Shown here in pieces: positions 1 to 64,000 of a stretch of DNA of 64,000 nt. The stretch's first letter is position 1; each line of letters starts with the position of its first letter. The stretch lies in NCBI GenBank assembly GCA_947501625.1, contig CANMWN010000004.1, forward strand, positions 186,001-250,000, written 5' to 3'. The notes beneath the pieces are model-generated. The model was not told the origin of the DNA, ran no database searches, and saw nothing but the letters and a program-made list of their open reading frames with translations. Source of the stretch: an uncultured Flavobacteriaceae bacterium. GTDB taxonomy: Bacteria; Bacteroidota; Bacteroidia; Flavobacteriales; Flavobacteriaceae. The position numbers and the translations under genes were made by a program.

Positions 1-2
1 GC

Positions 3-197
3 ACAACATACTATCAGCCAAAAATTGACGCTTTTAAAGATTATAGAATATCTAGTGAAAGTTCAATTGCTTTTAGTCTTTATAAAAATTTAGGGTTCAA
101 ATCGACTTTCAACTACTTCTTTGACGAGTTTCCTGTAAATGGAATTCCTAAAACTCAATATGCTTTTACTAATGGATTAATTTATAGTTTTGATTAA
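3..197 (+). CDS. DUF481-like protein, C-terminal part (5' partial)
   Basis: Only the last 64 codons are in the window, in an open frame from the left edge to TAA at 195. The peptide alternates aromatic and polar residues like amphipathic beta strands, contains RISSES and ends in NGLIYSFD. This looks like the end of a DUF481 (YdiY-type) outer-membrane barrel, many of which end in an aromatic residue. The assignment rests on this short pattern only. A hairpin follows directly. Confidence 0.5.
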   Translation, partial: TTYYQPKIDAFKDYRISSESSIAFSLYKNLGFKSTFNYFFDEFPVNGIPKTQYAFTNGLIYSFD

Positions 198-201
198 ATA
201 G

Positions 202-228
202 AAAAGCCTGCTCAATGAACAGGCTTTT
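202..228. terminator. Bidirectional intrinsic terminator
   Basis: A 9-bp perfect stem (AAAAGCCTG / CAGGCTTTT) with a 9-nt loop lies between two convergent genes. A-tracts and T-tracts lie inside the stem ends, so it can serve both the DUF481 gene and eno. Confidence 0.8.
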
Positions 229-246
229 GTGTTATTATTATAAACT

Positions 247-1548
<1,302 letters not shown>

Positions 1549-1626
1549 TTAGATTGTTAGACGCAAATTACTAATTGAAATAGTTATACTAAAATATATA
1601 CAACATCAATTACGAAAGCGTTATTG

Positions 1627-2745
1627 TTATGTAAGCGTTAATTTTTTCTTTTTTATATTTTCAATAAATTCATCAAATAAATAAGAAGAATCATGAGGTC
1701 CAGGACTCGCTTCAGGATGGTATTGAACAGAAAAACAATTCTTATTTTTCATTCTCATTCCAGCTACTGTATTATCATTTAAATGAATATGTGTCAATTC
1801 AAATTCATTATTATTTTCTAAAGAATCAGCATCTACAACAAAACCATGGTTTTGAGATGTGATTTCACCTTTACCAGAAATTAAATTTTTTACTGGGTGA
1901 TTTATTCCTCTATGACCATTATGCATTTTATAAGTACTCATTCCATTAGCAAGCGCTATTACTTGATGTCCTAAGCAAATACCAAACAAAGGTAAATCTC
2001 TCTTAATAATTTCTTTTGCTAATTTTTGCGCATTCTTAAGTGGTGTTGGATCTCCAGGTCCATTAGATAAGAAGTAACCATCTGGATTAAAACTTTCTAA
2101 ATCTTTAAAAGTAGCATTGTATGGAAATACTTTTACTTGACAACCTCTTTTTACCAAATTTCGAATTATATTCTTTTTAATACCTATATCTAGTGCTGAA
2201 ATTTTAAATTTTGCATCATCTCCTCCTACTATATATGGCTCTTTAGTAGAAACTTTAGAAGCCAATTCTAAACCATCCATATTTGGTTGATTAGACAATT
2301 GTTCTTTTAATTTTTCAATATTATCAACCTCAGTAGAAATAACGCTATTCATTGCTCCTTTGTCTCTAATATATCTAACAACTGCACGTGTATCAACATC
2401 CGATATTGCAATCAAATTATTTTTTTCAAAAAAAGCTTCTAATGAATCAGAAGCATTTTCTCTTGAATAGTTATAACTGAAATTTCTACACACCAAACCA
2501 GCAATTTTAATTGAATCTGATTCTACTTCATCGTTGTTAACTCCATAATTTCCTATATGAGCATTGGTCGTTAACATCATTTGACCGTAATAAGATGGAT
2601 CAGTAAAAATTTCTTGATATCCAGTCATCCCAGTATTAAAACAGATTTCACCAAAGGCCGAACCTTGAATTCCTATTGATTTTCCTTCAAAAATGGTCCC
2701 GTCTTCTAAAAGTAGTATTGCTTTTTTTCGTTGTGTATATTTCAT
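1627..2745 (-). CDS. carA: Carbamoyl-phosphate synthase small subunit
   Basis: This is the glutaminase subunit that feeds ammonia to CarB for pyrimidine and arginine synthesis. The N-terminal half has the CPSase_sm fold (LLLEDGTIFEGKSIG, then GEICFNTGMTGYQEIFTDPS). The C-terminal half is a class I glutamine amidotransferase with nucleophile Cys in GICLGHQ and the His/Glu pair in YHPEASPGPHDS. At 372 residues it is full length. carB is not in the window, so the two subunits are unlinked here. A hairpin that ends the upstream gene separates the two transcription units. Confidence 0.96.
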   Translation of the reverse strand: MKYTQRKKAILLLEDGTIFEGKSIGIQGSAFGEICFNTGMTGYQEIFTDPSYYGQMMLTTNAHIGNYGVNNDEVESDSIKIAGLVCRNFSYNYSRENASDSLEAFFEKNNLIAISDVDTRAVVRYIRDKGAMNSVISTEVDNIEKLKEQLSNQPNMDGLELASKVSTKEPYIVGGDDAKFKISALDIGIKKNIIRNLVKRGCQVKVFPYNATFKDLESFNPDGYFLSNGPGDPTPLKNAQKLAKEIIKRDLPLFGICLGHQVIALANGMSTYKMHNGHRGINHPVKNLISGKGEITSQNHGFVVDADSLENNNEFELTHIHLNDNTVAGMRMKNKNCFSVQYHPEASPGPHDSSYLFDEFIENIKKKKLTLT

Positions 2746-2777
2746 TTTAATAAAAAAGTTTTACAAAAATAATATAA

Positions 2778-2814
2778 AAAAAAGGATAAACTAAAAATTA
2801 GTATATCCTTTTTT
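2778..2814 (-). terminator. Intrinsic terminator after the exported hypothetical gene
   Basis: An 11-bp inverted repeat (AAAAAAGGATA at 2778-2788, TATCCTTTTTT at 2804-2814) lies between the stop of the 2846-3505 gene and the start of carA. Read on the minus strand it ends in a T-run. Confidence 0.7.
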
Positions 2815-2845
2815 ATTTTATGATAAATTAGATTTTCAATCAAAA

Positions 2846-3505
2846 CTAACTCAGTTTATCAAACATAAAATTAAGTATCTTAATAAGATCTTTTTCTTTT
2901 TTGAACGATAGATTTTTTTCATTAACAAATCGCTTTAAATCATCTTCTTTCCCTTCAAATAATGAATAGATACTTTTCTTATTTAATTCAATTTTAGTGT
3001 AATCGTCTTTTGATTTTATTAGATATTCATATTTTAATAATTTTTTAGATCTAGAAATAGTTGTGCCTAATCTATTATTTAAGTCACCTAACTGTTTTGA
3101 AACAAACTTTTTCAAAAACATATTATCCTTCTTATCTACCAATACTTCATAGAAAGTTCTTCCCAATCTTTTAAAATCTCTATTATTTATCTTTACAGAA
3201 TCAATCATTGATGCTTGATAAACAAATAACTTCCCATCTCTCATTTTAGTTTCTATATTGTTTGTAGAAACATTTAAATTGATGTTAGTAATCATATATC
3301 TATTACCATCAGTATAGATAATCGCATTATTTTTCCATTTCGGAAACATATGTAAATCTGTATTTTCTTCAATTAGTTTTCCGCTAAACTCAACTCCTTG
3401 ATGTGTTACTAACTTACTTTCTACTTTCTTTATCGTTAATTCTTGTGAGTTTGCAAAAGTTGTAAACAAACAAATAACAAATGCAATTCTAATTGTTTTG
3501 ATCAT
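2846..3505 (-). CDS. Exported protein of unknown function
   Basis: I do not recognise this 219-residue protein. It has a clear signal peptide (basic start, hydrophobic 7-18, likely cleavage after FANS at about residue 20). The rest is rich in Lys and Asp and probably soluble. A middle segment (DNMFLKKFVSKQLGDLNN) and a charged C-terminal helix (FVNEKNLSFKKEKDLIKILN) resemble periplasmic proteins of unknown role that are common in flavobacteria. It lies alone between two hairpins, so it is probably a single-gene unit. Confidence 0.6.
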   Translation of the reverse strand: MIKTIRIAFVICLFTTFANSQELTIKKVESKLVTHQGVEFSGKLIEENTDLHMFPKWKNNAIIYTDGNRYMITNINLNVSTNNIETKMRDGKLFVYQASMIDSVKINNRDFKRLGRTFYEVLVDKKDNMFLKKFVSKQLGDLNNRLGTTISRSKKLLKYEYLIKSKDDYTKIELNKKSIYSLFEGKEDDLKRFVNEKNLSFKKEKDLIKILNFMFDKLS

Positions 3506-3581
3506 TTTTTAATTTTTTTGATAGTTATAAACCATTAATTAAACAACTGTTTATCAAAAAACCCTAATTAATTTACAGCAA

Positions 3582-3612
3582 AAAGGATAAACTATTTTTT
3601 AGCTTATCCTTT
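3582..3612 (-). terminator. Terminator of the ribosomal protein block
   Basis: Inverted repeat AAAGGATAA (3582-3590) / TTATCCTTT (3604-3612), 30 bp past the rplQ stop. On the minus strand the stem ends in CCTTTTTG. It has the same GGATA core as the hairpin at 2778-2814. Confidence 0.7.
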
Positions 3613-3642
3613 ACACCTCTTAATCAGATTGTTATCAACATA

Positions 3643-4125
3643 TTATTCTTCTGTTGAAGCTTGTTCTTCTGTTGAAGTTGCTTCAGCAGTTGCAGTAGTT
3701 TCAACTTTTTTACTTCTACTTCTTCTAGTTGATTTCTTCTTTTTGGTTCCTTTTGGATTATATATTTCATTATAATCAACCAATTCAACCATTGCCATAG
3801 GAGCATTATCCCCTTGACGGTTACCCATTTTGATTATTCTAACATATCCTCCTGGACGATCTGCTACTTTTACTGATACTTCTTTAAATAATTCAGTAAC
3901 TGCAAATTTGTTTCTTAAATAACTAAATACAATTCTACGATTATGTGTAGTATCATCTTTAGATTTAGTTATTAATGGCTCAACATATTGACGTAAAGCT
4001 TTTGCTTTAGCAGCTGTTGTATTTATACGCTTGTGCTCAATTAATGAACAAGCCATATTAGATAACATCGCTTTTCTATGCGCTGTCTTTCTTCCTAAAT
4101 GATTAAATTTCTTTCCGTGTCTCAT
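3643..4125 (-). CDS. rplQ: 50S ribosomal protein L17
   Basis: Large-subunit protein near the peptide exit tunnel. Residues 1-115 are the L17 core ([20 protein letters not shown] start, then [20 protein letters not shown]). A tail of about 45 residues follows: first Lys/Arg-rich, then Thr/Glu/Ala-rich and acidic. This makes it 160 residues against about 120 in E. coli; such tails are seen in Bacteroidota. It is the last gene of the block, 32 bp after rpoA. Confidence 0.96.
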
Positions 4126-4157
4126 CGTATCCTAGATTAAACCTATATTGGTTTAAA

Positions 4158-5150
4158 TTATTCTTTATCTAATTTATACTTACTTAAATCCATTCCAAAG
4201 TTTAGTCCTTTATTATGAACCAACTCATCTAACTCTGTTAAAGATTTTTTACCAAAGTTTCTAAATTTCATTAAGTCATTTTTGTTAAATGATACTAAAT
4301 CTCCTAAAGTATCAACTTCAGCTGCTTTTAAACAGTTCAATGCTCTTACTGACAAGTCCATATCAACTAACTTAGTCTTAAGCAATTGTCTCATATGTAA
4401 TGATTCTTCATCATACGTTTCTGTTTGAGCAATTTCATCAGCCTCTAAAGTAATACGCTCATCAGAGAATAACATAAAGTGGTGAATCAATATTTTTGCT
4501 GCTTCAGTAAGTGCATCTTGTGGTGATATAGAACCGTCAGTAACTATATCAAAAACTAACTTTTCGTAATCTGTTTTTTGCTCAACACGGAAGTTTTCTA
4601 CAGCATATTTTACATTCTTTATAGGAGTGTAAATTGAATCTGTAAAAATAGTTCCAAGGGCAACTCCTGCTTTCTTATTTTCTTCAGCAGGAACAAAACC
4701 TCTACCTTTCTCAATTGTCAATTCAAATTGAAGGTTTACAGATTTTTCCATGTTACAAAGCACTAAATCTGGATTCAATACTTGGAAACCTGAAATGTGT
4801 TTTTGTAAATCTCCAGCAGTTAATTGCTCTTGATTTGAAACAGATACAGAAATAGTTTCTCTATCTGAATCTTCTATTTGTTTCTTAAAACGTACTTGCT
4901 TTAAGTTCAATATAATTTCAGTTACATCTTCTACAATTCCTTTGATTGTTGAGAATTCATGCTCAACACCTTCGATACGAATTGAAGTGATTGCGTAACC
5001 TTCTAAAGACGATAATAATACTCTTCTCAAAGCATTTCCTACTGTCAAACCAAATCCTGGCTCTAACGGTCTGAATTCAAATCTACCTTCAAAATCGGTA
5101 GAATCTATCATTATTACTTTATCTGGTTTTTGAAAATTTAAAATTGCCAT
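4158..5150 (-). CDS. rpoA: RNA polymerase subunit alpha
   Basis: Alpha subunit (330 residues) that starts RNA polymerase assembly as a dimer and contacts promoters and regulators. The N-terminal domain (about 1-235) carries the dimer motif [18 protein letters not shown]. The C-terminal domain (about 250-320) has [20 protein letters not shown] and the helix [14 protein letters not shown]. It lies between rpsD and rplQ as in the usual alpha operon. Confidence 0.97.
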
Positions 5151-5172
5151 AGTTTGTATTGGTATTTTAAAA

Positions 5173-5778
5173 TTATTTAGAGTATAGCTCTACAATTAAT
5201 TGTTCTTTTATATTCTCTGGAATTTGTAATCTTTCTGGAACAGTTACAAAAGTTCCTTGAAGCGTATCATTATTCCAAGTTAGCCATTCATAAGTATTAC
5301 TTGAATTAGCCAATGAATTTTCAATAGTTTGAAGTGATTTAGATTTTTCTCTAACTGCAACTACATCTCCTGCTCTTAATGAGTATGAAGGTATATTTAC
5401 TATTTCACCATTTACTGTAATATGTCTGTGAGAAACTAATTGTCTAGCTCCGTTTCTAGTAGGTGCAATACCTAATCTAAACACTACATTATCTAATCTA
5501 GACTCACATAATTGTAATAAAACTTCACCAGTAATTCCTCTACTAGCTGATGCTTTTTTAAACAGTCCACTAAATTGACGTTCTAAAATTCCGTACGTAT
5601 ACTTTGCTTTTTGTTTTTCTTGTAATTGAACAGCGTACTCAGATTTTTTTCCTCTACGTCTGTTATTACCATGTTGTCCTGGAGGAAAATTTCTTTTCTC
5701 AAAAGACTTATCCGCTCCATAAATTGCTTCTCCGAATTTACGAGCAATTTTAGTTGTTGGTCCTGTATATCTTGCCAT
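5173..5778 (-). CDS. rpsD: 30S ribosomal protein S4
   Basis: Primary 16S rRNA binder (201 residues). The N-terminal region ([20 protein letters not shown]) is of the zinc-free type: only one Cys is present. The S4 RNA-binding domain starts near residue 93 ([20 protein letters not shown], then [18 protein letters not shown]). In E. coli S4 is the translational repressor of this operon. An 82-nt gap upstream holds a candidate leader hairpin. Confidence 0.96.
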
Positions 5779-5792
5779 TTCTTTGTTTATTA

Positions 5793-5843
5793 AATAGGGA
5801 TTATGAATTAAGGCTTAACTCCTTCGATAATCTCAATCCTATT
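5793..5843 (-). promoter_or_regulatory. Candidate rpsD leader hairpin
   Basis: In the rpsK-rpsD gap, AATAGGGATT (5793-5802) faces AATCCTATT (5835-5843), a 9-bp stem with one bulged G. On the minus strand it ends about 14 nt before the rpsD start. Because S4 autoregulates in other bacteria this could be its mRNA target, but only the pairing is visible. Confidence 0.35.
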
Positions 5844-5860
5844 TGTTAGAATTTAATTAA

Positions 5861-6241
5861 TTATACTCTTCTTCTTTTTGGTGGACGACATCCATTATGT
5901 GGCATTGGCGTTACATCAATGATTTCAGTAACTTCAATTCCATTATTATGTAATGTTCTCATAGCGTTTTCACGCCCATTTCCTGGTCCTTTTACGTAAA
6001 CTTTAACTTTTCTTAGACCTGCTTCATAAGCAACTGCTGCACAATCTTCTGCTGCAGTTTGTGCTGCATAAGGTGTGTTCTTTTTAGAACCTCTGAATCC
6101 CATTTTCCCTGCAGATGACCAAGAAATTACATCTCCTCTTTTGTTTGTCAAAGAGATAATAATATTGTTAAATGATGCAGTAATGTGAGCTTCACCTACT
6201 GCCTCAACAATAACTTTACGTTTTTTAGTTGTTTTTGCCAT
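5861..6241 (-). CDS. rpsK: 30S ribosomal protein S11
   Basis: Platform protein near the mRNA exit region. The 126 residues contain the typical run from [20 protein letters not shown] through [20 protein letters not shown] to the basic end [10 protein letters not shown]. It lies between rpsM and rpsD. Confidence 0.96.
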
Positions 6242-6348
6242 ATTATTTTAGTTTATAGCTGCTAGTTTTTAGTTGTTAGAATCCTAAACATTGCTATTTC
6301 AAACAGATTCATCTAACGTCTAAACACTAATGACTAATATGTTATTTA

Positions 6349-6723
6349 TTATTTAGTTGCTTTCTTTTTGTTCGCTACTGTTTTACGTTTACCTTTTCTA
6401 GTTCTAGAGTTATTTTTTGTTCTCTGACCTCTTAATGGTAAACCTGTTCTGTGACGAATACCTCTATAACATCCTATATCCATAAGACGCTTGATGTTCA
6501 ATTGAGTTTCAGAACGTAATTCACCTTCAATAGTGTAACTACCTGCTTGCTCTCTTATCTTTCCGATTTCTTCATCGTTCCAATCTTGAACCTTTTTACT
6601 TTCGTCAACTTTTGCAGCAGCTAAAATTTCTTTTGCTCTGCTTCTTCCAATTCCAAAAATATAAGTTAATGCTATAACTCCTCTTTTATTTTTTGGGATG
6701 TCAATACCTGCTATTCTTGCCAT
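6349..6723 (-). CDS. rpsM: 30S ribosomal protein S13
   Basis: Head protein that contacts the P-site tRNA and the B1 bridges. The 124 residues start [20 protein letters not shown] and carry the helix-two-turn-helix [13 protein letters not shown], the signature [20 protein letters not shown] and a basic tail. rpmJ is 2 bp upstream. Confidence 0.96.
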
Positions 6724-6725
6724 AA

Positions 6726-6842
6726 TTATCCTTGTCTTTGTTTAAATCTAGGATTCTTTTTGTTGATTACATATAATCTGCCTTTTCTACGCACAATCTT
6801 GCACTCGGCACTTCTCTTTTTTAATGATGTTCTTACTTTCAT
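6726..6842 (-). CDS. rpmJ: 50S ribosomal protein L36
   Basis: This 38-residue gene reads [20 protein letters not shown] then [18 protein letters not shown] and TAA at 6726-6728. It has a single Cys, so it is the zinc-independent (C-minus) form. It fits exactly between infA (10 bp) and rpsM (2 bp), the standard place. Confidence 0.95.
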
Positions 6843-6852
6843 CGTTTATTTT

Positions 6853-7068
6853 TTAATATCTATAAGTAATTCTTGCCTTTGTTAAATCATAAGGGCTCAT
6901 TTCCAACTTCACTTTATCTCCTGGTAATAATTTGATATAATGCATACGCATCTTACCCGAAATATGTGCTGTAACAATGTGACCATTTTCTAATTCTACT
7001 CTAAACATTGCGTTTGACAATGCTTCAGTGATAGTTCCGTCTTGTTCAATTGCTGGTTGTTTTGCCAT
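6853..7068 (-). CDS. infA: Translation initiation factor IF-1
   Basis: Small OB-fold protein that binds the 30S A site during initiation. At 71 residues it is the usual length, with [40 protein letters not shown] and [19 protein letters not shown]. Its ATG overlaps the secY stop by one base, so the two are probably translationally coupled. Confidence 0.96.
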
Positions 7069-8426
7069 TATGCTACTGATTTTCTTTTAGTTCCTGTTTT
7101 CATTAATCCATCATAATGACGATTTAATAAATGTGCATTTATCTGTTGTATCGTATCAATTGCCACACCAACCATAATCAATAATGAAGTACCTCCATAA
7201 AACATTGACCAAGATTGTGTAACACCAAATTGAACTACAAATGCTGGTAATACAGCTAATAACGCTAAATACAATGATCCTGGAAAAGTAATCAATGAAA
7301 GAATTCTATCTAACATATCTCCTGTCTCTTTTCCTGGTCTTACTCCTGGAATAAATCCGTTACTTCTCTTTAATGAATCAGCCATTTCATTAGTATTTAC
7401 AGTAATTGCTGTATAGAAATAACTGAAAATAATAATCAACAATGCAAATATTACATTATAACCAACTCCAAAAGGATTACTAAAATATGATGCTACAGTT
7501 TTAACTCCTTCTGAAGAAAAACTTGCATTTTGAATTGCAGAAGGAACAAACATAATTGCTTGTGCAAAAATGATTGGCATAACTCCGGCTGAATTTAATT
7601 TTAATGGCAAATATTGTCTTGCTCCAGCAACATCTCTTACTGTTCCTGCAACAGTCTTTCTTGCATATTGTACAGCCACTTTACGAACAGCTGTTACTAA
7701 ATATACACAAGCCAAAATTACTAACAACCAAATAATAACCTCAATTAAAATCATCATGATTCCACCTGCTCCTCCAGATCCTGCACCAACTTTTGCTAAG
7801 AATTCTTGAGCAAATGCACTTGGAAAACCTGCAATAATTCCAATCATAATTAATAATGAGATACCATTACCAATTCCTTTATCAGTAATTTTCTCACCCA
7901 ACCACATTGCAAATATTGAACCTGTAGTTAATAAAATTATTGAAGTAACCCAAAACATTCCTCCTTGCCCAATTAAGAAAGCTTCTTGTGGAATACCTAA
8001 TGATGGTAAACTTGCTAAATAAGCAGGCCCTTGAACTAACGTAATTGCGATTGTTAACCAACGAGTAATCTGTGTTATTTTCTTTTGACCACTTTCTCCA
8101 TCTTTCTTAAGTTTCTGTAAATAAGGAATTGCTATTCCCATTAACTGAACTACAATAGATGCAGAAATATAAGGCATCACTCCTAATGCCATTACTGATG
8201 CTCTTGAAAAACCACCACCAGTAAACATATTGATCATATCTAAGATTCCTTTCCCTCCGCCAGTATTAGCATTCATTGCATTATTAATTGCTTCACCATC
8301 TAATCCTGGTAAAGTAACTTGGGCAGCAAAACGGTAAATAACCATAAAACTAAGAGTAACAAGAATTTTCTTTCTTAACTCTTCTATTGACCAAATGTTC
8401 TTAACTGTTTGTATAAAATTGCTCAT
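7068..8426 (-). CDS. secY: Protein translocase subunit SecY
   Basis: Pore subunit of the SecYEG translocon in the inner membrane. The 452 residues hold ten predicted hydrophobic segments; the TM2 plug area ([20 protein letters not shown]) and the cytosolic loop [16 protein letters not shown] are typical. It follows rplO by 9 bp and overlaps infA by one base, as in spc operons. Confidence 0.96.
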
Positions 8427-8435
8427 TCAAGTATA

Positions 8436-8888
8436 TTATAAAGTTATTGCTTCTCCACCAGCAGCTTCAATAGCAGCCTTCGCAGTTGCAGTAAATTTAT
8501 GAGCAGTTACTGTCAATTTTGACTTTAACTCTCCTCTACCTAATATTTTTACTAAATCGTTTTGACGTGCCAAACGGTTCTCAACCAATACAGTCATGTC
8601 AACTGAATCTTTGATTCTTCCGCTATCAACATATTCTTGTAATTTATCTAAATTAACACCTACATACTCCTTACGGTTTATGTTAGTGAATCCAAACTTA
8701 GGAACACGTCTTTGTAAAGGCATTTGACCTCCTTCAAATCCTATTTTTCTAGAATATCCTGAACGAGATTTAGCTCCCTTATGACCTCTTGTCGCAGTTC
8801 CACCTTTACCAGAACCTTGTCCTCTTCCGACTCTTTTCGCTGCTCCTTTTACAGATCCTGCAGCTGGTTTTAAGTTATTTAATGCCAT
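8436..8888 (-). CDS. rplO: 50S ribosomal protein L15
   Basis: Late-assembling protein with a Gly/Lys/Arg-rich N-terminal extension (GRGQGSGKGGTATRGHKGAK, then GFEGGQMPLQRRVPKFGF) and a globular C-terminal half. Length 150. It lies between rpmD and secY. Confidence 0.96.
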   Translation of the reverse strand: MALNNLKPAAGSVKGAAKRVGRGQGSGKGGTATRGHKGAKSRSGYSRKIGFEGGQMPLQRRVPKFGFTNINRKEYVGVNLDKLQEYVDSGRIKDSVDMTVLVENRLARQNDLVKILGRGELKSKLTVTAHKFTATAKAAIEAAGGEAITL

Positions 8889-8904
8889 GACTAAATATAT
8901 CTTG

Positions 8905-9087
8905 TTATTTAATTTCTTCTACAGAAACTAAGTGTTTAACTGTGTTTACCATTCCAAGGATTGTTGGTGTAGCATCGTGTTCTACAACCTGATCAATCTT
9001 ACGTAAGCCTAATGCTTCCAACGTTCTCTTTTGATTTTGTGGACGTCTTATCTTACTTCTTACTTGTGTTACTCTAATCTTTGCCAT
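8905..9087 (-). CDS. rpmD: 50S ribosomal protein L30
   Basis: Sixty residues with the core IRVTQVRSKIRRPQNQKRTL and LGLRKIDQVVEHDATPTILG, typical bacterial L30. Small spacing to rpsE (14 bp) and rplO (16 bp). Confidence 0.95.
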   Translation of the reverse strand: MAKIRVTQVRSKIRRPQNQKRTLEALGLRKIDQVVEHDATPTILGMVNTVKHLVSVEEIK

Positions 9088-9101
9088 CGTAATATTGATT
9101 T

Positions 9102-9626
9102 TTATCCTTTAAATACTTTTTCTAAAGAAATTCCTCTTTGCTTAGCAATTGTACTAGCACTTCTTAATCTCAATAATGCATCAAAAGTAGCTTTTACAAC
9201 ATTGTGAGGATTAGAAGATCCTTGAGATTTTGATAATACATCATGTACTCCAACTGAATCTAATACCGCACGTACAGCACCACCAGCAATAACTCCTGTA
9301 CCATGAGATGCAGGCTTCAAAAACACTCTTGCTCCTCCAAACTTACCTTTTTGTTCATGTGGTAATGTTTGATTGATAATTGGAATTCTTACTAAATTTT
9401 TCTTTGCATCTTCAATTGCTTTGGCAATTGCTGAAGCAACATCTTTAGACTTACCTAATCCATGACCTACAACACCATTACCATCTCCAACAACAACAAT
9501 TGCTGAAAATCCAAATGCTCTACCTCCTTTTGTTACTTTAGTAACACGTTGAACACCTACAAGATGGTCTTGTAATTCTAAACCGCTAGGCTTAACTCTT
9601 TCTATATTTTTGTATGATTGATACAT
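9102..9626 (-). CDS. rpsE: 30S ribosomal protein S5
   Basis: Protein at the mRNA entry channel that helps decoding accuracy. The 174 residues show the double-stranded RNA-binding part ([20 protein letters not shown] then [20 protein letters not shown]) and the C-terminal half [20 protein letters not shown]. Confidence 0.96.
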
Positions 9627-9635
9627 AATATTTTA

Positions 9636-9986
9636 TTAAAATTTTAATCCTGCTTCTCTTGCAGCTTCTGCTAGAGTTTTAACTCTACCGTGATACAAAT
9701 AACCGTTTCTATCAAAAGAACAAGTAGTAATACCTTCTTTTGATGCTGCTTCAGCAATTGCTTTTCCAACTGCAGTTGCAACTTCTGACTTAGATCCTGA
9801 AGCAATACCTTTATCTCTAGATGAAACTGCTGCTAAAGTAGTTCCAGATACATCATTAATTAATTGAGCATAAATTTCTTTATTACTTCTAAAAACTGAT
9901 AATCTTGGTTGTTCTGCAGTACCAGTTACAATCTTTCTGATTCTTTGCTTAATTCTTTGTCTTCTTTCTAGCTTTGATAATCCCAT
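9636..9986 (-). CDS. rplR: 50S ribosomal protein L18
   Basis: 5S rRNA-binding protein of the central protuberance (116 residues). Basic N-terminus ([19 protein letters not shown]), then [20 protein letters not shown] and the C-terminal [20 protein letters not shown]. Confidence 0.95.
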
Positions 9987-9998
9987 AATTCCTATAAA

Positions 9999-10541
9999 TT
10001 ATGCAGTTTTACCTGCTTTTCTTCTTAATTCTTCTCCTACAAACTTAACTCCTTTTCCTTTGTATGGCTCAGGCTTACGGAAAGAACGAATCTTTGCAGC
10101 TACTTGACCAACCAATTGTTTGTCATGCGAAGTTAATTTTACTAATGGATTTTTTCCTTTTTCTGATACTGTTTCAACTTTTACTTCTGGAGCAACGTTT
10201 AAAACTATGTTGTGAGAAAAACCTAAAGCTAAATCAAGTTTTTGACCTTGATTACTTGCTCTATATCCAACTCCAACTAATTCTAATTCTTTAGTCCATC
10301 CTTTTGAAACTCCAGTAACCATATTATTAATCAAAGAACGATATAAACCATGCTTTGCTTTATGATCTTTAGATTCTGTTGGTCTTTCAACAACAACATT
10401 ACCATCTTCTACTTTTACAGTTACGTCTTTTATCTCTTGAGATAATTCTCCTAATTTACCTTTAACAGTAACAACATTGTTGTTAACTTCTAAAGTTACA
10501 CCTTCGGGAAGTGCTATTGGGTTATTTCCTATTCTTGACAT
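9999..10541 (-). CDS. rplF: 50S ribosomal protein L6
   Basis: Two repeated L6 domains next to the GTPase centre. The 180 residues start MSRIGNNPIALPEGVTLEVN and end with FRKPEPYKGKGVKFVGEELR, the L6 signature. Confidence 0.96.
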   Translation of the reverse strand: MSRIGNNPIALPEGVTLEVNNNVVTVKGKLGELSQEIKDVTVKVEDGNVVVERPTESKDHKAKHGLYRSLINNMVTGVSKGWTKELELVGVGYRASNQGQKLDLALGFSHNIVLNVAPEVKVETVSEKGKNPLVKLTSHDKQLVGQVAAKIRSFRKPEPYKGKGVKFVGEELRRKAGKTA

Positions 10542-10553
10542 CTCAGTTATCTT

Positions 10554-10952
10554 TTAATAAACGTAACATAAAACTTCACCTCCAATATTCTCTTGAACAG
10601 CTTGCTTGTTAGTCATTACTCCTTGCGAAGTAGAAACAATTGCAATACCTAAACCATTCAATACTCTTGGCATTTCTGAAGCTCCAGCATACTTACGTAA
10701 TCCTGGTGTACTAATTCTTTCAATATTCTTAATTACTGACTCTTTTGTTTGTCTATCATATTTTAAAGCTATTTTGATAGTTCCTTGTACTGAACTGTCA
10801 TCAAATTTATAACTTAAAATATATCCTTGATCAAACAAAATTTTAGTGATCTCTTTCTTCAAGTTTGAAGAAGGAATCTCAACTACTCTATGTCCTGCGC
10901 TAAATGCATTTCTAACTCTTGTTAGATAATCTGCGATTGGATCTGTATACAT
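10554..10952 (-). CDS. rpsH: 30S ribosomal protein S8
   Basis: Central-domain 16S rRNA binder (132 residues), starting TDPIADYLTRVRNAFSAGH and ending with the S8 signature GIAIVSTSQGVMTNKQAVQE. In E. coli S8 represses the spc operon; no matching site was identified here. Confidence 0.96.
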   Translation of the reverse strand: MYTDPIADYLTRVRNAFSAGHRVVEIPSSNLKKEITKILFDQGYILSYKFDDSSVQGTIKIALKYDRQTKESVIKNIERISTPGLRKYAGASEMPRVLNGLGIAIVSTSQGVMTNKQAVQENIGGEVLCYVY

Positions 10953-11021
10953 ATATATTAATTTGCGGTAACGGTTTTCAGCATATTTTATGCTAAACCT
11001 GAAACCAATTTATAATCTTTT

Positions 11022-11291
11022 TTACCAGCTTGCTTTTTTAACTCCTGGAATCAAACCTTGATTGGCCATCTTACGGAAAGTCACACGTGAAATTCCAAAC
11101 TGACGCATATAACCTTTCGGTCTTCCAGTTAATTTACAACGATTGTGCATACGAATTGGTGATGCATTTTTCGGTAATTTTTGTAATGCTTCGTAATCTC
11201 CAGCCTCTTTTAAAGCTTTTCTTTTCTCAGCATATTTTGCAACTGTTTTAGCTCTTTTTACTTCACGAGCTTTCATTGATTCTTTAGCCAT
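11022..11291 (-). CDS. rpsN: 30S ribosomal protein S14 (long, zinc-free form)
   Basis: The 89 residues have only one Cys and no CxxC knuckles, so this is the long C-minus form. The C-terminal signature is [20 protein letters not shown]. Its start lies 3 bp after rplE. Confidence 0.95.
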
Positions 11292-11294
11292 CTC

Positions 11295-11846
11295 TTAGTT
11301 CTTTTTAAAAGGTAAACCTAATTCTGTTAATAATGATTTTGCCTCTTTATCAGTTGGTGCAGATGTTACAAATGTAATGTCCATACCTCCAATTTTGTTT
11401 ACTTTATCAATATCAATCTCTGGAAAAATGATTTGCTCAGTAATTCCTAAATTGTAATTACCTCTTCCATCAAAACCTGTAGCTTTAATACCGTTAAAAT
11501 CTCTAACACGTGGTAATGATGCTGTTACTAATCTATCCAAAAATTCATACATTTTAACTCCTCTTAACGTAACTTTTGCTCCAATTGGCATTCCTTTACG
11601 CAATTTAAAAGTTGCAACGTCTTTTTTAGATATTGTCGCTACTGCTTTTTGACCAGTGATTTTTGTTAATTCTTCAACAGCGTGATCAATTAACTTCTTG
11701 TCAGCTACTGCTGCACCAACTCCTTTACTTATTACAATTTTCTGTAATTTAGGAACTTGCATAACATTTTTGTAGCTATACTCTTCAGTAAGTGCAGAAA
11801 TTACTCTACTCTTGTATTCTTCTTTAAGTCTTGGTGTATATCCCAT
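11295..11846 (-). CDS. rplE: 50S ribosomal protein L5
   Basis: 5S rRNA-binding protein that touches the P-site tRNA (183 residues). Motifs: [35 protein letters not shown] and the end [20 protein letters not shown]. Confidence 0.96.
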
Positions 11847-11848
11847 AA

Positions 11849-12157
11849 CTATATTGCTTTATCAGTTTTTTTTGATACCCTAACTTTTTTACCATCTTCA
11901 ACTTTGTATCCTACTCTTACAGTAGCACCATTTTCAATCAAACCTAAGTTTGAAATATCAATTGAAGCTTCTTTCTTTACAATTCCACCTTGAGGATTAT
12001 CTGCGCTAGGTTTAGCATGTTTAGATACCATATTAATACCTTCAACAATTGCTCTATTCTTAGCAGGAAAAACTTTTACAACTTTCCCTTCTTCATTTTT
12101 ATGATCTCCAGCAAGTACTCTTACTGTATCTCCTGATTTAATCTTTAACTTTGCCAT
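11849..12157 (-). CDS. rplX: 50S ribosomal protein L24
   Basis: Assembly initiator with an N-terminal KOW motif ([20 protein letters not shown]) and [20 protein letters not shown]. Length 102, as usual. Two bp before rplE. Confidence 0.95.
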
Positions 12158-12173
12158 CGTTTCTTATAGTTTA

Positions 12174-12545
12174 TTAAAGCACTTCAGGTGCTAATGATAC
12201 AATTTTCATGAATTGCTTATCACGAAGTTCTCTCGCAACAGGTCCAAAAACACGTGTTCCTTTCATCTCTCCTGAATTGCTATCTAACAATACACAAGCA
12301 TTATCATCAAAACGGATATAAGATCCATCTTTTCTTCTGATTTCTTTCTTTGTACGAACTACAACTGCTTTTGCAACTGCACCTTTCTTTACTGTTCCGT
12401 TAGGTGTAGCTTGTTTTACTGATACAACAATTTTGTCTCCAATTGAAGCATAACGTTTTTTAGTTCCACCTAAAACACGGATTACTAAAACTTCTTTTGC
12501 TCCAGTATTATCAGCTACTCTTAATCTTGATTCTGTCTGTAACAT
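12174..12545 (-). CDS. rplN: 50S ribosomal protein L14
   Basis: Subunit-interface protein (123 residues), starting [20 protein letters not shown] and carrying the signature [20 protein letters not shown] and [12 protein letters not shown]. Confidence 0.96.
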
Positions 12546-12547
12546 AA

Positions 12548-12805
12548 TTATTTAGCTCTTTCTAGGATTTCTACTAATCTCCAACGTTTAGATTTACTCA
12601 TAGGACGAGTTTCCATAATCCTAACTGTATCTCCTTCGTTACAATCATTAGTTTCATCATGTGCAACGTACTTCTTCGTTTTTAAAACGAATTTTCCATA
12701 CATAGCGTGTTTCACTTTCTTAACTTCCGAAACAACAATAGATTTGTTCATCTTGTTACTTGAAACAACACCGATTCTCTCTTTTCTAAGATTTCTTTTT
12801 TCCAT
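12548..12805 (-). CDS. rpsQ: 30S ribosomal protein S17
   Basis: OB-fold primary binder (85 residues) with [40 protein letters not shown] and the end [16 protein letters not shown]. Confidence 0.95.
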
Positions 12806-12813
12806 CTTTAATA

Positions 12814-13005
12814 CTATTGTACTTCTCTATTAGTTAACTCTGTAGCTAATCTAGCAACAGTTCTTCTAAGGCTTCTCAATTGCATTGGAGTTTCCAACGG
12901 CGAAATTGCATGAGCCATTTTAAGATCAGTATAATTTTTTTTCAATTGTACAAGTTTCTCTTGTAGATCTTCAACTGATAATTCTTTAATTTCTGACTGT
13001 TTCAT
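12814..13005 (-). CDS. rpmC: 50S ribosomal protein L29
   Basis: Short alpha-helical protein at the tunnel exit (63 residues): [20 protein letters not shown] and the L29 signature [19 protein letters not shown]. Confidence 0.94.
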
Positions 13006-13017
13006 TACTTATATCAA

Positions 13018-13446
13018 TTAAGCGTTATCATAATCTCTTGCAACAATAAACTTTGTCTTAACTGGCAATTTTTGTGCCGCTAAACGCAATGCTTCTTTTG
13101 CAACATCCATAGGCACTCCACCTACTTCAAACATTATTCTTCCTGGCTTCACAACTGCTACGAAATATTCTGGTGCACCCTTACCTTTACCCATACGTAC
13201 TTCTAATGGTTTTTTAGTAATAGGCTTGTCTGGAAAAATTTTAATCCATAACTGACCTTCTCTTTTCATATAACGTGTAGCTGCAATACGAGCCGCTTCA
13301 ATTTGACGAGACGTAAGTAAATCTTGCTCTAATGCCTTTATCCCAAAAGTACCATTTGAAAGTTGAGTTCCTCTTCCAGAGTTACCTTTCATATTCCCTT
13401 TTGCTTTCTGTACTTTACGATATTTTACTCTTTTTGGCTGTAACAT
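13018..13446 (-). CDS. rplP: 50S ribosomal protein L16
   Basis: Protein near the A-site tRNA elbow (142 residues): [40 protein letters not shown] and [20 protein letters not shown]. Confidence 0.96.
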
Positions 13447-13473
13447 CTTCTCTAGTTTCTAAAATTGTAAAAC

Positions 13474-14187
13474 TTATTTTCTCTTACGTGGTTGTCTCTT
13501 CCCTGATCCTGATTTACCACCTTGCTTTTTAGATAAACCTACAAGCGGTGATAATTCTCTCTTTCCATAAACCTCGCCTTTCATAATCCATACTTTTACA
13601 CCTAGTTTACCATAGGTAGTATTAGATTCAGCAAATGCATAATCAATATCAGCTCTAAAAGTAGAAAGAGGAATTCTTCCTTCTTTATAGTGCTCTGAAC
13701 GTGCCATTTCAGCACCGTTTAAACGACCACTAATTTGAACTTTTATACCTTCTGCATTCATTCTAGTTGCAGCAGCAATTGCCATTTTAATTGCACGTCT
13801 ATATGAAATTCGGCTTTCAATTTGACGAGCAATACTCGCTGCTACTAAAGTTGCATCAAGTTCAGGACGCTTAATCTCAAATATGTTTATTTGAACTTCC
13901 TTTCCAGTAATTTTCTTCAACTCTTCTTTTAACTTGTCTACCTCTTGACCTCCTTTACCAATAATAATTCCTGGTCTAGCAGTAGTGATAGTAACGGTTA
14001 CAAGTTTAAGTGTGCGCTCAATAATTACTCTTGATACACTAGCTTTAAATAATCTAGCACGTATGTACTTTCTTATTTTATCATCTTCAGCAATTTTATC
14101 GCCATAGTCATTTCCACCATACCAGTTAGATTCCCATCCTCTGATAATTCCTAAACGATTTCCTATTGGATTTGTCTTTTGTCCCAT
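13474..14187 (-). CDS. rpsC: 30S ribosomal protein S3
   Basis: Entry-channel protein with a KH domain ([20 protein letters not shown]). The frame stays open to 14214, but the family N-terminus [18 protein letters not shown] begins at the ATG at 14185-14187, so that start is used and the protein is 237 residues. It ends with a basic tail. The 14214 start would overlap rplV. Confidence 0.95.
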
Positions 14188-14197
14188 TCTACTTTGA

Positions 14198-14605
14198 TTA
14201 TTTGCTTTGAACAATTTTATTACCCAACACTAAAGTCACGTGATTAGAACGTTTTCTAATTCTATGCGCACGACCTTGCGGTGCTGGTCTTAATCTTTTT
14301 AACATTCCTGCGCTATCTACAAAAATTTCTTTTACAAATAGTCCTGCATCTTCAATACTTGAATCTTCATTTTTTGCTTGCCAATTTGCAATTGCAGACA
14401 ATAATAGTTTTTCAAGATTTACTGATGCTTCTTTAGCATTAAATTTTAAGATTTGAAGTGCTTTTTCTACCTCAACACCTCTAATCAAATCTGCAACTAA
14501 ACGCATTTTTCTAGGTGATGTAGGACAACCTGTAAGCTTAGCAAAAGCTACTTGCTTTTTCTCCTCTTTAATTTGTTGTGCTCTTAATTTTTTACGAACT
14601 CCCAT
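14198..14605 (-). CDS. rplV: 50S ribosomal protein L22
   Basis: Exit-tunnel protein (135 residues): [40 protein letters not shown] and the beta-hairpin end [20 protein letters not shown]. Confidence 0.95.
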
Positions 14606-14614
14606 GATTACCTA

Positions 14615-14896
14615 CTATTTTTTACCTTTATTTTTTTTGTCAGCACCATGCCCTCTATAAGAACGTGTTGGTGAAAACTCCCCTAACTTATGACCTACCA
14701 TATTCTCAGTTACGTAAACAGGAATAAATTGGCGTCCGTTATGAACTGCTATAGTTTGACCTACAAAATCTGGAGTAATCATTGATGCTCTTGACCAAGT
14801 TTTGATTACCGATTTCTTTCCTGATTCAACGTTTGCTTGAACTTTTCTTTCTAATTTATGAAAGATATAAGGTCCTTTTTTTAATGAACGTGCCAT
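14615..14896 (-). CDS. rpsS: 30S ribosomal protein S19
   Basis: Head protein (93 residues): [39 protein letters not shown] and the signature [19 protein letters not shown]. Confidence 0.96.
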
Positions 14897-14902
14897 ATCT
14901 TA

Positions 14903-15727
14903 TTATTTTTTTCTACGTTCTAAAATATACTTATTACTCGCTTTAGTCTTAGACCTAGTCTTGAATCCTTTTGCAGGAATTCCGTTCTTAGATCTTGGAT
15001 GACCTCCTGAAGATTTACCTTCTCCACCACCCATTGGATGATCAACTGGATTCATCACTACTGGACGTACTCTAGGCCTTCTACCTAACCATCTTGTTCT
15101 ACCTGCTTTACCAGATACTAATAACTGATGATCAGAATTTGAAACCACTCCAATTGTAGCAAGACAAGTTAAAAGTATTAATCTTGTTTCTCCTGATGGT
15201 AACTTTACTGTAGCATACTTACCGTCCTTCGCCATTAATTGAGCAAATGAACCTGCACTACGAGCCATAACAGCTCCTTGTCCTGGTCTTAACTCAATAC
15301 ATGATATTGTAGTTCCTAATGGCATATTCCCAAGTGGCATTGCATTTCCAATTTCTGGAGCAACTTTATCTCCTGAAACGATTGTTTGACCAACTTGTAA
15401 TCCATTTTGAGCAATTACATATCTCTTTTCACCATCAGCATATGATAATAATGCAATAAATGCTGTACGGTTTGGATCATACTCAATTGTTTTAACTGTA
15501 GCAGGAACACCGCTCTTATCTCTTTTAAAATCGATAATACGATATTGTTTTTTATGACCTCCACCTAAATGGCGCATTGTCATTTTTCCGCTATTGTTTC
15601 GACCTCCAGATCTTTTTTTCGAAGCAAGTAAACTTTTCTCCGGCTTATCAGTAGTGATGGTGTCGAACCCATTTACTACTCTAAAACGCTGACCTGGTGT
15701 TACTGGTTTTAATTTTCTAACTGACAT
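14903..15727 (-). CDS. rplB: 50S ribosomal protein L2
   Basis: Peptidyl-transferase-centre protein (274 residues): [20 protein letters not shown], then [20 protein letters not shown], which holds the conserved loop His of L2. Confidence 0.97.
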
Positions 15728-15735
15728 TTCTTAAA

Positions 15736-16026
15736 TTAGATATTGTTATAAAAATCAATATTATCTCCATCTGCTAACTGAACTATTGCTTTCTTATAAG
15801 CTCCTTTCATTCCGTTTTGAATACCACTTTTTGTATATTTAGTAGTTCTCTTAACAGGATAATTCATAGTTCTAACTTCATTTACTGAAACACCGTAAGT
15901 ATTCTCAACAGCATTCTTAATTTCAACTTTGTTAGCATTCTTATTCACAACAAATCCATAACGATTAAATAATTCGCTATCATTTGTCATTTTTTCCGTT
16001 ATAATAGGTTTAATTAAAATACTCAT
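15736..16026 (-). CDS. rplW: 50S ribosomal protein L23
   Basis: Exit-tunnel protein that docks SRP and trigger factor (96 residues): MSILIKPIITEKMT, GFVVNKNANKVEIKNAVENT and YGVSVNEVRTMNYP. Between rplD and rplB as expected. Confidence 0.94.
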   Translation of the reverse strand: MSILIKPIITEKMTNDSELFNRYGFVVNKNANKVEIKNAVENTYGVSVNEVRTMNYPVKRTTKYTKSGIQNGMKGAYKKAIVQLADGDNIDFYNNI

Positions 16027-16043
16027 CTTGATACCTATTTGGC

Positions 16044-16664
16044 TTAAATTTGATTAATTCCTTCTAGAGAACTCTCTAAAAGAACAATTTTATTTGCATT
16101 TAAAATTTCATAAGTACTTAAACCTGAATTAGTTATGGTTTTAGCACGTTTTAAATTTCGTGATGACAAATATACATTATTATTTAACTCTCCCAACACA
16201 AATAGAGACTTTTTGTTTTCAAGCCCTAAACCTTGTAAAACTGAGATGAATTTTTTAGTACTTGGAGTTTCAAAATTGAAGTCCTCTACAACTAAAATAT
16301 TCTTGTCACTTGCTTGTGTACTAAGTGCTGATTTACGAGCTAATCTCTTTAAACTTTTGTTAAGTTTAAAAGAGTAATTTCTTGGCCTAGGTCCAAAAAT
16401 ACGACCTCCTCCTCTAAACACAGGAGACTTAATACTACCTGCACGAGCTGTACCAGTACCTTTTTGTTTCTTAATCTTTCTTGTTGATCCGGTTATCTCA
16501 GCTCTTTCTTTAGCTTTGTGAGTACCTTGCCTTTTATTAGCCAAGTGTTGTTTCACATCTAAATATACAGCATGATCATTTGGTTCAACTGCGAATACAG
16601 ATTTAGAAAGTTCAACTTTCCTTCCTGTATCTTTTCCGTTAATGTCTAAAACTGATACTTTCAT
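16044..16664 (-). CDS. rplD: 50S ribosomal protein L4
   Basis: Tunnel-constriction protein. The frame is open to 16709, but the family N-terminus ([19 protein letters not shown]) starts at the ATG at 16662-16664, giving 206 residues; the longer start runs inside rplC. That ATG overlaps the rplC stop by one base. The loop [20 protein letters not shown] is typical. In E. coli L4 represses the S10 operon. Confidence 0.94.
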
Positions 16665-17281
16665 TATTTCTGAATAATTACATAAGCGTTTTTGTGACCA
16701 GGAACACATCCTTTAACAACAAGTAGATTCTTATCAGCAACTACTTTTAAAACTCTTAAATTTTGAACTTTCACTTTATCTCCACCCATTCTACCTGCCA
16801 TACGCATTCCTTTGAATACACGCGCAGGATAAGAAGCAGCACCAATCGATCCAGGCGCTCTTAAACGGTTATGCTGACCGTGAGTCGCTTGACCAACTCC
16901 AGCAAATCCATGTCTTTTTACTACACCTTGAAAACCTTTACCTTTAGAAGTAGCAGAAACATCTACAAACTCACCTTCGGCAAAGTGCTCAACAGTAATT
17001 GAATCACCTAATTTATACTCTTCTTCAAACCCTTGGAATTCAACGACTTTTTTCTTGGCTGTGGTACCTGCTTTTTTAAAGTGACCATCTAAAGCTTTAT
17101 TTGAGCTTTTTGCCTTTTTGTCATCGAAACCAAGTTGTAACGCATTGTATCCGTCAACCTCTTCGGTTCTGACTTGGGTAACAACGCATGGACCAGCTTC
17201 GATTACTGTGCATGGAATATTTTTCCCATTTTCATCGAATAAACTAGTCATTCCGATTTTTTTACCTATTAACCCAGACAT
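16664..17281 (-). CDS. rplC: 50S ribosomal protein L3
   Basis: Early assembly protein (205 residues): [18 protein letters not shown], the signature [20 protein letters not shown] and [20 protein letters not shown]. An unusually long 141-bp gap with hairpins separates it from rpsJ upstream. Confidence 0.96.
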
Positions 17282-17315
17282 ATTTATTTAATTTAATTTT
17301 TAATTTACTTTATAT

Positions 17316-17348
17316 TCAAAAAAACAGGGTCAAAATACTTCAACCCTG
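17316..17348 (-). terminator. Terminator-like hairpin between rpsJ and rplC
   Basis: Minus-strand reading gives a 6-bp GC-rich stem, CAGGGT (complement of 17343-17348) and ACCCTG (complement of 17325-17330), with a 12-nt loop followed by seven T. That is the form of an intrinsic terminator, inside the S10 operon. A weaker hairpin (CCAAAA/TTTTGG, 17396-17411) lies upstream. Transcription must pass here to make L3 and beyond, so an attenuator is the likely reading. Confidence 0.55.
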
Positions 17349-17422
17349 AATGTATTTTTTCCGTTTTTCCCTCGACAACTGCTCGGGACATGTTACCAAA
17401 ATTTCTTTTGGCTTAGTTTAGA

Positions 17423-17728
17423 TTAAACTTTAATCTCTACCTCAACTCCACTAGGAAGTTCTAATTTCATTAGAGCATCGATAGTCTTTGATGAAGAACT
17501 ATAAATATCTAATAATCTTTTATAAGAACTTAATTGGAATTGCTCTCTTGATTTTTTGTTTACGTGTGGTGAACGTAATACTGTAAAAATCTTTTTATGT
17601 GTTGGTAAAGGAATAGGGCCATTTATAACAGCACCTGTATTCTTTACTGTTTTTACGATTTTCTCAGCAGATTTATCTACTAAATTGTAATCGTAAGACT
17701 TTAATTTTATTCTAATTTTTTGACTCAT
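17423..17728 (-). CDS. rpsJ: 30S ribosomal protein S10
   Basis: Head protein (101 residues) with [20 protein letters not shown] and [20 protein letters not shown]. It follows fusA by 17 bp with no tuf between them. Confidence 0.96.
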
Positions 17729-17745
17729 CTTTTATAATTTAGTGA

Positions 17746-19869
17746 TTATCCTTTTGCTTTTGTAATTACTTCTTCAGAAATATTTGAAGGAGTTTGAGCA
17801 TAATGTGAAAATTCCATTGTAGAAGTTGCTCTACCAGACGATAATGTTCTTAATGTAGTTACATATCCAAACATTTCAGATAAAGGAACATCAGCCTTAA
17901 CAACTTTTGCACCTGCTCTATCATCCATAGCATTTACTTGACCTCTACGTCTATTTAAATCTCCAACAATATCACCCATATTTTCTTCTGGAGTTACAAC
18001 ATCCATTTTCATAATTGGCTCAAGAATAACTGCACCAGCTGCTTTAGCCGCCGCTTTATATCCTAATTTTGCTGCCAATTCAAACGAAAGCGCATCAGAA
18101 TCTACAGGGTGGAAAGATCCATCCTTCAATCTTATTTTCATAGTATCCATTTCGAATCCAGCTAAAGGACCATTTTTCATAGCCTCTTTAAATCCTTTTT
18201 CTACTGCAGGAATAAATTCCTTAGGAATACGTCCTCCTTTAATTTCATCAATAAATTGTAATCCTGGACCATTAAAATCTTCATCTGCAGGTCCCATTTC
18301 AAATACAATATCACCAAACTTACCACGACCACCTGATTGCTTCTTGTAAGTCTCTCTGTGTTCAGCAGTTCTTGTTAATGCTTCTTTATATTCAACTTGA
18401 GGTTCACCTTGACTAACTTCAACTTTAAACTCACGTCTCAATCTATCAACAATAATATCCAAGTGTAATTCTCCCATTCCTGAGATAATAGTTTGTCCTG
18501 AAGCTTCATCAGTTTTTACTTGGAAAGTTGGATCTTCTTCAGCCAACTTAGCCAAAGCCATACCTAATTTATCAACATCAGCCTTAGTTTTTGGCTCAAC
18601 AGCAACACCAATTACTGGATCTGGAAAGTCCATACTTTCTAGAATAATTGGATGCTTTTCAGCAGACATTGTATCTCCTGTTTTAATATCCTTAAACCCT
18701 ACTGCCGCACCAATATCTCCAGCTTCGATATATTCGATAGCGTTTTGCTTATTAGAGTGCATTTGGTAGATACGAGAAATACGCTCTTTTTTACCAGAAC
18801 GATTGTTCAAAATATAAGAACCAGCATCTAATCTTCCCGAATAAGCTCTAAAGAATGCTAAACGACCTACAAATGGATCAGTAGCAATCTTAAATGCTAA
18901 AGCTGCAAAAGGCTCCTTAACATCTGGCTTACGAATTTCTTCTTTATCTGTATCTGGATTAATTCCAACAATACCTTCTTTATCAGTTGGAGAAGGTAAA
19001 TAACGACAAACAGCATCTAATAAGAACTGGACACCTTTATTTTTAAACGCCGAACCACAAATCATTGGAATGATAGCCATATCCATTACAGCAGCACGAA
19101 GTGCAGCATGCACCTCTTCTTCAGTAATAGAATCTTCATCTTCCATGAATTTTTCTAATAAATCCTCATCGTAACTTGCAACCTCTTCAATCAACAAAGC
19201 TCTATATTTAGCAGCTTCTTCTTTCATATCTTCAGGAATATCAACAATATCAAATGTTGAACCTTGTGTATGATCATGCCAAATAATAGCTCTGTTTTTC
19301 ACTAAATCAACTACACCTTTAAAGTCAGCCTCATCACCAATATTTAATACAATCGGAACAGCATTTGACTTTAACATATCTTTTACTTGTTGACACACTG
19401 CCAAAAAGTTAGAACCTTGACGGTCCATTTTATTTACAAATCCAATTCTTGGAACCTTATAATTATCTGCTAATCTCCAGTTAGTTTCTGATTGAGGCTC
19501 AACACCATCAACAGCACTAAATAAGAATACTAAACCATCTAATACACGTAAAGAACGATTTACCTCTACCGTAAAATCAACGTGACCTGGAGTGTCAATA
19601 ATATTAAAATGATAACCCTTAGTCTCTGCTACCGGTTGACCATTTTCTGTCGGGAATTTCCACTCACAAGTAGTTGCTGCAGAAGTAATTGTAATACCTC
19701 TTTCTTGCTCTTGTTCCATCCAGTCCATTGTTGCTGCACCATCATGCACCTCACCAATTTTATGTGAAACTCCTGTGTAATACAATACACGCTCAGTTGT
19801 AGTAGTTTTTCCAGCATCAATATGTGCTGCAATACCAATATTTCTTGTATATTTTAAATCTCTTGCCAT
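17746..19869 (-). CDS. fusA: Elongation factor G
   Basis: Translocation GTPase (707 residues). GTPase motifs are AHIDAGKTT (residues 15-23), the [11 protein letters not shown] switch I region, DTPGH and NKMD. Domains II to V follow, with [20 protein letters not shown] in domain III and a C-terminal EF-G fold ending in FSHYAQTP. Length and motifs are those of the canonical factor, not of a recycling or tetracycline-resistance paralogue. Confidence 0.96.
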
Positions 19870-19872
19870 TTC

Positions 19873-20349
19873 TTAAAATCTAAAGTGTGAGAATGCCTTA
19901 TTAGCTTCTGCCATTTTATGAACATCAACTCTTTTCTTAACTGCAGCCCCTTCTTCTTTAGCAGCAGCTAAAATCTCTGCAGCTAATTTTTGAGCCATTG
20001 TTTTCTCATTACGTTTTCTTGTATAAGAGATTAACCATTTAATCGCCATAGAAATCTTACGATCTGGTCTAATTTGCATTGGAATTTGAAATGTCGCTCC
20101 ACCAACACGACGACTACGCACTTCTACGTGAGGCATCACATTTCCTAAAGCATCTTTCCAAATCTCTAATCCTGATTTTTCTTCGTCTTGTTTCTTTTCT
20201 TCTACAATGTCAATTGCATCATAAAATACTTTAAAAGCTACTGATTTTTTACCGTCATACATTAAGTTATTTACAAAACGTGTAACCATCTGGTCATTAA
20301 ATTTTGGATCCGGTAAAAGAATTCTTTTTTTCGCTCTTCTTTTTCTCAT
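19873..20349 (-). CDS. rpsG: 30S ribosomal protein S7
   Basis: Head assembly protein (158 residues): [39 protein letters not shown] and the end [18 protein letters not shown]. Only 3 bp before fusA. Confidence 0.96.
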
Positions 20350-20375
20350 GTCTTTACATTAATAGTTTTAATAAT

Positions 20376-20747
20376 TTACTTAGGACGTTTTGCTCCGTAT
20401 TTAGATCGACGTTGAGTTCTTCCCTCAACACCAGCAGTATCTAATGCTCCACGAACGATGTGGTATCTAACTCCAGGTAAATCCTTAACTCTTCCTCCTC
20501 TAACTAATACTATCGAGTGCTCTTGTAAGTTATGTCCTTCTCCAGGGATATATGCATTAACCTCGTTTCCGTTTGTCAAACGAACCCTTGCCACCTTTCT
20601 CATTGCTGAGTTTGGTTTCTTAGGTGTCGTTGTGTAAACACGAGTACATACTCCTCTTCTTTGAGGACATGAATTCAAAGCCGCCGATTTACTCTTCTTA
20701 GTTATACTGGTTCTTCCCTTGCGTACTAATTGTTGTATAGTTGGCAT
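20376..20747 (-). CDS. rpsL: 30S ribosomal protein S12
   Basis: Decoding-centre protein (123 residues): [39 protein letters not shown] and [20 protein letters not shown]. The two Lys positions linked to streptomycin resistance (in PKKPNS and GRVKDLPG) are wild type. It is the first gene of the block, behind a good promoter. Confidence 0.97.
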
Positions 20748-20803
20748 ACTAATTTGTTATTGTTTACGTTTTTATTTTGTTAAACCTCTTTTTTAAGAGA
20801 GTG

Positions 20804-20834
20804 CAAATGTACAATAAATTTCTGTTTAATCAAA
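20804..20834 (-). promoter_or_regulatory. Promoter of the str-S10-spc-alpha block
   Basis: On the minus strand TTTG (complement of 20831-20834) is followed after 19 nt by TACATTTG (complement of 20804-20811). Both elements and the spacing match the Bacteroidota sigma-70-type promoter. The rpsL start is 57 bp further, so the 5' UTR would be near 50 nt. Confidence 0.8.
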
Positions 20835-20846
20835 TGTGGATTAATT

Positions 20847-20854
20847 TATTTTTG
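20847..20854 (+). promoter_or_regulatory. Possible -7 box for the Omp85-type gene
   Basis: TATTTTTG fits TAnnTTTG, 68 bp before the start used; no exact TTTG lies at the -33 distance. Weak. Confidence 0.35.
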
Positions 20855-20921
20855 AAATAGTTTTTCCTCTTGTAATAATAACCTATATTCACAAGGTTTT
20901 ACAAACTCATCTTTTGACCAA

Positions 20922-22607
20922 TTGAACTTCAAAATTACACCTTATATATATAGCCTATTATTATTTTTCATTTACACTGAATTACAAGCTCAAGAATTTG
21001 AATTAAAAATTAAAACTAAAGACACACTGAAACAATCAGTAATTAATTTAATTGACTATAGAAGATTTCATGAAAATAATGCAAGTGTTTATGACCAACT
21101 TGACAGTTTAAAACAATCTCTAAAAACTAGAGGATATTTCAATAATAAAATAACTAATATTGTTCAAGTAGATAGCGTTTTTATTTCTGAAATTGAATTA
21201 GGAAAAAAAATAGAAAATATTAAAATATTCTATAACAAAAACATATTCAATAAAACTCTAATTAAAAACTTTAGTGATAATTATAATGACAAATCATTTG
21301 TTATAAAAACTCAAAATGTATCCCAAGTTCTAAATGAATTAGTTGCAGTTCTTGAAAATCAAGGAAAAACTTTTGCACAAGTTTCATTAAAGAATATAAC
21401 GTACGATAATGAAACCTTGAGCGCAACTTTAAACACAACAAATTCAAATCAAAGAAGAATAGATGATATTATTGTAAATAAATATGATGATTTTCCAAAA
21501 TCCCATATCAAACATTTATTAAATCTAAAAAAAGGGACGACTTTTAATACTTCAAAATTAAAACAAGCTTCAGACGCTATAGCATCTCTTCCTTTCGTTT
21601 CTGAAATTAAGCCTCCAGAAGTATTATTTACCAATGATTCCACTAGTGTTTATCTTTACCTTGAAAAAACTAAATCTAATAAATTTGATGGTTTAATTGG
21701 TTTTTCTTCTGATGAAAATGGGAAAATAAATTTTAACGGGTACTTAGATTTATTGCTAAATAATATCTTTAATAGCGGTGAGCAATTTTCTTTAAATTGG
21801 AAGAGTAATGGTGAAGAAAGAAAAATATTTAAACTAAAAATTACATCACCTTTCATTTTTAACTCTAAATTCTCACCAAATTTAAATTTTGATATTTACA
21901 AACAGGATTCTACTTTTTTAAATATAAAAAGCAATCTGAAAATTTCATACTTAGTAAATCCTAGAAATAAAATATCAACAATCTATCAAATTGAGAAATC
22001 TAACGATTTAAATACCGCAATCTCATCAAATCATGTTACCGAATTCAACAATTCCTTTTTCGGTTTATCATACGAGTACAAAAAAATAAATACACTAAGA
22101 CCTTTTCAAAATATTTTTTTTATTGATTTTAATACACTTATTGGAAAAAGAAAAAACCCTATCAATAATGATCAACAACAAAAATTTGAATTAAGCGTAA
22201 ACTACAATTGGATATTAAATAAGCGCAATACTATTTCAATCAAAAACACAAATCAATTATTAGTGTCTGATACGTTTTATACAAATGAGTTATATAGAAT
22301 TGGTGGAGCAAACTCAATAAGAGGATTCAATCAAGAAAGCATATTTGCATCCGCCTTAAGCATTCTTAATCTAGAATACCAATATTATATGACCAATGAT
22401 TCTTACATATACTCAATTACAGATTTTGGGTATGTAGAAAATAATACAAATAATACAACTAATAAATTATTCGGTTTTGGTATTGGTTATAATTACCAAA
22501 TAAAGTCAGGTCATATTGATATGAGTTATGCAATTGGAAAAGAGTCAAATTCAGAATTTAACTTTAACAACTCAAAATTTCATATTAAATTAATTCAATT
22601 TTTTTAA
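20922..22607 (+). CDS. Omp85/TamA-like outer membrane protein with POTRA region
   Basis: Likely outer-membrane assembly or translocation barrel (561 residues). A signal peptide (hydrophobic YSLLLFFIYTELQAQ) is followed by a POTRA-like N-terminal region (for example RRIDDIIVNKYDDFPKSHIK). The C-terminal barrel has the Omp85 loop motif GGANSIRGF and ends in a terminal Phe (KLIQFF), the barrel recognition signal. The start is TTG; no ATG fits before the signal peptide. It is shorter than BamA (about 800 residues), so a TamA-like paralogue is more likely than BamA. It is divergent from rpsL. Confidence 0.75.
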   Translation: MNFKITPYIYSLLLFFIYTELQAQEFELKIKTKDTLKQSVINLIDYRRFHENNASVYDQLDSLKQSLKTRGYFNNKITNIVQVDSVFISEIELGKKIENIKIFYNKNIFNKTLIKNFSDNYNDKSFVIKTQNVSQVLNELVAVLENQGKTFAQVSLKNITYDNETLSATLNTTNSNQRRIDDIIVNKYDDFPKSHIKHLLNLKKGTTFNTSKLKQASDAIASLPFVSEIKPPEVLFTNDSTSVYLYLEKTKSNKFDGLIGFSSDENGKINFNGYLDLLLNNIFNSGEQFSLNWKSNGEERKIFKLKITSPFIFNSKFSPNLNFDIYKQDSTFLNIKSNLKISYLVNPRNKISTIYQIEKSNDLNTAISSNHVTEFNNSFFGLSYEYKKINTLRPFQNIFFIDFNTLIGKRKNPINNDQQQKFELSVNYNWILNKRNTISIKNTNQLLVSDTFYTNELYRIGGANSIRGFNQESIFASALSILNLEYQYYMTNDSYIYSITDFGYVENNTNNTTNKLFGFGIGYNYQIKSGHIDMSYAIGKESNSEFNFNNSKFHIKLIQFF

Positions 22608-22768
22608 AATCCAACGCAACCTTTTCATTTATTTAACATCCTATAATCAGGATATCCACAAAAGTTCTTAACACTTATTTAACTTTTTTAACTTTTTTTA
22701 TGTTAAAAAGTTGGAATATTAAGTATAATTTAAGACTTTTGGAGCTAATTAATTCAAATAATTATACA

Positions 22769-25700
22769 ATGAAAACAAAGTTTAATGGAATTTTAACGCT
22801 ATTACTAGCGTTTGTCGTGCAATTTTCATTTGCACAATCAAAGACTGTTTCTGGTACTGTTTCTGACGATACAGGAGGATTACCAGGAGTAAGTATTATA
22901 ATTAAAGGTACTACTAATGGTACTGAAACTGATTTTGATGGTAATTACTCTATTGCTGCTAATGTTGGAGATGTTCTTCAGTATAGCTTTATAGGTATGG
23001 AAACTGTTGAGAGAACTGTTGGTGCGTCAAATTCAATCAATGTAACTATGGTTGCAGAGGCAGAATCTCTTACTGAGGTTGTTGTGACAGGGTTTGGTCG
23101 TAAAGTAGAAAAAAGAAGTTCTACTTATGCCGTGCAGAGTGTAGGTGGTGAAGACCTTACAAAAGCAAGAGAGGCAAACGTTGCAAATAGTTTATCTGGT
23201 AAAATTGCCGGTGTACAAGTTACTGCAAGTTCTGGTTCTGTTGGTGCTTCATCTCGTATCGTATTAAGGGGTGCAAGTTCAATTACTGGTAATAACCAAC
23301 CTCTTTATGTTGTTGATGGTGTTCCAATTGATAATGGAAACTATGGTAATGCTGGTTCAGGTGGTGGTAGAGATATGCCAAATGGTGTGTCTGACATCAA
23401 TCCAGATGATATCGAGTCTATTAACGTATTAAAAGGTCCTGCTGCAGCTGCATTATATGGTGTACGTGCTGCAAATGGTGTAATTGAAATTACTACTAAA
23501 AAAGGTAAGGCAAGTACTAACTTAGGAATTACTTTTAATTCTAACATGCAATTTGACAATCCATTAATTTTACCTGATTTCCAAAATTCATATGGTCAAG
23601 GTTCAGATCCTTACTACTTTGAATATATTGATGGTCAAAATGGTGATGCTGGAGTAGATGAAAGTTGGGGGCCACCATTAGATGTAGGTTTAGAGTTTGT
23701 ACAATGGGATTCTTATAAAGTAGGTGGTGCTCCATTACCATGGGTATCTCATCCTGATAATATCAAGAATTTCTATGATACTGGTGTTCAATTAAGTAAT
23801 AGTGTTTCTTTTACTGGCGGATCAGACAATCTTTCTTATAGATTATCTTTAGGTAAGTTTGATCAGCAAGGTATGGTTCCTTTTACTGATTATGAAAGAT
23901 TTACTGTTGGTGGTAGTGCATCACAAGTAATTTCTGATAAATTCACAACATCTATCAATATTAACTATACTAAATCGGGAAGTGGTAACTTACCATTTGT
24001 TGGATATGATAATGAAAACCCTGTACAACAATTTATTTGGTCAGGTAGAAATGTTGACTTTGAAGCATTAAGAGATTGGAGAAATCTTCCATTAGCTCCA
24101 GTAGGAACTGCTGCTGAAGGAACTCCATTGAACTGGAATCACGTATTCCAAAACAATCCATATTGGGTTTTAGAAACTAACTTAAGAGATTTAGATAAAG
24201 ATAGAATCGTTGGTAACATTGGTATGAACTATCAATTAGATGATCACTTCACTTTATCTGGTAAAGTTGGTTTAGATCACTGGAATTCTATCGCTACTCA
24301 AAGAAGAGCATTTGGTAGTAATAATGCTCCAAACGGTTCTTATAGCGAAACTATTAGATCGTACTCTGAAAGAAATGCTGAATTATTATTAAGTTATAAC
24401 GGTAATATAACTGAAGACTTAATATTTGATATGAGTGTTGGTGGAAACCAAATGAAAAGAGATCGTAAATTAAATTTCTTAAGTGCTCCTCAATTACAGT
24501 TACCTAACTTATATAACTTAAGTAACCTTAGAAGTGGAGTTAACTATGTAGAAGCCAACACAGTTAGCGAAACTCGTATTAACAGTGTTTATGGATTTGG
24601 TAAACTTGCTTATAAGGATTATTTATTCTTAGAATTTACTGCAAGAAATGATTGGGCTTCTGTTTTACCACAAGCTAACAATAGTTTCTTTTACCCTTCT
24701 GTTACAGCCAGTGCGGTTATTACTGATATGTTAGAGACAGAATCTGATATCTTATCTTTCTTGAAATTAAGAGGAGGATGGGCTGAAGTAGGAGGATTTG
24801 GACCTTTAGGTGCTTATCAATTACAAACTCCATTTGGTTTAGGTAATATCTTTGGTGTTTCTGGTGCTACACTTCCAGGAACATTAAACAACCCTAATAT
24901 TAAACCTGAAAGTACTACAGGTACTGAATTTGGTGTAGATTTAAGATTATTTGATAGTAAGTTAAGAATTAATGCTACTTACTATGATCAAACTACTACT
25001 GATGGTATTGTAACTGGTCAATTACCTGCTGCAACAGGTTTTAACTTTGCAAGAAATAACGTAGGTGAAATGAATAATAAAGGATTTGAAATCCAAGTTG
25101 GATCAACAGTAATCCAAAAAGATGATTTCAAATTTGACATAGATTTAAACTTTGCTAAAAACGAGAACGAAGTTGTTTCCCTTGGTGAAGGATTAGAAAC
25201 ACTAGTATTAGGTGGACAATGGGGAATGACTATTGAAGCACGTGTAGGTGAGCCTTATGGTTCTATCGTAGGTTCTTCTTTCCAAAGAGCTCCTGATGGG
25301 CAAATTATCCATGAAAATGGATTGCCATTAATTGATACTTCTACTAAAATTTTAGGAAATATTACTCCAGATTGGACTGGTGGTGCTAACTTCTCATTTG
25401 ACTATAAAAACTTTAATTTAGGAGTTTTAGTTGATGCTAAAATTGGAGGTGACTTACACTCCATGACAACTTCTTGGGGTCGTTTTGCAGGGGTTTTAGA
25501 AGAGACTATATTAGGTCGTGAAGAAGGTCTTGTAGGTAATGGTGTTATGGTTGATCCAGTAACTGGAGCTTTTGTACCAAACAATGTTATTAGAACTTCT
25601 GAAGATTATAACAAAAGAGCATACCAAAATGGTGTAGTTGAAAGTGCTGTATTTGATGCGTCTTATGTGAAATTAAGACAAATTACTTTAGGATATAAGT

Positions 25701-25903
25701 TACCATCGAAGTTTATTGAAAAAACAATGTTTAAAGACATTAATGTTTCTTTAGTTGGTCGTAACTTAGCTATTTTGCATAAGAAAATTCCTCATATTGA
25801 TCCAGAAACTGCATTTAGTGACGGTAATGGTGAGCAAGGTCAGGAATTTGGTCAATTACCATCTGCAAGAAGTATTGGTTTTAACATTAGTCTAAAACTA
25901 TAA
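22769..25903 (+). CDS. SusC/RagA-family TonB-dependent transporter
   Basis: Outer-membrane receptor that imports oligomers captured with its SusD partner. The frame is open from 22700, but the signal peptide MKTKFNGILTLLLAFVVQFS starts at the ATG at 22769, giving 1044 residues. After the signal come a carboxypeptidase-regulatory-like domain (about 28-105, DFDGNYSI), a TonB plug (about 115-235; SSRIVLRGASSITGNNQPLY, PDDIESINVLKGPAAAALYG) and the barrel. It is the first gene of a four-gene unit. No enzymes accompany it, so the substrate cannot be told. Confidence 0.93.
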   Translation: MKTKFNGILTLLLAFVVQFSFAQSKTVSGTVSDDTGGLPGVSIIIKGTTNGTETDFDGNYSIAANVGDVLQYSFIGMETVERTVGASNSINVTMVAEAESLTEVVVTGFGRKVEKRSSTYAVQSVGGEDLTKAREANVANSLSGKIAGVQVTASSGSVGASSRIVLRGASSITGNNQPLYVVDGVPIDNGNYGNAGSGGGRDMPNGVSDINPDDIESINVLKGPAAAALYGVRAANGVIEITTKKGKASTNLGITFNSNMQFDNPLILPDFQNSYGQGSDPYYFEYIDGQNGDAGVDESWGPPLDVGLEFVQWDSYKVGGAPLPWVSHPDNIKNFYDTGVQLSNSVSFTGGSDNLSYRLSLGKFDQQGMVPFTDYERFTVGGSASQVISDKFTTSININYTKSGSGNLPFVGYDNENPVQQFIWSGRNVDFEALRDWRNLPLAPVGTAAEGTPLNWNHVFQNNPYWVLETNLRDLDKDRIVGNIGMNYQLDDHFTLSGKVGLDHWNSIATQRRAFGSNNAPNGSYSETIRSYSERNAELLLSYNGNITEDLIFDMSVGGNQMKRDRKLNFLSAPQLQLPNLYNLSNLRSGVNYVEANTVSETRINSVYGFGKLAYKDYLFLEFTARNDWASVLPQANNSFFYPSVTASAVITDMLETESDILSFLKLRGGWAEVGGFGPLGAYQLQTPFGLGNIFGVSGATLPGTLNNPNIKPESTTGTEFGVDLRLFDSKLRINATYYDQTTTDGIVTGQLPAATGFNFARNNVGEMNNKGFEIQVGSTVIQKDDFKFDIDLNFAKNENEVVSLGEGLETLVLGGQWGMTIEARVGEPYGSIVGSSFQRAPDGQIIHENGLPLIDTSTKILGNITPDWTGGANFSFDYKNFNLGVLVDAKIGGDLHSMTTSWGRFAGVLEETILGREEGLVGNGVMVDPVTGAFVPNNVIRTSEDYNKRAYQNGVVESAVFDASYVKLRQITLGYKLPSKFIEKTMFKDINVSLVGRNLAILHKKIPHIDPETAFSDGNGEQGQEFGQLPSARSIGFNISLKL

Positions 25904-25936
25904 TTTTAACAAATTAAATTTTTAAAAATATAAAAT

Positions 25937-27349
25937 ATGAAACGATTTAAAATAACATTATTCTTAGTTGCAAGTTTGCTTCTTATAGTAAGTTGTGATA
26001 AAGATTTTGAAGAAATAAATCAAGATCCAAATAACCCTACAGCTGTACCTGCTCACCTATTATTGGTAAACACCATTTTTGTGGCACAGAATCAAATGTA
26101 TTCTACATTTGTTGGGGGTGATATGGGGTCTTGTTGGGCACAACAAATGGCTAAAGTACAATATAATGATGAGGCAAGATATCAACCAAGACCTGGTGTA
26201 ATTGGTGGTATTTGGTCAACATTTTATAGTGCTGTTATTGCTGATGCTAATTCAATGTATAAATTAGCTGAAGCAGAAGGAAATAATAACTTAATGGCTG
26301 TTGCTTTAACCCTTCAGGCTTATGGTTATCATGTATTAACTGATATGTATGGGGATATTCCTTTTAGCGAGGCTTTAAGAACTGAAGATGGGATCTTATT
26401 ACCTAAATATGATTCTCAAGCTGATGTTTACACTGGTATCTTGGCTATGTTAACTCAAGCTAATGGACTTTACGGAGATGGTGAAATTAATGCTACTTCT
26501 GATATTATGTACGGTGGTGATGCTTCTAAATGGCAAAAATTCACAAATTCTTTAAAATTTAGAGCTCTTATGAGAATTTCTAGTAAAGTTGGAGTTGCAA
26601 GTGATTTACAAGCATTGGTTAATGCTGGTAATATGTTCGCATCTAATGATGATGAAGCAAAATTGATTTATCAAAGTGCTTCACCTAATGCAAACCCATT
26701 ATTTGAAACTATTGTATTTGGTACAAGAGCAGAATTTAAAGTAAATTCATTAATGATTGATGATAATATGGTTCCAAATAACGACCCTAGATTATCTCAA
26801 TATGCTGCTCTTAATGATGGTGGAATCTATAGAGGAAAGCCTTCTGGTTTTTCAGATGTACCTAACGCAACATATAATTATACGAATGTTTCTGCACTTG
26901 GTGCTTTTCTTTTAAGACCAGAAGCTCCAGGATACTTTATGTCATTCTCAGAATTAAACTTCTTAATGGCTGAAGCTGCACAAAAAGGATATATTTCTGG
27001 TAGTGCTTCAACATATTATGAAGCGGGTATTACTGCATCATTTGCAGCAAATCAAGTATCTGACAATGGATATATTGCTGCTAATGCACTTTCATCTGGT
27101 ACTGAATTACAACAAATTGCTGAGCAAAATTGGTTAGCTTTATTCCCTCAAGGAGTAGAGTCTTGGACAGAGCAAAGAAGAACTGGATACCCTATTTTAA
27201 CACCAGCTGCTGAAGGAGCTATTTCACAAATTCCTTCAAGATACTATTACCCAAGTGTTGAGTCATCAATTAATGCAACAAACTATAATGCTGCAGTTGC
27301 TGCTCAAGGTGCGGATAATTTAACTACACCTGTTTGGTGGATGAATTAA
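25937..27349 (+). CDS. SusD/RagB-like nutrient-binding lipoprotein
   Basis: Surface lipoprotein that caps the SusC barrel. The lipobox is LLLIVSC with acylated Cys near residue 20, followed by Asp and Lys as in exported flavobacterial lipoproteins. The alpha-helical repeat layout (LQAYGYHVLTDMYGDIPFSE; FSELNFLMAEAAQKGYISGS; NWLALFPQGVESWTEQRRTG) fits the SusD-like 2 type. It starts 33 bp after susC; 470 residues. Confidence 0.92.
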   Translation: MKRFKITLFLVASLLLIVSCDKDFEEINQDPNNPTAVPAHLLLVNTIFVAQNQMYSTFVGGDMGSCWAQQMAKVQYNDEARYQPRPGVIGGIWSTFYSAVIADANSMYKLAEAEGNNNLMAVALTLQAYGYHVLTDMYGDIPFSEALRTEDGILLPKYDSQADVYTGILAMLTQANGLYGDGEINATSDIMYGGDASKWQKFTNSLKFRALMRISSKVGVASDLQALVNAGNMFASNDDEAKLIYQSASPNANPLFETIVFGTRAEFKVNSLMIDDNMVPNNDPRLSQYAALNDGGIYRGKPSGFSDVPNATYNYTNVSALGAFLLRPEAPGYFMSFSELNFLMAEAAQKGYISGSASTYYEAGITASFAANQVSDNGYIAANALSSGTELQQIAEQNWLALFPQGVESWTEQRRTGYPILTPAAEGAISQIPSRYYYPSVESSINATNYNAAVAAQGADNLTTPVWWMN

Positions 27350-27376
27350 TAATAAAAACTGTAAATTAAAACAAAA

Positions 27377-28234
27377 ATGAAAAAAATATTAAACGTATTA
27401 ATTGTATTTTCTTTAGTGTTCTTTTATTCATGTGATCCAAAGAACTCTGATTATGACATTGACAATGCAACTACTGGTGTTTCTGGTGGAGCAATTGTAG
27501 CTATTAGTGCAAATTCTGATGGTAAATTATTAGGAGCACCGTCTTCTTCAGATTTGTCAACAGCAACTGTTGCATTCTCAAGTAACTCTTTAACTTTAGA
27601 AGTTATTTTAATGTCTGGAGGTCAAGATGTAACTGGTTATGAATTAACTAAGTCAATTAATGGTGGTGCTGAAGTAACAGCTGCATCTAGCGCTACACTA
27701 CCTATTTCTTTAACCTATTCAACTATCGATGAATATATTAGTGGTCTAGGAACTAGTGTAGATGATTTAAGAATTGGTGATGTTATTACTTTTAGAACTA
27801 AAATTATAAAAAGTGATGGTAGTGTTTATTTTGCTGGACCAAATGAAGGTAATTTTAATGTTACTATTAACTGTTCTGCAGATTTAACTGGTACGTATTC
27901 AGTATCAAACACTGGTTGTTCATTACCTATGCCTGATGTAACTATTACAGCTAATGCTGATGGAACTTGGCATTTAACTCGTGCAGATGGTGGTTTCTTA
28001 AGTAGTTGTACAACAAATTCAACTTTATTTAACTTTGGTAACATTACTGTAGTTTGTGGTGCAGTTTTACCAACAGGTGATTTGGATTTTGGTTCAGATA
28101 ATTCTTCATATGATATTGGTGATATTTCAGGTGGAAGTTGGGATGCAGTAACTGGTACTTTAACTATGGAACACAGCCAGACTTTCACAACAAATTGGCC
28201 AGCTGAATGGACATCAACATATGTAAGACAATAA
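27377..28234 (+). CDS. SusCD-associated lipoprotein of unknown function
   Basis: A 285-residue lipoprotein (VFFYSC lipobox) that I cannot place in a family. It is Ser/Thr/Gly-rich and beta-strand-like, with a cluster of Cys (NCSADLTGTYSVSNTGCSLP, SSCTTNS, VVCGA) that could form disulphides. Its place 27 bp after the SusD gene suggests a surface-exposed accessory ligand-binding role in the same complex. Confidence 0.7.
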   Translation: MKKILNVLIVFSLVFFYSCDPKNSDYDIDNATTGVSGGAIVAISANSDGKLLGAPSSSDLSTATVAFSSNSLTLEVILMSGGQDVTGYELTKSINGGAEVTAASSATLPISLTYSTIDEYISGLGTSVDDLRIGDVITFRTKIIKSDGSVYFAGPNEGNFNVTINCSADLTGTYSVSNTGCSLPMPDVTITANADGTWHLTRADGGFLSSCTTNSTLFNFGNITVVCGAVLPTGDLDFGSDNSSYDIGDISGGSWDAVTGTLTMEHSQTFTTNWPAEWTSTYVRQ

Positions 28235-28258
28235 TCAAACTTTTAAAAAACAATAAAA

Positions 28259-29023
28259 ATGAATTTAAATTTTATAAAAAAATCATTTCTTCTTTTTGCT
28301 TTAAGTTTAGCAATAATTAGTTGTGATGAAGAAGATAGAACTGGTGATAGTCAACTTATGAATTCAAATCCAACAGTAGCTATTAATTTAGACTTTGCTA
28401 ATCCAGTAATTTTTAAAGAAGCTGATGGAGATATGACTTATAACTATACAGTTACATTAAGTGAAACAAACATAGTTGACACACAGTTGTATATATCTCA
28501 AACTGGAGGAACAGCTACAGAGCATGATGATTATGATATGACTCATTCAATTACTATTCCTGCTGGTTATACTTCAGGATCAGGATCAATTACTGTTTAC
28601 GGTGATTTAGATGTTGAAGGTGATGAATTGTTAGAAATTACAATTGGTGATAATAGAACAGCAAATTCATCAATGACTCCTTTAACTGTCAATGTAAATA
28701 TTGTAGATTATGTTTTCTGTAATTGGGTTCTTGAAGCTACAGATACTTATGGAGACGGTTGGAATGGTGCTTCAGTTTCTGTAACATCAGAAGGTACTAC
28801 AACTCATTATGCTAATGAAGATTTAGATGGTGTAGCTGGTGCTGAAACACAATCTATAATGATTCCTGTGACTGATGGTGCTGATTATAGTTTTGAATTT
28901 AATTCTGGTGATTGGGATAGTGAAATTGTTTTTACTTTAACATCTCCTGATGGAACTGTATTTAGTGATGGTCCTTCACCTACTGTAGGTGTAATTACTA
29001 GTGGAACTAATGATTGCCCTTAA
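28259..29023 (+). CDS. SusCD-associated lipoprotein with Calx-beta-like region
   Basis: A 254-residue lipoprotein (LAIISC lipobox). Residues 40-145 resemble a Calx-beta repeat (SQTGGTATEHDDYDMTHSIT then GDELLEITIGDNRT). The second half has the DTYGDGWNGASVSV motif found in secreted beta-sandwich proteins. It ends the SusCD unit and is followed by a strong terminator. A substrate-binding or scaffold role is inferred from context. Confidence 0.65.
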   Translation: MNLNFIKKSFLLFALSLAIISCDEEDRTGDSQLMNSNPTVAINLDFANPVIFKEADGDMTYNYTVTLSETNIVDTQLYISQTGGTATEHDDYDMTHSITIPAGYTSGSGSITVYGDLDVEGDELLEITIGDNRTANSSMTPLTVNVNIVDYVFCNWVLEATDTYGDGWNGASVSVTSEGTTTHYANEDLDGVAGAETQSIMIPVTDGADYSFEFNSGDWDSEIVFTLTSPDGTVFSDGPSPTVGVITSGTNDCP

Positions 29024-29049
29024 TAATAATTATTAAAATTATAATATTT

Positions 29050-29078
29050 AAAACCACTCTATTTACTAGAGTGGTTTT
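29050..29078 (+). terminator. Strong terminator of the SusCD operon
   Basis: Perfect 11-bp stem AAAACCACTCT / AGAGTGGTTTT with a 7-nt loop, followed by ATTTTTTAAA. Confidence 0.9.
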
Positions 29079-29098
29079 ATTTTTTAAATAAAAGTAAT

Positions 29099-30733
29099 AT
29101 GTTTAAAAATTTACTTATAACTGTTTTTCTAATAATTACTAACAATCTAATAAGTTATAGCCAAACTGTTGGTACTATAAATAATACACAAGATGCTTAT
29201 AATGGGTATACCTTATTAGCACCTATTAGATCAACAGAAACATATTTAATTAATAATTGTGGTCAAGTAATAAACCAATGGTCTAGTGCTCATTTTGCTG
29301 CTGCTTCAGTATATCTATTAGAAAATGGAAATCTGTTACGTACAGCAGCTATTGAAAACCCAGAAATATCATTTGGTGGTGTTGGTGGTAAAATTGAATT
29401 ATTTGATTGGGACGGAAACCTAATTTGGGAATATATATATTCTTCAAATTTAGTATCTCAACATCATGATATCTTTCCTCTTCCAAATGGTAATATTTTA
29501 ATGCTAGCTGTTACTACAATGGATACAAATGAAGCAATACAAGCTGGTAGAGATCCATCAAAACTAGAGGATGGAAAATTATATAATGAACAAATTCTTG
29601 AATTAGAGCGCGTGGGCACAAATCAGGCAAATATAGTTTGGGAATGGAATATAAAAGATCATTTAATCCAAGATTTTGACTCTAATAAAGACAATTTTGG
29701 AGTTATAGCTGATAATCCTCAATTGCTTAATATAAATTATTTAATAGGTACTAATAGTGGTGCAAATTGGCTACATGTAAATTCTATACAATATAATGAA
29801 GGTTTAGATCAAATTGTATTGAGTACAAGAAATTTAAGCGAAATATATATTATTGATCATTCAACTACTACAGCAGAAGCAGCAAGCTCGAGTGGTGGAT
29901 TATATGGTAAAGGCGGAAATTTTCTTTATAGATGGGGAAATAAAGAGGCGTATAATAAAGGAAATTCTAGTGATAGAACTTTATTTGCTCAACACTATCC
30001 ACATTGGATACCAAATGGACTAACTGATGAAGGAAAAATTATGGTCTTTAATAATGGTACTACTTCTTCAGCATCATCGGTAGATATTATTAATCCTCCT
30101 ACAAGTACAAGTGGTTTTTATACTTATGATTCCAATGGTTATTTACCAACAGTTGCTGAATGGCAATATATTGATCCAATTGACCCAACAAACTTTTTTT
30201 CTGGTATTCTATCTAGCGGTCAAAGGCTACCAAATGGTAATACGTTAATTTGTGATGGAGATTCAGGCTACTTTTTTGAGATAGATACTAATAATAATAA
30301 AGTTTGGGAATATATTAATCCTGTAGCAACAACTGAAATCTTATCTCAAGGTACAGTCCCAACCATAGGTCAAAATATAGTTTTTCGTGCTATAAAATTT
30401 GCAACTGATTATCCAGCATTTACTGGTAGAGATTTAACTCCTGGCGACCCAATTGAATTGAATTTTGATATTTCTGGTTGTCAAATACTTTCGGTAGATG
30501 AATATTCAATAAATAATTTGGTAACAATATATCCAAACCCTTCTAATGATATAATTTCATTAAAAAGTGATTTAACTATTGATGAAATTGAAATTTTTGA
30601 TCTATTTGGGAAAAAAATTAAAAAAGAAAAATATAATGACCAAATAGACATACAAAATTTAAGTTCAGGTTTGTATCTACTAAAATTCTATTCAGATAAT
30701 AAATTTGGAGTGAAAAAATTTATAAAAGAATAA
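29099..30733 (+). CDS. Arylsulfotransferase-like protein with T9SS sorting domain
   Basis: Exported protein of 544 residues with a signal peptide (about 1-21). The central beta-propeller-like part has the ASST-family pattern: QHHDIFPLPNGNILML, HVNSIQYNEGLDQIVLSTRN and QHYPHWIPNG. The His residues there are candidates for the catalytic set, but I could not align them to the E. coli enzyme. The last 75 residues are a type IX secretion sorting domain (IYPNPSNDIISLKS then LSSGLYLLKFYSDNKFGVKK). So the protein is probably released or anchored at the surface. It may transfer sulfate between phenols or be only a propeller relative. Confidence 0.8.
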   Translation: MFKNLLITVFLIITNNLISYSQTVGTINNTQDAYNGYTLLAPIRSTETYLINNCGQVINQWSSAHFAAASVYLLENGNLLRTAAIENPEISFGGVGGKIELFDWDGNLIWEYIYSSNLVSQHHDIFPLPNGNILMLAVTTMDTNEAIQAGRDPSKLEDGKLYNEQILELERVGTNQANIVWEWNIKDHLIQDFDSNKDNFGVIADNPQLLNINYLIGTNSGANWLHVNSIQYNEGLDQIVLSTRNLSEIYIIDHSTTTAEAASSSGGLYGKGGNFLYRWGNKEAYNKGNSSDRTLFAQHYPHWIPNGLTDEGKIMVFNNGTTSSASSVDIINPPTSTSGFYTYDSNGYLPTVAEWQYIDPIDPTNFFSGILSSGQRLPNGNTLICDGDSGYFFEIDTNNNKVWEYINPVATTEILSQGTVPTIGQNIVFRAIKFATDYPAFTGRDLTPGDPIELNFDISGCQILSVDEYSINNLVTIYPNPSNDIISLKSDLTIDEIEIFDLFGKKIKKEKYNDQIDIQNLSSGLYLLKFYSDNKFGVKKFIKE

Positions 30734-30755
30734 ACTACATATTTCTTTAAATAAT

Positions 30756-30785
30756 TAAACCCATCTTAATATTAAGATGGGTTTA
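30756..30785 (+). terminator. Terminator after the arylsulfotransferase-like gene
   Basis: A near-continuous palindrome TAAACCCATCTTAAT / ATTAAGATGGGTTTA with T-rich sequence after it. Confidence 0.8.
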
Positions 30786-30793
30786 ATTTTATA

Positions 30794-30801
30794 TACCTTT
30801 G
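30794..30801 (+). promoter_or_regulatory. -7 box of rlmB
   Basis: TACCTTTG matches TAnnTTTG exactly and is 4 bp before the ATG at 30806. With a start point some 6-8 nt downstream, the mRNA would be leaderless or nearly so. The -33 partner overlaps the preceding terminator and is not a clean TTTG. Confidence 0.55.
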
Positions 30802-30805
30802 CAAA

Positions 30806-31549
30806 ATGGAAAATAATTCATCTAAAATATTTGGTTTAAGAGCCGTTATCGAAGCAATTAATAGTGGTGCAACAATTCAAAAGATATATCTTCAAAAAGA
30901 CTTAAAAGGAAATTTATTTTCAGAATTAAATGCCATTATAAAAGAGAAAAGTATAGCGACAAGTTATGTTCCAATTGAAAAACTAAACCACTTATCTAAG
31001 AACAGTAACCATCAAGGTGTTGCTGCAACTATTTCTCCAATTGACTTTTATGATTTAGAAAAATTGATTGAAGATGTATTAGATAAAGACACTCCTCCTC
31101 TATTTTTATTATTAGACCAACTAACTGATGTTAGAAACTTTGGTGCTATTATTAGAACTTCCGAATGTACTGGAGTTGATGGTATAATAATTCAAAGCCA
31201 CGGTAGTGCTCCTCTAAATGCTGACGCTATAAAGACTTCTGCTGGTGCTGCATTTAAAGTACCTATTTGTCGTGTAAATCATTTAAAAGATGCATTATTT
31301 TTATTACAAGCACATGATATTAAATTAGTAGCTGCGACAGAAAAAACAACTGAAAACATTTATGACATCAATTTTAAAAATCCAACTGCAATTATTATGG
31401 GTTCAGAAAATAGAGGCGTAAATCCATCGATATTAAAAATGGTAGATGATAAAGCAAAATTACCTTTACTAGGTGATATTGAATCTTTAAACGTTTCTGT
31501 TGCTTGTGGAGCGTTTTTATATGAAGTGGTAAGGCAGAGGCTTAAATAA
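30806..31549 (+). CDS. rlmB: TrmH/SpoU-family 23S rRNA ribose methyltransferase
   Basis: SAM-dependent 2'-O-methyltransferase (247 residues), of the type that modifies G2251 of 23S rRNA. N-terminal substrate-binding domain (FGLRAVIEAINSGATIQKIY); C-terminal SPOUT knot with motif 1 LDQLTDVRNFGAIIRTSEC, motif 2 IIMGSENRGVNP and motif 3 LPLLGDIESLNVSVACGAFL. Another rRNA or tRNA target in the same family cannot be excluded. Confidence 0.88.
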   Translation: MENNSSKIFGLRAVIEAINSGATIQKIYLQKDLKGNLFSELNAIIKEKSIATSYVPIEKLNHLSKNSNHQGVAATISPIDFYDLEKLIEDVLDKDTPPLFLLLDQLTDVRNFGAIIRTSECTGVDGIIIQSHGSAPLNADAIKTSAGAAFKVPICRVNHLKDALFLLQAHDIKLVAATEKTTENIYDINFKNPTAIIMGSENRGVNPSILKMVDDKAKLPLLGDIESLNVSVACGAFLYEVVRQRLK

Positions 31550-31551
31550 TT

Positions 31552-32226
31552 TTATTTTTCTTTTAAATCCTCTCCATTCAAGTCGTTTTTTTCTAAAAAA
31601 TTCCCATCTTCATCAAAATGATTATCAAATTCAGTTTTCTTGAAAACATAAACTGGTTTTTGAGGACCAACCTTTCTATAAATTACAGAAAGTAGAAATC
31701 CAACAATAAATCCTGAAAGATGTCCTTCCCATGAAATACCTTTTTTAATTGGGAAAACATACCACATCATACTACCATATAAAAAAATGATGACAAGTGA
31801 AAAAGCAATTAATCTATAATGCTTTCTAATTATTCCACTAAAAAAAATAAAACTAAATAATAAATATACTACACCACTAGCACCTATATGATAAGATTCT
31901 CTACCAATTACCCAAGTTAACATACCTGTGAAGATTGTACCATAAACTAATACTTTTAAAGCAATCTTTTTATAAAAATAAAACAGTCCACTTGTTAATA
32001 CTACCAATGGAATAGAATTGTTTATTAAATGTGAAGTTCCGCTATGCAAAAAAGGTGAAAAAACAATACCTCGTAACCCTTTTACAGTTCTTGGTAAAAT
32101 TCCATATTTATTGAAATTAAAATTAAACTTTAAATCAAGCCAAAAAACAAACCAAATAGAGAATACTACTAAAAAAGGTATTAATATAACTGAATTATCG
32201 AATTTAAAATCTTTTGAATCGCTCAT
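31552..32226 (-). CDS. Rhomboid-family intramembrane serine protease
   Basis: Inner-membrane protease of 224 residues with six predicted hydrophobic segments. The catalytic dyad is visible: Ser117 in GASG and His169 in WEGHLSG, with the HLINN motif at 66-70. The C-terminal cytosolic tail is acidic. It is convergent with rlmB (2-bp gap). Confidence 0.9.
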   Translation of the reverse strand: MSDSKDFKFDNSVILIPFLVVFSIWFVFWLDLKFNFNFNKYGILPRTVKGLRGIVFSPFLHSGTSHLINNSIPLVVLTSGLFYFYKKIALKVLVYGTIFTGMLTWVIGRESYHIGASGVVYLLFSFIFFSGIIRKHYRLIAFSLVIIFLYGSMMWYVFPIKKGISWEGHLSGFIVGFLLSVIYRKVGPQKPVYVFKKTEFDNHFDEDGNFLEKNDLNGEDLKEK

Positions 32227-32321
32227 AAAAGTATTTAGTCAAAAATTTATCCAAACATAGTTATACTGAAATATTGTCACTTCCATTATAATTTTAGTAT
32301 CAAAACTACTATTTTTATACT

Positions 32322-33596
32322 ATGAATGAACCATTGGCAGAAAGAATAAGACCCAAAACACTTGAAGATTATATAAGTCAAGAGCATCTTGTTGGAAAAA
32401 ACGGATATTTAACGCAGCACATTAAGAATGGAATTATTCCTTCATTAATCCTTTGGGGACCTCCAGGAATTGGCAAAACTACTCTAGCCAATATCATTGC
32501 AACAGAATCTAAACGACCTTTTTATGTGCTCAGTGCTATTAATTCAGGTGTAAAAGATATTAGAGAGGTCATTGAAAAAGCCAAACAAAGTGGTGGGTTA
32601 TTTACTACCAAAAACCCTATTTTATTTATTGATGAAATTCATAGATTTAGTAAATCACAACAAGATTCTCTATTAGGTGCAGTTGAAAAAGGCTGGATTA
32701 CATTGATTGGAGCAACTACTGAAAACCCTAGTTTTGAGGTAATTCCAGCGCTATTATCTCGTTGCCAAGTTTATATATTAAACTCTTTTGAAAAAAAAGA
32801 CTTACTAAATCTTTTACATAGAGCAATTGAAAAAGATACTATCATATCTAGCAAAAAAATTGTACTTAAAGAGACTGATGCTCTTCTTAGATTATCTGGT
32901 GGCGATGCAAGAAAATTGTTAAATATTTTCGAACTACTTATTACATCTACTGATAATAAACAAATTACAATTACTAATAAGTTTGTCATAGATAGAGTTC
33001 AAAAAAATATGGCTCGATATGATAAAACTGGCGAACAGCATTATGACATTATTTCTGCTTTTATAAAATCTATTAGAGGAAGTGATCCAAATGCGGCTGT
33101 CTATTGGCTTGCAAGGATGATAGAAGGTGGAGAAGATGTTAAATTTATTGCTCGAAGATTATTAATCCTTGCTTCAGAGGATATAGGAAATGCAAATCCA
33201 ACTGCTTTAATTTTAGCCAATAATACTTTTCAAGCAGTAAGTACTATTGGTAATCCTGAATCAAGAATTATTTTAAGTCAATGTGCAATTTATCTTGCAA
33301 ACTCACCGAAGAGCAATGCTTCCTATGAAGCTATTGGGAAAGCACAACAATTGGTTAGTGAAACTGGTGATTTATCTGTTCCTCTTCACTTAAGAAATGC
33401 TCCAACAAAACTTATGAAAGATTTAGATTATGGTAAAAATTATAAATACGCTCATAGTTATGATAACAACTTTATTGAACAAGAATTTTTGCCTGAAGAA
33501 ATTGCTAAAACTAAATTATATGAGCCTGGAAATAACACTCGAGAAAATAATTTTAGAGAGTTTTTAAAGAAACGTTGGGAAAAATATGGATATTAA
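32322..33596 (+). CDS. rarA: Replication-associated recombination protein A (AAA+ ATPase)
   Basis: RarA/MgsA acts at stalled replication forks. The 424 residues show Walker A GPPGIGKT (46-53), Walker [10 protein letters not shown], sensor 1 [10 protein letters not shown] and the family-specific C-terminal tetramerisation part ([36 protein letters not shown]). Its end overlaps the convergent gene by 4 bp. Confidence 0.94.
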
Positions 33597-34408
33597 AATT
33601 TAATATTCATTTTTATCTTAACCAATTGATTATCATGATACAGTTCCAAAACCCATTCATTATTCTGTTTGTATAAAATTCCATTCTTATCTTTTACAAT
33701 AAAAACATCTTTCATACTTGTTTCTTTAATTACATATACTTTTTTAGGGGTTTTATCTATTAATTGAAATCCGTTTTCAATTGGCTGAGCATATAATAAA
33801 ATACTCTCTAAAGCTTCATCAATAAAAGTTTCATCATTAATCTCAGTTACTTTTAGGTGATTATTTTTTTTATCTATTTTATCATTTTTTACTACTACAT
33901 CCTCAATTTCCTTAGGTTTCTCTTCTACTTTCTCAACAGTTACTTGTTCTTGAACAACTTGATTTTTAACTTCATTAGGTTGATAGTTATAATTTAATCC
34001 ATTAAAACTCTGAAATGACTTACGAGTTGCTTCATGATATGCTTTTTTGTAATCTTTCTCTTTCGATGAAGCCTCAATACTAGTAAATACCACTTCATTA
34101 TAACAATTTACTAATTCAACTTTAATCTTACTTTTAAATAATGATGATTGCTTTCTTAGTTGTGCAGTTAATCCTAAACATCGATTTATTGCTAAATCTT
34201 CAGGGTAAGTTTCATCACTTAACAATGCATTAAAACCATATTTTTTAAACAAAAATTTAGTTAATCTATTTAAATCATAATCTCCTGCATTTTTTTGAAA
34301 TTCAAATTGATTTGGCACGAGAATGTACTTATATTTATTCAAGTTTTCTTGCCCAAAAAGAGTTATTGAAAAAAGTGATATAAATAATAATAATTTGATT
34401 TTTAGCAT
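33593..34408 (-). CDS. Exported protein of unknown function
   Basis: A 271-residue protein with signal peptide (MLKIKLLLFISLFSITLFGQ). I do not recognise a family. An N-terminal globular part contains YKYILVPNQFEFQKNAGDYD and two Cys. A Val/Glu/Lys-rich linker (about 140-185) precedes a C-terminal beta-rich part. Two bp separate it from the upstream HAD gene, so they are probably cotranscribed. Confidence 0.6.
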   Translation of the reverse strand: MLKIKLLLFISLFSITLFGQENLNKYKYILVPNQFEFQKNAGDYDLNRLTKFLFKKYGFNALLSDETYPEDLAINRCLGLTAQLRKQSSLFKSKIKVELVNCYNEVVFTSIEASSKEKDYKKAYHEATRKSFQSFNGLNYNYQPNEVKNQVVQEQVTVEKVEEKPKEIEDVVVKNDKIDKKNNHLKVTEINDETFIDEALESILLYAQPIENGFQLIDKTPKKVYVIKETSMKDVFIVKDKNGILYKQNNEWVLELYHDNQLVKIKMNIKF

Positions 34409-34409
34409 T

Positions 34410-35090
34410 TTATAGATATTTTTTTAGTTCAGTTAAATTTGTAATACTAAGTATAGATTCACCAACTGATTCATTTTCAAAATTACAAAAAATCGGTGTA
34501 ACACCGAAGTTTTTGGCTCCCATAATATCAGCTTCCCAACTGTCTCCTATCATAACACTTTCTTCTTTTTTAGCATCAGCAACCTTAAGAGCATATTCAA
34601 ATATTTTTGGATTAGGTTTTTTTACGCCAACACTTTCAGATGTTATTATCTTATCAAAATATATATCCATTTTAGAATTTTTCATTTTTTTAAATTGAAC
34701 TTCACTAAAACCATTTGTAATTATATGCAACTTATAAGTCGGCTTTAAATATTCTAAAATTTCTATTGTTCCTTCAAATAGATGATTAAAAGATGATAAG
34801 TAATTAATATAATCTTCTGAAAGTTTGTGAATTAATTCATCTGAAATATGAATGTCCAATTTATCAAAAGTATCTTTTAATCTACCATATCTTAACGCTT
34901 GTTTTGATATTTGATTATTTCTAAATAATCGCCAGTAATCAAAATTTATTTTTTTATAAACTTTTAAAAACTTAGTCAACTCAATATCAATAAAGTGAAT
35001 TTTAAATATCTTCTCAAATGTTTTACCTGAATTGGTTTCAAAGTCCCATAGAGTGTGATCTAAATCAAAAAAAATATGTTTTTTATTCAT
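34410..35090 (-). CDS. HAD-family phosphatase, YjjG-type
   Basis: Cytosolic phosphohydrolase (226 residues). HAD motif I is FFDLDHTLWD (Asp9 nucleophile, Asp11), motif II IITNG, motif III Lys in GVKKPNP and motif IV MIGDSWEADIMGAKNFG. The long helical cap between motifs I and II and the overall pattern fit YjjG nucleotidases, which remove phosphate from non-canonical pyrimidine nucleotides. Confidence 0.85.
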   Translation of the reverse strand: MNKKHIFFDLDHTLWDFETNSGKTFEKIFKIHFIDIELTKFLKVYKKINFDYWRLFRNNQISKQALRYGRLKDTFDKLDIHISDELIHKLSEDYINYLSSFNHLFEGTIEILEYLKPTYKLHIITNGFSEVQFKKMKNSKMDIYFDKIITSESVGVKKPNPKIFEYALKVADAKKEESVMIGDSWEADIMGAKNFGVTPIFCNFENESVGESILSITNLTELKKYL

Positions 35091-35143
35091 GAGTTTAAAA
35101 GTACATCTAAAAAAAGTATTAGAAAAGATTTGATTTTAAAATT

Positions 35144-36298
35144 ATGCTATCTTTGAGCAAATCAAAATTATTGAGTAAAAAACTTCATATATTATTCTTA
35201 AGTAGTTGGTATCCTTCTCGTGTTTTTCCTACCAATGGAGATTTTGTACAACGTCACGCTGAAGCAGTTTCTATAGATAATCAAGTAACTGTAATACACT
35301 TGGTAACTGATATGAATATAAAGAAGCAGACAGAAATAGTAGATCAAACAATAAATAATGTTAGAACTATCATTGCTTATGTTCCATCAACAATTTTCCC
35401 TAAGTTTTTTATCTTTTTAAAAATCTATTTGAAATTAATCAAAAGAATTGGACACTTTGATTTAGTGCATTTAAATGTAACCTATCCTAAAGGGCTTATT
35501 GTATTATACCTCAAGTGGTTTCAAAAAAAGAATTATATAATTACTGAACATTGGACTGGATATTTATATCCACTTAACAAATCAATAGGACTAGGTAGAA
35601 AATTATTAACAAAACTAATTGTTAAAAATGCATATGCAGTTTGTCCAGTAAGTAATAACTTGGCTAAAAACATGAAAGATTTTGGATTAAAAGGCACCTA
35701 TATGCCCATTCCAAATGTTGTAAATACTGAATTGTTTACACCAAAGGTAAAATCAGGTGAAACCTTTAAAATTTTACATGTTTCTAATATGCTAGATAGT
35801 CAAAAAAATGTTTCAGGAATACTCCATACTTTAGGCAAATTAATTAAGCAGAAACTTGATTTTGAAGTTATTTTAGTTGGAGAAAATTCTTCAAAATTTA
35901 AAGAATTAGCCGCGCAGGTTGACTTGACTAAAATCAAATTCATTGACCATATAACTCAAAAAGAATTAATTCATTATTTCCACGAAGCCTCTTTATTTTT
36001 ACTAAATAGCAACCATGAAAACTTACCATGTGTAATACTTGAGTCTTTTTCTACAGGAACTCCTGTAATTTCGACAAACGTTGGTGGTATTTCTGAATAC
36101 TTCCCTAAAGGGTTCGGTTCTTTGATTCCAGTAAATAATGAGGAAGCACTATTAAAAAAAATTCAAGATTATTATTTGAAAAAAGAAAAAGTAGCAACAA
36201 TAGAAGAAATGAATTCTTACGCAAAAAATAATTTTAGTAGAACAATGATATCAAAGAAATTCACAGACTTATACCAAGAATTATTAACAACAAAATGA
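35144..36298 (+). CDS. GT4-family glycosyltransferase
   Basis: Retaining GT-B transferase (384 residues as drawn) for a surface polysaccharide. N-terminal LHILFLSSWYPSRVFPTNGD; C-terminal donor-binding E-x7-E in ENLPCVILESFSTGTPVIST. The ATG at 35144 overlaps a -7 box; a TTG at 35171 gives an N-terminus (SKKLHILFLSSWYP) closer to relatives and may be the true start. It overlaps the flippase gene by 4 bp. Confidence 0.88.
   Translation: MLSLSKSKLLSKKLHILFLSSWYPSRVFPTNGDFVQRHAEAVSIDNQVTVIHLVTDMNIKKQTEIVDQTINNVRTIIAYVPSTIFPKFFIFLKIYLKLIKRIGHFDLVHLNVTYPKGLIVLYLKWFQKKNYIITEHWTGYLYPLNKSIGLGRKLLTKLIVKNAYAVCPVSNNLAKNMKDFGLKGTYMPIPNVVNTELFTPKVKSGETFKILHVSNMLDSQKNVSGILHTLGKLIKQKLDFEVILVGENSSKFKELAAQVDLTKIKFIDHITQKELIHYFHEASLFLLNSNHENLPCVILESFSTGTPVISTNVGGISEYFPKGFGSLIPVNNEEALLKKIQDYYLKKEKVATIEEMNSYAKNNFSRTMISKKFTDLYQELLTTK
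35148..35155 (+). promoter_or_regulatory. -7 box inside the annotated start of the glycosyltransferase gene
   Basis: TATCTTTG matches TAnnTTTG. A TTTG lies at 35129-35132, spacing 15 nt, shorter than usual. The box lies just inside the first possible ATG (35144), which argues for a later start codon. Confidence 0.4.
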
Positions 36299-37560
36299 AT
36301 AATATAATTTCTTTTATTAAAAGTTTTATTAATCGTTCGGGAAATTATGTCCTAAGTGCAACTATTCTATCACGTCTATTATCATTTTTTGCTTCGTGGA
36401 TTGCTTTACAATTAATTCCAAATAGAGAGCTTGGAATCGTAATTTACGCCTTTCAAATAATTTTATTTATTATTCCAGTTGCAGGTTTTGGATTACAACA
36501 AGGGTTAATAAGATATGGGGCGTTGTTGAAAACCGATGAAGAAAAAAACTCACTTTTGATTTATACTATCAAAAAAGGATTTTTAGTGAATTTAGCATTT
36601 GTAATTTTAATAATTATTGCAACTAATACTATAAAATTTACTAACAATACTACTCCTTTTTATTTAATCTTGCTCTCTCTTGCAATTTTTTCATATTATA
36701 TTCTTGAATTGATTAAGATTCAATTTAGGCTTTATAAAAATAACAAGCTGTTTTCTTATGTTGAATTTAGTTTTAACTTAATATTAGTACTACTTGTTTT
36801 TATATTAAGTTATTATTTTAAAGAATTGGGTTATGCAATTTCATTAATCATTGCTCCATTAATAACAGTATTGCTATTTGTAAATAAACTAAATATTAAA
36901 TCGAAGAATCAGATAAAACTTAATATCACTAATGCTAAATTTTGGCAATATGGTTTTTTTGCCAGTTTATCTAATGTTGGAGCAAAATTACTGATAGCAA
37001 TTGACATTATTTTAATAGGAAACATTCTTAAAGATATGGAGTTGGTAACAGCATTTAAATATGTTTCTCTTATTCCTTTTAGTTTAATTTTTTTATCACA
37101 AGTTTTTATAACTACAGATTTCGTTGAGTTTACAGAAAAGATAAGCGATAAAAAACATATAACTAATTATATTAAAAATTACATGAAGTTGTTTTTTATA
37201 ATTAGTATTTCCATTATTGGGTTTGTTTACTTTTTTGGAGCGTTTATTTTATCGCTCTTTGATGTTAGTTATATAGAGTATCAAAATTCATTACTTGTAT
37301 TAACTATTGGAGTTTCAGGTATATTAATTATTAGAGGCTTGTTTGGAAATTTGCTTTCTTCAATTGGAAAAGCACACATTAATTTTATAATAACCTTCAC
37401 AGCTATTATATTAAACATTTTACTAAATAATTTTTTAATTCCTAAGTATGACTTATTTGGAGCAGCAATAACTTCAGGAACATTAATGTGGTTTACTGGG
37501 ATTATATCTTTGCTGTTTTTCTTTTATTTTTATTTTATAGCAAATTCTTCTGATAAGTAA
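36295..37560 (+). CDS. Polysaccharide flippase (Wzx/MATE-like)
   Basis: Inner-membrane protein of 421 residues with about 12 hydrophobic segments, starting in a family-typical way (SATILSRLLSFFASWIALQL). It likely moves lipid-linked glycans across the membrane. It overlaps the upstream glycosyltransferase by ATGA and, tail to tail, the 37535-38413 gene by 26 bp. Confidence 0.85.
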   Translation: MNNIISFIKSFINRSGNYVLSATILSRLLSFFASWIALQLIPNRELGIVIYAFQIILFIIPVAGFGLQQGLIRYGALLKTDEEKNSLLIYTIKKGFLVNLAFVILIIIATNTIKFTNNTTPFYLILLSLAIFSYYILELIKIQFRLYKNNKLFSYVEFSFNLILVLLVFILSYYFKELGYAISLIIAPLITVLLFVNKLNIKSKNQIKLNITNAKFWQYGFFASLSNVGAKLLIAIDIILIGNILKDMELVTAFKYVSLIPFSLIFLSQVFITTDFVEFTEKISDKKHITNYIKNYMKLFFIISISIIGFVYFFGAFILSLFDVSYIEYQNSLLVLTIGVSGILIIRGLFGNLLSSIGKAHINFIITFTAIILNILLNNFLIPKYDLFGAAITSGTLMWFTGIISLLFFFYFYFIANSSDK

Positions 37561-38413
37561 AATAAGTTTCTTGAATTGCTCCAAAACTTTTAAAGAAAAA
37601 AGCAATACCAGGTATCATGGAGCCTTCAAAATCTAAAATTAAATCAGTATTAGAGTATTTTTTTATTATTAAATCAATAATTGAAGTCATCACTTGTTCA
37701 TCTCTCCCTTTTTGTGTAACTGACGAAAATAAATAAGTAATTCTTTTCTTATCTTTTAGAAAAATAGCACCTCCTAGTAGTAATCCATCTTCTTTATCCC
37801 CTGCAATAACAATATCAACTTTATCTTTCTTTTGAAAACTTGAAATTAATGTTCTTAACTTGTTATAATCCTCAATTTTCAATGAAACCTCATCTTGTTT
37901 TTCGTTCACAAACAATTGAATTATTGCTTCAAAATCATTGCTTTTGGTAATTTCGATATTAAGCTCATCAATTATTTTTTTCGTTCTTCTCCTTACATAC
38001 TTGTAATTCTTAAACAATTGTTCATAGGGAGAATTTAACGTTAAAATGTAATTTACTTTTTCGTTTTTAAAATCATAATTGGAGTTAAATGAGTTAAAGT
38101 TTATAGAAAACTTTAAAAATGATTTAGGAATACTTTTAATAAATAATTCAATAATTTCTTTAGATAGTTCTTTACTTGAAAAAATTCCTAACTGCTGAGT
38201 CCAACAAGGGTTATAAATATATTTGACTAAATACTTTCTACGCCAAGTAAGCGGCATTACATATTCATAATCATTAAAAACAAGAACATCCCAATTATCA
38301 GCAACCACATCTAAATAATAAGAATAGGCATAAATTCTAGTATTATTAGATGCATCTATACAATCATCATACTTCTTAAAATCTATTTCATTATATTTAA
38401 GATATTGTATCAT
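37535..38413 (-). CDS. GNAT/FemAB-like acyltransferase
   Basis: A 292-residue protein whose C-terminal half resembles the FemAB/GNAT fold (GDKEDGLLLGGAIFLKDKKR, then DLILDFEGSMIPGIAFFFKS). Such proteins often N-acylate sugars or transfer amino acids to them. It overlaps the convergent flippase gene and lies one base from the deacetylase gene, so it probably belongs to the same glycan pathway. Confidence 0.65.
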   Translation of the reverse strand: MIQYLKYNEIDFKKYDDCIDASNNTRIYAYSYYLDVVADNWDVLVFNDYEYVMPLTWRRKYLVKYIYNPCWTQQLGIFSSKELSKEIIELFIKSIPKSFLKFSINFNSFNSNYDFKNEKVNYILTLNSPYEQLFKNYKYVRRRTKKIIDELNIEITKSNDFEAIIQLFVNEKQDEVSLKIEDYNKLRTLISSFQKKDKVDIVIAGDKEDGLLLGGAIFLKDKKRITYLFSSVTQKGRDEQVMTSIIDLIIKKYSNTDLILDFEGSMIPGIAFFFKSFGAIQETYFTYQKNLL

Positions 38414-39715
38414 TTATCCAATTTGAGAAATAACATCTTCATAAACTTTTCTCCAGCCTTTCCAGCGTTTATTTTCACTCAGTGTTTCATTGTGAAACAA
38501 CATTATAAAAGTTCCATTAACATTTTTAACTTCGCTAATTAAATTGTTAATCTTCGATTTTGCTACAACTGGAACTAAATTTAAATAATCATTCAACGTT
38601 GTATCCATTATTGTTGTAGGGAATACTTTTAGTGGTGTTTGAATTTCAAAATCTAAATCATAAAAATAAAATGGTGTACAAGTGCTTGCTCTAAATCCAA
38701 TTTGATCCGCATATACCATAGAGTAATCTTCTAAAATCTCAACATCAATAAGGTTTTGGAATGTTTCAGGAAGTTTGAATCTCAAAAAATGCTGTCGTGA
38801 TTTTACAATTGGTTTATTTAAAATTGATTCAATTTTATTCTTTTCTTTTTTTAGTTTATTGGAATTTTGCATTGTAAAATATGATGGATGCAAACCTACA
38901 TTTACATAATCTGCTACAGATTTAATTAAAGATTTATATTTATTATTTGATGATGAAATATTAGTATCAAAAGTTGTATAATCGCCTAATGAAAAGAAAA
39001 AAATTGTTTTTAGATTGTATTTTTTTGAATAATCTAATAGTATATCAAAAGTATCATAAGGGTCTTTTCTAAAATTAAGTAGTACTAATAATCTTGAAAT
39101 AAAATTATCTAATCGTAGTGTAAAAAAATCTTTAATAAAACCTCCAACATTTCTCAAAATTCCTTTTTGTTTATATGCATAAACATTATCAACATCAATA
39201 GTTGATATAAATTCAAACTCCTTTTTTTTATACTCAAAATCAGGGAATTTAACCTTTAATATTTCTAAAAACTTTTTGGCCCAAATATCTACTACAGGCT
39301 TTTCTAAAAAGTTATTTTTAAAAGCTAAACTCTCTGTTGCTGGAAACCTTTCATGAATATCTTGAACATAAGGTAAATACTCCTCATAACGAGTAATTAA
39401 ATAAAAACTTGCAGCAAAAATATCATAAGGTATAGGTGAATTTTTACTTGTCAAAAAAAAACACGGAACATCATCCCAAGTAGAAACTGTAACATCAATA
39501 TCATCTAATCCTTGATTGAATAACAAATCATGACTCTTTACAAAAAATTCTTTTCCAAGAGGTGCTTTAGAGTAGGTCATTTTCAATCCGTTATGAGCAA
39601 CAAATTCATCAACTAATGTTGTAAACTTAACTGGAATATTTAGCAACCTCACAAAAAAATGGGTGAAAATATAACGGACTCTTGGAGTAATTTTATGTGT
39701 ATAAATTAATATCAA
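38414..39715 (-). CDS. Polysaccharide deacetylase-like protein
   Basis: A 433-residue protein. The C-terminal two thirds follow the NodB carbohydrate esterase 4 layout: an Asp pair in STIDVDNVYAY, a His in VGLHPSYF, SRQHFLRFKLPETFQNLID and a late GTFIMLFHNETLS. No signal peptide is seen, so it may act in the cytosol. Neighbours are the acyltransferase and radC (3-bp gap). Confidence 0.75.
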   Translation of the reverse strand: MILIYTHKITPRVRYIFTHFFVRLLNIPVKFTTLVDEFVAHNGLKMTYSKAPLGKEFFVKSHDLLFNQGLDDIDVTVSTWDDVPCFFLTSKNSPIPYDIFAASFYLITRYEEYLPYVQDIHERFPATESLAFKNNFLEKPVVDIWAKKFLEILKVKFPDFEYKKKEFEFISTIDVDNVYAYKQKGILRNVGGFIKDFFTLRLDNFISRLLVLLNFRKDPYDTFDILLDYSKKYNLKTIFFFSLGDYTTFDTNISSSNNKYKSLIKSVADYVNVGLHPSYFTMQNSNKLKKEKNKIESILNKPIVKSRQHFLRFKLPETFQNLIDVEILEDYSMVYADQIGFRASTCTPFYFYDLDFEIQTPLKVFPTTIMDTTLNDYLNLVPVVAKSKINNLISEVKNVNGTFIMLFHNETLSENKRWKGWRKVYEDVISQIG

Positions 39716-39718
39716 TAA

Positions 39719-40417
39719 TTATAATATTTGCGAATCTGCAAAGCTAAAATACGCTTTTTCGGTAATAATAATATGATCCAATACTTTTATGTCCAATGTT
39801 TCTCCGGCTTTCTTAACCTTTTGTGTCAATTGAATATCTGCATTACTTGGCTTTAATGTTCCTGAAGGATGATTATGAGTTAGAATTAAAGCAGTTGAGG
39901 ATAATTCTATCGCTTTTTTCATTATAATTCTTATATCAACTAGAGTGCCTGTAATTCCACCTTTACTCAATTGAATTTTATGAATTATTTTATTCGAATT
40001 ATTCATAAACAATACCCAAAACTCTTCATGCTGCAACGTTCCAATAATTGAATGCATAATCTCAAAAACATCTCTACTACTTGTAATTTTAGGTATATCT
40101 AAAGCCTCTTCTAACCTTCTTCTTAATCCAAGTTCCAATGCAGTTACGATTGATACCGATTTTGCCTCTCCTATTCCTTTAAATTGCATTAATTGCTCTA
40201 CTGTCAATTTTGCTAAAGCATTCAAATTATTGCCGGTAAATTTCAATATCTTTTTAGCTAAATCAACTGCACTTTCATCTCTACTTCCACTACCTAACAA
40301 AATTGCGATTAATTCAGCATCCGATAATGAGGCTTTACCTTTTTTAATTAATTTTTCTCTTGGTTGATCATCTTCTTTCCATGTCTTTATTGAAAATGAC
40401 TTGCTTTTATCATTCAT
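39719..40417 (-). CDS. radC: RadC family protein (JAMM domain)
   Basis: A 232-residue protein with N-terminal helix-hairpin-helix (FKGIGEAKSVSIVTALELGL) and C-terminal JAMM metal motif HNHPSGTLKPSNAD. Family members are called DNA-repair proteins though the role is unsettled. Its -7 box faces that of trkA. Confidence 0.93.
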   Translation of the reverse strand: MNDKSKSFSIKTWKEDDQPREKLIKKGKASLSDAELIAILLGSGSRDESAVDLAKKILKFTGNNLNALAKLTVEQLMQFKGIGEAKSVSIVTALELGLRRRLEEALDIPKITSSRDVFEIMHSIIGTLQHEEFWVLFMNNSNKIIHKIQLSKGGITGTLVDIRIIMKKAIELSSTALILTHNHPSGTLKPSNADIQLTQKVKKAGETLDIKVLDHIIITEKAYFSFADSQIL

Positions 40418-40434
40418 AGAAACTCTTTTTTTAT

Positions 40435-40456
40435 CAAATATAAGTTAATATATTTG
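40435..40456. promoter_or_regulatory. Divergent -7 boxes of radC and trkA
   Basis: CAAATATA (40435-40442) is TATATTTG on the minus strand, pointing to radC. TATATTTG (40449-40456) points to trkA. Both match TAnnTTTG and are 6 bp apart, so the two polymerases would compete. The -33 elements are degenerate. Confidence 0.55.
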
Positions 40457-40474
40457 TATTAAATATTCATACTT

Positions 40475-41821
40475 ATGAAAATTATTATTGCTGGTGCTGG
40501 CGATGTTGGATTTCACCTTGCAAAACTTCTTTCCTATGAATCTCAAGATATTTATGTTGTAGATTTAGACAGAGAAAAATTAAATTATTTAGATTCTCAT
40601 CTTGATGTAATTACTCATAAAGGTGATGCGACTTCCATTAATGTGCTTAAAAATATTGGTGTAAGCAATTACGATTTATTAATAGCAGTTACTGATTCTC
40701 CAAACACCAATTTTACCATTGCGGTTATTGGAAAAAAACTTGGGGTTAAAAAAACTATTGCTAGGATTAACAATCCAGAATTCATCAATAATTCTGAAAT
40801 AGATTTTAAAGAGTTAGGGCTAGATTATGTAATTTCACCCGAAGAATTGGCTTCAAAAGAGATTAAAATGCTCTTACACCAAGCAACTTTTAATGATTCC
40901 ATAACATTTGAAAATGGAGTTCTTAATATGGTTGGAAGTACCTTAAACGAAAAATCTCCAATACTTAATTGTACTGTACAACATGCTAAAAATAAATTTC
41001 CAGAAATTGATTTTATTATCATTGCTGTAAAACATAATAATAGTTCACAAACAATTATCCCAAGAGGAGATACAACTTTTGAACTAGGAGATGAAGTATA
41101 TTTTTCTTGCCCAAAAGAAAGCATTCCAAAATTACATAAACTTACTGGTAAAGACACTTTTGAAATTAAAGATTTAATGATTCTTGGCGGAAGTAAGATT
41201 GGTGAAAAAGCAGCAAGAAAACTATGCAAAGATAACTTTAGAGTCAAACTTATTGAAGAAAACAAAAGTAGAGCATCTCATTTAGCCGAAGTTTTGCAAG
41301 ACACATTAGTAATACAAGGTGACGGTCGTGATTTAGAATTGTTGGAAGAAGAAAGTATTCGTGAAATGGATGCATTTGTTGCAGTAACTGGTAATTCAGA
41401 AACTAATATTATGTCTTGCCTCGTGGCAAAATCTAAAGGTGTTAAAAAGACAATTGCACTGGTAGAAAATATGGATTATATCAATATTTCTCAAACTATT
41501 GGTATTGATACACTAATCAATAAAAAATTATTAGCAGCAAGTGAAATTTTTAAACATGTAAGAAAAGGGGAAGTCCTTGCTCTTGCTAATTTAAAACATG
41601 TTGATGCTGAAGTATTGGAATTCGAAGTAAAACCTAACTCTAAAGTCACTCAAAGAACAATTAAAGATATTAAATTAACAAGAAATGCTGTCTTTGGAGG
41701 AGTTATAAGAGAAGGAAAAGCCTTGATGACTTTTGGAGATTTTCAAATAAAAAGTGGCGACAAAGCTGTTGTTTTCTGCTTACCTGAAGCAATTAATGAA
41801 GTTGAAGAATTATTCAATTAA
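40475..41821 (+). CDS. trkA: Trk potassium uptake regulatory subunit TrkA
   Basis: Cytosolic gating subunit of the Trk potassium channel (448 residues): two RCK units, each with a Rossmann fold (GAGDVGFHLAKLL at about 6-18; LGGSKIGEKAARKL at about 230) and a TrkA_C domain. It is followed after 6 bp by the channel gene trkH. Confidence 0.95.
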   Translation: MKIIIAGAGDVGFHLAKLLSYESQDIYVVDLDREKLNYLDSHLDVITHKGDATSINVLKNIGVSNYDLLIAVTDSPNTNFTIAVIGKKLGVKKTIARINNPEFINNSEIDFKELGLDYVISPEELASKEIKMLLHQATFNDSITFENGVLNMVGSTLNEKSPILNCTVQHAKNKFPEIDFIIIAVKHNNSSQTIIPRGDTTFELGDEVYFSCPKESIPKLHKLTGKDTFEIKDLMILGGSKIGEKAARKLCKDNFRVKLIEENKSRASHLAEVLQDTLVIQGDGRDLELLEEESIREMDAFVAVTGNSETNIMSCLVAKSKGVKKTIALVENMDYINISQTIGIDTLINKKLLAASEIFKHVRKGEVLALANLKHVDAEVLEFEVKPNSKVTQRTIKDIKLTRNAVFGGVIREGKALMTFGDFQIKSGDKAVVFCLPEAINEVEELFN

Positions 41822-41827
41822 TTATTG

Positions 41828-43327
41828 ATGAAAAACCTTAATTACCAAATCATTATTAGTTTTCTTGGACTCACTTCAATGCTCAATGGCTTTTTTATGT
41901 TGTTGGCAGTCCCATTTAGTATATATCATCAAGAAAATGCAAAATGGGGAATTTTAATTGCAGGAGTTCTCACTTTAGTAATTGGTTTCTTAATGTGGTT
42001 TTTTAATAGAGATGCTGAAAAAAACTTACATAAAAAAGAGGGTTATGTAATTGTAACCTTCGGATGGCTTATTTTATCGCTCACTGGTACTCTGCCCTAT
42101 TTATTTACTGGAGCAATTCCAGATTTTACCAATGCTTTTTTTGAAACTATCTCAGGGTATTCAACAACTGGATCTTCAATACTAACCGATATAGAATCGA
42201 TGCCAAAAGGAATTCTATTTTGGCGAAGTGCTACGCATTGGATTGGAGGAATGGGAATCATCGTTTTAACTATTGCTATTCTACCATTATTAGGTATTGG
42301 TGGAATGCAATTATTTATGGCTGAAGCGCCTGGACCATCGGCAGACAAAATGCACCCAAGAATTACTGAAACTGCTAAAAGATTATGGTTTATCTATTTT
42401 TCACTAACTATCACAGAGTTTTTATTACTAAAAATTGCTGGAATGAATTGGTTTGATGCCATTAATCATGCTATGGCAACGATGAGTACTGGAGGTTTTT
42501 CTACCAAAAATGATAGTGTTGCATTTTGGAATGGATTACCAATGGTACAATACATTATTACTTTTTTCATGTTTATTGCTGGTACCAACTTTATAGTTTC
42601 TTATTTTGTTTTTAAAGGAAAATTTCAACGAGTAATAAAAAATGAAGAATTTAAATGGTATTTTTTTGGTGCATTAGGACTCATAATCTTGATTACAGTT
42701 TTAATACTCAATTTTCAAGACCCAAATCTTCAATCAACAGTTGAGCACCCTAAACCTTGGGGAGCATTTGAAAGCGCTTTTAGACATGCATTATTTCAAG
42801 TAATAGCCATATTAACAACAACTGGTTTTGTAACTGCCGATTTCACTATGTGGAATTCTTTTATAACCATGCTTATTTTTTCTTTGTTTTTTATTGGAGG
42901 TTCGGCAGGATCTACAAGTGGAGGCGTAAAAATTGTCCGTCATATTATGATGATTAAAAGTAGTATTTTGGAGTTAAAAAAACTACTACATCCTAGCGCT
43001 ATAATTCCTGTAAGATATGGAGGCAAAGCAGTAAATCAAAGTATTATTTTTAATATCCTTTCCTTTTTTGTTTTATACATGCTTATCTTTATTTTGAGTT
43101 CAGTAATTTTAACTTTTTTTGGATTAGATTTTACCTCAGCCATTGGTGCAGCTGCATCATCATTAGGAAATATTGGACCAGCTATTGGAACTGTAAGTCC
43201 TGTTGATAATTATGCACATCTATCTATTCCTGCAAAATGGTTTTGTACTTTCCTTATGTTGATTGGACGTTTGGAATTATTTACAGTGCTTGTATTATTT
43301 ACTCCCTATTTTTGGAAAAAAAACTAA
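41828..43327 (+). CDS. trkH: Trk potassium uptake channel TrkH
   Basis: Potassium-translocating membrane subunit (499 residues from the ATG at 41828; a TTG 3 bp earlier is in frame). The four pore-loop repeats are visible, including TISGYSTTGSSILTDIE, MATMSTGGFSTKNDS, ILTTTGFVTADF and SLGNIGPAIGTVSP. Operon with trkA. Confidence 0.95.
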   Translation: MKNLNYQIIISFLGLTSMLNGFFMLLAVPFSIYHQENAKWGILIAGVLTLVIGFLMWFFNRDAEKNLHKKEGYVIVTFGWLILSLTGTLPYLFTGAIPDFTNAFFETISGYSTTGSSILTDIESMPKGILFWRSATHWIGGMGIIVLTIAILPLLGIGGMQLFMAEAPGPSADKMHPRITETAKRLWFIYFSLTITEFLLLKIAGMNWFDAINHAMATMSTGGFSTKNDSVAFWNGLPMVQYIITFFMFIAGTNFIVSYFVFKGKFQRVIKNEEFKWYFFGALGLIILITVLILNFQDPNLQSTVEHPKPWGAFESAFRHALFQVIAILTTTGFVTADFTMWNSFITMLIFSLFFIGGSAGSTSGGVKIVRHIMMIKSSILELKKLLHPSAIIPVRYGGKAVNQSIIFNILSFFVLYMLIFILSSVILTFFGLDFTSAIGAAASSLGNIGPAIGTVSPVDNYAHLSIPAKWFCTFLMLIGRLELFTVLVLFTPYFWKKN

Positions 43328-43376
43328 TTAATTGTAACATTACTTTTATCAAATCGTTTTATTAAAAAAACATGGA

Positions 43377-43949
43377 ATGCTACAAAAAGGAAAACGCATT
43401 TTTTATATACTTTGGGTAATTGCAGTTATAAGTTTTGTTATAATTTCGATTAAAAATCCAGAAATTATAACTCCTGAATATTTATTAGAATTTATCAAAA
43501 ATTTCAATACCGAAGTTTTAGTACTCTATATATTGATAACTTTCATTAGAGGCTTCTTTTTAATTCCTAGTACGCCTTTTGTTTTATTAGGTATAATGCT
43601 ATTTCCTGAAAAACCATTCTTAGTCTTAACAATCTCTATGCTTGGTATTCTTTTTTCATCTACTATGCTCTACTATTTTTCCGATATGCTAGGATTTAGT
43701 AGTTACTTAGAGAAGAAATTTCCTAGTAAAATTGAGCAATGGAAGACTAAACTAACATCTTCAAAATCAACACTATTTATTGCAGGTTGGGCACTATTCC
43801 CATTTGTCCCAACCGATCTTATTTGTTATGTTGCTGGAATCATTAAAATTCCTTTTAAAAATATGATTACTGGTATTCTTATTGGCGAACTTATTCTAGT
43901 AACCATCTATGTTTATTTTGGAGCCAACTTGATGAGTTTTTTTATTTAA
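43377..43949 (+). CDS. TVP38/TMEM64 (DedA-like) membrane protein
   Basis: A 190-residue inner-membrane protein with about five hydrophobic segments. It has the VTT-domain pattern (RGFFLIPSTPFVLLGIMLF; then a polar loop; GWALFPFVPTDLICYVAGII). Relatives act as lipid scramblases or in membrane homeostasis; the role here is unknown. It lies 49 bp after trkH. Confidence 0.8.
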   Translation: MLQKGKRIFYILWVIAVISFVIISIKNPEIITPEYLLEFIKNFNTEVLVLYILITFIRGFFLIPSTPFVLLGIMLFPEKPFLVLTISMLGILFSSTMLYYFSDMLGFSSYLEKKFPSKIEQWKTKLTSSKSTLFIAGWALFPFVPTDLICYVAGIIKIPFKNMITGILIGELILVTIYVYFGANLMSFFI

Positions 43950-44014
43950 AACAACGCTACTATCTCATAATAAAAAAACAGTAATATAGATGATATTCTT
44001 TTTCTTCTAAAAAA

Positions 44015-44033
44015 AGCGTATATTTGATACGCT
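44015..44033 (+). promoter_or_regulatory. Palindrome over the recombinase -7 box
   Basis: AGCGTAT ATTTG ATACGCT is a perfect 7-bp inverted repeat ending one base before the ATG at 44034. The -7 box TATATTTG (44019-44026) lies inside it, so a bound repressor or an RNA hairpin at the start codon would block expression. Confidence 0.5.
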
Positions 44034-45227
44034 ATGAGTAATACATTTTCAAAAACTTCTATTTTATTAAAAAAAGTTCTACATCGTAAAGAAGTACAAC
44101 TCGTTTTATATTTTCAATACAATCAAAGTCTTATTGATAAGATTAAAAAAATTCCTGGATTCAAATGGAGTAAAACATTGAGAGGTTGGTACATTTTATA
44201 TACCAATGACAACATAGCGGTTTTTAATAAAGAATTTTCAAAAGAAGAATATGACTTAAAATATCACGATTCCATTTATCAGAAAATAGAATTAAAAGTA
44301 ACAAGGAAACCACGAAAAATATCAGAAGAAAACAAAAATATTCTTCGAGGATATGTCAAATATCTAAAAGGAAGAAAATATAGTGAAAGTACTGTAAAAA
44401 CTTATTTTACTTTCATTGCCGATTTCATTGATTATATCAAAGACAAGCCTTTAAATAAATTAACAAATCGCGATGTAGAAAAATTTACTGAAGATGTATT
44501 TGTACCAAGAAAATATAGCGTAAATACGTACCGGCAAATGATAAGTGCCATTAAATTATTTAAAGAATTTTATCCATCTTGTGCCATTGACAACCTAAAA
44601 CTAAGAAGACCTCATAAAAGTAAAATTCTACCAAGTGTGTTGTCTCAAGAAGAAGTTTTTGATTTATTACGCTCTACAAAAAACTTAAAACACCGAGCCA
44701 TATTAGCATTGATTTATTCTAGCGGATTGCGAGTTGGCGAATTAATAAACTTGCAATTAAGACATATAGATATTGATCGAAGACAGTTACTGATAAAAAA
44801 TGCAAAAGGTAGAAAAGATAGATATGTAGTACTGGCAGATAGTTTTTTACCCTTATTACAAAACTATTTTTTTACCTATAGACCTGAATTATATTTTGTT
44901 GAAGGTGAAAAATCTAAAAAATATTCGGCAAGTAGTATTCGAAAATTTCTAAATCGTTCTTGTAATATTGCTAAGATTACTAAAAAAGTAACTCCACACA
45001 CGCTTAGACATAGTTATGCAACACATTTATTAGAAAATGGAATTGGACTAAGACATATTCAAGAATTATTAGGACACTCAAAACCAGAAACGACAATGAT
45101 TTATACACATGTTGCAAAAAAAGACTTGTTGGACGTAAAAAGTCCTCTAGACACCCTACTTTTATCACTAACAAAAAACGGTAAACAGGAACAAAAGTTC
45201 CTTTTATCCGGAAATATGAACCCATAA
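44034..45227 (+). CDS. Tyrosine recombinase of the cassette array, with HARP-like N-terminal domain
   Basis: Site-specific tyrosine recombinase (397 residues). Catalytic residues: Arg233 (GLRVGE), Lys258 (AKGRKDR), His322 and Arg325 (HTLRH), His348 (LGHSK) and nucleophile Tyr357 (MIYTHV). The core-binding SAM-like domain is at about 104-183. The extra N-terminal 85 residues contain FQYNQSLIDKIKKIPGFKWS then GWYI, a pattern like the HARP domain of fork-remodelling ATPases. The long insertion that integron integrases carry before HTLRH is missing. The gene points toward the array, whose first unit begins 28 bp past its stop; classical intI genes point away. It is the likely enzyme of the array, but XerC-like roles elsewhere cannot be excluded. 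Confidence 0.88.
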   Translation: MSNTFSKTSILLKKVLHRKEVQLVLYFQYNQSLIDKIKKIPGFKWSKTLRGWYILYTNDNIAVFNKEFSKEEYDLKYHDSIYQKIELKVTRKPRKISEENKNILRGYVKYLKGRKYSESTVKTYFTFIADFIDYIKDKPLNKLTNRDVEKFTEDVFVPRKYSVNTYRQMISAIKLFKEFYPSCAIDNLKLRRPHKSKILPSVLSQEEVFDLLRSTKNLKHRAILALIYSSGLRVGELINLQLRHIDIDRRQLLIKNAKGRKDRYVVLADSFLPLLQNYFFTYRPELYFVEGEKSKKYSASSIRKFLNRSCNIAKITKKVTPHTLRHSYATHLLENGIGLRHIQELLGHSKPETTMIYTHVAKKDLLDVKSPLDTLLLSLTKNGKQEQKFLLSGNMNP

Positions 45228-45267
45228 AAGAGTATTTTAGTACTTTTATAACGAGTTGAAGCACATT
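45228..45267 (+). other. Candidate primary attachment site (attI-like) at the recombinase end
   Basis: Between the recombinase stop and the first repeat unit lie 27 bp with a small hairpin (AAAAGAGTA...GTACTTTT). Then follows GTTGAAGCACATT (45255-45267), which recurs at 50675-50687 after the last unit. The G|TT at 45255/45256 would be the cleavage point by analogy with integrons. Confidence 0.5.
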
Positions 45268-45607
45268 CAGCAAAGCTGAACTTTTGTTTCTTCGTGCTTC
45301 GCACTCCCATCCCAAAAGATTGTGCTTCAACAGACCTGCTAAACCAAATTATTTAGTATAGTGATATTTAAAATTAATATCACCTTTGCTGGGCATCGAG
45401 CCAAAACGATGCACCAACTTTTACTAAACATAATTTGGCTCTGCAATTTTTGCTCCCAATAATCGAAATTTGGCAAATAACGCAAGACTCGCTTGCTATT
45501 CGATAAATTATTATCAGATTGATATAGGAAGTCTAATATCTGATAATAATTGCCCAAATTCCTTATATTTACTCAAAAATTACAGAACTACGTTTAGCAG
45601 GTCTGTT
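45255..45607 (+). repeat. R unit, copy 1 (353 bp, geneless, foldable)
   Basis: Read as a cassette, it starts GTTGAAGCACA (45255-45265), whose complement TGTGCTTCAAC is at 45321-45331; the 55-bp body between holds hairpin TTCAGC-AAA-GCTGAA. The rest is bounded by a 16-bp inverted repeat, AACAGACCTGCTAAAC (45329-45344) and GTTTAGCAGGTCTGTT (45592-45607). Branch A: 45344-45358 with 45422-45438, enclosing GTGATATT/AATATCAC (45361-45383) and GCATCG/CGATGC (45393-45412). Branch B: AATTTGGCAA (45467) with TTGCCCAAATT (45550), enclosing GCAAG/CTTGC and AATTATTATCAGA/TCTGATAATAATT (45506-45551). Confidence 0.9.
45539..45571 (+). promoter_or_regulatory. Possible outward promoter in the R unit (five copies)
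   Basis: TATATTTA (45564-45571) differs from TAnnTTTG by one base; TCTG (45539-45542) lies 21 nt upstream, one mismatch from TTTG. It points into the next cassette, whose gene starts 26-46 bp past each R unit. The same site is present in every R copy. Weak but well placed. Confidence 0.35.
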
Positions 45608-46609
45608 CTACGCAATTTGACTAACCATTAAACCCAGAGAATAAATTGACAATTTTTTACATAATATTAGCATTAGTCGGAATTTTTGTGATTTTCGGAG
45701 TAATTGGAACTATTCAAGAAAAGAATAATCCAAAACTGAAAGAATCTAAATCGACTAATAAACCTCAAAGTCGGACAAATAAAACTTTGCCGACTGTTCA
45801 ACAATTAGTTGATGAAGTAAAAACAATCGAGGATTTTAAAAAGTTAAGAACTGCTTTCAATCGAGCGGAAAAAAGTTACGAAAACAGTCAAACTGACAAT
45901 CCGCAAGTTGAGAGAAAATACAGAATTTACGATGATGCTTTTTGGAAAGCGAGTGACAAAACTCTTTATCTACAATTCGTTCCTGATTTGGATTTAAATA
46001 TGTCAAAAGAAAAAATCGAAAATGCGTATAAAATCATACCAATTGCGGAATATGAAACTGTACGGAATGAAATTGGCGGAACTGAATACGAATGGATTGA
46101 AATATCTGCAAACGACTTTATTGAAAAGGAATTTGAGAAAAAACCAATGTATTTTGACAGTTTGCCAAAGTTTCAGTTAATATCAAATGACACCGAAAAA
46201 ACATACGAGGAAAAAATAGAGTTGATAAACGAATTTGGAAAATCGAATAAACCGTTTGTTGACGAATTTTTTCACGGACTTAAACCAAATGAACTCGGAA
46301 TCGAATGGATTAAGGAAAAGTTACAGGAATTTGGAATTCCTATGGTTGACAAAGTTTATGAACTTGGTTACACAACACCAAAAAAAGTTTTGGAAATTGA
46401 CCTTGAGGAAATGAAAAACATCAGCGGATTTGGACCAAAGAAAATTGAGCAATTAAAACAAGCAATCGAACGAATAAAAACTGCGTAGAACAACGTGTAT
46501 AATTAATGGCTAGTTCTCGCCTACTTACGAAAATCCTCGCGGATTTTCTATCCAGTTTTTATTTGCTAAATTAGGTGCTTAAACACGCCACTAATCATAC
46601 ACAAAACCG
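45606..46609 (+). mobile_element. Gene cassette V1 (1,004 bp)
   Basis: From TT after R copy 1 to G before R copy 2. Start GTTCTACGCA (45605-45614) is the exact complement of TGCGTAGAAC (46482-46491) at the gene end. One gene fills the unit. Confidence 0.75.
45646..46488 (+). CDS. V1 cassette protein: membrane-anchored, helix-hairpin-helix end
   Basis: A 280-residue protein of unknown function. An N-terminal hydrophobic segment (IFYIILALVGIFVIFGVIG) would anchor it in the membrane. A polar middle follows, and the last 40 residues form a helix-hairpin-helix (LEEMKNISGFGPKKIEQLKQ), usually a DNA-binding or protein-contact element. The start is TTG 39 bp after the R unit; no ATG precedes the membrane segment. 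Its TAG stop lies inside the recombination site. Arg codons CGA and CGG look more frequent than in flanking genes, which suggests foreign origin. Confidence 0.65.
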   Translation: MTIFYIILALVGIFVIFGVIGTIQEKNNPKLKESKSTNKPQSRTNKTLPTVQQLVDEVKTIEDFKKLRTAFNRAEKSYENSQTDNPQVERKYRIYDDAFWKASDKTLYLQFVPDLDLNMSKEKIENAYKIIPIAEYETVRNEIGGTEYEWIEISANDFIEKEFEKKPMYFDSLPKFQLISNDTEKTYEEKIELINEFGKSNKPFVDEFFHGLKPNELGIEWIKEKLQEFGIPMVDKVYELGYTTPKKVLEIDLEEMKNISGFGPKKIEQLKQAIERIKTA

Positions 46610-46611
46610 TT
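46482..46611 (+). repeat. attC-like site of cassette V1
   Basis: Outer arm TGCGTAGAAC pairs with the cassette's own start. Inner arms GTGTATAATTAATGG and CCACTAATCATACAC pair with two G-T type changes. Near the tip is hairpin GAAAATCC-TCGC-GGATTTTC (46529-46548). The site ends CCG|TT at 46609/46610. Confidence 0.75.
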
Positions 46612-46961
46612 GAAGCACATTCAGCAAAGCTGAACTTTTGTTTCTTCGTGCTTCGCACTCCCATCCCAAAAGATTGTGCTTCAACAGACCTGCTAAACCA
46701 AATTATTTAGTATAGTGATATTTAAAATTAATATCACCTTTGCTGGGCATCGAGCCAAAACGATGCACCAACTTTTACTAAACATAATTTGGCTCTGCAA
46801 TTTTTGCTCCCAATAATCGAAATTTGGCAAATAACGCAAGACTCGCTTGCTATTCGATAAATTATTATCAGATTGATATAGGAAGTCTAATATCTGATAA
46901 TAATTGCCCAAATTCCTTATATTTACTCAAAAATTACAGAACTACGTTTAGCAGGTCTGTT
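46609..46961 (+). repeat. R unit, copy 2
   Basis: Identical to copy 1 over all 353 bases by eye. Lies between cassettes V1 and V2. Confidence 0.9.
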
Positions 46962-47006
46962 GGCAATAATTTGAGAAAACCGAAATCCGAATCTGAATTT
47001 GTGAAT

Positions 47007-47369
47007 ATGACTGAAATTCCTTTACTGACTTTTGACAAACTATTTGAGTTGGTTGAGGAAAATCGATTTGAAAACGAAACTGACAGAAAGATTGCGGAAA
47101 AGATACTCGAAGTGGAAAATGATTGGGGAGATTGGAAAACCTCTGTCAAGAATTTAAATGAATTTATTATTGCATTGGAAAAAGAAGTTAGCGGAACTGT
47201 AACCAAATCAAGTTTGAATAAACTCTTGAAAAAATATAATCGGAATATTGCTCAAAATGCTTGGGAAGCAGAAACCGTTAGTTCTTTATTAGAAATTTTT
47301 GAGTTGACTAAAGAAACGGAATTGAGAAAAATATTTATCGAACTGACTAAAAAAAATAGAATGGAGTAA
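47007..47369 (+). CDS. V2 cassette protein 1, unknown function
   Basis: A 120-residue acidic, helical protein (LTFDKLFELVEENRFENETD; IFELTKETELRKIFIELTKK) with no recognised domain. The frame is open back into the R unit; the ATG at 47007 is the first after the cassette boundary (a GTG lies at 47001). The next gene starts on the base after its stop, so the pair may work together. Confidence 0.55.
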   Translation: MTEIPLLTFDKLFELVEENRFENETDRKIAEKILEVENDWGDWKTSVKNLNEFIIALEKEVSGTVTKSSLNKLLKKYNRNIAQNAWEAETVSSLLEIFELTKETELRKIFIELTKKNRME

Positions 47370-47768
47370 ATGGAACTTTACGATTTTAATAAAGATGCTT
47401 ATAATAAAGTTGTTGAATTAGTTAAATTTAGGTTCTACAAGCAAATTAAAGATACTGGAATTGTTTTTAAAGAAATTTTATTATCCAAAAATCTAGTAAC
47501 AAAAAACGAGTTCTATATTTTAGTTTGTAATGACCAAGAAAATAACCATTACATAAGATTTAAAAATTCCAAAGTACTTTTCATCAGATTAAAACAAATT
47601 GCTGAAAAAAGATTAAATAAACTAGAATTGTTCGAAAAGAAACTATTGGAAATAAATGACACTGAATCTTATGGAGAATCACGTTATTTTAATGACACCG
47701 AAATGACAGCAATTGGAATATCAACGATAAAAGATTTATTGAATCATTTTGACAATAAACTGAAATAA
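47370..47768 (+). CDS. V2 cassette protein 2, unknown function
   Basis: A 132-residue protein, directly after the first gene (TAA then ATG). Lys/Glu/Phe-rich, with FYILVCNDQENNHYIRFKNS and IRLKQIAEKRLNKLELFEKK. No family recognised. A two-protein module such as toxin-antitoxin is possible from the arrangement only. Confidence 0.55.
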   Translation: MELYDFNKDAYNKVVELVKFRFYKQIKDTGIVFKEILLSKNLVTKNEFYILVCNDQENNHYIRFKNSKVLFIRLKQIAEKRLNKLELFEKKLLEINDTESYGESRYFNDTEMTAIGISTIKDLLNHFDNKLK

Positions 47769-47773
47769 AAAAC

Positions 47774-47905
47774 TATTGCCAACAATGTGTATAATTCATT
47801 ACTAGTTATAGTCTAATTACGAAAGTCCTCGCAGACTTTCTATCTGTGATTTATTTGCTAACTATAGTGCTTAAACCACGCAACGAAATCATACACTAGA
47901 CCGTT
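47774..47905 (+). repeat. attC-like site of cassette V2
   Basis: Outer arm TATTGCCAAC; inner arm GTGTATAATTC faces GAAATCATACAC. The tip hairpin is GAAAGTC-CTCGCA-GACTTTC (47821-47840); compared with V1 both sides have changed together. Ends CCG|TT at 47903/47904. Confidence 0.75.
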
Positions 47906-48255
47906 GAAGCACATTCAGCAAAGCTGAACTTTTGTTTCTTCGTGCTTCGCACTCCCATCCCAAAAGATTGTGCTTCAACAGACCTGCTAAACCAAATTAT
48001 TTAGTATAGTGATATTTAAAATTAATATCACCTTTGCTGGGCATCGAGCCAAAACGATGCACCAACTTTTACTAAACATAATTTGGCTCTGCAATTTTTG
48101 CTCCCAATAATCGAAATTTGGCAAATAACGCAAGACTCGCTTGCTATTCGATAAATTATTATCAGATTGATATAGGAAGTCTAATATCTGATAATAATTG
48201 CCCAAATTCCTTATATTTACTCAAAAATTACAGAACTACGTTTAGCAGGTCTGTT
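47903..48255 (+). repeat. R unit, copy 3
   Basis: Identical to copy 1 over all 353 bases by eye. Lies between cassettes V2 and V3. Confidence 0.9.
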
Positions 48256-48931
48256 GTGCGTCATTTTTGAGAAAGACAGAATGCTAATTAAAAAATACAC
48301 CTCGAATTGGATTAAAAATTTTGCGGACTTAAAACGTGAGATTGAAAATGGATTAAACGGACTTAAATGTCACATTGAACACGTTGGCAGTACTTCAATC
48401 CCTAATTTGGATTCTAAACCAATAATAGATATTGATATTATTTATGATAATGAGTCCGAATTTGAAAAAATCAAATCTGGATTAATAAAAATCGGTTATT
48501 ATCATAATGGAAACCAAGGAATTGAAAAACGAGAAGTTTTTAAGCGAGACGGAAATTCATCGAACGGAATTTTGGATTCAATTCCCCATCACCTTTATGT
48601 TTGTCCAAAGAATAGTGAATCCTTGGAAAGACACATTCTGATGCGGAATTTTTTAAGGAAAAATGATTGGGCTAGATTGAAATATCAGGAAATGAAATAT
48701 GAACTAGCAGAAAAAGCAAATCAGAATAAAAAACTGTATGCAGAATTGAAAGAATTGAATGTTAATGAATTTATTGACGAAATTATAAAGAAAGAAAAAA
48801 CGAACGCACAACAACGTGTATAATACATTGCTTCTGCTGGATAAGACGATGATCTTTGTGTGCTTTTTACTATATTGTAACTGCGGAAAATTAATCGCGT
48901 ACTTGACCGCAACAAACCATACACGTGCACG
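48254..48931 (+). mobile_element. Gene cassette V3 (678 bp)
   Basis: Start GTTGTGCGT (48253-48261) is the complement of ACGCACAAC (48804-48812). One gene. Confidence 0.75.
48281..48823 (+). CDS. V3 cassette protein: GrpB-family protein
   Basis: A 180-residue GrpB-like protein, a family with a nucleotidyltransferase fold: GLKCHIEHVGSTSIPNLDSK with the Asp pair PIIDIDIIYD, then PHHLYVCPKNSESLERHILM. The substrate is unknown. The frame is open from 48254, but the ATG at 48281 gives the family N-terminus. The last codons (NAQQRV) are encoded by the recombination site itself. Confidence 0.8.
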   Translation: MLIKKYTSNWIKNFADLKREIENGLNGLKCHIEHVGSTSIPNLDSKPIIDIDIIYDNESEFEKIKSGLIKIGYYHNGNQGIEKREVFKRDGNSSNGILDSIPHHLYVCPKNSESLERHILMRNFLRKNDWARLKYQEMKYELAEKANQNKKLYAELKELNVNEFIDEIIKKEKTNAQQRV

Positions 48932-48933
48932 TT
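48804..48933 (+). repeat. attC-like site of cassette V3
   Basis: Outer arm ACGCACAAC; inner arms CGTGTATAATACATTGC and GCAACAAACCATACACG pair at both ends with a mismatched centre. The central part is unlike V1, V2 and V4. Ends CACG|TT at 48931/48932. Confidence 0.7.
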
Positions 48934-49283
48934 GAAGCACATTCAGCAAAGCTGAACTTTTGTTTCTTCGTGCTTCGCACTCCCATCCCAAAAGATTGTG
49001 CTTCAACAGACCTGCTAAACCAAATTATTTAGTATAGTGATATTTAAAATTAATATCACCTTTGCTGGGCATCGAGCCAAAACGATGCACCAACTTTTAC
49101 TAAACATAATTTGGCTCTGCAATTTTTGCTCCCAATAATCGAAATTTGGCAAATAACGCAAGACTCGCTTGCTATTCGATAAATTATTATCAGATTGATA
49201 TAGGAAGTCTAATATCTGATAATAATTGCCCAAATTCCTTATATTTACTCAAAAATTACAGAACTACGTTTAGCAGGTCTGTT
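48931..49283 (+). repeat. R unit, copy 4
   Basis: Identical to copy 1 over all 353 bases by eye. Lies between cassettes V3 and V4. Confidence 0.9.
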
Positions 49284-50325
49284 GTGCGTCATTTAAGAAA
49301 AACTGAAAACAAAGGAAATTGAGTTGGATAAATAAAATATTTGGAACAAATAAGGTAGAGAAAATTCCAACTCGAAAAATTGACTATATCCAAATAACAA
49401 AGGATTGGAACGCTGACCCAGTTTCGCCTGAAATTGAATTAAAAGTGGACGGAATTGACTTGATAATGGATATTTATCTTAATCATTTTCAATTCGACAA
49501 ATATCAAGAAGGAGATAAAGTCAAAATCCGATTTAAAAACTGTTCGGAATATTCTCTAAATACTTGCAATGACGAAGGGTATTTTTATGGACAATATAGA
49601 ACAAATCACAACGAATTACCTTGGGGAGAATTCTATGAAATTAAAAGCGGATTAGATAAAGAGTTACCAGTTCCAATTCAGAGAATACAAAGCGACAATT
49701 CGGACAGAAAACATTTCATATTCTTTTTTAAGGACGAGACATTCGAATGCCTTGCTTCTGACTATTATTTAGATTTTTACAACGAAAAGGTGCTAAAAAG
49801 TTGTAAAAAAACCTATAATGTAGTTTTGGAAGATAAAGAAATTGGAACTTCAAAACTCGAAAAAGCAGATGCACCAATGGGAGTTGCTTTTGGACGAATC
49901 GAATTTAATGTAATTGAAAATCCATACAAATTCATTAAAGAATATTGCTTGGGAAATAATATTGTAATAAATGAAGACGACACAGAATTCGAATTTATTG
50001 ATACTCAAGTAATATCAGAACTAAAAGTATTCAGACAAGATGGACTTGAAATAAAAGGAGTTGCTGGAAATGCAATTACAGGAATGAAAGATGAAGGATA
50101 TGAAATCTCAATTTTGGGAATTAGTTACCCATTTTACGAAGAGGAATTTCCTCATCACGTAGAACACTATAAAAATATGTTTAAGGAATAAAAAACGAAC
50201 GCACAACAATGGCTATAAGTAATTGCTTGTTCTCGCCTACTTCTGAAAATCCTCGCGGATTTTCAGTTTGGTGTGTACTTGCAAAGTTTCGTGCTAACAC
50301 ACGCAACTACTCATAGCCGAGACCG
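49282..50325 (+). mobile_element. Gene cassette V4 (1,044 bp)
   Basis: Start GTTGTGCGT (49281-49289) is the complement of ACGCACAAC (50199-50207). It shares its outer arms with V3 although the genes are unrelated. Confidence 0.75.
49319..50191 (+). CDS. V4 cassette protein, unknown function
   Basis: A 290-residue soluble-looking protein with no family I can name. It is rich in Asp, Glu and aromatic residues (VSPEIELKVDGIDLIMDIYL; DEGYFYGQYRTNHNELPWGE; FFKDETFECLASDYYLDFYN) and predicted mostly beta. The start is TTG 36 bp after the R unit, as in V1. It may be an immunity or stress protein, but nothing shows this. Confidence 0.6.
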   Translation: MSWINKIFGTNKVEKIPTRKIDYIQITKDWNADPVSPEIELKVDGIDLIMDIYLNHFQFDKYQEGDKVKIRFKNCSEYSLNTCNDEGYFYGQYRTNHNELPWGEFYEIKSGLDKELPVPIQRIQSDNSDRKHFIFFFKDETFECLASDYYLDFYNEKVLKSCKKTYNVVLEDKEIGTSKLEKADAPMGVAFGRIEFNVIENPYKFIKEYCLGNNIVINEDDTEFEFIDTQVISELKVFRQDGLEIKGVAGNAITGMKDEGYEISILGISYPFYEEEFPHHVEHYKNMFKE

Positions 50326-50327
50326 TT
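50199..50327 (+). repeat. attC-like site of cassette V4
   Basis: Outer arm ACGCACAAC; inner arms GGCTATAAGTAATTGC and GCAACTACTCATAGCC. The base pairs differ from V1 (GGCTAT/ATAGCC against GTGTAT/ATACAC), so pairing is kept while sequence changes. Tip hairpin CTGAAAATCC-TCGC-GGATTTTCAG at 50243-50266. Ends CCG|TT at 50325/50326. Confidence 0.75.
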
Positions 50328-50677
50328 GAAGCACATTCAGCAAAGCTGAACTTTTGTTTCTTCGTGCTTCGCACTCCCATCCCAAAAGATTGTGCTTCAA
50401 CAGACCTGCTAAACCAAATTATTTAGTATAGTGATATTTAAAATTAATATCACCTTTGCTGGGCATCGAGCCAAAACGATGCACCAACTTTTACTAAACA
50501 TAATTTGGCTCTGCAATTTTTGCTCCCAATAATCGAAATTTGGCAAATAACGCAAGACTCGCTTGCTATTCGATAAATTATTATCAGATTGATATAGGAA
50601 GTCTAATATCTGATAATAATTGCCCAAATTCCTTATATTTACTCAAAAATTACAGAACTACGTTTAGCAGGTCTGTT
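50325..50677 (+). repeat. R unit, copy 5
   Basis: Identical to copy 1 over all 353 bases by eye. It is the last unit; its end runs into GTTGAAGCACATT (50675-50687). Confidence 0.9.
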
Positions 50678-50838
50678 GAAGCACATTAAAACGTTCACCA
50701 ACTTCGTATATAATTCATTGCTCTTTCAGCACTTTTTATAGTCAATTAAGCTATTTCTGGCAATCAACTTTAAAAAAGTTGAACAAAAGCATCTTAATAT
50801 TCGCTATGAAAATATTTAGTCTAATAAGAAATTTCGTT
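50676..50838 (+). other. Right flank of the array, possible decayed cassette end
   Basis: No gene. It opens with TTGAAGCACATT like an R unit, then departs. TTCGTATATAATTCATTGC at about 50703-50721 resembles the inner arm of the V sites, but no clear partner or matching outer arm is present. An 8-bp hairpin (TCAACTTT-AAA-AAAGTTGA, 50764-50782) follows. Confidence 0.4.
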
Positions 50839-52191
50839 TTATATCAATCCAGCAACCTCATCAAAACTAATTCCTCCATAGTTTCCTGAACTCATTAAAA
50901 GTAGTGCTGTATTCTCTAAATCTTGAGAAAACAAAAATTCTTTAAACTCATTTGGATCGGTATAAATTATTAAATCATCGCGTTTAAAAGCAGTTGCTAT
51001 TTGCTCTTTAGTAACTTTTTCTAATTTTTTAATCTCTACTGCATGCGGAGAATAAAACACTACAGCAATATCTGCAGCATCTAATGCACCAACATATTCA
51101 TTTAAAAATTCAGCATTTAAACTACTATAAGTATGCAGTTCCAAACACGCCAATAAAGTTCTTTCTTTATATTGATTCTTCACAGCATTGGTAGTTGCTT
51201 CCACTTTAGAAGGCGAATGTGCGAAATCTTTAAAAATAACTGCTGAATCATTTTGAGCAATTTTCTCTAATCGTTTGCTTGCGCCCGAGAAACTTGAAAT
51301 AGCCTCATAAAAATCATCTTCATCTATACCCAAATGTTGACAAATCCATTTTGCTCCTGCCAAATTCTGAAGATTATGTTCTCCGAAAATTTCTAAAGGC
51401 AACTTCCCAACCGAAGTTTCTAGATATGTAATTCCGTTTTCAATGGTATATTCTGGAGTTTGATAAGGATATTTTTGAATAGGACTTGAAGAATTCTCAA
51501 CTACATTTTTCACATGCTCATCTTCAGTATTATAGACCATAATTCCTCCATTGGTCAAGGAATTAGTGAAAATTTGAAACTGCTCTACATAATTTTCAAA
51601 GGTTGGAAACACATTAATATGATCCCAAGCAATACCACTTAACAATGCAATATTGGGTTTATATAAATGAAACTTAGGTCTTCTATCAATTGGTGAAGAT
51701 AAATATTCATCACCTTCCAAAATCATAAATTCATTATCATTGGTCAAATGCACCATAGTATCAAAACCTTCCAATTGTGCTCCAACCATATAATCAACTT
51801 GCCTATCATGATAATGCAACACATGTAAAATCATAGAAGTAATGGTAGTTTTTCCGTGCGAACCTCCAATAACAACTCTCGTTTTATCTTTTGATTGCTC
51901 GTATAAAAATTCTGGATACGAGTATATTTTTAAGTCAAGTTCTTGTGCTTTTATCAATTCTGGATTGTCTGCCTTGGCATGCATTCCCAAAATAACAGCA
52001 TCTATCTCTGGAGTAATTCTATCAGCATTCCAACCCAATTCATCTGGCAATAGTCCTTTGGCATTCAATCTAGATTTTGAAGGCTCAAAAATAGCATCGT
52101 CACTACCTGAAACCTCATAGCCTTTTTGATGTAAAGCCAATGCTAAATTATGCATAGCACTCCCTCCTATTGCAATAAAATGTACCTTCAT
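50839..52191 (-). CDS. mpl: UDP-N-acetylmuramate--tripeptide ligase Mpl
   Basis: Murein-recycling ligase that joins L-Ala-gamma-D-Glu-meso-DAP to UDP-MurNAc. The 450 residues have the Mur-ligase Rossmann start (HFIAIGGSAMHNLALAL), ATP loop GGSHGKTT (109-116), and C-terminal domain with DFAHSPSKVEATTNAVK. VHFIAIGGSAMHNLA and LEGDEYLSSPIDRRPKFHLY point to Mpl rather than MurC. It lies convergent to the cassette array. Confidence 0.92.
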   Translation of the reverse strand: MKVHFIAIGGSAMHNLALALHQKGYEVSGSDDAIFEPSKSRLNAKGLLPDELGWNADRITPEIDAVILGMHAKADNPELIKAQELDLKIYSYPEFLYEQSKDKTRVVIGGSHGKTTITSMILHVLHYHDRQVDYMVGAQLEGFDTMVHLTNDNEFMILEGDEYLSSPIDRRPKFHLYKPNIALLSGIAWDHINVFPTFENYVEQFQIFTNSLTNGGIMVYNTEDEHVKNVVENSSSPIQKYPYQTPEYTIENGITYLETSVGKLPLEIFGEHNLQNLAGAKWICQHLGIDEDDFYEAISSFSGASKRLEKIAQNDSAVIFKDFAHSPSKVEATTNAVKNQYKERTLLACLELHTYSSLNAEFLNEYVGALDAADIAVVFYSPHAVEIKKLEKVTKEQIATAFKRDDLIIYTDPNEFKEFLFSQDLENTALLLMSSGNYGGISFDEVAGLI

Positions 52192-52215
52192 TTATTCAAA
52201 ATATTTGATGTACTA

Positions 52216-52223
52216 CAAATTTA
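52216..52223 (-). promoter_or_regulatory. Possible -7 box of mpl
   Basis: CAAATTTA is TAAATTTG on the minus strand, 24 bp before the mpl start. The -33 position holds TTAG, not TTTG. Confidence 0.4.
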
Positions 52224-52290
52224 ATAAATCTAAATTGTGATACTAATATTTTGAGATTTAGTTTGATGCTTTTTTTATAAACAAATGTCT

Positions 52291-52349
52291 TTCCTGCGAA
52301 GGCAGGAATCCATAAGTAGTTTGTGTTTAGATTCCTGCCTTCGCAGGAA
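52291..52349. repeat. REP-like 20-bp perfect inverted repeat
   Basis: TTCCTGCGAAGGCAGGAATC (52291-52310) and its exact complement (52330-52349) with a 19-nt loop lie between two divergent genes. It is GC-rich against its surroundings and has the form of repetitive palindromes frequent in flavobacterial genomes. Confidence 0.7.
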
Positions 52350-52456
52350 TGACAATATCAAATAATCCCACTTCACTAACTCAAACGGATACTTCACTCA
52401 TTCACTCAAATTTTAGGTATAACTTTTGCTATCTTTACAATATCAAACATTGAATT

Positions 52457-55400
52457 ATGAAAAAACTGCTATTAATTTTATTTGCTTTTATGTCAACAAT
52501 ACCACAATCAAACTCTCAAAATCGATTTAATAATTACATAAACGATTGGGAGAAAGTATATGCTCATGAATTGGAATTATTACCAAAATCAGCATTAAAT
52601 GAAGTTGAAAAAATTTATCAAAAAGCTACAAATGAGAAGAATGCACCTCAACTTATTAAATCGCTGATTTATAAGTCAAAGTTTGCATTAATGCTAGAAG
52701 AAGATGCGCAATTAAAAGTAATCAATGATTTTAAAAATGAAATAGCCAAAAATGAAATACCAACAGCCAACATCTTAGAAAGTTTACTTGCCGATATGTA
52801 CTGGCAATATTTTCAACAAAATAGATGGAAGTTTTATAACCGAACAAAAACACAAGAGAAAGTTGATCCAAATGATTATAGAACTTGGGATTTACAAACC
52901 ATTTTTGAAGAATCTCATAAGCATTATCAAAATTCTTTAAACAGTAGTTTAGAATTACAACAAGTTGGTTTAACTCAATTCAACGATATTTTAGAATTAC
53001 GATTGAACTCCAAAGAATATCGACCAACTTTATATGACTTCTTAGCACATAGAGCAATAGAATTTTATAAAATTGAAGAGCAAAATATTACAAAACCTTC
53101 TTACAAATTTGAAATTGATGATGTAAATTATTTGAAAAACAATAGTGATTATATAAAAACAACTATTGAATCAAAGGACAGTTTATCTCAACATTTACAT
53201 GCGTTAAAGCTATATAAAAATTTAACCTTGTTTCACCTAAAAGACAAGAACCCAAAAGCCCTAGTAAAATTGACTTTAGATAGACTAAATTTTGTCAAGG
53301 CAAACACTATCATTGAAAACAAAGATGAAATTTACTTAAACACTTTAAATCAATTAAAAGACACCTATAAAGACAATGAAATCTCAACTGAAATAGCGTT
53401 TATCATTGCAAGTCTATATAACACTCAGGCAAACCTATATGACCCAAAAACTAATGATACAAATAGATTCAAGAGAAAAGAAGCATTAGAGATATGCGAA
53501 GGTGCAATCAAAACATTTCCAAAATCGTTGGGTGCCAAAAGATGTAGAGAATTAAAAAATCAAATTTTATCAAAAAACTTAGCAATTACTGCTGAGAAAT
53601 ATATTCCTATTGACAAGCCTTCTCGCCTACTCATTAATTATAAAAATACTGACAACCTTTATTTCACTTCTTTCCATATATCTAAAGTAGCACAAAAAAG
53701 ATTTAATAAAATTCGCAATGATTCCGCAAAAGTTGCATTTATCAACAAGTTAAAACCTATTCAAAAATGGGAATCTTCACTACGCAACGAACATGATTAC
53801 CAACAACACACTACCGAAGTTTTATTTCCACAACATGAACAAGGAAATTATCTAATTGTTGCAACTACTGATGGAGATTTGGCTAAAGGTAAAACTTGGG
53901 CGCAAACATTTTTGCAGATTACTAATTTGGCATTGGTAGAAAATTCTAATAACGGATTATATAACTACCAAGTAGTTGATAGAAATACTGGAAAACCAAT
54001 AGAAGGAGCGAAAATTAATCTTAAAAACTATAATACCAATAAATACAATAAAAAAATTAATCGAAACTTTGTAAGTGATACAAAAGGGCAATTTTCTTTT
54101 AAAAGTCGTACACAATATAGAAATGTAGTTGTCACCATAAATCACAAAGATGACAATGCTACTTTTGGTGATTATTACTTATATGAATATTATAAAGAGA
54201 AAATAAGGGAAGATAAAACCTACAATATAAAACCATTCATTTTTACCGACAGAAGTATTTACCGTCCAGGACAAACAGTTCATTTTAAAACAATCGTATT
54301 AAAAAGACAAGGAATTAAATCTGAATTACTAACACAAAATACTATCGAATTTATATTAAAAAACCCAAATGGTGAAATTGTAAATAAATTAGATTTAAAA
54401 TTAAATGAATTTGGTGCTGCTTCTGGCGAATTTATCTTACCCAATAATGGCTTGACAGGTCAATATTCATTTGAATTAAATATTGATTCAAAAGCCAATA
54501 ATGATTATTGGAAAGTATTTCAATTCAATTTACAAGATAACCATCATTACTTTTCAGTAGAAGAATACAAACGTCCAAAGTTTGAAACAACATTTAAACC
54601 TGTAACTGAAACCTACAAACTAAATGACAGCATAACCGTTCACGGAACAGCCAACGCTTTTGCAGGAAGTTCAATTTCTGATGCTAAAGTTACTTACAGA
54701 GTTGTGAGAACTGCTCAATTTCCTCGTTGGTATGGTTGGTATTCAAGAAGACCTTCTATTAGTAGTGACGAGCAAGAAATAACTCACGGAGAAACGATGA
54801 CGGATGCTTCAGGAAATTATGAAATTACGTTTAAAGCAATTCCTGATTTAAAAGTTTCTAAAGAATCTCAACCAACATTTAGATACAAGGTTTTTGCTGA
54901 TGTTACTGATATCAACGGCGAAACTAGAAGTACTGAAACAACTATCAAAGTTGGTTATCATGCTTTAACTGCCAATGTTGAAATTGACGATAAAATCAAT
55001 AAAAATTTAAAAGACAATTCGTTTTCAATTGATACTAAAAACTTAAATGAAGAATTTGTTCCAACCAAAGGAACTATCAAAATCTATAAATTAGAAGCAC
55101 CAAATAAACCGCAACGAAAAAGACCTTGGAATGCTCCCGATTATGCTGGATTCTCTGAAATTCAATTTCGCCAAATATTCCCAAACGACCCTTTTAATGA
55201 TGATGAAAGTGATGCTAACAAATGGGAAAACGGAAAATTGGTGTATGATAAATCTTTCGACACTGGTAAAAACAAAAAATATGATTTCAAATCAAAAAAA
55301 TGGGCTTCTGGAAAGTATAAAATCATATTAGAATGCAAAGATAAGTTTGGTCAATTGGTAAAAGACGAACAACAATTTGATATCTATAGCAGTAAAGATT

Positions 55401-58400
55401 CTAAAGTTGCAGACAGCAAATTGTTCTTTATCAATACTGATAAAACGTCTTACAAACCAAACGAACTAGTAGAACTAACTGTTGGTTCTGCTTCCAAAGA
55501 TTTAACTGCAACCATAACAGTAGAGAAGAAAAATAAAATTGTTTCAACACATTTAGTGCATTTGAACAACGAAACAAAAACAATCAAAATTCCAGTTTCA
55601 AAAGATGATTTAGGAGGATTTTCCATCAAGTACTATTTTGTGAACTATAACAGTTTTGAAAAAGGGAATATCAATATTGTAGTTCCTTACAAATCAAATG
55701 ATTTATTGATTGAAACACTCACATTTAGAGATAAGTTACAACCTGGAAGTGAGCAAACATGGAGTTTTAAAATTAAAGGAAACAAGAATGAAAAAGTGAC
55801 TTCAGAGTTATTGGCTTCTATGTATGATGCTTCTTTAGATGAGTTTAAATCTCATAATTGGTCATTCAATCCAATTCAAAGAAGAAACTATTATTCGTAT
55901 GGAAACAGTACAGCCAATCATAGTTTTGGTACGCAGCGATTTAATATAAGAAACCAACACAGGAATTATTATAACAACTATTACGACACGCAAGGTTATG
56001 ATGCCATAAAATGGTTTGGCTTTAGCATGAATAATAACCGTTGGTCAAATGATCAATATTTATCCAAGTTAACTTCTAAAAGAACAGAATTTGATAAAAC
56101 TATAACTGGAAATGTTCAAGATGAACATGGACCACTTCCTGGAGTGTCTGTTATCATAAAAGGAACTGCCTTTGGAACTGTTACTGACTTTGATGGAAAC
56201 TATGCTATCAATGTTAAGAACTCAGATATTTTAACCTATAGTTTTGTAGGTATGTCAACTGTTGAGAAAAAAATTGGAGATTCTTCAACAATAAACGTTT
56301 TACTTGAAGTAAACGATGATATACTTGAAGAAGTAGTAATAACTGCTTATGGAACTGGTAGATCTAAAAAAAGAAATTCCACTTATGCAGTTGAAAGTAT
56401 TAGCAATGATGAACTAGCATTTGCAAGAGAAGAAAATAAATCTGTTGGTACTTCTTCAAGAATAGTTTTAAGAGGAGCAAGTTCTATTATTACTAGAGAT
56501 AATGAACCTCTGTATGTTATCGACGGTATCCTTGTAGAAAATTACAAAGAAGATGGAACTATTAATCCTGATGATATAGTATCTATAAATGTACTCAAAG
56601 GTCCTCCTGCAGCAGCCTTATACGGAATTCGTGCTGCAAATGGAGTCATAGAAATCACTACAAAATCTGGACAAGCAAAAATAGATGCAGAATTATCTAA
56701 AGTGCAAACACGCAAAAACCTGCAAGAAACTGCCTTTTTCTTTCCGCATTTAAGAACAGATGAAGAAGGAAACGTAAGTTTTGACTTTACAGTTCCTGAG
56801 GCATTGACACGCTGGAAAATGCAATTACTGGCACATAGCAAAGATTTAAAAACTGCGACAAAAACTTTGACAACTGTTACTCAAAAAGATTTGATGGTAT
56901 TGCCAAATCCGCCACGTTTTTTAAGAGAAGGTGATGAAATTATTTTCTCAAGTAAAATATCTAACCTAACTGATAAAAACCTCAACGGTTTTGCTCAATT
57001 ACAATTGGTAGACGCTATTACAGGAAAAGAAATAAACGATTTACTAAGCAATACTGAGAAGAATAAAAACTTTACGCTAGATGCTAAAGGGAATACGAAT
57101 GTGAGTTGGTCTTTAAAAATTCCGATGAACAAAGTACAAGCAGTTCAATATAAAATTGTGGCAAAAGCAGGAGATTTTTCTGACGGAGAACAAAATGCGT
57201 TGCCTGTTTTATCAAACAGAATGTTGGTGACTGAAACACTTCCAATGTGGATTAAAAGCAACGAAACAAAAACATTCACTTTGGATAAATTGAAGAACAA
57301 CACTTCAACAACATTGAGTAATCATAAATTAACGCTTGAAGTAACTTCAAATCCTGCATGGTATGCAGTTCAGGCTTTGCCATACTTGATGGAATATCCT
57401 TATGAATGTGCTGAGCAAACATTCTCTCGTTATTATGCCAATGCGTTGGCAAGTCATATTGCAAATGCTAATCCAAGAATACAAGAAGTATTCAATCAGT
57501 GGGCCTCAGCCGAGGCATTAATTTCTAATTTAGAGAAAAATCAAGAATTAAAGTCCTTGATTATTCAAGAAACTCCTTGGTTGAGAGATGCACAAAGTGA
57601 AACGGAACAAAAGAAACGTATTGCTTTATTGTTTGATTTAAACAAGATGAAAAATGAATCGGAAAGTGCTATCAACAAACTAAAACAAATGCAGTTTAGC
57701 AATGGTGGTTTCCCATGGTTCAAAGGAAGTAAATACCCAAACAGATACATTACACAACATGTTGCTACAGGTTTTGGACATTTGAATAAATTAGGAATCA
57801 AAAATGATGACAAAGCAACAAAAATGATTCATAAATCTGTAACTTTTTTAGATGAAGACATTGTCGATGATTATAAAAAACTATTAGAACGAGCGGCTGA
57901 AATTCGTGAAAAAGCAAAGACTAAATCTAAAGGATTAAAAGACGAAAAAGACTTTTTAGCAAAACAACATATCAGTTATTTTCAATTGCAATATTTATAC
58001 ATGCGTAGTTTTTATCCTGAAATAAAAATGAATGACAAAACCAAAACTGCAGTTGATTATTATATGGATCAGTCTGAAACGTATTGGAAAAAGTTCAATT
58101 TGTATTCTAAAGGAATTATCGCCTTAGTTCAATATAGAAATAACAATCAACAGTTGGCTTCTAAAATTTTAAAATCATTAAAAGAAAATAGTACTACCAA
58201 TGAAGAATTAGGCATGTATTGGAAATCTAACTCTCCAAGTTGGTATTGGTATCAAGCGCCAATAGAAACGCAAGCATTGATGATTGAAGCATTTGCCGAA
58301 ATTGAAAACGATATAGAGACTATTGATAATTTAAAAATTTGGTTATTAAAGAACAAACAAACCAATCGTTGGGAAACAACCAAAGCCACCACTGAAGCAG

Positions 58401-59089
58401 TTTATGCACTATTATTACAAGGAAGTGATTGGCTAGAAGTAACCGATTTTATGGATGTGAAAATTGGTGAGCAAGTTATTGATCCTCTTGCGCTTAAAGA
58501 CACGAAAATTGAGGCAGGAACTGGCTATTTCAAAACATCATTTGATAGTAATGAAATAACTCCAGAAATGGCAACTGTTACTCTAGAAAAAGATAGTGAT
58601 GGAATTGCTTGGGGAGCAATATATTGGCAATATTTTGAGGATTTAGATAAAATTACACATGCAGAAACTCCATTAAAATTATCAAAGAAACTATTCTTAA
58701 AACAGCATACTGATAAGGGCGAAGAGTTATCTTTAATTACTGATGAAACTTCATTAAAAATAGGAGATTTAGTGCGAGTGCGAATAGAATTAAAAGTAGA
58801 TAGAGAAATGGAGTTTGTACATATGAAAGATATGAGAGCCTCAGGTTTTGAGCCTGTAAATGTATTATCAAAATACAAATATCAAGATGGTTTAGGGTAT
58901 TATGAAAGTACTAAAGATGCAAGCACCAATTTCTTTTTTGACCGACTTCCAAAAGGTGTTTATGTCTTTGAACATGACTTAAGAGTTAATAATGCTGGTG
59001 ATTTTTCAAACGGTATAACTACTATTCAAAGTATGTATGCTCCAGAGTTTTCAAGTCACAGTGAAGGTATTCGTGTAAAAATAAAATAA
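52457..59089 (+). CDS. Alpha-2-macroglobulin-like protein with embedded TonB-plug segment
   Basis: Giant exported protein of 2,210 residues with a signal peptide (about 1-21) and no lipobox. The N-terminal third is helical; MG-type beta domains follow (TDRSIYRPGQTVHFKTIVLK near 600). The alpha-2-macroglobulin bait and thioester parts are near 1427-2210, with CAEQ at 1651-1654, the thioester motif. Between them, residues about 1213-1405 are a carboxypeptidase-regulatory-like domain (ITGNVQDEHGPLPGVSVIIK) and a TonB plug (SSRIVLRGASSIITRDNEPL, PDDIVSINVLKGPPAAALYG), very like the SusC protein at 22769, without a barrel. Such proteins may trap proteases at the envelope. Confidence 0.88.
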   Translation: MKKLLLILFAFMSTIPQSNSQNRFNNYINDWEKVYAHELELLPKSALNEVEKIYQKATNEKNAPQLIKSLIYKSKFALMLEEDAQLKVINDFKNEIAKNEIPTANILESLLADMYWQYFQQNRWKFYNRTKTQEKVDPNDYRTWDLQTIFEESHKHYQNSLNSSLELQQVGLTQFNDILELRLNSKEYRPTLYDFLAHRAIEFYKIEEQNITKPSYKFEIDDVNYLKNNSDYIKTTIESKDSLSQHLHALKLYKNLTLFHLKDKNPKALVKLTLDRLNFVKANTIIENKDEIYLNTLNQLKDTYKDNEISTEIAFIIASLYNTQANLYDPKTNDTNRFKRKEALEICEGAIKTFPKSLGAKRCRELKNQILSKNLAITAEKYIPIDKPSRLLINYKNTDNLYFTSFHISKVAQKRFNKIRNDSAKVAFINKLKPIQKWESSLRNEHDYQQHTTEVLFPQHEQGNYLIVATTDGDLAKGKTWAQTFLQITNLALVENSNNGLYNYQVVDRNTGKPIEGAKINLKNYNTNKYNKKINRNFVSDTKGQFSFKSRTQYRNVVVTINHKDDNATFGDYYLYEYYKEKIREDKTYNIKPFIFTDRSIYRPGQTVHFKTIVLKRQGIKSELLTQNTIEFILKNPNGEIVNKLDLKLNEFGAASGEFILPNNGLTGQYSFELNIDSKANNDYWKVFQFNLQDNHHYFSVEEYKRPKFETTFKPVTETYKLNDSITVHGTANAFAGSSISDAKVTYRVVRTAQFPRWYGWYSRRPSISSDEQEITHGETMTDASGNYEITFKAIPDLKVSKESQPTFRYKVFADVTDINGETRSTETTIKVGYHALTANVEIDDKINKNLKDNSFSIDTKNLNEEFVPTKGTIKIYKLEAPNKPQRKRPWNAPDYAGFSEIQFRQIFPNDPFNDDESDANKWENGKLVYDKSFDTGKNKKYDFKSKKWASGKYKIILECKDKFGQLVKDEQQFDIYSSKDSKVADSKLFFINTDKTSYKPNELVELTVGSASKDLTATITVEKKNKIVSTHLVHLNNETKTIKIPVSKDDLGGFSIKYYFVNYNSFEKGNINIVVPYKSNDLLIETLTFRDKLQPGSEQTWSFKIKGNKNEKVTSELLASMYDASLDEFKSHNWSFNPIQRRNYYSYGNSTANHSFGTQRFNIRNQHRNYYNNYYDTQGYDAIKWFGFSMNNNRWSNDQYLSKLTSKRTEFDKTITGNVQDEHGPLPGVSVIIKGTAFGTVTDFDGNYAINVKNSDILTYSFVGMSTVEKKIGDSSTINVLLEVNDDILEEVVITAYGTGRSKKRNSTYAVESISNDELAFAREENKSVGTSSRIVLRGASSIITRDNEPLYVIDGILVENYKEDGTINPDDIVSINVLKGPPAAALYGIRAANGVIEITTKSGQAKIDAELSKVQTRKNLQETAFFFPHLRTDEEGNVSFDFTVPEALTRWKMQLLAHSKDLKTATKTLTTVTQKDLMVLPNPPRFLREGDEIIFSSKISNLTDKNLNGFAQLQLVDAITGKEINDLLSNTEKNKNFTLDAKGNTNVSWSLKIPMNKVQAVQYKIVAKAGDFSDGEQNALPVLSNRMLVTETLPMWIKSNETKTFTLDKLKNNTSTTLSNHKLTLEVTSNPAWYAVQALPYLMEYPYECAEQTFSRYYANALASHIANANPRIQEVFNQWASAEALISNLEKNQELKSLIIQETPWLRDAQSETEQKKRIALLFDLNKMKNESESAINKLKQMQFSNGGFPWFKGSKYPNRYITQHVATGFGHLNKLGIKNDDKATKMIHKSVTFLDEDIVDDYKKLLERAAEIREKAKTKSKGLKDEKDFLAKQHISYFQLQYLYMRSFYPEIKMNDKTKTAVDYYMDQSETYWKKFNLYSKGIIALVQYRNNNQQLASKILKSLKENSTTNEELGMYWKSNSPSWYWYQAPIETQALMIEAFAEIENDIETIDNLKIWLLKNKQTNRWETTKATTEAVYALLLQGSDWLEVTDFMDVKIGEQVIDPLALKDTKIEAGTGYFKTSFDSNEITPEMATVTLEKDSDGIAWGAIYWQYFEDLDKITHAETPLKLSKKLFLKQHTDKGEELSLITDETSLKIGDLVRVRIELKVDREMEFVHMKDMRASGFEPVNVLSKYKYQDGLGYYESTKDASTNFFFDRLPKGVYVFEHDLRVNNAGDFSNGITTIQSMYAPEFSSHSEGIRVKIK

Positions 59090-59145
59090 AACGGCACAAT
59101 AGTTGTTTAATAGATACGCATAACTAAAATTAAAAATAAACACTT

Positions 59146-59619
59146 ATGAAAAAATTTCTTTTAAGTATCGTATTTGTACTAACCGCAACTTTATCAATGA
59201 ATGCTCAAGACATTTCTGAAAATGCTATTGGAGTTAGGTTTGGAAGTAATGATGGGTTTGGTGGTGAAATCTCATACCAACGTAAACTTTCAGAAAGCAA
59301 CCGATTAGAATTAGATTTAGGCTGGAGAAATAATTCTTCTACTGATGCTTACAAACTTGCTGGTATTTATCAATGGGTTTGGCCTCTTGGCAATCAATTT
59401 AATTGGTACGCTGGAGTTGGTGGCGGAGTTGGAAACTGGAAAAATAAAACCACTGATGATTCTCAAACATTAGTTTTTGCTGCTGGTAATATTGGAATTG
59501 AATTCGATTTAGATATACCATTATTGATTTCTTTGGATTATCGTCCTGAAGTAGGTTTTAATAAAATCTATGACGGTTTAAACTCTGATATTGCTCTAGG
59601 ATTGAGATATCAGTTCTAA
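59146..59619 (+). CDS. Outer-membrane beta-barrel protein
   Basis: A 157-residue exported protein: signal peptide MKKFLLSIVFVLTATLSMNA, then alternating strands with Gly and aromatic residues (WYAGVGGGVGNW) and a terminal Phe (GLRYQF). It fits a small eight-strand barrel of unknown role. It follows the macroglobulin gene by 56 bp and ends at a terminator. Confidence 0.75.
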   Translation: MKKFLLSIVFVLTATLSMNAQDISENAIGVRFGSNDGFGGEISYQRKLSESNRLELDLGWRNNSSTDAYKLAGIYQWVWPLGNQFNWYAGVGGGVGNWKNKTTDDSQTLVFAAGNIGIEFDLDIPLLISLDYRPEVGFNKIYDGLNSDIALGLRYQF

Positions 59620-59642
59620 TCTCAAAAAAATAATTAATATAT

Positions 59643-59674
59643 AAAAAGCAGAAGTGATTTTACTTCTGCTTTTT
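59643..59674. terminator. Bidirectional terminator
   Basis: A 13-bp stem (AAAAAGCAGAAGT / ACTTCTGCTTTTT, loop of six) between convergent genes. It overlaps the last codons of the TfoX-like gene. Confidence 0.85.
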
Positions 59675-60019
59675 TGTTGTTCTTTTTTTACTTGCCTTTG
59701 CCAATGGATTAAAATCTAAAGCTAATTGAATCCAATATGATAAATCTTTATCCAAATCAATTGCTTCATCAGTTAAAAAAACATACCCTTTCATAGGTCG
59801 TCCAGTAAAATTCATTTCACTACAACCTTCTTTCAAAAGCGACTCTTCATACTTCTCTGGCCCTATTCTTGCCATTACCTCGTCTTTTACAATTCCTAGA
59901 CACATTTTATCATCAACCATAAAACATAAACCACCAAACATTTTCTTTTCAAAAAAATCTACAGACTTATCTCTTAAAATTTGTCGAATTCTATCCCCTA
60001 AAAATTCATTGTATGCCAT
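59660..60019 (-). CDS. TfoX N-terminal-domain protein
   Basis: A 119-residue protein with the TfoX_N pattern: DFFEKKMFGGLCFMVDDKMC, then MNFTGRPMKGYVFLTDEAID. TfoX/Sxy proteins activate competence in gammaproteobacteria, but stand-alone N-terminal domains like this one have no known role. The Lys-rich tail is encoded across a terminator stem. Confidence 0.85.
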   Translation of the reverse strand: MAYNEFLGDRIRQILRDKSVDFFEKKMFGGLCFMVDDKMCLGIVKDEVMARIGPEKYEESLLKEGCSEMNFTGRPMKGYVFLTDEAIDLDKDLSYWIQLALDFNPLAKASKKRTTKKQK

Positions 60020-60075
60020 ACTAAGTATAATTTACTGTAAATATAAAGATTGATTTTAAATCGAATCAAAATCTG

Positions 60076-60083
60076 TACCTTTG
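60076..60083 (+). promoter_or_regulatory. -7 box of kdsA
   Basis: TACCTTTG matches the consensus exactly, 15 bp before the ATG at 60099; the mRNA leader would be very short. No exact TTTG at -33. Confidence 0.55.
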
Positions 60084-60098
60084 CAAAAAACATTTTGT

Positions 60099-60920
60099 AT
60101 GGATCTTAATTTAATTCCGAAAATAAAACATACCGATAGTGACAACTTCTTTTTATTGGCTGGCCCTTGTGCCATTGAAGGAGAAGAAATGGCACTTCGT
60201 ATTGCTGAAAAAGTGATTTCTATTACCGATAAACTAAAGATTCCATATGTTTTTAAAGGTAGTTTTAAAAAGGCTAACAGAAGTAGAATTGATAGTTTTA
60301 CAGGAATAGGTGATGAAAAAGCATTGAAAATTCTACGCAAAGTTTCTGAAACATTTGATGTTCCAACGGTTACAGATATTCACGAGGTTTCTGATGCCGT
60401 AAAAGCCGCTGAATATGTAGATGTATTGCAAATTCCGGCTTTTTTAGTTCGCCAAACCGACTTAGTAGTTGCTGCTGCAAAAACTGGAAAAGTGGTGAAT
60501 CTTAAAAAAGGACAGTTTATGAGTCCTGCAGCAATGAAACATGCTGTGCAAAAAGTAAAAGATAGCGGAAGTGAAAAGGCTTGGATTACGGATAGAGGAA
60601 CCATGTTTGGTTATCAAGATATGTTGGTTGACTTTAGAGGAATTCCTGAAATGAGAAACTACGCTCCTGTTGTGTTGGATGTTACCCATTCCTTACAGCA
60701 GCCAAATCAAACTTCTGGAGTTACTGGTGGAAGACCTGACATGATCGAAACTATCGCTCGTGCTGGAGTTGTAAATAATGTTGATGGCTTGTTTATCGAA
60801 ACGCATTTTGATCCTGCAAATGCCAAAAGTGATGGTGCTAATATGCTAGATTTAGCCTATTTAGAAAAACTCCTGAGTAATTTAGTAGCTATTAGAAAAA
60901 CGGTAAATTCTCTTACTTAA
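60099..60920 (+). CDS. kdsA: 3-deoxy-8-phosphooctulonate synthase
   Basis: Condenses phosphoenolpyruvate with arabinose 5-phosphate for Kdo, the inner sugar of lipopolysaccharide. From the ATG at 60099 it has 273 residues (an in-frame TTG at 60081 lies within the promoter box). Motifs: FLLAGPCAIEGEEMALRIAE, FKGSFKKANRSRIDSF, TDRGTMFGYQDMLVDFRGIP, DVTHSLQQPN and FIETHFDPANAKSDGANML. The absence of a metal-binding Cys next to LAGPCAIE was not assessed. It overlaps the convergent DUF1801 gene by 4 bp. Confidence 0.94.
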   Translation: MDLNLIPKIKHTDSDNFFLLAGPCAIEGEEMALRIAEKVISITDKLKIPYVFKGSFKKANRSRIDSFTGIGDEKALKILRKVSETFDVPTVTDIHEVSDAVKAAEYVDVLQIPAFLVRQTDLVVAAAKTGKVVNLKKGQFMSPAAMKHAVQKVKDSGSEKAWITDRGTMFGYQDMLVDFRGIPEMRNYAPVVLDVTHSLQQPNQTSGVTGGRPDMIETIARAGVVNNVDGLFIETHFDPANAKSDGANMLDLAYLEKLLSNLVAIRKTVNSLT

Positions 60921-61294
60921 AGATACCACGCTCTTTTACTCGTTTTTAACAATTCAGAGGCTTTTTTAAGTAACTCAACAAACATCAACTCATCAAAATC
61001 TTCGATAGATGTAACTTGAAGTGATCGTACTTGTTTTCTATTCTTATAATCTTTTAGTTCTGGAAAATCCTGTTCTAGAAGTATTCCTTGAACAAAAGCA
61101 ACATCTACATAATTCGTTCCTTTTAATACTCCCATATAGAGCATCGGCTTGTTATAACAATTATAAAATGGAATCTTATAACTATACTTTTCTTTCACAT
61201 CTGGAAGTGTTTTCTTTATAACACTTCGTATATACAACATAATAGATTGATAGGGTTCTGGTTGTTTGAATATATGTTGTTCTATTGGATTCAT
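60917..61294 (-). CDS. DUF1801 domain protein
   Basis: A 125-residue protein with the DUF1801 (YdhG-like) layout: early helix YQSIMLYIRSVIKKTLPDVK, then EKYSYKIPFYNCYNKPMLYM and VDVAFVQGILL. Function unknown. It overlaps kdsA tail to tail. Confidence 0.8.
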   Translation of the reverse strand: MNPIEQHIFKQPEPYQSIMLYIRSVIKKTLPDVKEKYSYKIPFYNCYNKPMLYMGVLKGTNYVDVAFVQGILLEQDFPELKDYKNRKQVRSLQVTSIEDFDELMFVELLKKASELLKTSKRAWYL

Positions 61295-61315
61295 AAAAAC
61301 AAATTTAAAATTTTA

Positions 61316-61346
61316 TTTGCTCAAATGAATTTAATTATTAACTTTG
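61316..61346 (+). promoter_or_regulatory. Promoter of the membrane protein-regulator operon
   Basis: TTTG (61316-61319), 19 nt, then TAACTTTG (61339-61346): an exact match to the Bacteroidota promoter with standard spacing. The start codon at 61367 is 20 bp past the -7 box. Confidence 0.8.
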
Positions 61347-61364
61347 TAATTCAAAGTACTTTTA
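61341..61364 (+). promoter_or_regulatory. Candidate operator, copy 1
   Basis: ACTTTG-TAATT-CAAAGT overlaps the -7 box and the expected start point and is followed by ACTTTTA. The same CTTTG-N5-CAAAGTACTTTTA pattern occurs at 62655-62677. Confidence 0.55.
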
Positions 61365-61366
61365 TT

Positions 61367-61984
61367 ATGAGTGAGAAAGATTATTTAAAGGAAATATCAG
61401 AAATAAAGAACATCATGAATAAATCATCTCGATTTATATCATTAAGTGGACTTTCAGGAGTATTAGCAGGAATTTATGCACTCATTGGTGCTTTTATTGC
61501 GAGAAGTGTTATTAGAAGTAATAATTTGAATGATTATTCTAAAAATTCTGTCGATCCAAATATAATAGAACTAAAATTAATTGGTGTTGCAGTTGGAATA
61601 GCACTAATATCAATTTTAACTGCAATTATACTTACACAAAAGAAGGCAAAAAAAGATGGAGTAAAAATGTGGGACAGCACTACCAAAAGATTATTATTTA
61701 ACTTTTTGATACCACTTGCAACTGGAGGTGTCTTTTGTATAATACTTTTAAATCAAGGTTTTTATGGTTTTGTGGCACCAGCAACATTAATTTTTTACGG
61801 TTTAGCATTATTCAGTGCTAGTAAGTATACCTTTGGAAATGTAAAATACCTTGGAATAGCTGAAATTATTCTTGGACTTATAGCAATGAATTATATTGGA
61901 TATGGTCTGTATTTTTGGGCTATTGGATTTGGATTGTTACACATAATTTATGGAACTTTGATGTATTTTAAACATGATAAGTAA
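61367..61984 (+). CDS. Inner-membrane protein of unknown function
   Basis: A 205-residue protein with about six hydrophobic segments after a short cytosolic start (SEKDYLKEISEIKNIMNKSS). The frame is open from 61247, but the promoter at 61339 lies inside that extension, so the ATG at 61367 is used. It heads a three-gene operon with a lipoprotein and a winged-helix regulator; a sensory or stress role is a guess from that context. Confidence 0.7.
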   Translation: MSEKDYLKEISEIKNIMNKSSRFISLSGLSGVLAGIYALIGAFIARSVIRSNNLNDYSKNSVDPNIIELKLIGVAVGIALISILTAIILTQKKAKKDGVKMWDSTTKRLLFNFLIPLATGGVFCIILLNQGFYGFVAPATLIFYGLALFSASKYTFGNVKYLGIAEIILGLIAMNYIGYGLYFWAIGFGLLHIIYGTLMYFKHDK

Positions 61985-62342
61985 ATATATTAATTGCTTT
62001 ACAATAATATTGTTATTCTTTCTAACTTCGTGCAAGTCTAACAAAGCAAAATTTATTATTACAAATAATAGCGATTATAAAATTGACTCTTTACATATTT
62101 ATCCAGATTCAAAAAATCAATATTTTTTTCTGAATCAAAAAGAGAAAAAAGTTTTTTATACTGGTATGGATAATGTAAATAATGATGGTGTTTTTATTAT
62201 CAAATTTAAAATGAATAATGAATCCTTAGAAAAAGGTTTAAGTTATTATTCAAATGGATCACAAATAGAAAAGAATTTAGAAGTTAGTATTATGAATGAT
62301 ACTATACTTTTAAAACATAACTATCTGTTTACAAACAAATGA
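61974..62342 (+). CDS. Small lipoprotein of unknown function
   Basis: A 122-residue protein with a lipobox (LLFFLTSC, Cys near residue 20) and a short beta-rich domain (AKFIITNNSDYKIDSLHIYP). It overlaps the upstream gene by 11 bp and the downstream regulator by 4 bp, so translation is probably coupled. No family recognised. Confidence 0.7.
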   Translation: MISKYINCFTIILLFFLTSCKSNKAKFIITNNSDYKIDSLHIYPDSKNQYFFLNQKEKKVFYTGMDNVNNDGVFIIKFKMNNESLEKGLSYYSNGSQIEKNLEVSIMNDTILLKHNYLFTNK

Positions 62343-62635
62343 AAAACATTTTACAACATATAAATAAAGCATTTGACCATAGAGTTCGATTGGGAATTAT
62401 GTCTGCATTGATTGTAAATGAATATGTTGATTTTAGTTCTCTTAAAGAACTTTTGGGAGTTACAGATGGCAACCTTGCTAGTCATTTAAAATCATTGGAA
62501 AAGGAGGAATATATAGCAGTTGAAAAACAATTTATTGGAAGAAAACCAAATACTAAATATAGCATTACAAAATTAGGAAGAATGGAATTTAAAAAACATA
62601 TCAACGCACTTGAAAAACTAATAAATAAACAATAA
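62339..62635 (+). CDS. Winged-helix transcriptional regulator
   Basis: A 98-residue DNA-binding protein of the HTH_34 winged-helix type: KAFDHRVRLGIMSALIVNEY, recognition region TDGNLASHLKSLEKEEYIAV and wing GRKPNTKYSITKLGRMEF. It has no ligand-binding domain. Its own operon and the next gene share a palindrome at the promoter, so it probably binds both. Confidence 0.85.
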   Translation: MKNILQHINKAFDHRVRLGIMSALIVNEYVDFSSLKELLGVTDGNLASHLKSLEKEEYIAVEKQFIGRKPNTKYSITKLGRMEFKKHINALEKLINKQ

Positions 62636-62654
62636 CTATTTTTTTAATTATTTG

Positions 62655-62677
62655 CTTTGAAAAACAAAGTACTTTTA
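62655..62677 (+). promoter_or_regulatory. Candidate operator, copy 2
   Basis: CTTTG-AAAAA-CAAAG followed by TACTTTTA, same layout as 61342-61364 but with a different spacer. It overlaps a one-mismatch -7 box (TTGCTTTG, 62652-62659) before the gene at 62692. Confidence 0.5.
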
Positions 62678-62691
62678 AACACGTAATAAAA

Positions 62692-64000
62692 ATGAAAAAA
62701 ATAATCATAATTATCGCATCACTATTATTTAGCCTGCTTTTTTATAAGCAAAGCACAGGCTTAAATTTCTTAATATTTACATTAATAACTATTCTTGTAT
62801 TAAGCATCAATGATTTTTCAAAAATCAAAAAAAGAAACACTCTTCTACTTTCAATTATTTACTTGGTTTCTGGGTGTATGATTTTCTTGTACAACACTCA
62901 ACTAAATATTATCACAAATGTCATAATATTTTTAAGTCTTGTTGGAAGTTACTCAGAACATAAATCATCGTTATATATAAAATGGATCAACGGTCTTTAT
63001 TCTACTATCGTTTCATCAGCAGCTCACTATTTTGACGGTTTAGATTCTGAAATAAAAAATGCAAAAAAGAAAGAAATCAATTATTTTTATTGGTTTAAAA
63101 TAATTGGAATTCCAACAATTGTGCTTATTATATTTATTAATTTGTACAGAGAGGCAAATTCACTTTTTGATGAAATCATTTCAAAAATCGATCTAAGTTT
63201 TATCAACCTTCAATGGATTTTATTTGCTGGTCTTGGTTACTATCTATTTAACAACATAATTAAACCAATTCAAATAGAACCTGTCACAGTAAATGATATA
63301 AATACTGGAAACAAATTATTCAAAAATAGCCTTAAAAAAGAGAATCCTAAAAAACTTGAAAGCGAAATACAATTGGGAACTATATTAATTTCGTTATTAA
63401 ATCTTCTCATCGTTTTTTTCTTAATTACCGATATTTATTCATTGGTGGCGAATTATAACGATTCTGCTTTTGAACTTTCAAAACAAGTTCACAATGGAAC
63501 AAACACTTTGATAATCTCTATTCTATTAGCCATAGCTATTATTATTTACTTTTTCAGAGGCGATTTGAATTTTTACACAAAAAACAAACTACTAAAAAGT
63601 CTAACTTACCTATGGATATTTTTAAATATTATACTTGCTTTTATTACTACTTATAAGAATTATCAGTATTCAAGCATATATGGATTTACCTATAAAAGAA
63701 TTGGTGTCTTCGTGTATCTATTTCTTACATTATTTGGCTTAATAACAACATTTATAAAAGTAAAAAGCATCAATAACCTATGGTATTTGTTTAGAAAAAA
63801 TACACAAATTGCTTTTGTTTTATTGATTATTTCATCAACTATTAACTGGGATAAACTGATAACATATCACACCTTAAACTATGTAAAAAGTGTGGATATG
63901 GATTACCTTTTTTCATTGACAGACAATAATACCTTTGTTTTAAAAGACTATGCCGAAAAAAACAACATTAATACTTCAACTAAAGAAAATATTGACCGAA
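62692..64000 (+). CDS. DUF4173-like multi-pass membrane protein (3' partial)
   Basis: The open frame runs from the ATG at 62692 to the window end (436 codons, no stop). It has about ten hydrophobic segments; a late INWDKLITYHTLNYVKSVDM motif and the general layout recall the DUF4173/DUF4153 families. In flavobacteria these are often found beside small winged-helix regulators, as here. Function unknown. Confidence 0.7.
   Translation, partial: MKKIIIIIASLLFSLLFYKQSTGLNFLIFTLITILVLSINDFSKIKKRNTLLLSIIYLVSGCMIFLYNTQLNIITNVIIFLSLVGSYSEHKSSLYIKWINGLYSTIVSSAAHYFDGLDSEIKNAKKKEINYFYWFKIIGIPTIVLIIFINLYREANSLFDEIISKIDLSFINLQWILFAGLGYYLFNNIIKPIQIEPVTVNDINTGNKLFKNSLKKENPKKLESEIQLGTILISLLNLLIVFFLITDIYSLVANYNDSAFELSKQVHNGTNTLIISILLAIAIIIYFFRGDLNFYTKNKLLKSLTYLWIFLNIILAFITTYKNYQYSSIYGFTYKRIGVFVYLFLTLFGLITTFIKVKSINNLWYLFRKNTQIAFVLLIISSTINWDKLITYHTLNYVKSVDMDYLFSLTDNNTFVLKDYAEKNNINTSTKENIDR

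Follow-up and report, generated by a model that had tools for sequence, protein, structure and literature searches.

Downstream of a tyrosine recombinase gene in an uncultured Flavobacteriaceae bacterium, identical gene-less elements alternate with gene-bearing ones, each of which starts with a few nucleotides that recur in reverse complement at the end of its gene. What are these matching ends, and could the adjoining recombinase be the enzyme that uses them? In the window, which is the whole stretch of 64,000 nucleotides analysed here, the order along the + strand is integrase, attI-like site, C-V1-C-V2-C-V3-C-V4-C and a degenerate end (Table 1), with unit borders that, read from the sequence, fall at G^TT (the caret indicates the border). 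The nearest named relative of the integrase, with 90% identity, belongs to Lutibacter sp. NORP37. Most of the cassette genes, with the exception of that of V3, have no assignable function; the V1 product carries a hydrophobic segment at its N-terminus and a weak HhH domain. Very probably, a Lutibacter-like flavobacterium carries here, in its chromosome, a cassette array of the integron type, an interpretation in which the action of the enzyme is deduced from the DNA.

Table 1. Coordinates of the recombinase gene and of the units of the array (positions in the window; caret, unit border).
Feature	Position	Strand	Basis and content
Tyrosine recombinase, 397 aa	44034..45227	+	Pfam Phage_integrase (1.9e-36); NF040815; TIGR02249; IntI1 alignment; structure and Foldseek
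Candidate attI-like site (TATTTTAGTACTTTTATAACGAG^TT), directly past the integrase stop codon	45228..45257	+	Motif in relatives
C unit 1, gene-less cassette, arms GTTGAAGCACA / TGTGCTTCAAC, long bottom-strand hairpin	45255..45604	+	
V1 cassette	45605..46608	+	ORF 45646-46488; attC about 46482-46611
attC of V1	46482..46611	+	R1 118.9 bits, E 8.5e-20; fold
C unit 2, identical to C unit 1	46609..46958	+	
V2 cassette, ORFs 47007-47369 and 47370-47768 (no known function)	46959..47902	+	attC 47774-47905, R1 102.3 bits
C unit 3, identical to C unit 1	47903..48252	+	
V3 cassette, ORF 48281-48823, GrpB family (Pfam GrpB 1.2e-37)	48253..48930	+	attC 48804-48933, R1 81.1 bits
C unit 4, identical to C unit 1	48931..49280	+	
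V4 cassette, ORF 49319-50191 (no known function)	49281..50324	+	attC 50199-50327, R1 108.4 bits
C unit 5, identical to C unit 1	50325..50674	+	
Degenerate array end: cassette-like start GTTGAAGCACATT fused to attC-like 5' part (CCAACTTCGTATATAATTCATTGC)	50675..50790	+	Read directly; no R1 match

The sequence-only reading of this DNA had held that the start of each V unit is the exact reverse complement of a sequence at the end of its gene, and the coordinates confirm this in V1 to V4. The paired stretch consists of the first 9-10 nt of each V unit and the R'' of its own attC-like site: GTTCTACGCA at the start of V1 and TGCGTAGAAC at 46482-46491, GTTGGCAATA at the start of V2 and TATTGCCAAC at 47774-47783, and GTTGTGCGT at the start of both V3 and V4, with ACGCACAAC at 48804-48812 and 50199-50207, respectively. 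When V units are shuffled, about 1% of them contain, at whatever place, the reverse complement of their own first 9 nt; matching arms in four V units out of four are far beyond chance, V3 and V4 sharing their arms and thus not being independent. The second arm does not lie at the far end of the unit. An imperfect palindrome of roughly 120 nt starts with it and forms the end of the unit, which is how R'' begins the attC of an integron. This palindrome runs from R'' (...AAC) across a 3-nt spacer to L'' (GTGTAT...) and, past a variable loop, from L' (...ATACAC) across a 5-6-nt spacer to G^TT; in V1, R'' is followed by the spacer AAC, L'' GTGTAT..., L' ...ATACAC, the spacer AAAACC and the core G^TT. 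The 350-nt C units also possess their own arm pair, at 45255-45265 and 45321-45331 in C unit 1.

For comparison, 39 related integrase loci were fetched. A first scan for attC by L boxes alone gave many false positives outside arrays, and a covariance model without the arms was used instead. This model, R1, was built from 37 attC on the bottom strand, from AAC to GTT, with the R arms left out. Applied to the integrase loci, it found 77 sites in 163 kb downstream of the integrases, all in the integrase orientation, and none in the 370 kb upstream, which served as the negative control. In the cassettes so defined, an own-arm match was scored when at least 5 of the 7 positions after GTT pair with R''. 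The cassette start matched its own R'' in 68/70 cases (34/35 among sites outside the training set of the model), compared with 9/70 for the start of the adjacent cassette and 12% for shuffled starts. Watson-Crick pairing with the own start reaches 0.95-0.96 at each of the arm positions 4-8, with 3-4 pair types, while pairing with the neighbour stays at 0.25-0.51. The same picture emerges from a complete congeneric genome, where 97 attC extend over 77.5 kb in an array ending at the integrase: the own start is matched in 91 of these cassettes and the start of the neighbour in 8. This genome also contains a gene-less cassette in 35 copies with four arm sets (GTTCTC, GTTGCC, GTTGGG and GTTAGG), and R'' fits in 34 of the 35. 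The proposal that the match is kept within each cassette and not by a common consensus thus holds well beyond the window. In the refuting test set in the sequence-only reading, which asks whether such ends are missing at more than the chance rate, cassettes lacking matching ends amount to 2/70 and 6/97. These statistics show that the outer arms of each predicted attC belong to its own cassette, would pair in its circular form and covary across cassettes. Own-arm matching as such is a known property of attC and is not new: in integron attC, self-pairing covers 9-11 nt and so exceeds the 7-nt R boxes, AAC/GTT alone is conserved and the strand used is the bottom one (PMC2727003). It is the integron carrying these attC that is not ordinary.

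Folding of the circular-junction attC as DNA gave a more stable bottom strand in 45 of 46 cases (mean energy -27.9 kcal/mol, against -23.8 kcal/mol for the top strand; Wilcoxon p 4e-9), and the arms paired as the outer stem in 44 of the 46 folds. This result supports the idea, also put forward in the sequence-only reading, that in the circle both ends become the outer arms of one hairpin, as in attC, and with it the interpretation of the matching ends as the outer arms of integron-type recombination sites that fold as single strands. The mismatches in the L stem are strongly asymmetric: A.C on the top strand, i.e. G.T on the bottom strand, occurs 150 times and the reverse 4 times (p 2e-39), with a concentration at stem positions 7/8 and 12; the same bias is found at arm position 11 in 56/70 sites. 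The mismatch asymmetry and the fold energies together show that selection kept the bottom strand foldable and, on these statistics, the bottom strand is the selected folded strand.

Directly after the integrase stop codon, about 25 related flavobacterial loci carry the motif TATATT(T/A)G..ATATAACnAG^TT, and cassettes come after it wherever the contigs of the relatives continue. This conserved site adjoining the integrase gene is a candidate attI-like site. In most relatives it includes a box resembling TATATTTG or TATATTAG, a putative promoter element. The attC themselves are widespread: R1 matches at E <=1e-5 were found in 130 of the 149 Flavobacteriaceae genomes sampled, almost every one from a different genus, and in 47 of 148 Bacteroidota genomes, the strongest being those in Flavobacteriaceae. 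Close relatives of the integrase (E 1e-60) were present in 71 of the 149 Flavobacteriaceae genomes, a difference that weighs against the interpretation: arrays may in some cases be orphaned or depend on enzymes only distantly related to this one. The gene just upstream of the integrase is trkH, here as well as in two relatives, so that the present copy looks sedentary. In Chryseobacterium sp. SNU WT5, a copy with five attC is borne on a plasmid, which suggests that the system can be mobile.

The five C units are identical over 350 nt, contain no gene and form a stem without a central spacer. C-type copies, close and distant, occur elsewhere in this genome and in other genera, in 21 of 149 genomes overall, with 21 copies in one of them and 9 in the present one. 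Covariation is seen in the arms and the first L stem of C (14/22 pairs changed on both sides, 0/500 shuffles) and, in one genome (G153), the core is GAT/ATC instead of GTT/AAC. In three other genomes, all 25 C-type hits directly abut V-type attC. Computed with RNA parameters, the fold of C reaches -130 kcal/mol on the bottom strand, compared with -107 kcal/mol on the other strand. The best reading of the C units is a family of gene-less cassettes, present in many copies and consisting of hardly anything but an attC, which would be moved by the same system as the V cassettes. One C-type relative gives a weak match to the Clostridiales-1 RNA on its minus strand (29 bits vs 48).

A further role of the C units, as promoter cassettes whose flavobacterial -7-like box acts on the gene cassette that follows and so accounts for the strict alternation of C and V, is a guess that we consider rather unlikely. 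The promoter consensus of flavobacteria differs from that of sigma-70, and the first C unit has a -7-like box, TATATTTAC, at 45564. In 8 lineages that differ in the sequence of the surrounding stem, the C units have kept a TAnnTTT-like box some 40 nt ahead of the junction, a similar box is present in the attI of most relatives, and most C copies sit before a co-oriented cassette. However, a -33 TTG is missing from the usual distance, several arrays end with a C copy (loci L009, L054, L059-L061 and L065), the alternation would equally result from mere insertion of C into the attC of V units, and the much stronger bottom-strand fold points to selection on that strand.

The recombinase has the catalytic residues R233, H322, R325, H348 and Y357, and this R, H, R, H, Y set is aligned in all members of the family. 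Its score with NF040815 is 218.8 bits for a cut-off of 220, i.e. 1.2 bits short, and XerA and IntI4 are closest to it by both sequence and structure. The genome encodes further Xer-like recombinases; the attC cassettes predicted after the gene speak against a dif role for this one. The enzyme matches TIGR02249 in two separate stretches that leave positions 178-237 unmatched, and the interval from KGRKDR to HxLRH measures 64-65 aa in nearly all family members, compared with 106 in IntI1, the single IntI reference of the alignment. By both comparisons, the IntI-specific insertion of the catalytic domain, or patch, is absent throughout the family. In the VchIntIA structure (2A3V), the patch reportedly contacts extrahelical bases. 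The insertion is described as specific to integron integrases and essential for integron function (PMC8138268), so that its absence here is evidence against an integron. At the other end of the protein, residues 8-77 are predicted to form an extra small alpha/beta domain (pLDDT 86), for which the ten best PDB hits of a Foldseek search were all XPB or the HARP substrate-recognition domain of SMARCAL1 (E 0.04-0.6, TM 0.33-0.44). Pfam HARP recognizes one distant family member (L048) at 4e-5, with 23.5 bits, below the cut-off of 25, and the window recombinase at E 0.27, also below cut-off. The domains of XPB and of SMARCAL1 both read DNA structure. The modelled N-terminal domain thus weakly resembles a HARP/XPB DNA-structure-reading fold, and our hypothesis is that it could read the hairpin in place of the patch.

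That the ends might instead be terminal inverted repeats of small MITE-like transposons, read in double-stranded form by a transposase, is suggested by the C units, which are mobile, multi-copy and bounded by perfect inverted repeats (AGACCTGCTAAAC / GTTTAGCAGGTCT). Yet the second arm of the V units is internal, about 120 nt short of the unit end, no target duplication was seen, the sites all lie downstream of a tyrosine recombinase, and double-strand repeats would be strand-symmetric, whereas the mismatches favour bottom-strand G.T by 150:4. For the C units themselves this origin was rejected, every C tested abutting an attC and the arms covarying like cassette arms; for the ends in general we hold it to be extremely unlikely. 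The least likely of the alternatives is that the palindromes are transcription terminators or other top-strand RNA hairpins, with the arm match as a by-product. Their position after every gene, in sense orientation, and their good folds are in keeping with this, but the G.T of the bottom strand would be A.C mismatches in a top-strand RNA, and it is the top strand that folds worse in 45/46 sites; an excess of G.U is expected on the transcribed strand of an RNA, and the opposite was found. An Rfam search across the array gave no match, and a terminator would not account for an arm that pairs with its own cassette's start, as far as about 1 kb upstream.

The locus might also be a canonical integron whose standard IntI has simply diverged. 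The features expected of one (an attI, cassettes with attC, arms that pair within the cassette and folding of the bottom strand) are all present, but this reading too is very unlikely. Besides the family-wide absence of the insertion, no attC among 69 has an extra base on the L'' arm (one is possible on the L' arm in 14/69), and the core GTTRRRY was found in only 3 of 57 non-redundant cassette starts. In classical attC, extrahelical bases on the L'' arm direct strand choice (PMC2727003). Nor does a patch-bearing IntI seem to act in trans: no canonical IntI above the TIGR02249 cut-off was found among the proteins of this genome, and there is therefore no other integron integrase on hand.

Under the preferred interpretation, an integron-type array served by its own recombinase, this enzyme would excise and insert cassettes through folded bottom-strand attC and a double-stranded attI, as IntI does. 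Because the enzyme is without the IntI insertion and the attC are without L'' extrahelical bases, we infer that the strand is chosen by other means: G.T wobbles at fixed stem positions and the asymmetric 3/6-nt central spacer would play this part, to which the HARP-like N-terminal domain might possibly add. Flavobacteria may thus harbour a second, largely unrecognized class of integrons in which a HARP/XPB-like hairpin-reading domain and fixed wobbles replace the IntI insertion and the extrahelical bases, a tentative proposal to which we give slightly less than even confidence. Integrons are defined and searched by the IntI insertion, and here a family shows every array-level mark without it. 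If the enzyme recombines these sites, integrons will have to be redefined and counted anew, a large hidden pool of cassettes is added to bacteria abundant in the environment (97 attC in one genome of this genus), and what reads a folded attC becomes testable by comparing two solutions.

Compared with classical integrons, the locus has in common a tyrosine recombinase with R, H, R, H, Y, an attI-like site by the integrase gene, attC of the form R''-L''-L'-R' with AAC/GTT ends and an unpaired central spacer (2-3 and 5-6 nt), an R'' that pairs with the start of its own cassette (68/70 and 91/97) and, judging from fold energy and mismatch asymmetry, the bottom strand as the probable folded strand; the IntI insertion is present there and absent here. 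This insertion serves to find integron integrases (PMC9668308; PMC2426708). IntegronFinder 2.0 lists Salinibacter ruber M1 as the complete integron of Bacteroidetes (PMC9024848) and requires an IntI-specific profile (PMC9668308), a reliance that would explain why the survey names this organism; the present family, from the same phylum, would fail the profile. No earlier mention of flavobacterial integrons was found in the literature searched, which spans only part of the journals, and this kind of integron seems overlooked because the parts used for recognition are lacking. The integrases of Treponema integrons were identified as intI homologues; no member of the present family has the patch. 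Archaeal XerA, with the NF040815 family ('site-specific tyrosine recombinase/integron integrase'), is what the catalytic part matches best in sequence and in fold, and it has no patch either. XerA is known as a chromosome-dimer-type enzyme without cassettes or attC, whereas here an array is attached, and NF040815 is narrowly missed. From the superintegron of Vibrio cholerae (IntI4/VchIntIA, VCR), the present system differs in having no IntI insertion, no L'' extrahelical bases and no GTTRRRY core, and in its extra N-terminal domain. Both share a tyrosine recombinase, attI, co-oriented cassettes with one attC each, own-arm pairing, bottom-strand folding and arrays of dozens of cassettes, as in the congeneric genome.

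Beyond the array, the genome that holds the window (G000) carries nine more attC distant from the integrase, which form small clusters without an integrase of their own; solitary copies of the gene-less C unit adjoin some of them. In a sister species (G006), cassettes follow trkH on contig C3 (locus L054), and no integrase match was found between trkH and the cassettes within that short stretch; the enzyme may have been lost there. A plasmid of Chryseobacterium sp. SNU WT5 bears a related integrase and five attC; a group II intron and a transposase of the IS110 family break up this stretch.

Two further features of the window lie outside the array. A near-perfect inverted repeat of the TTCCTGCGAAGGCAGGAA type, between a Mur-ligase-like gene and the gene after it, is a dispersed-repeat-like hairpin unrelated to the cassettes. 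An alpha-2-macroglobulin-like protein appears, as judged by eye, to contain an inserted carboxypeptidase-regulatory-like and TonB-plug-like segment.

Coordinates of the features described
Feature	Location	Detail
Inverted repeat	window 52286-52354	25 bp
Alpha-2-macroglobulin-like protein	window 52457-59089	2210 aa
Distant attC	G000:C1:380612	
Distant attC	G000:C1:399694	
Distant attC	G000:C1:613536	
Distant attC	G000:C2:102776	
Distant attC	G000:C2:103490	
Distant attC	G000:C2:130952	
Distant attC	G000:C3:40927	
Distant attC	G000:C3:167748	
Distant attC	G000:C5:40185	
Chryseobacterium plasmid stretch	NZ_CP041688.1, L103:11974-22095	
RNA-like segment	L061:1521-1613	minus strand
Congeneric array	G001:C1:163883-241436 (L143-L146)	97 attC, all on one strand

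C-type cassettes of the genome G153 (loci L062, L073, L077 and L079) have the core GAT/ATC rather than GTT/AAC, a compensatory change at the most conserved bases of attC. The first C-like copy, in the upstream part of L073 (G153a), is a short variant that has lost most of the inner hairpin and retains both arms and the L stem. C-type units also contain a GGGAGTGCGnAGCACG segment similar to Clostridiales-1 RNA, though its score, 29 bits, falls short of the gathering score.

In the complete congeneric genome G001, a gene-less cassette of ~450 nt occurs in 35 copies with four differing arm sets, each internally matched, and these constitute a natural series of compensatory changes. The array to which they belong is superintegron-like and ends at an integrase that lacks the IntI-specific patch.
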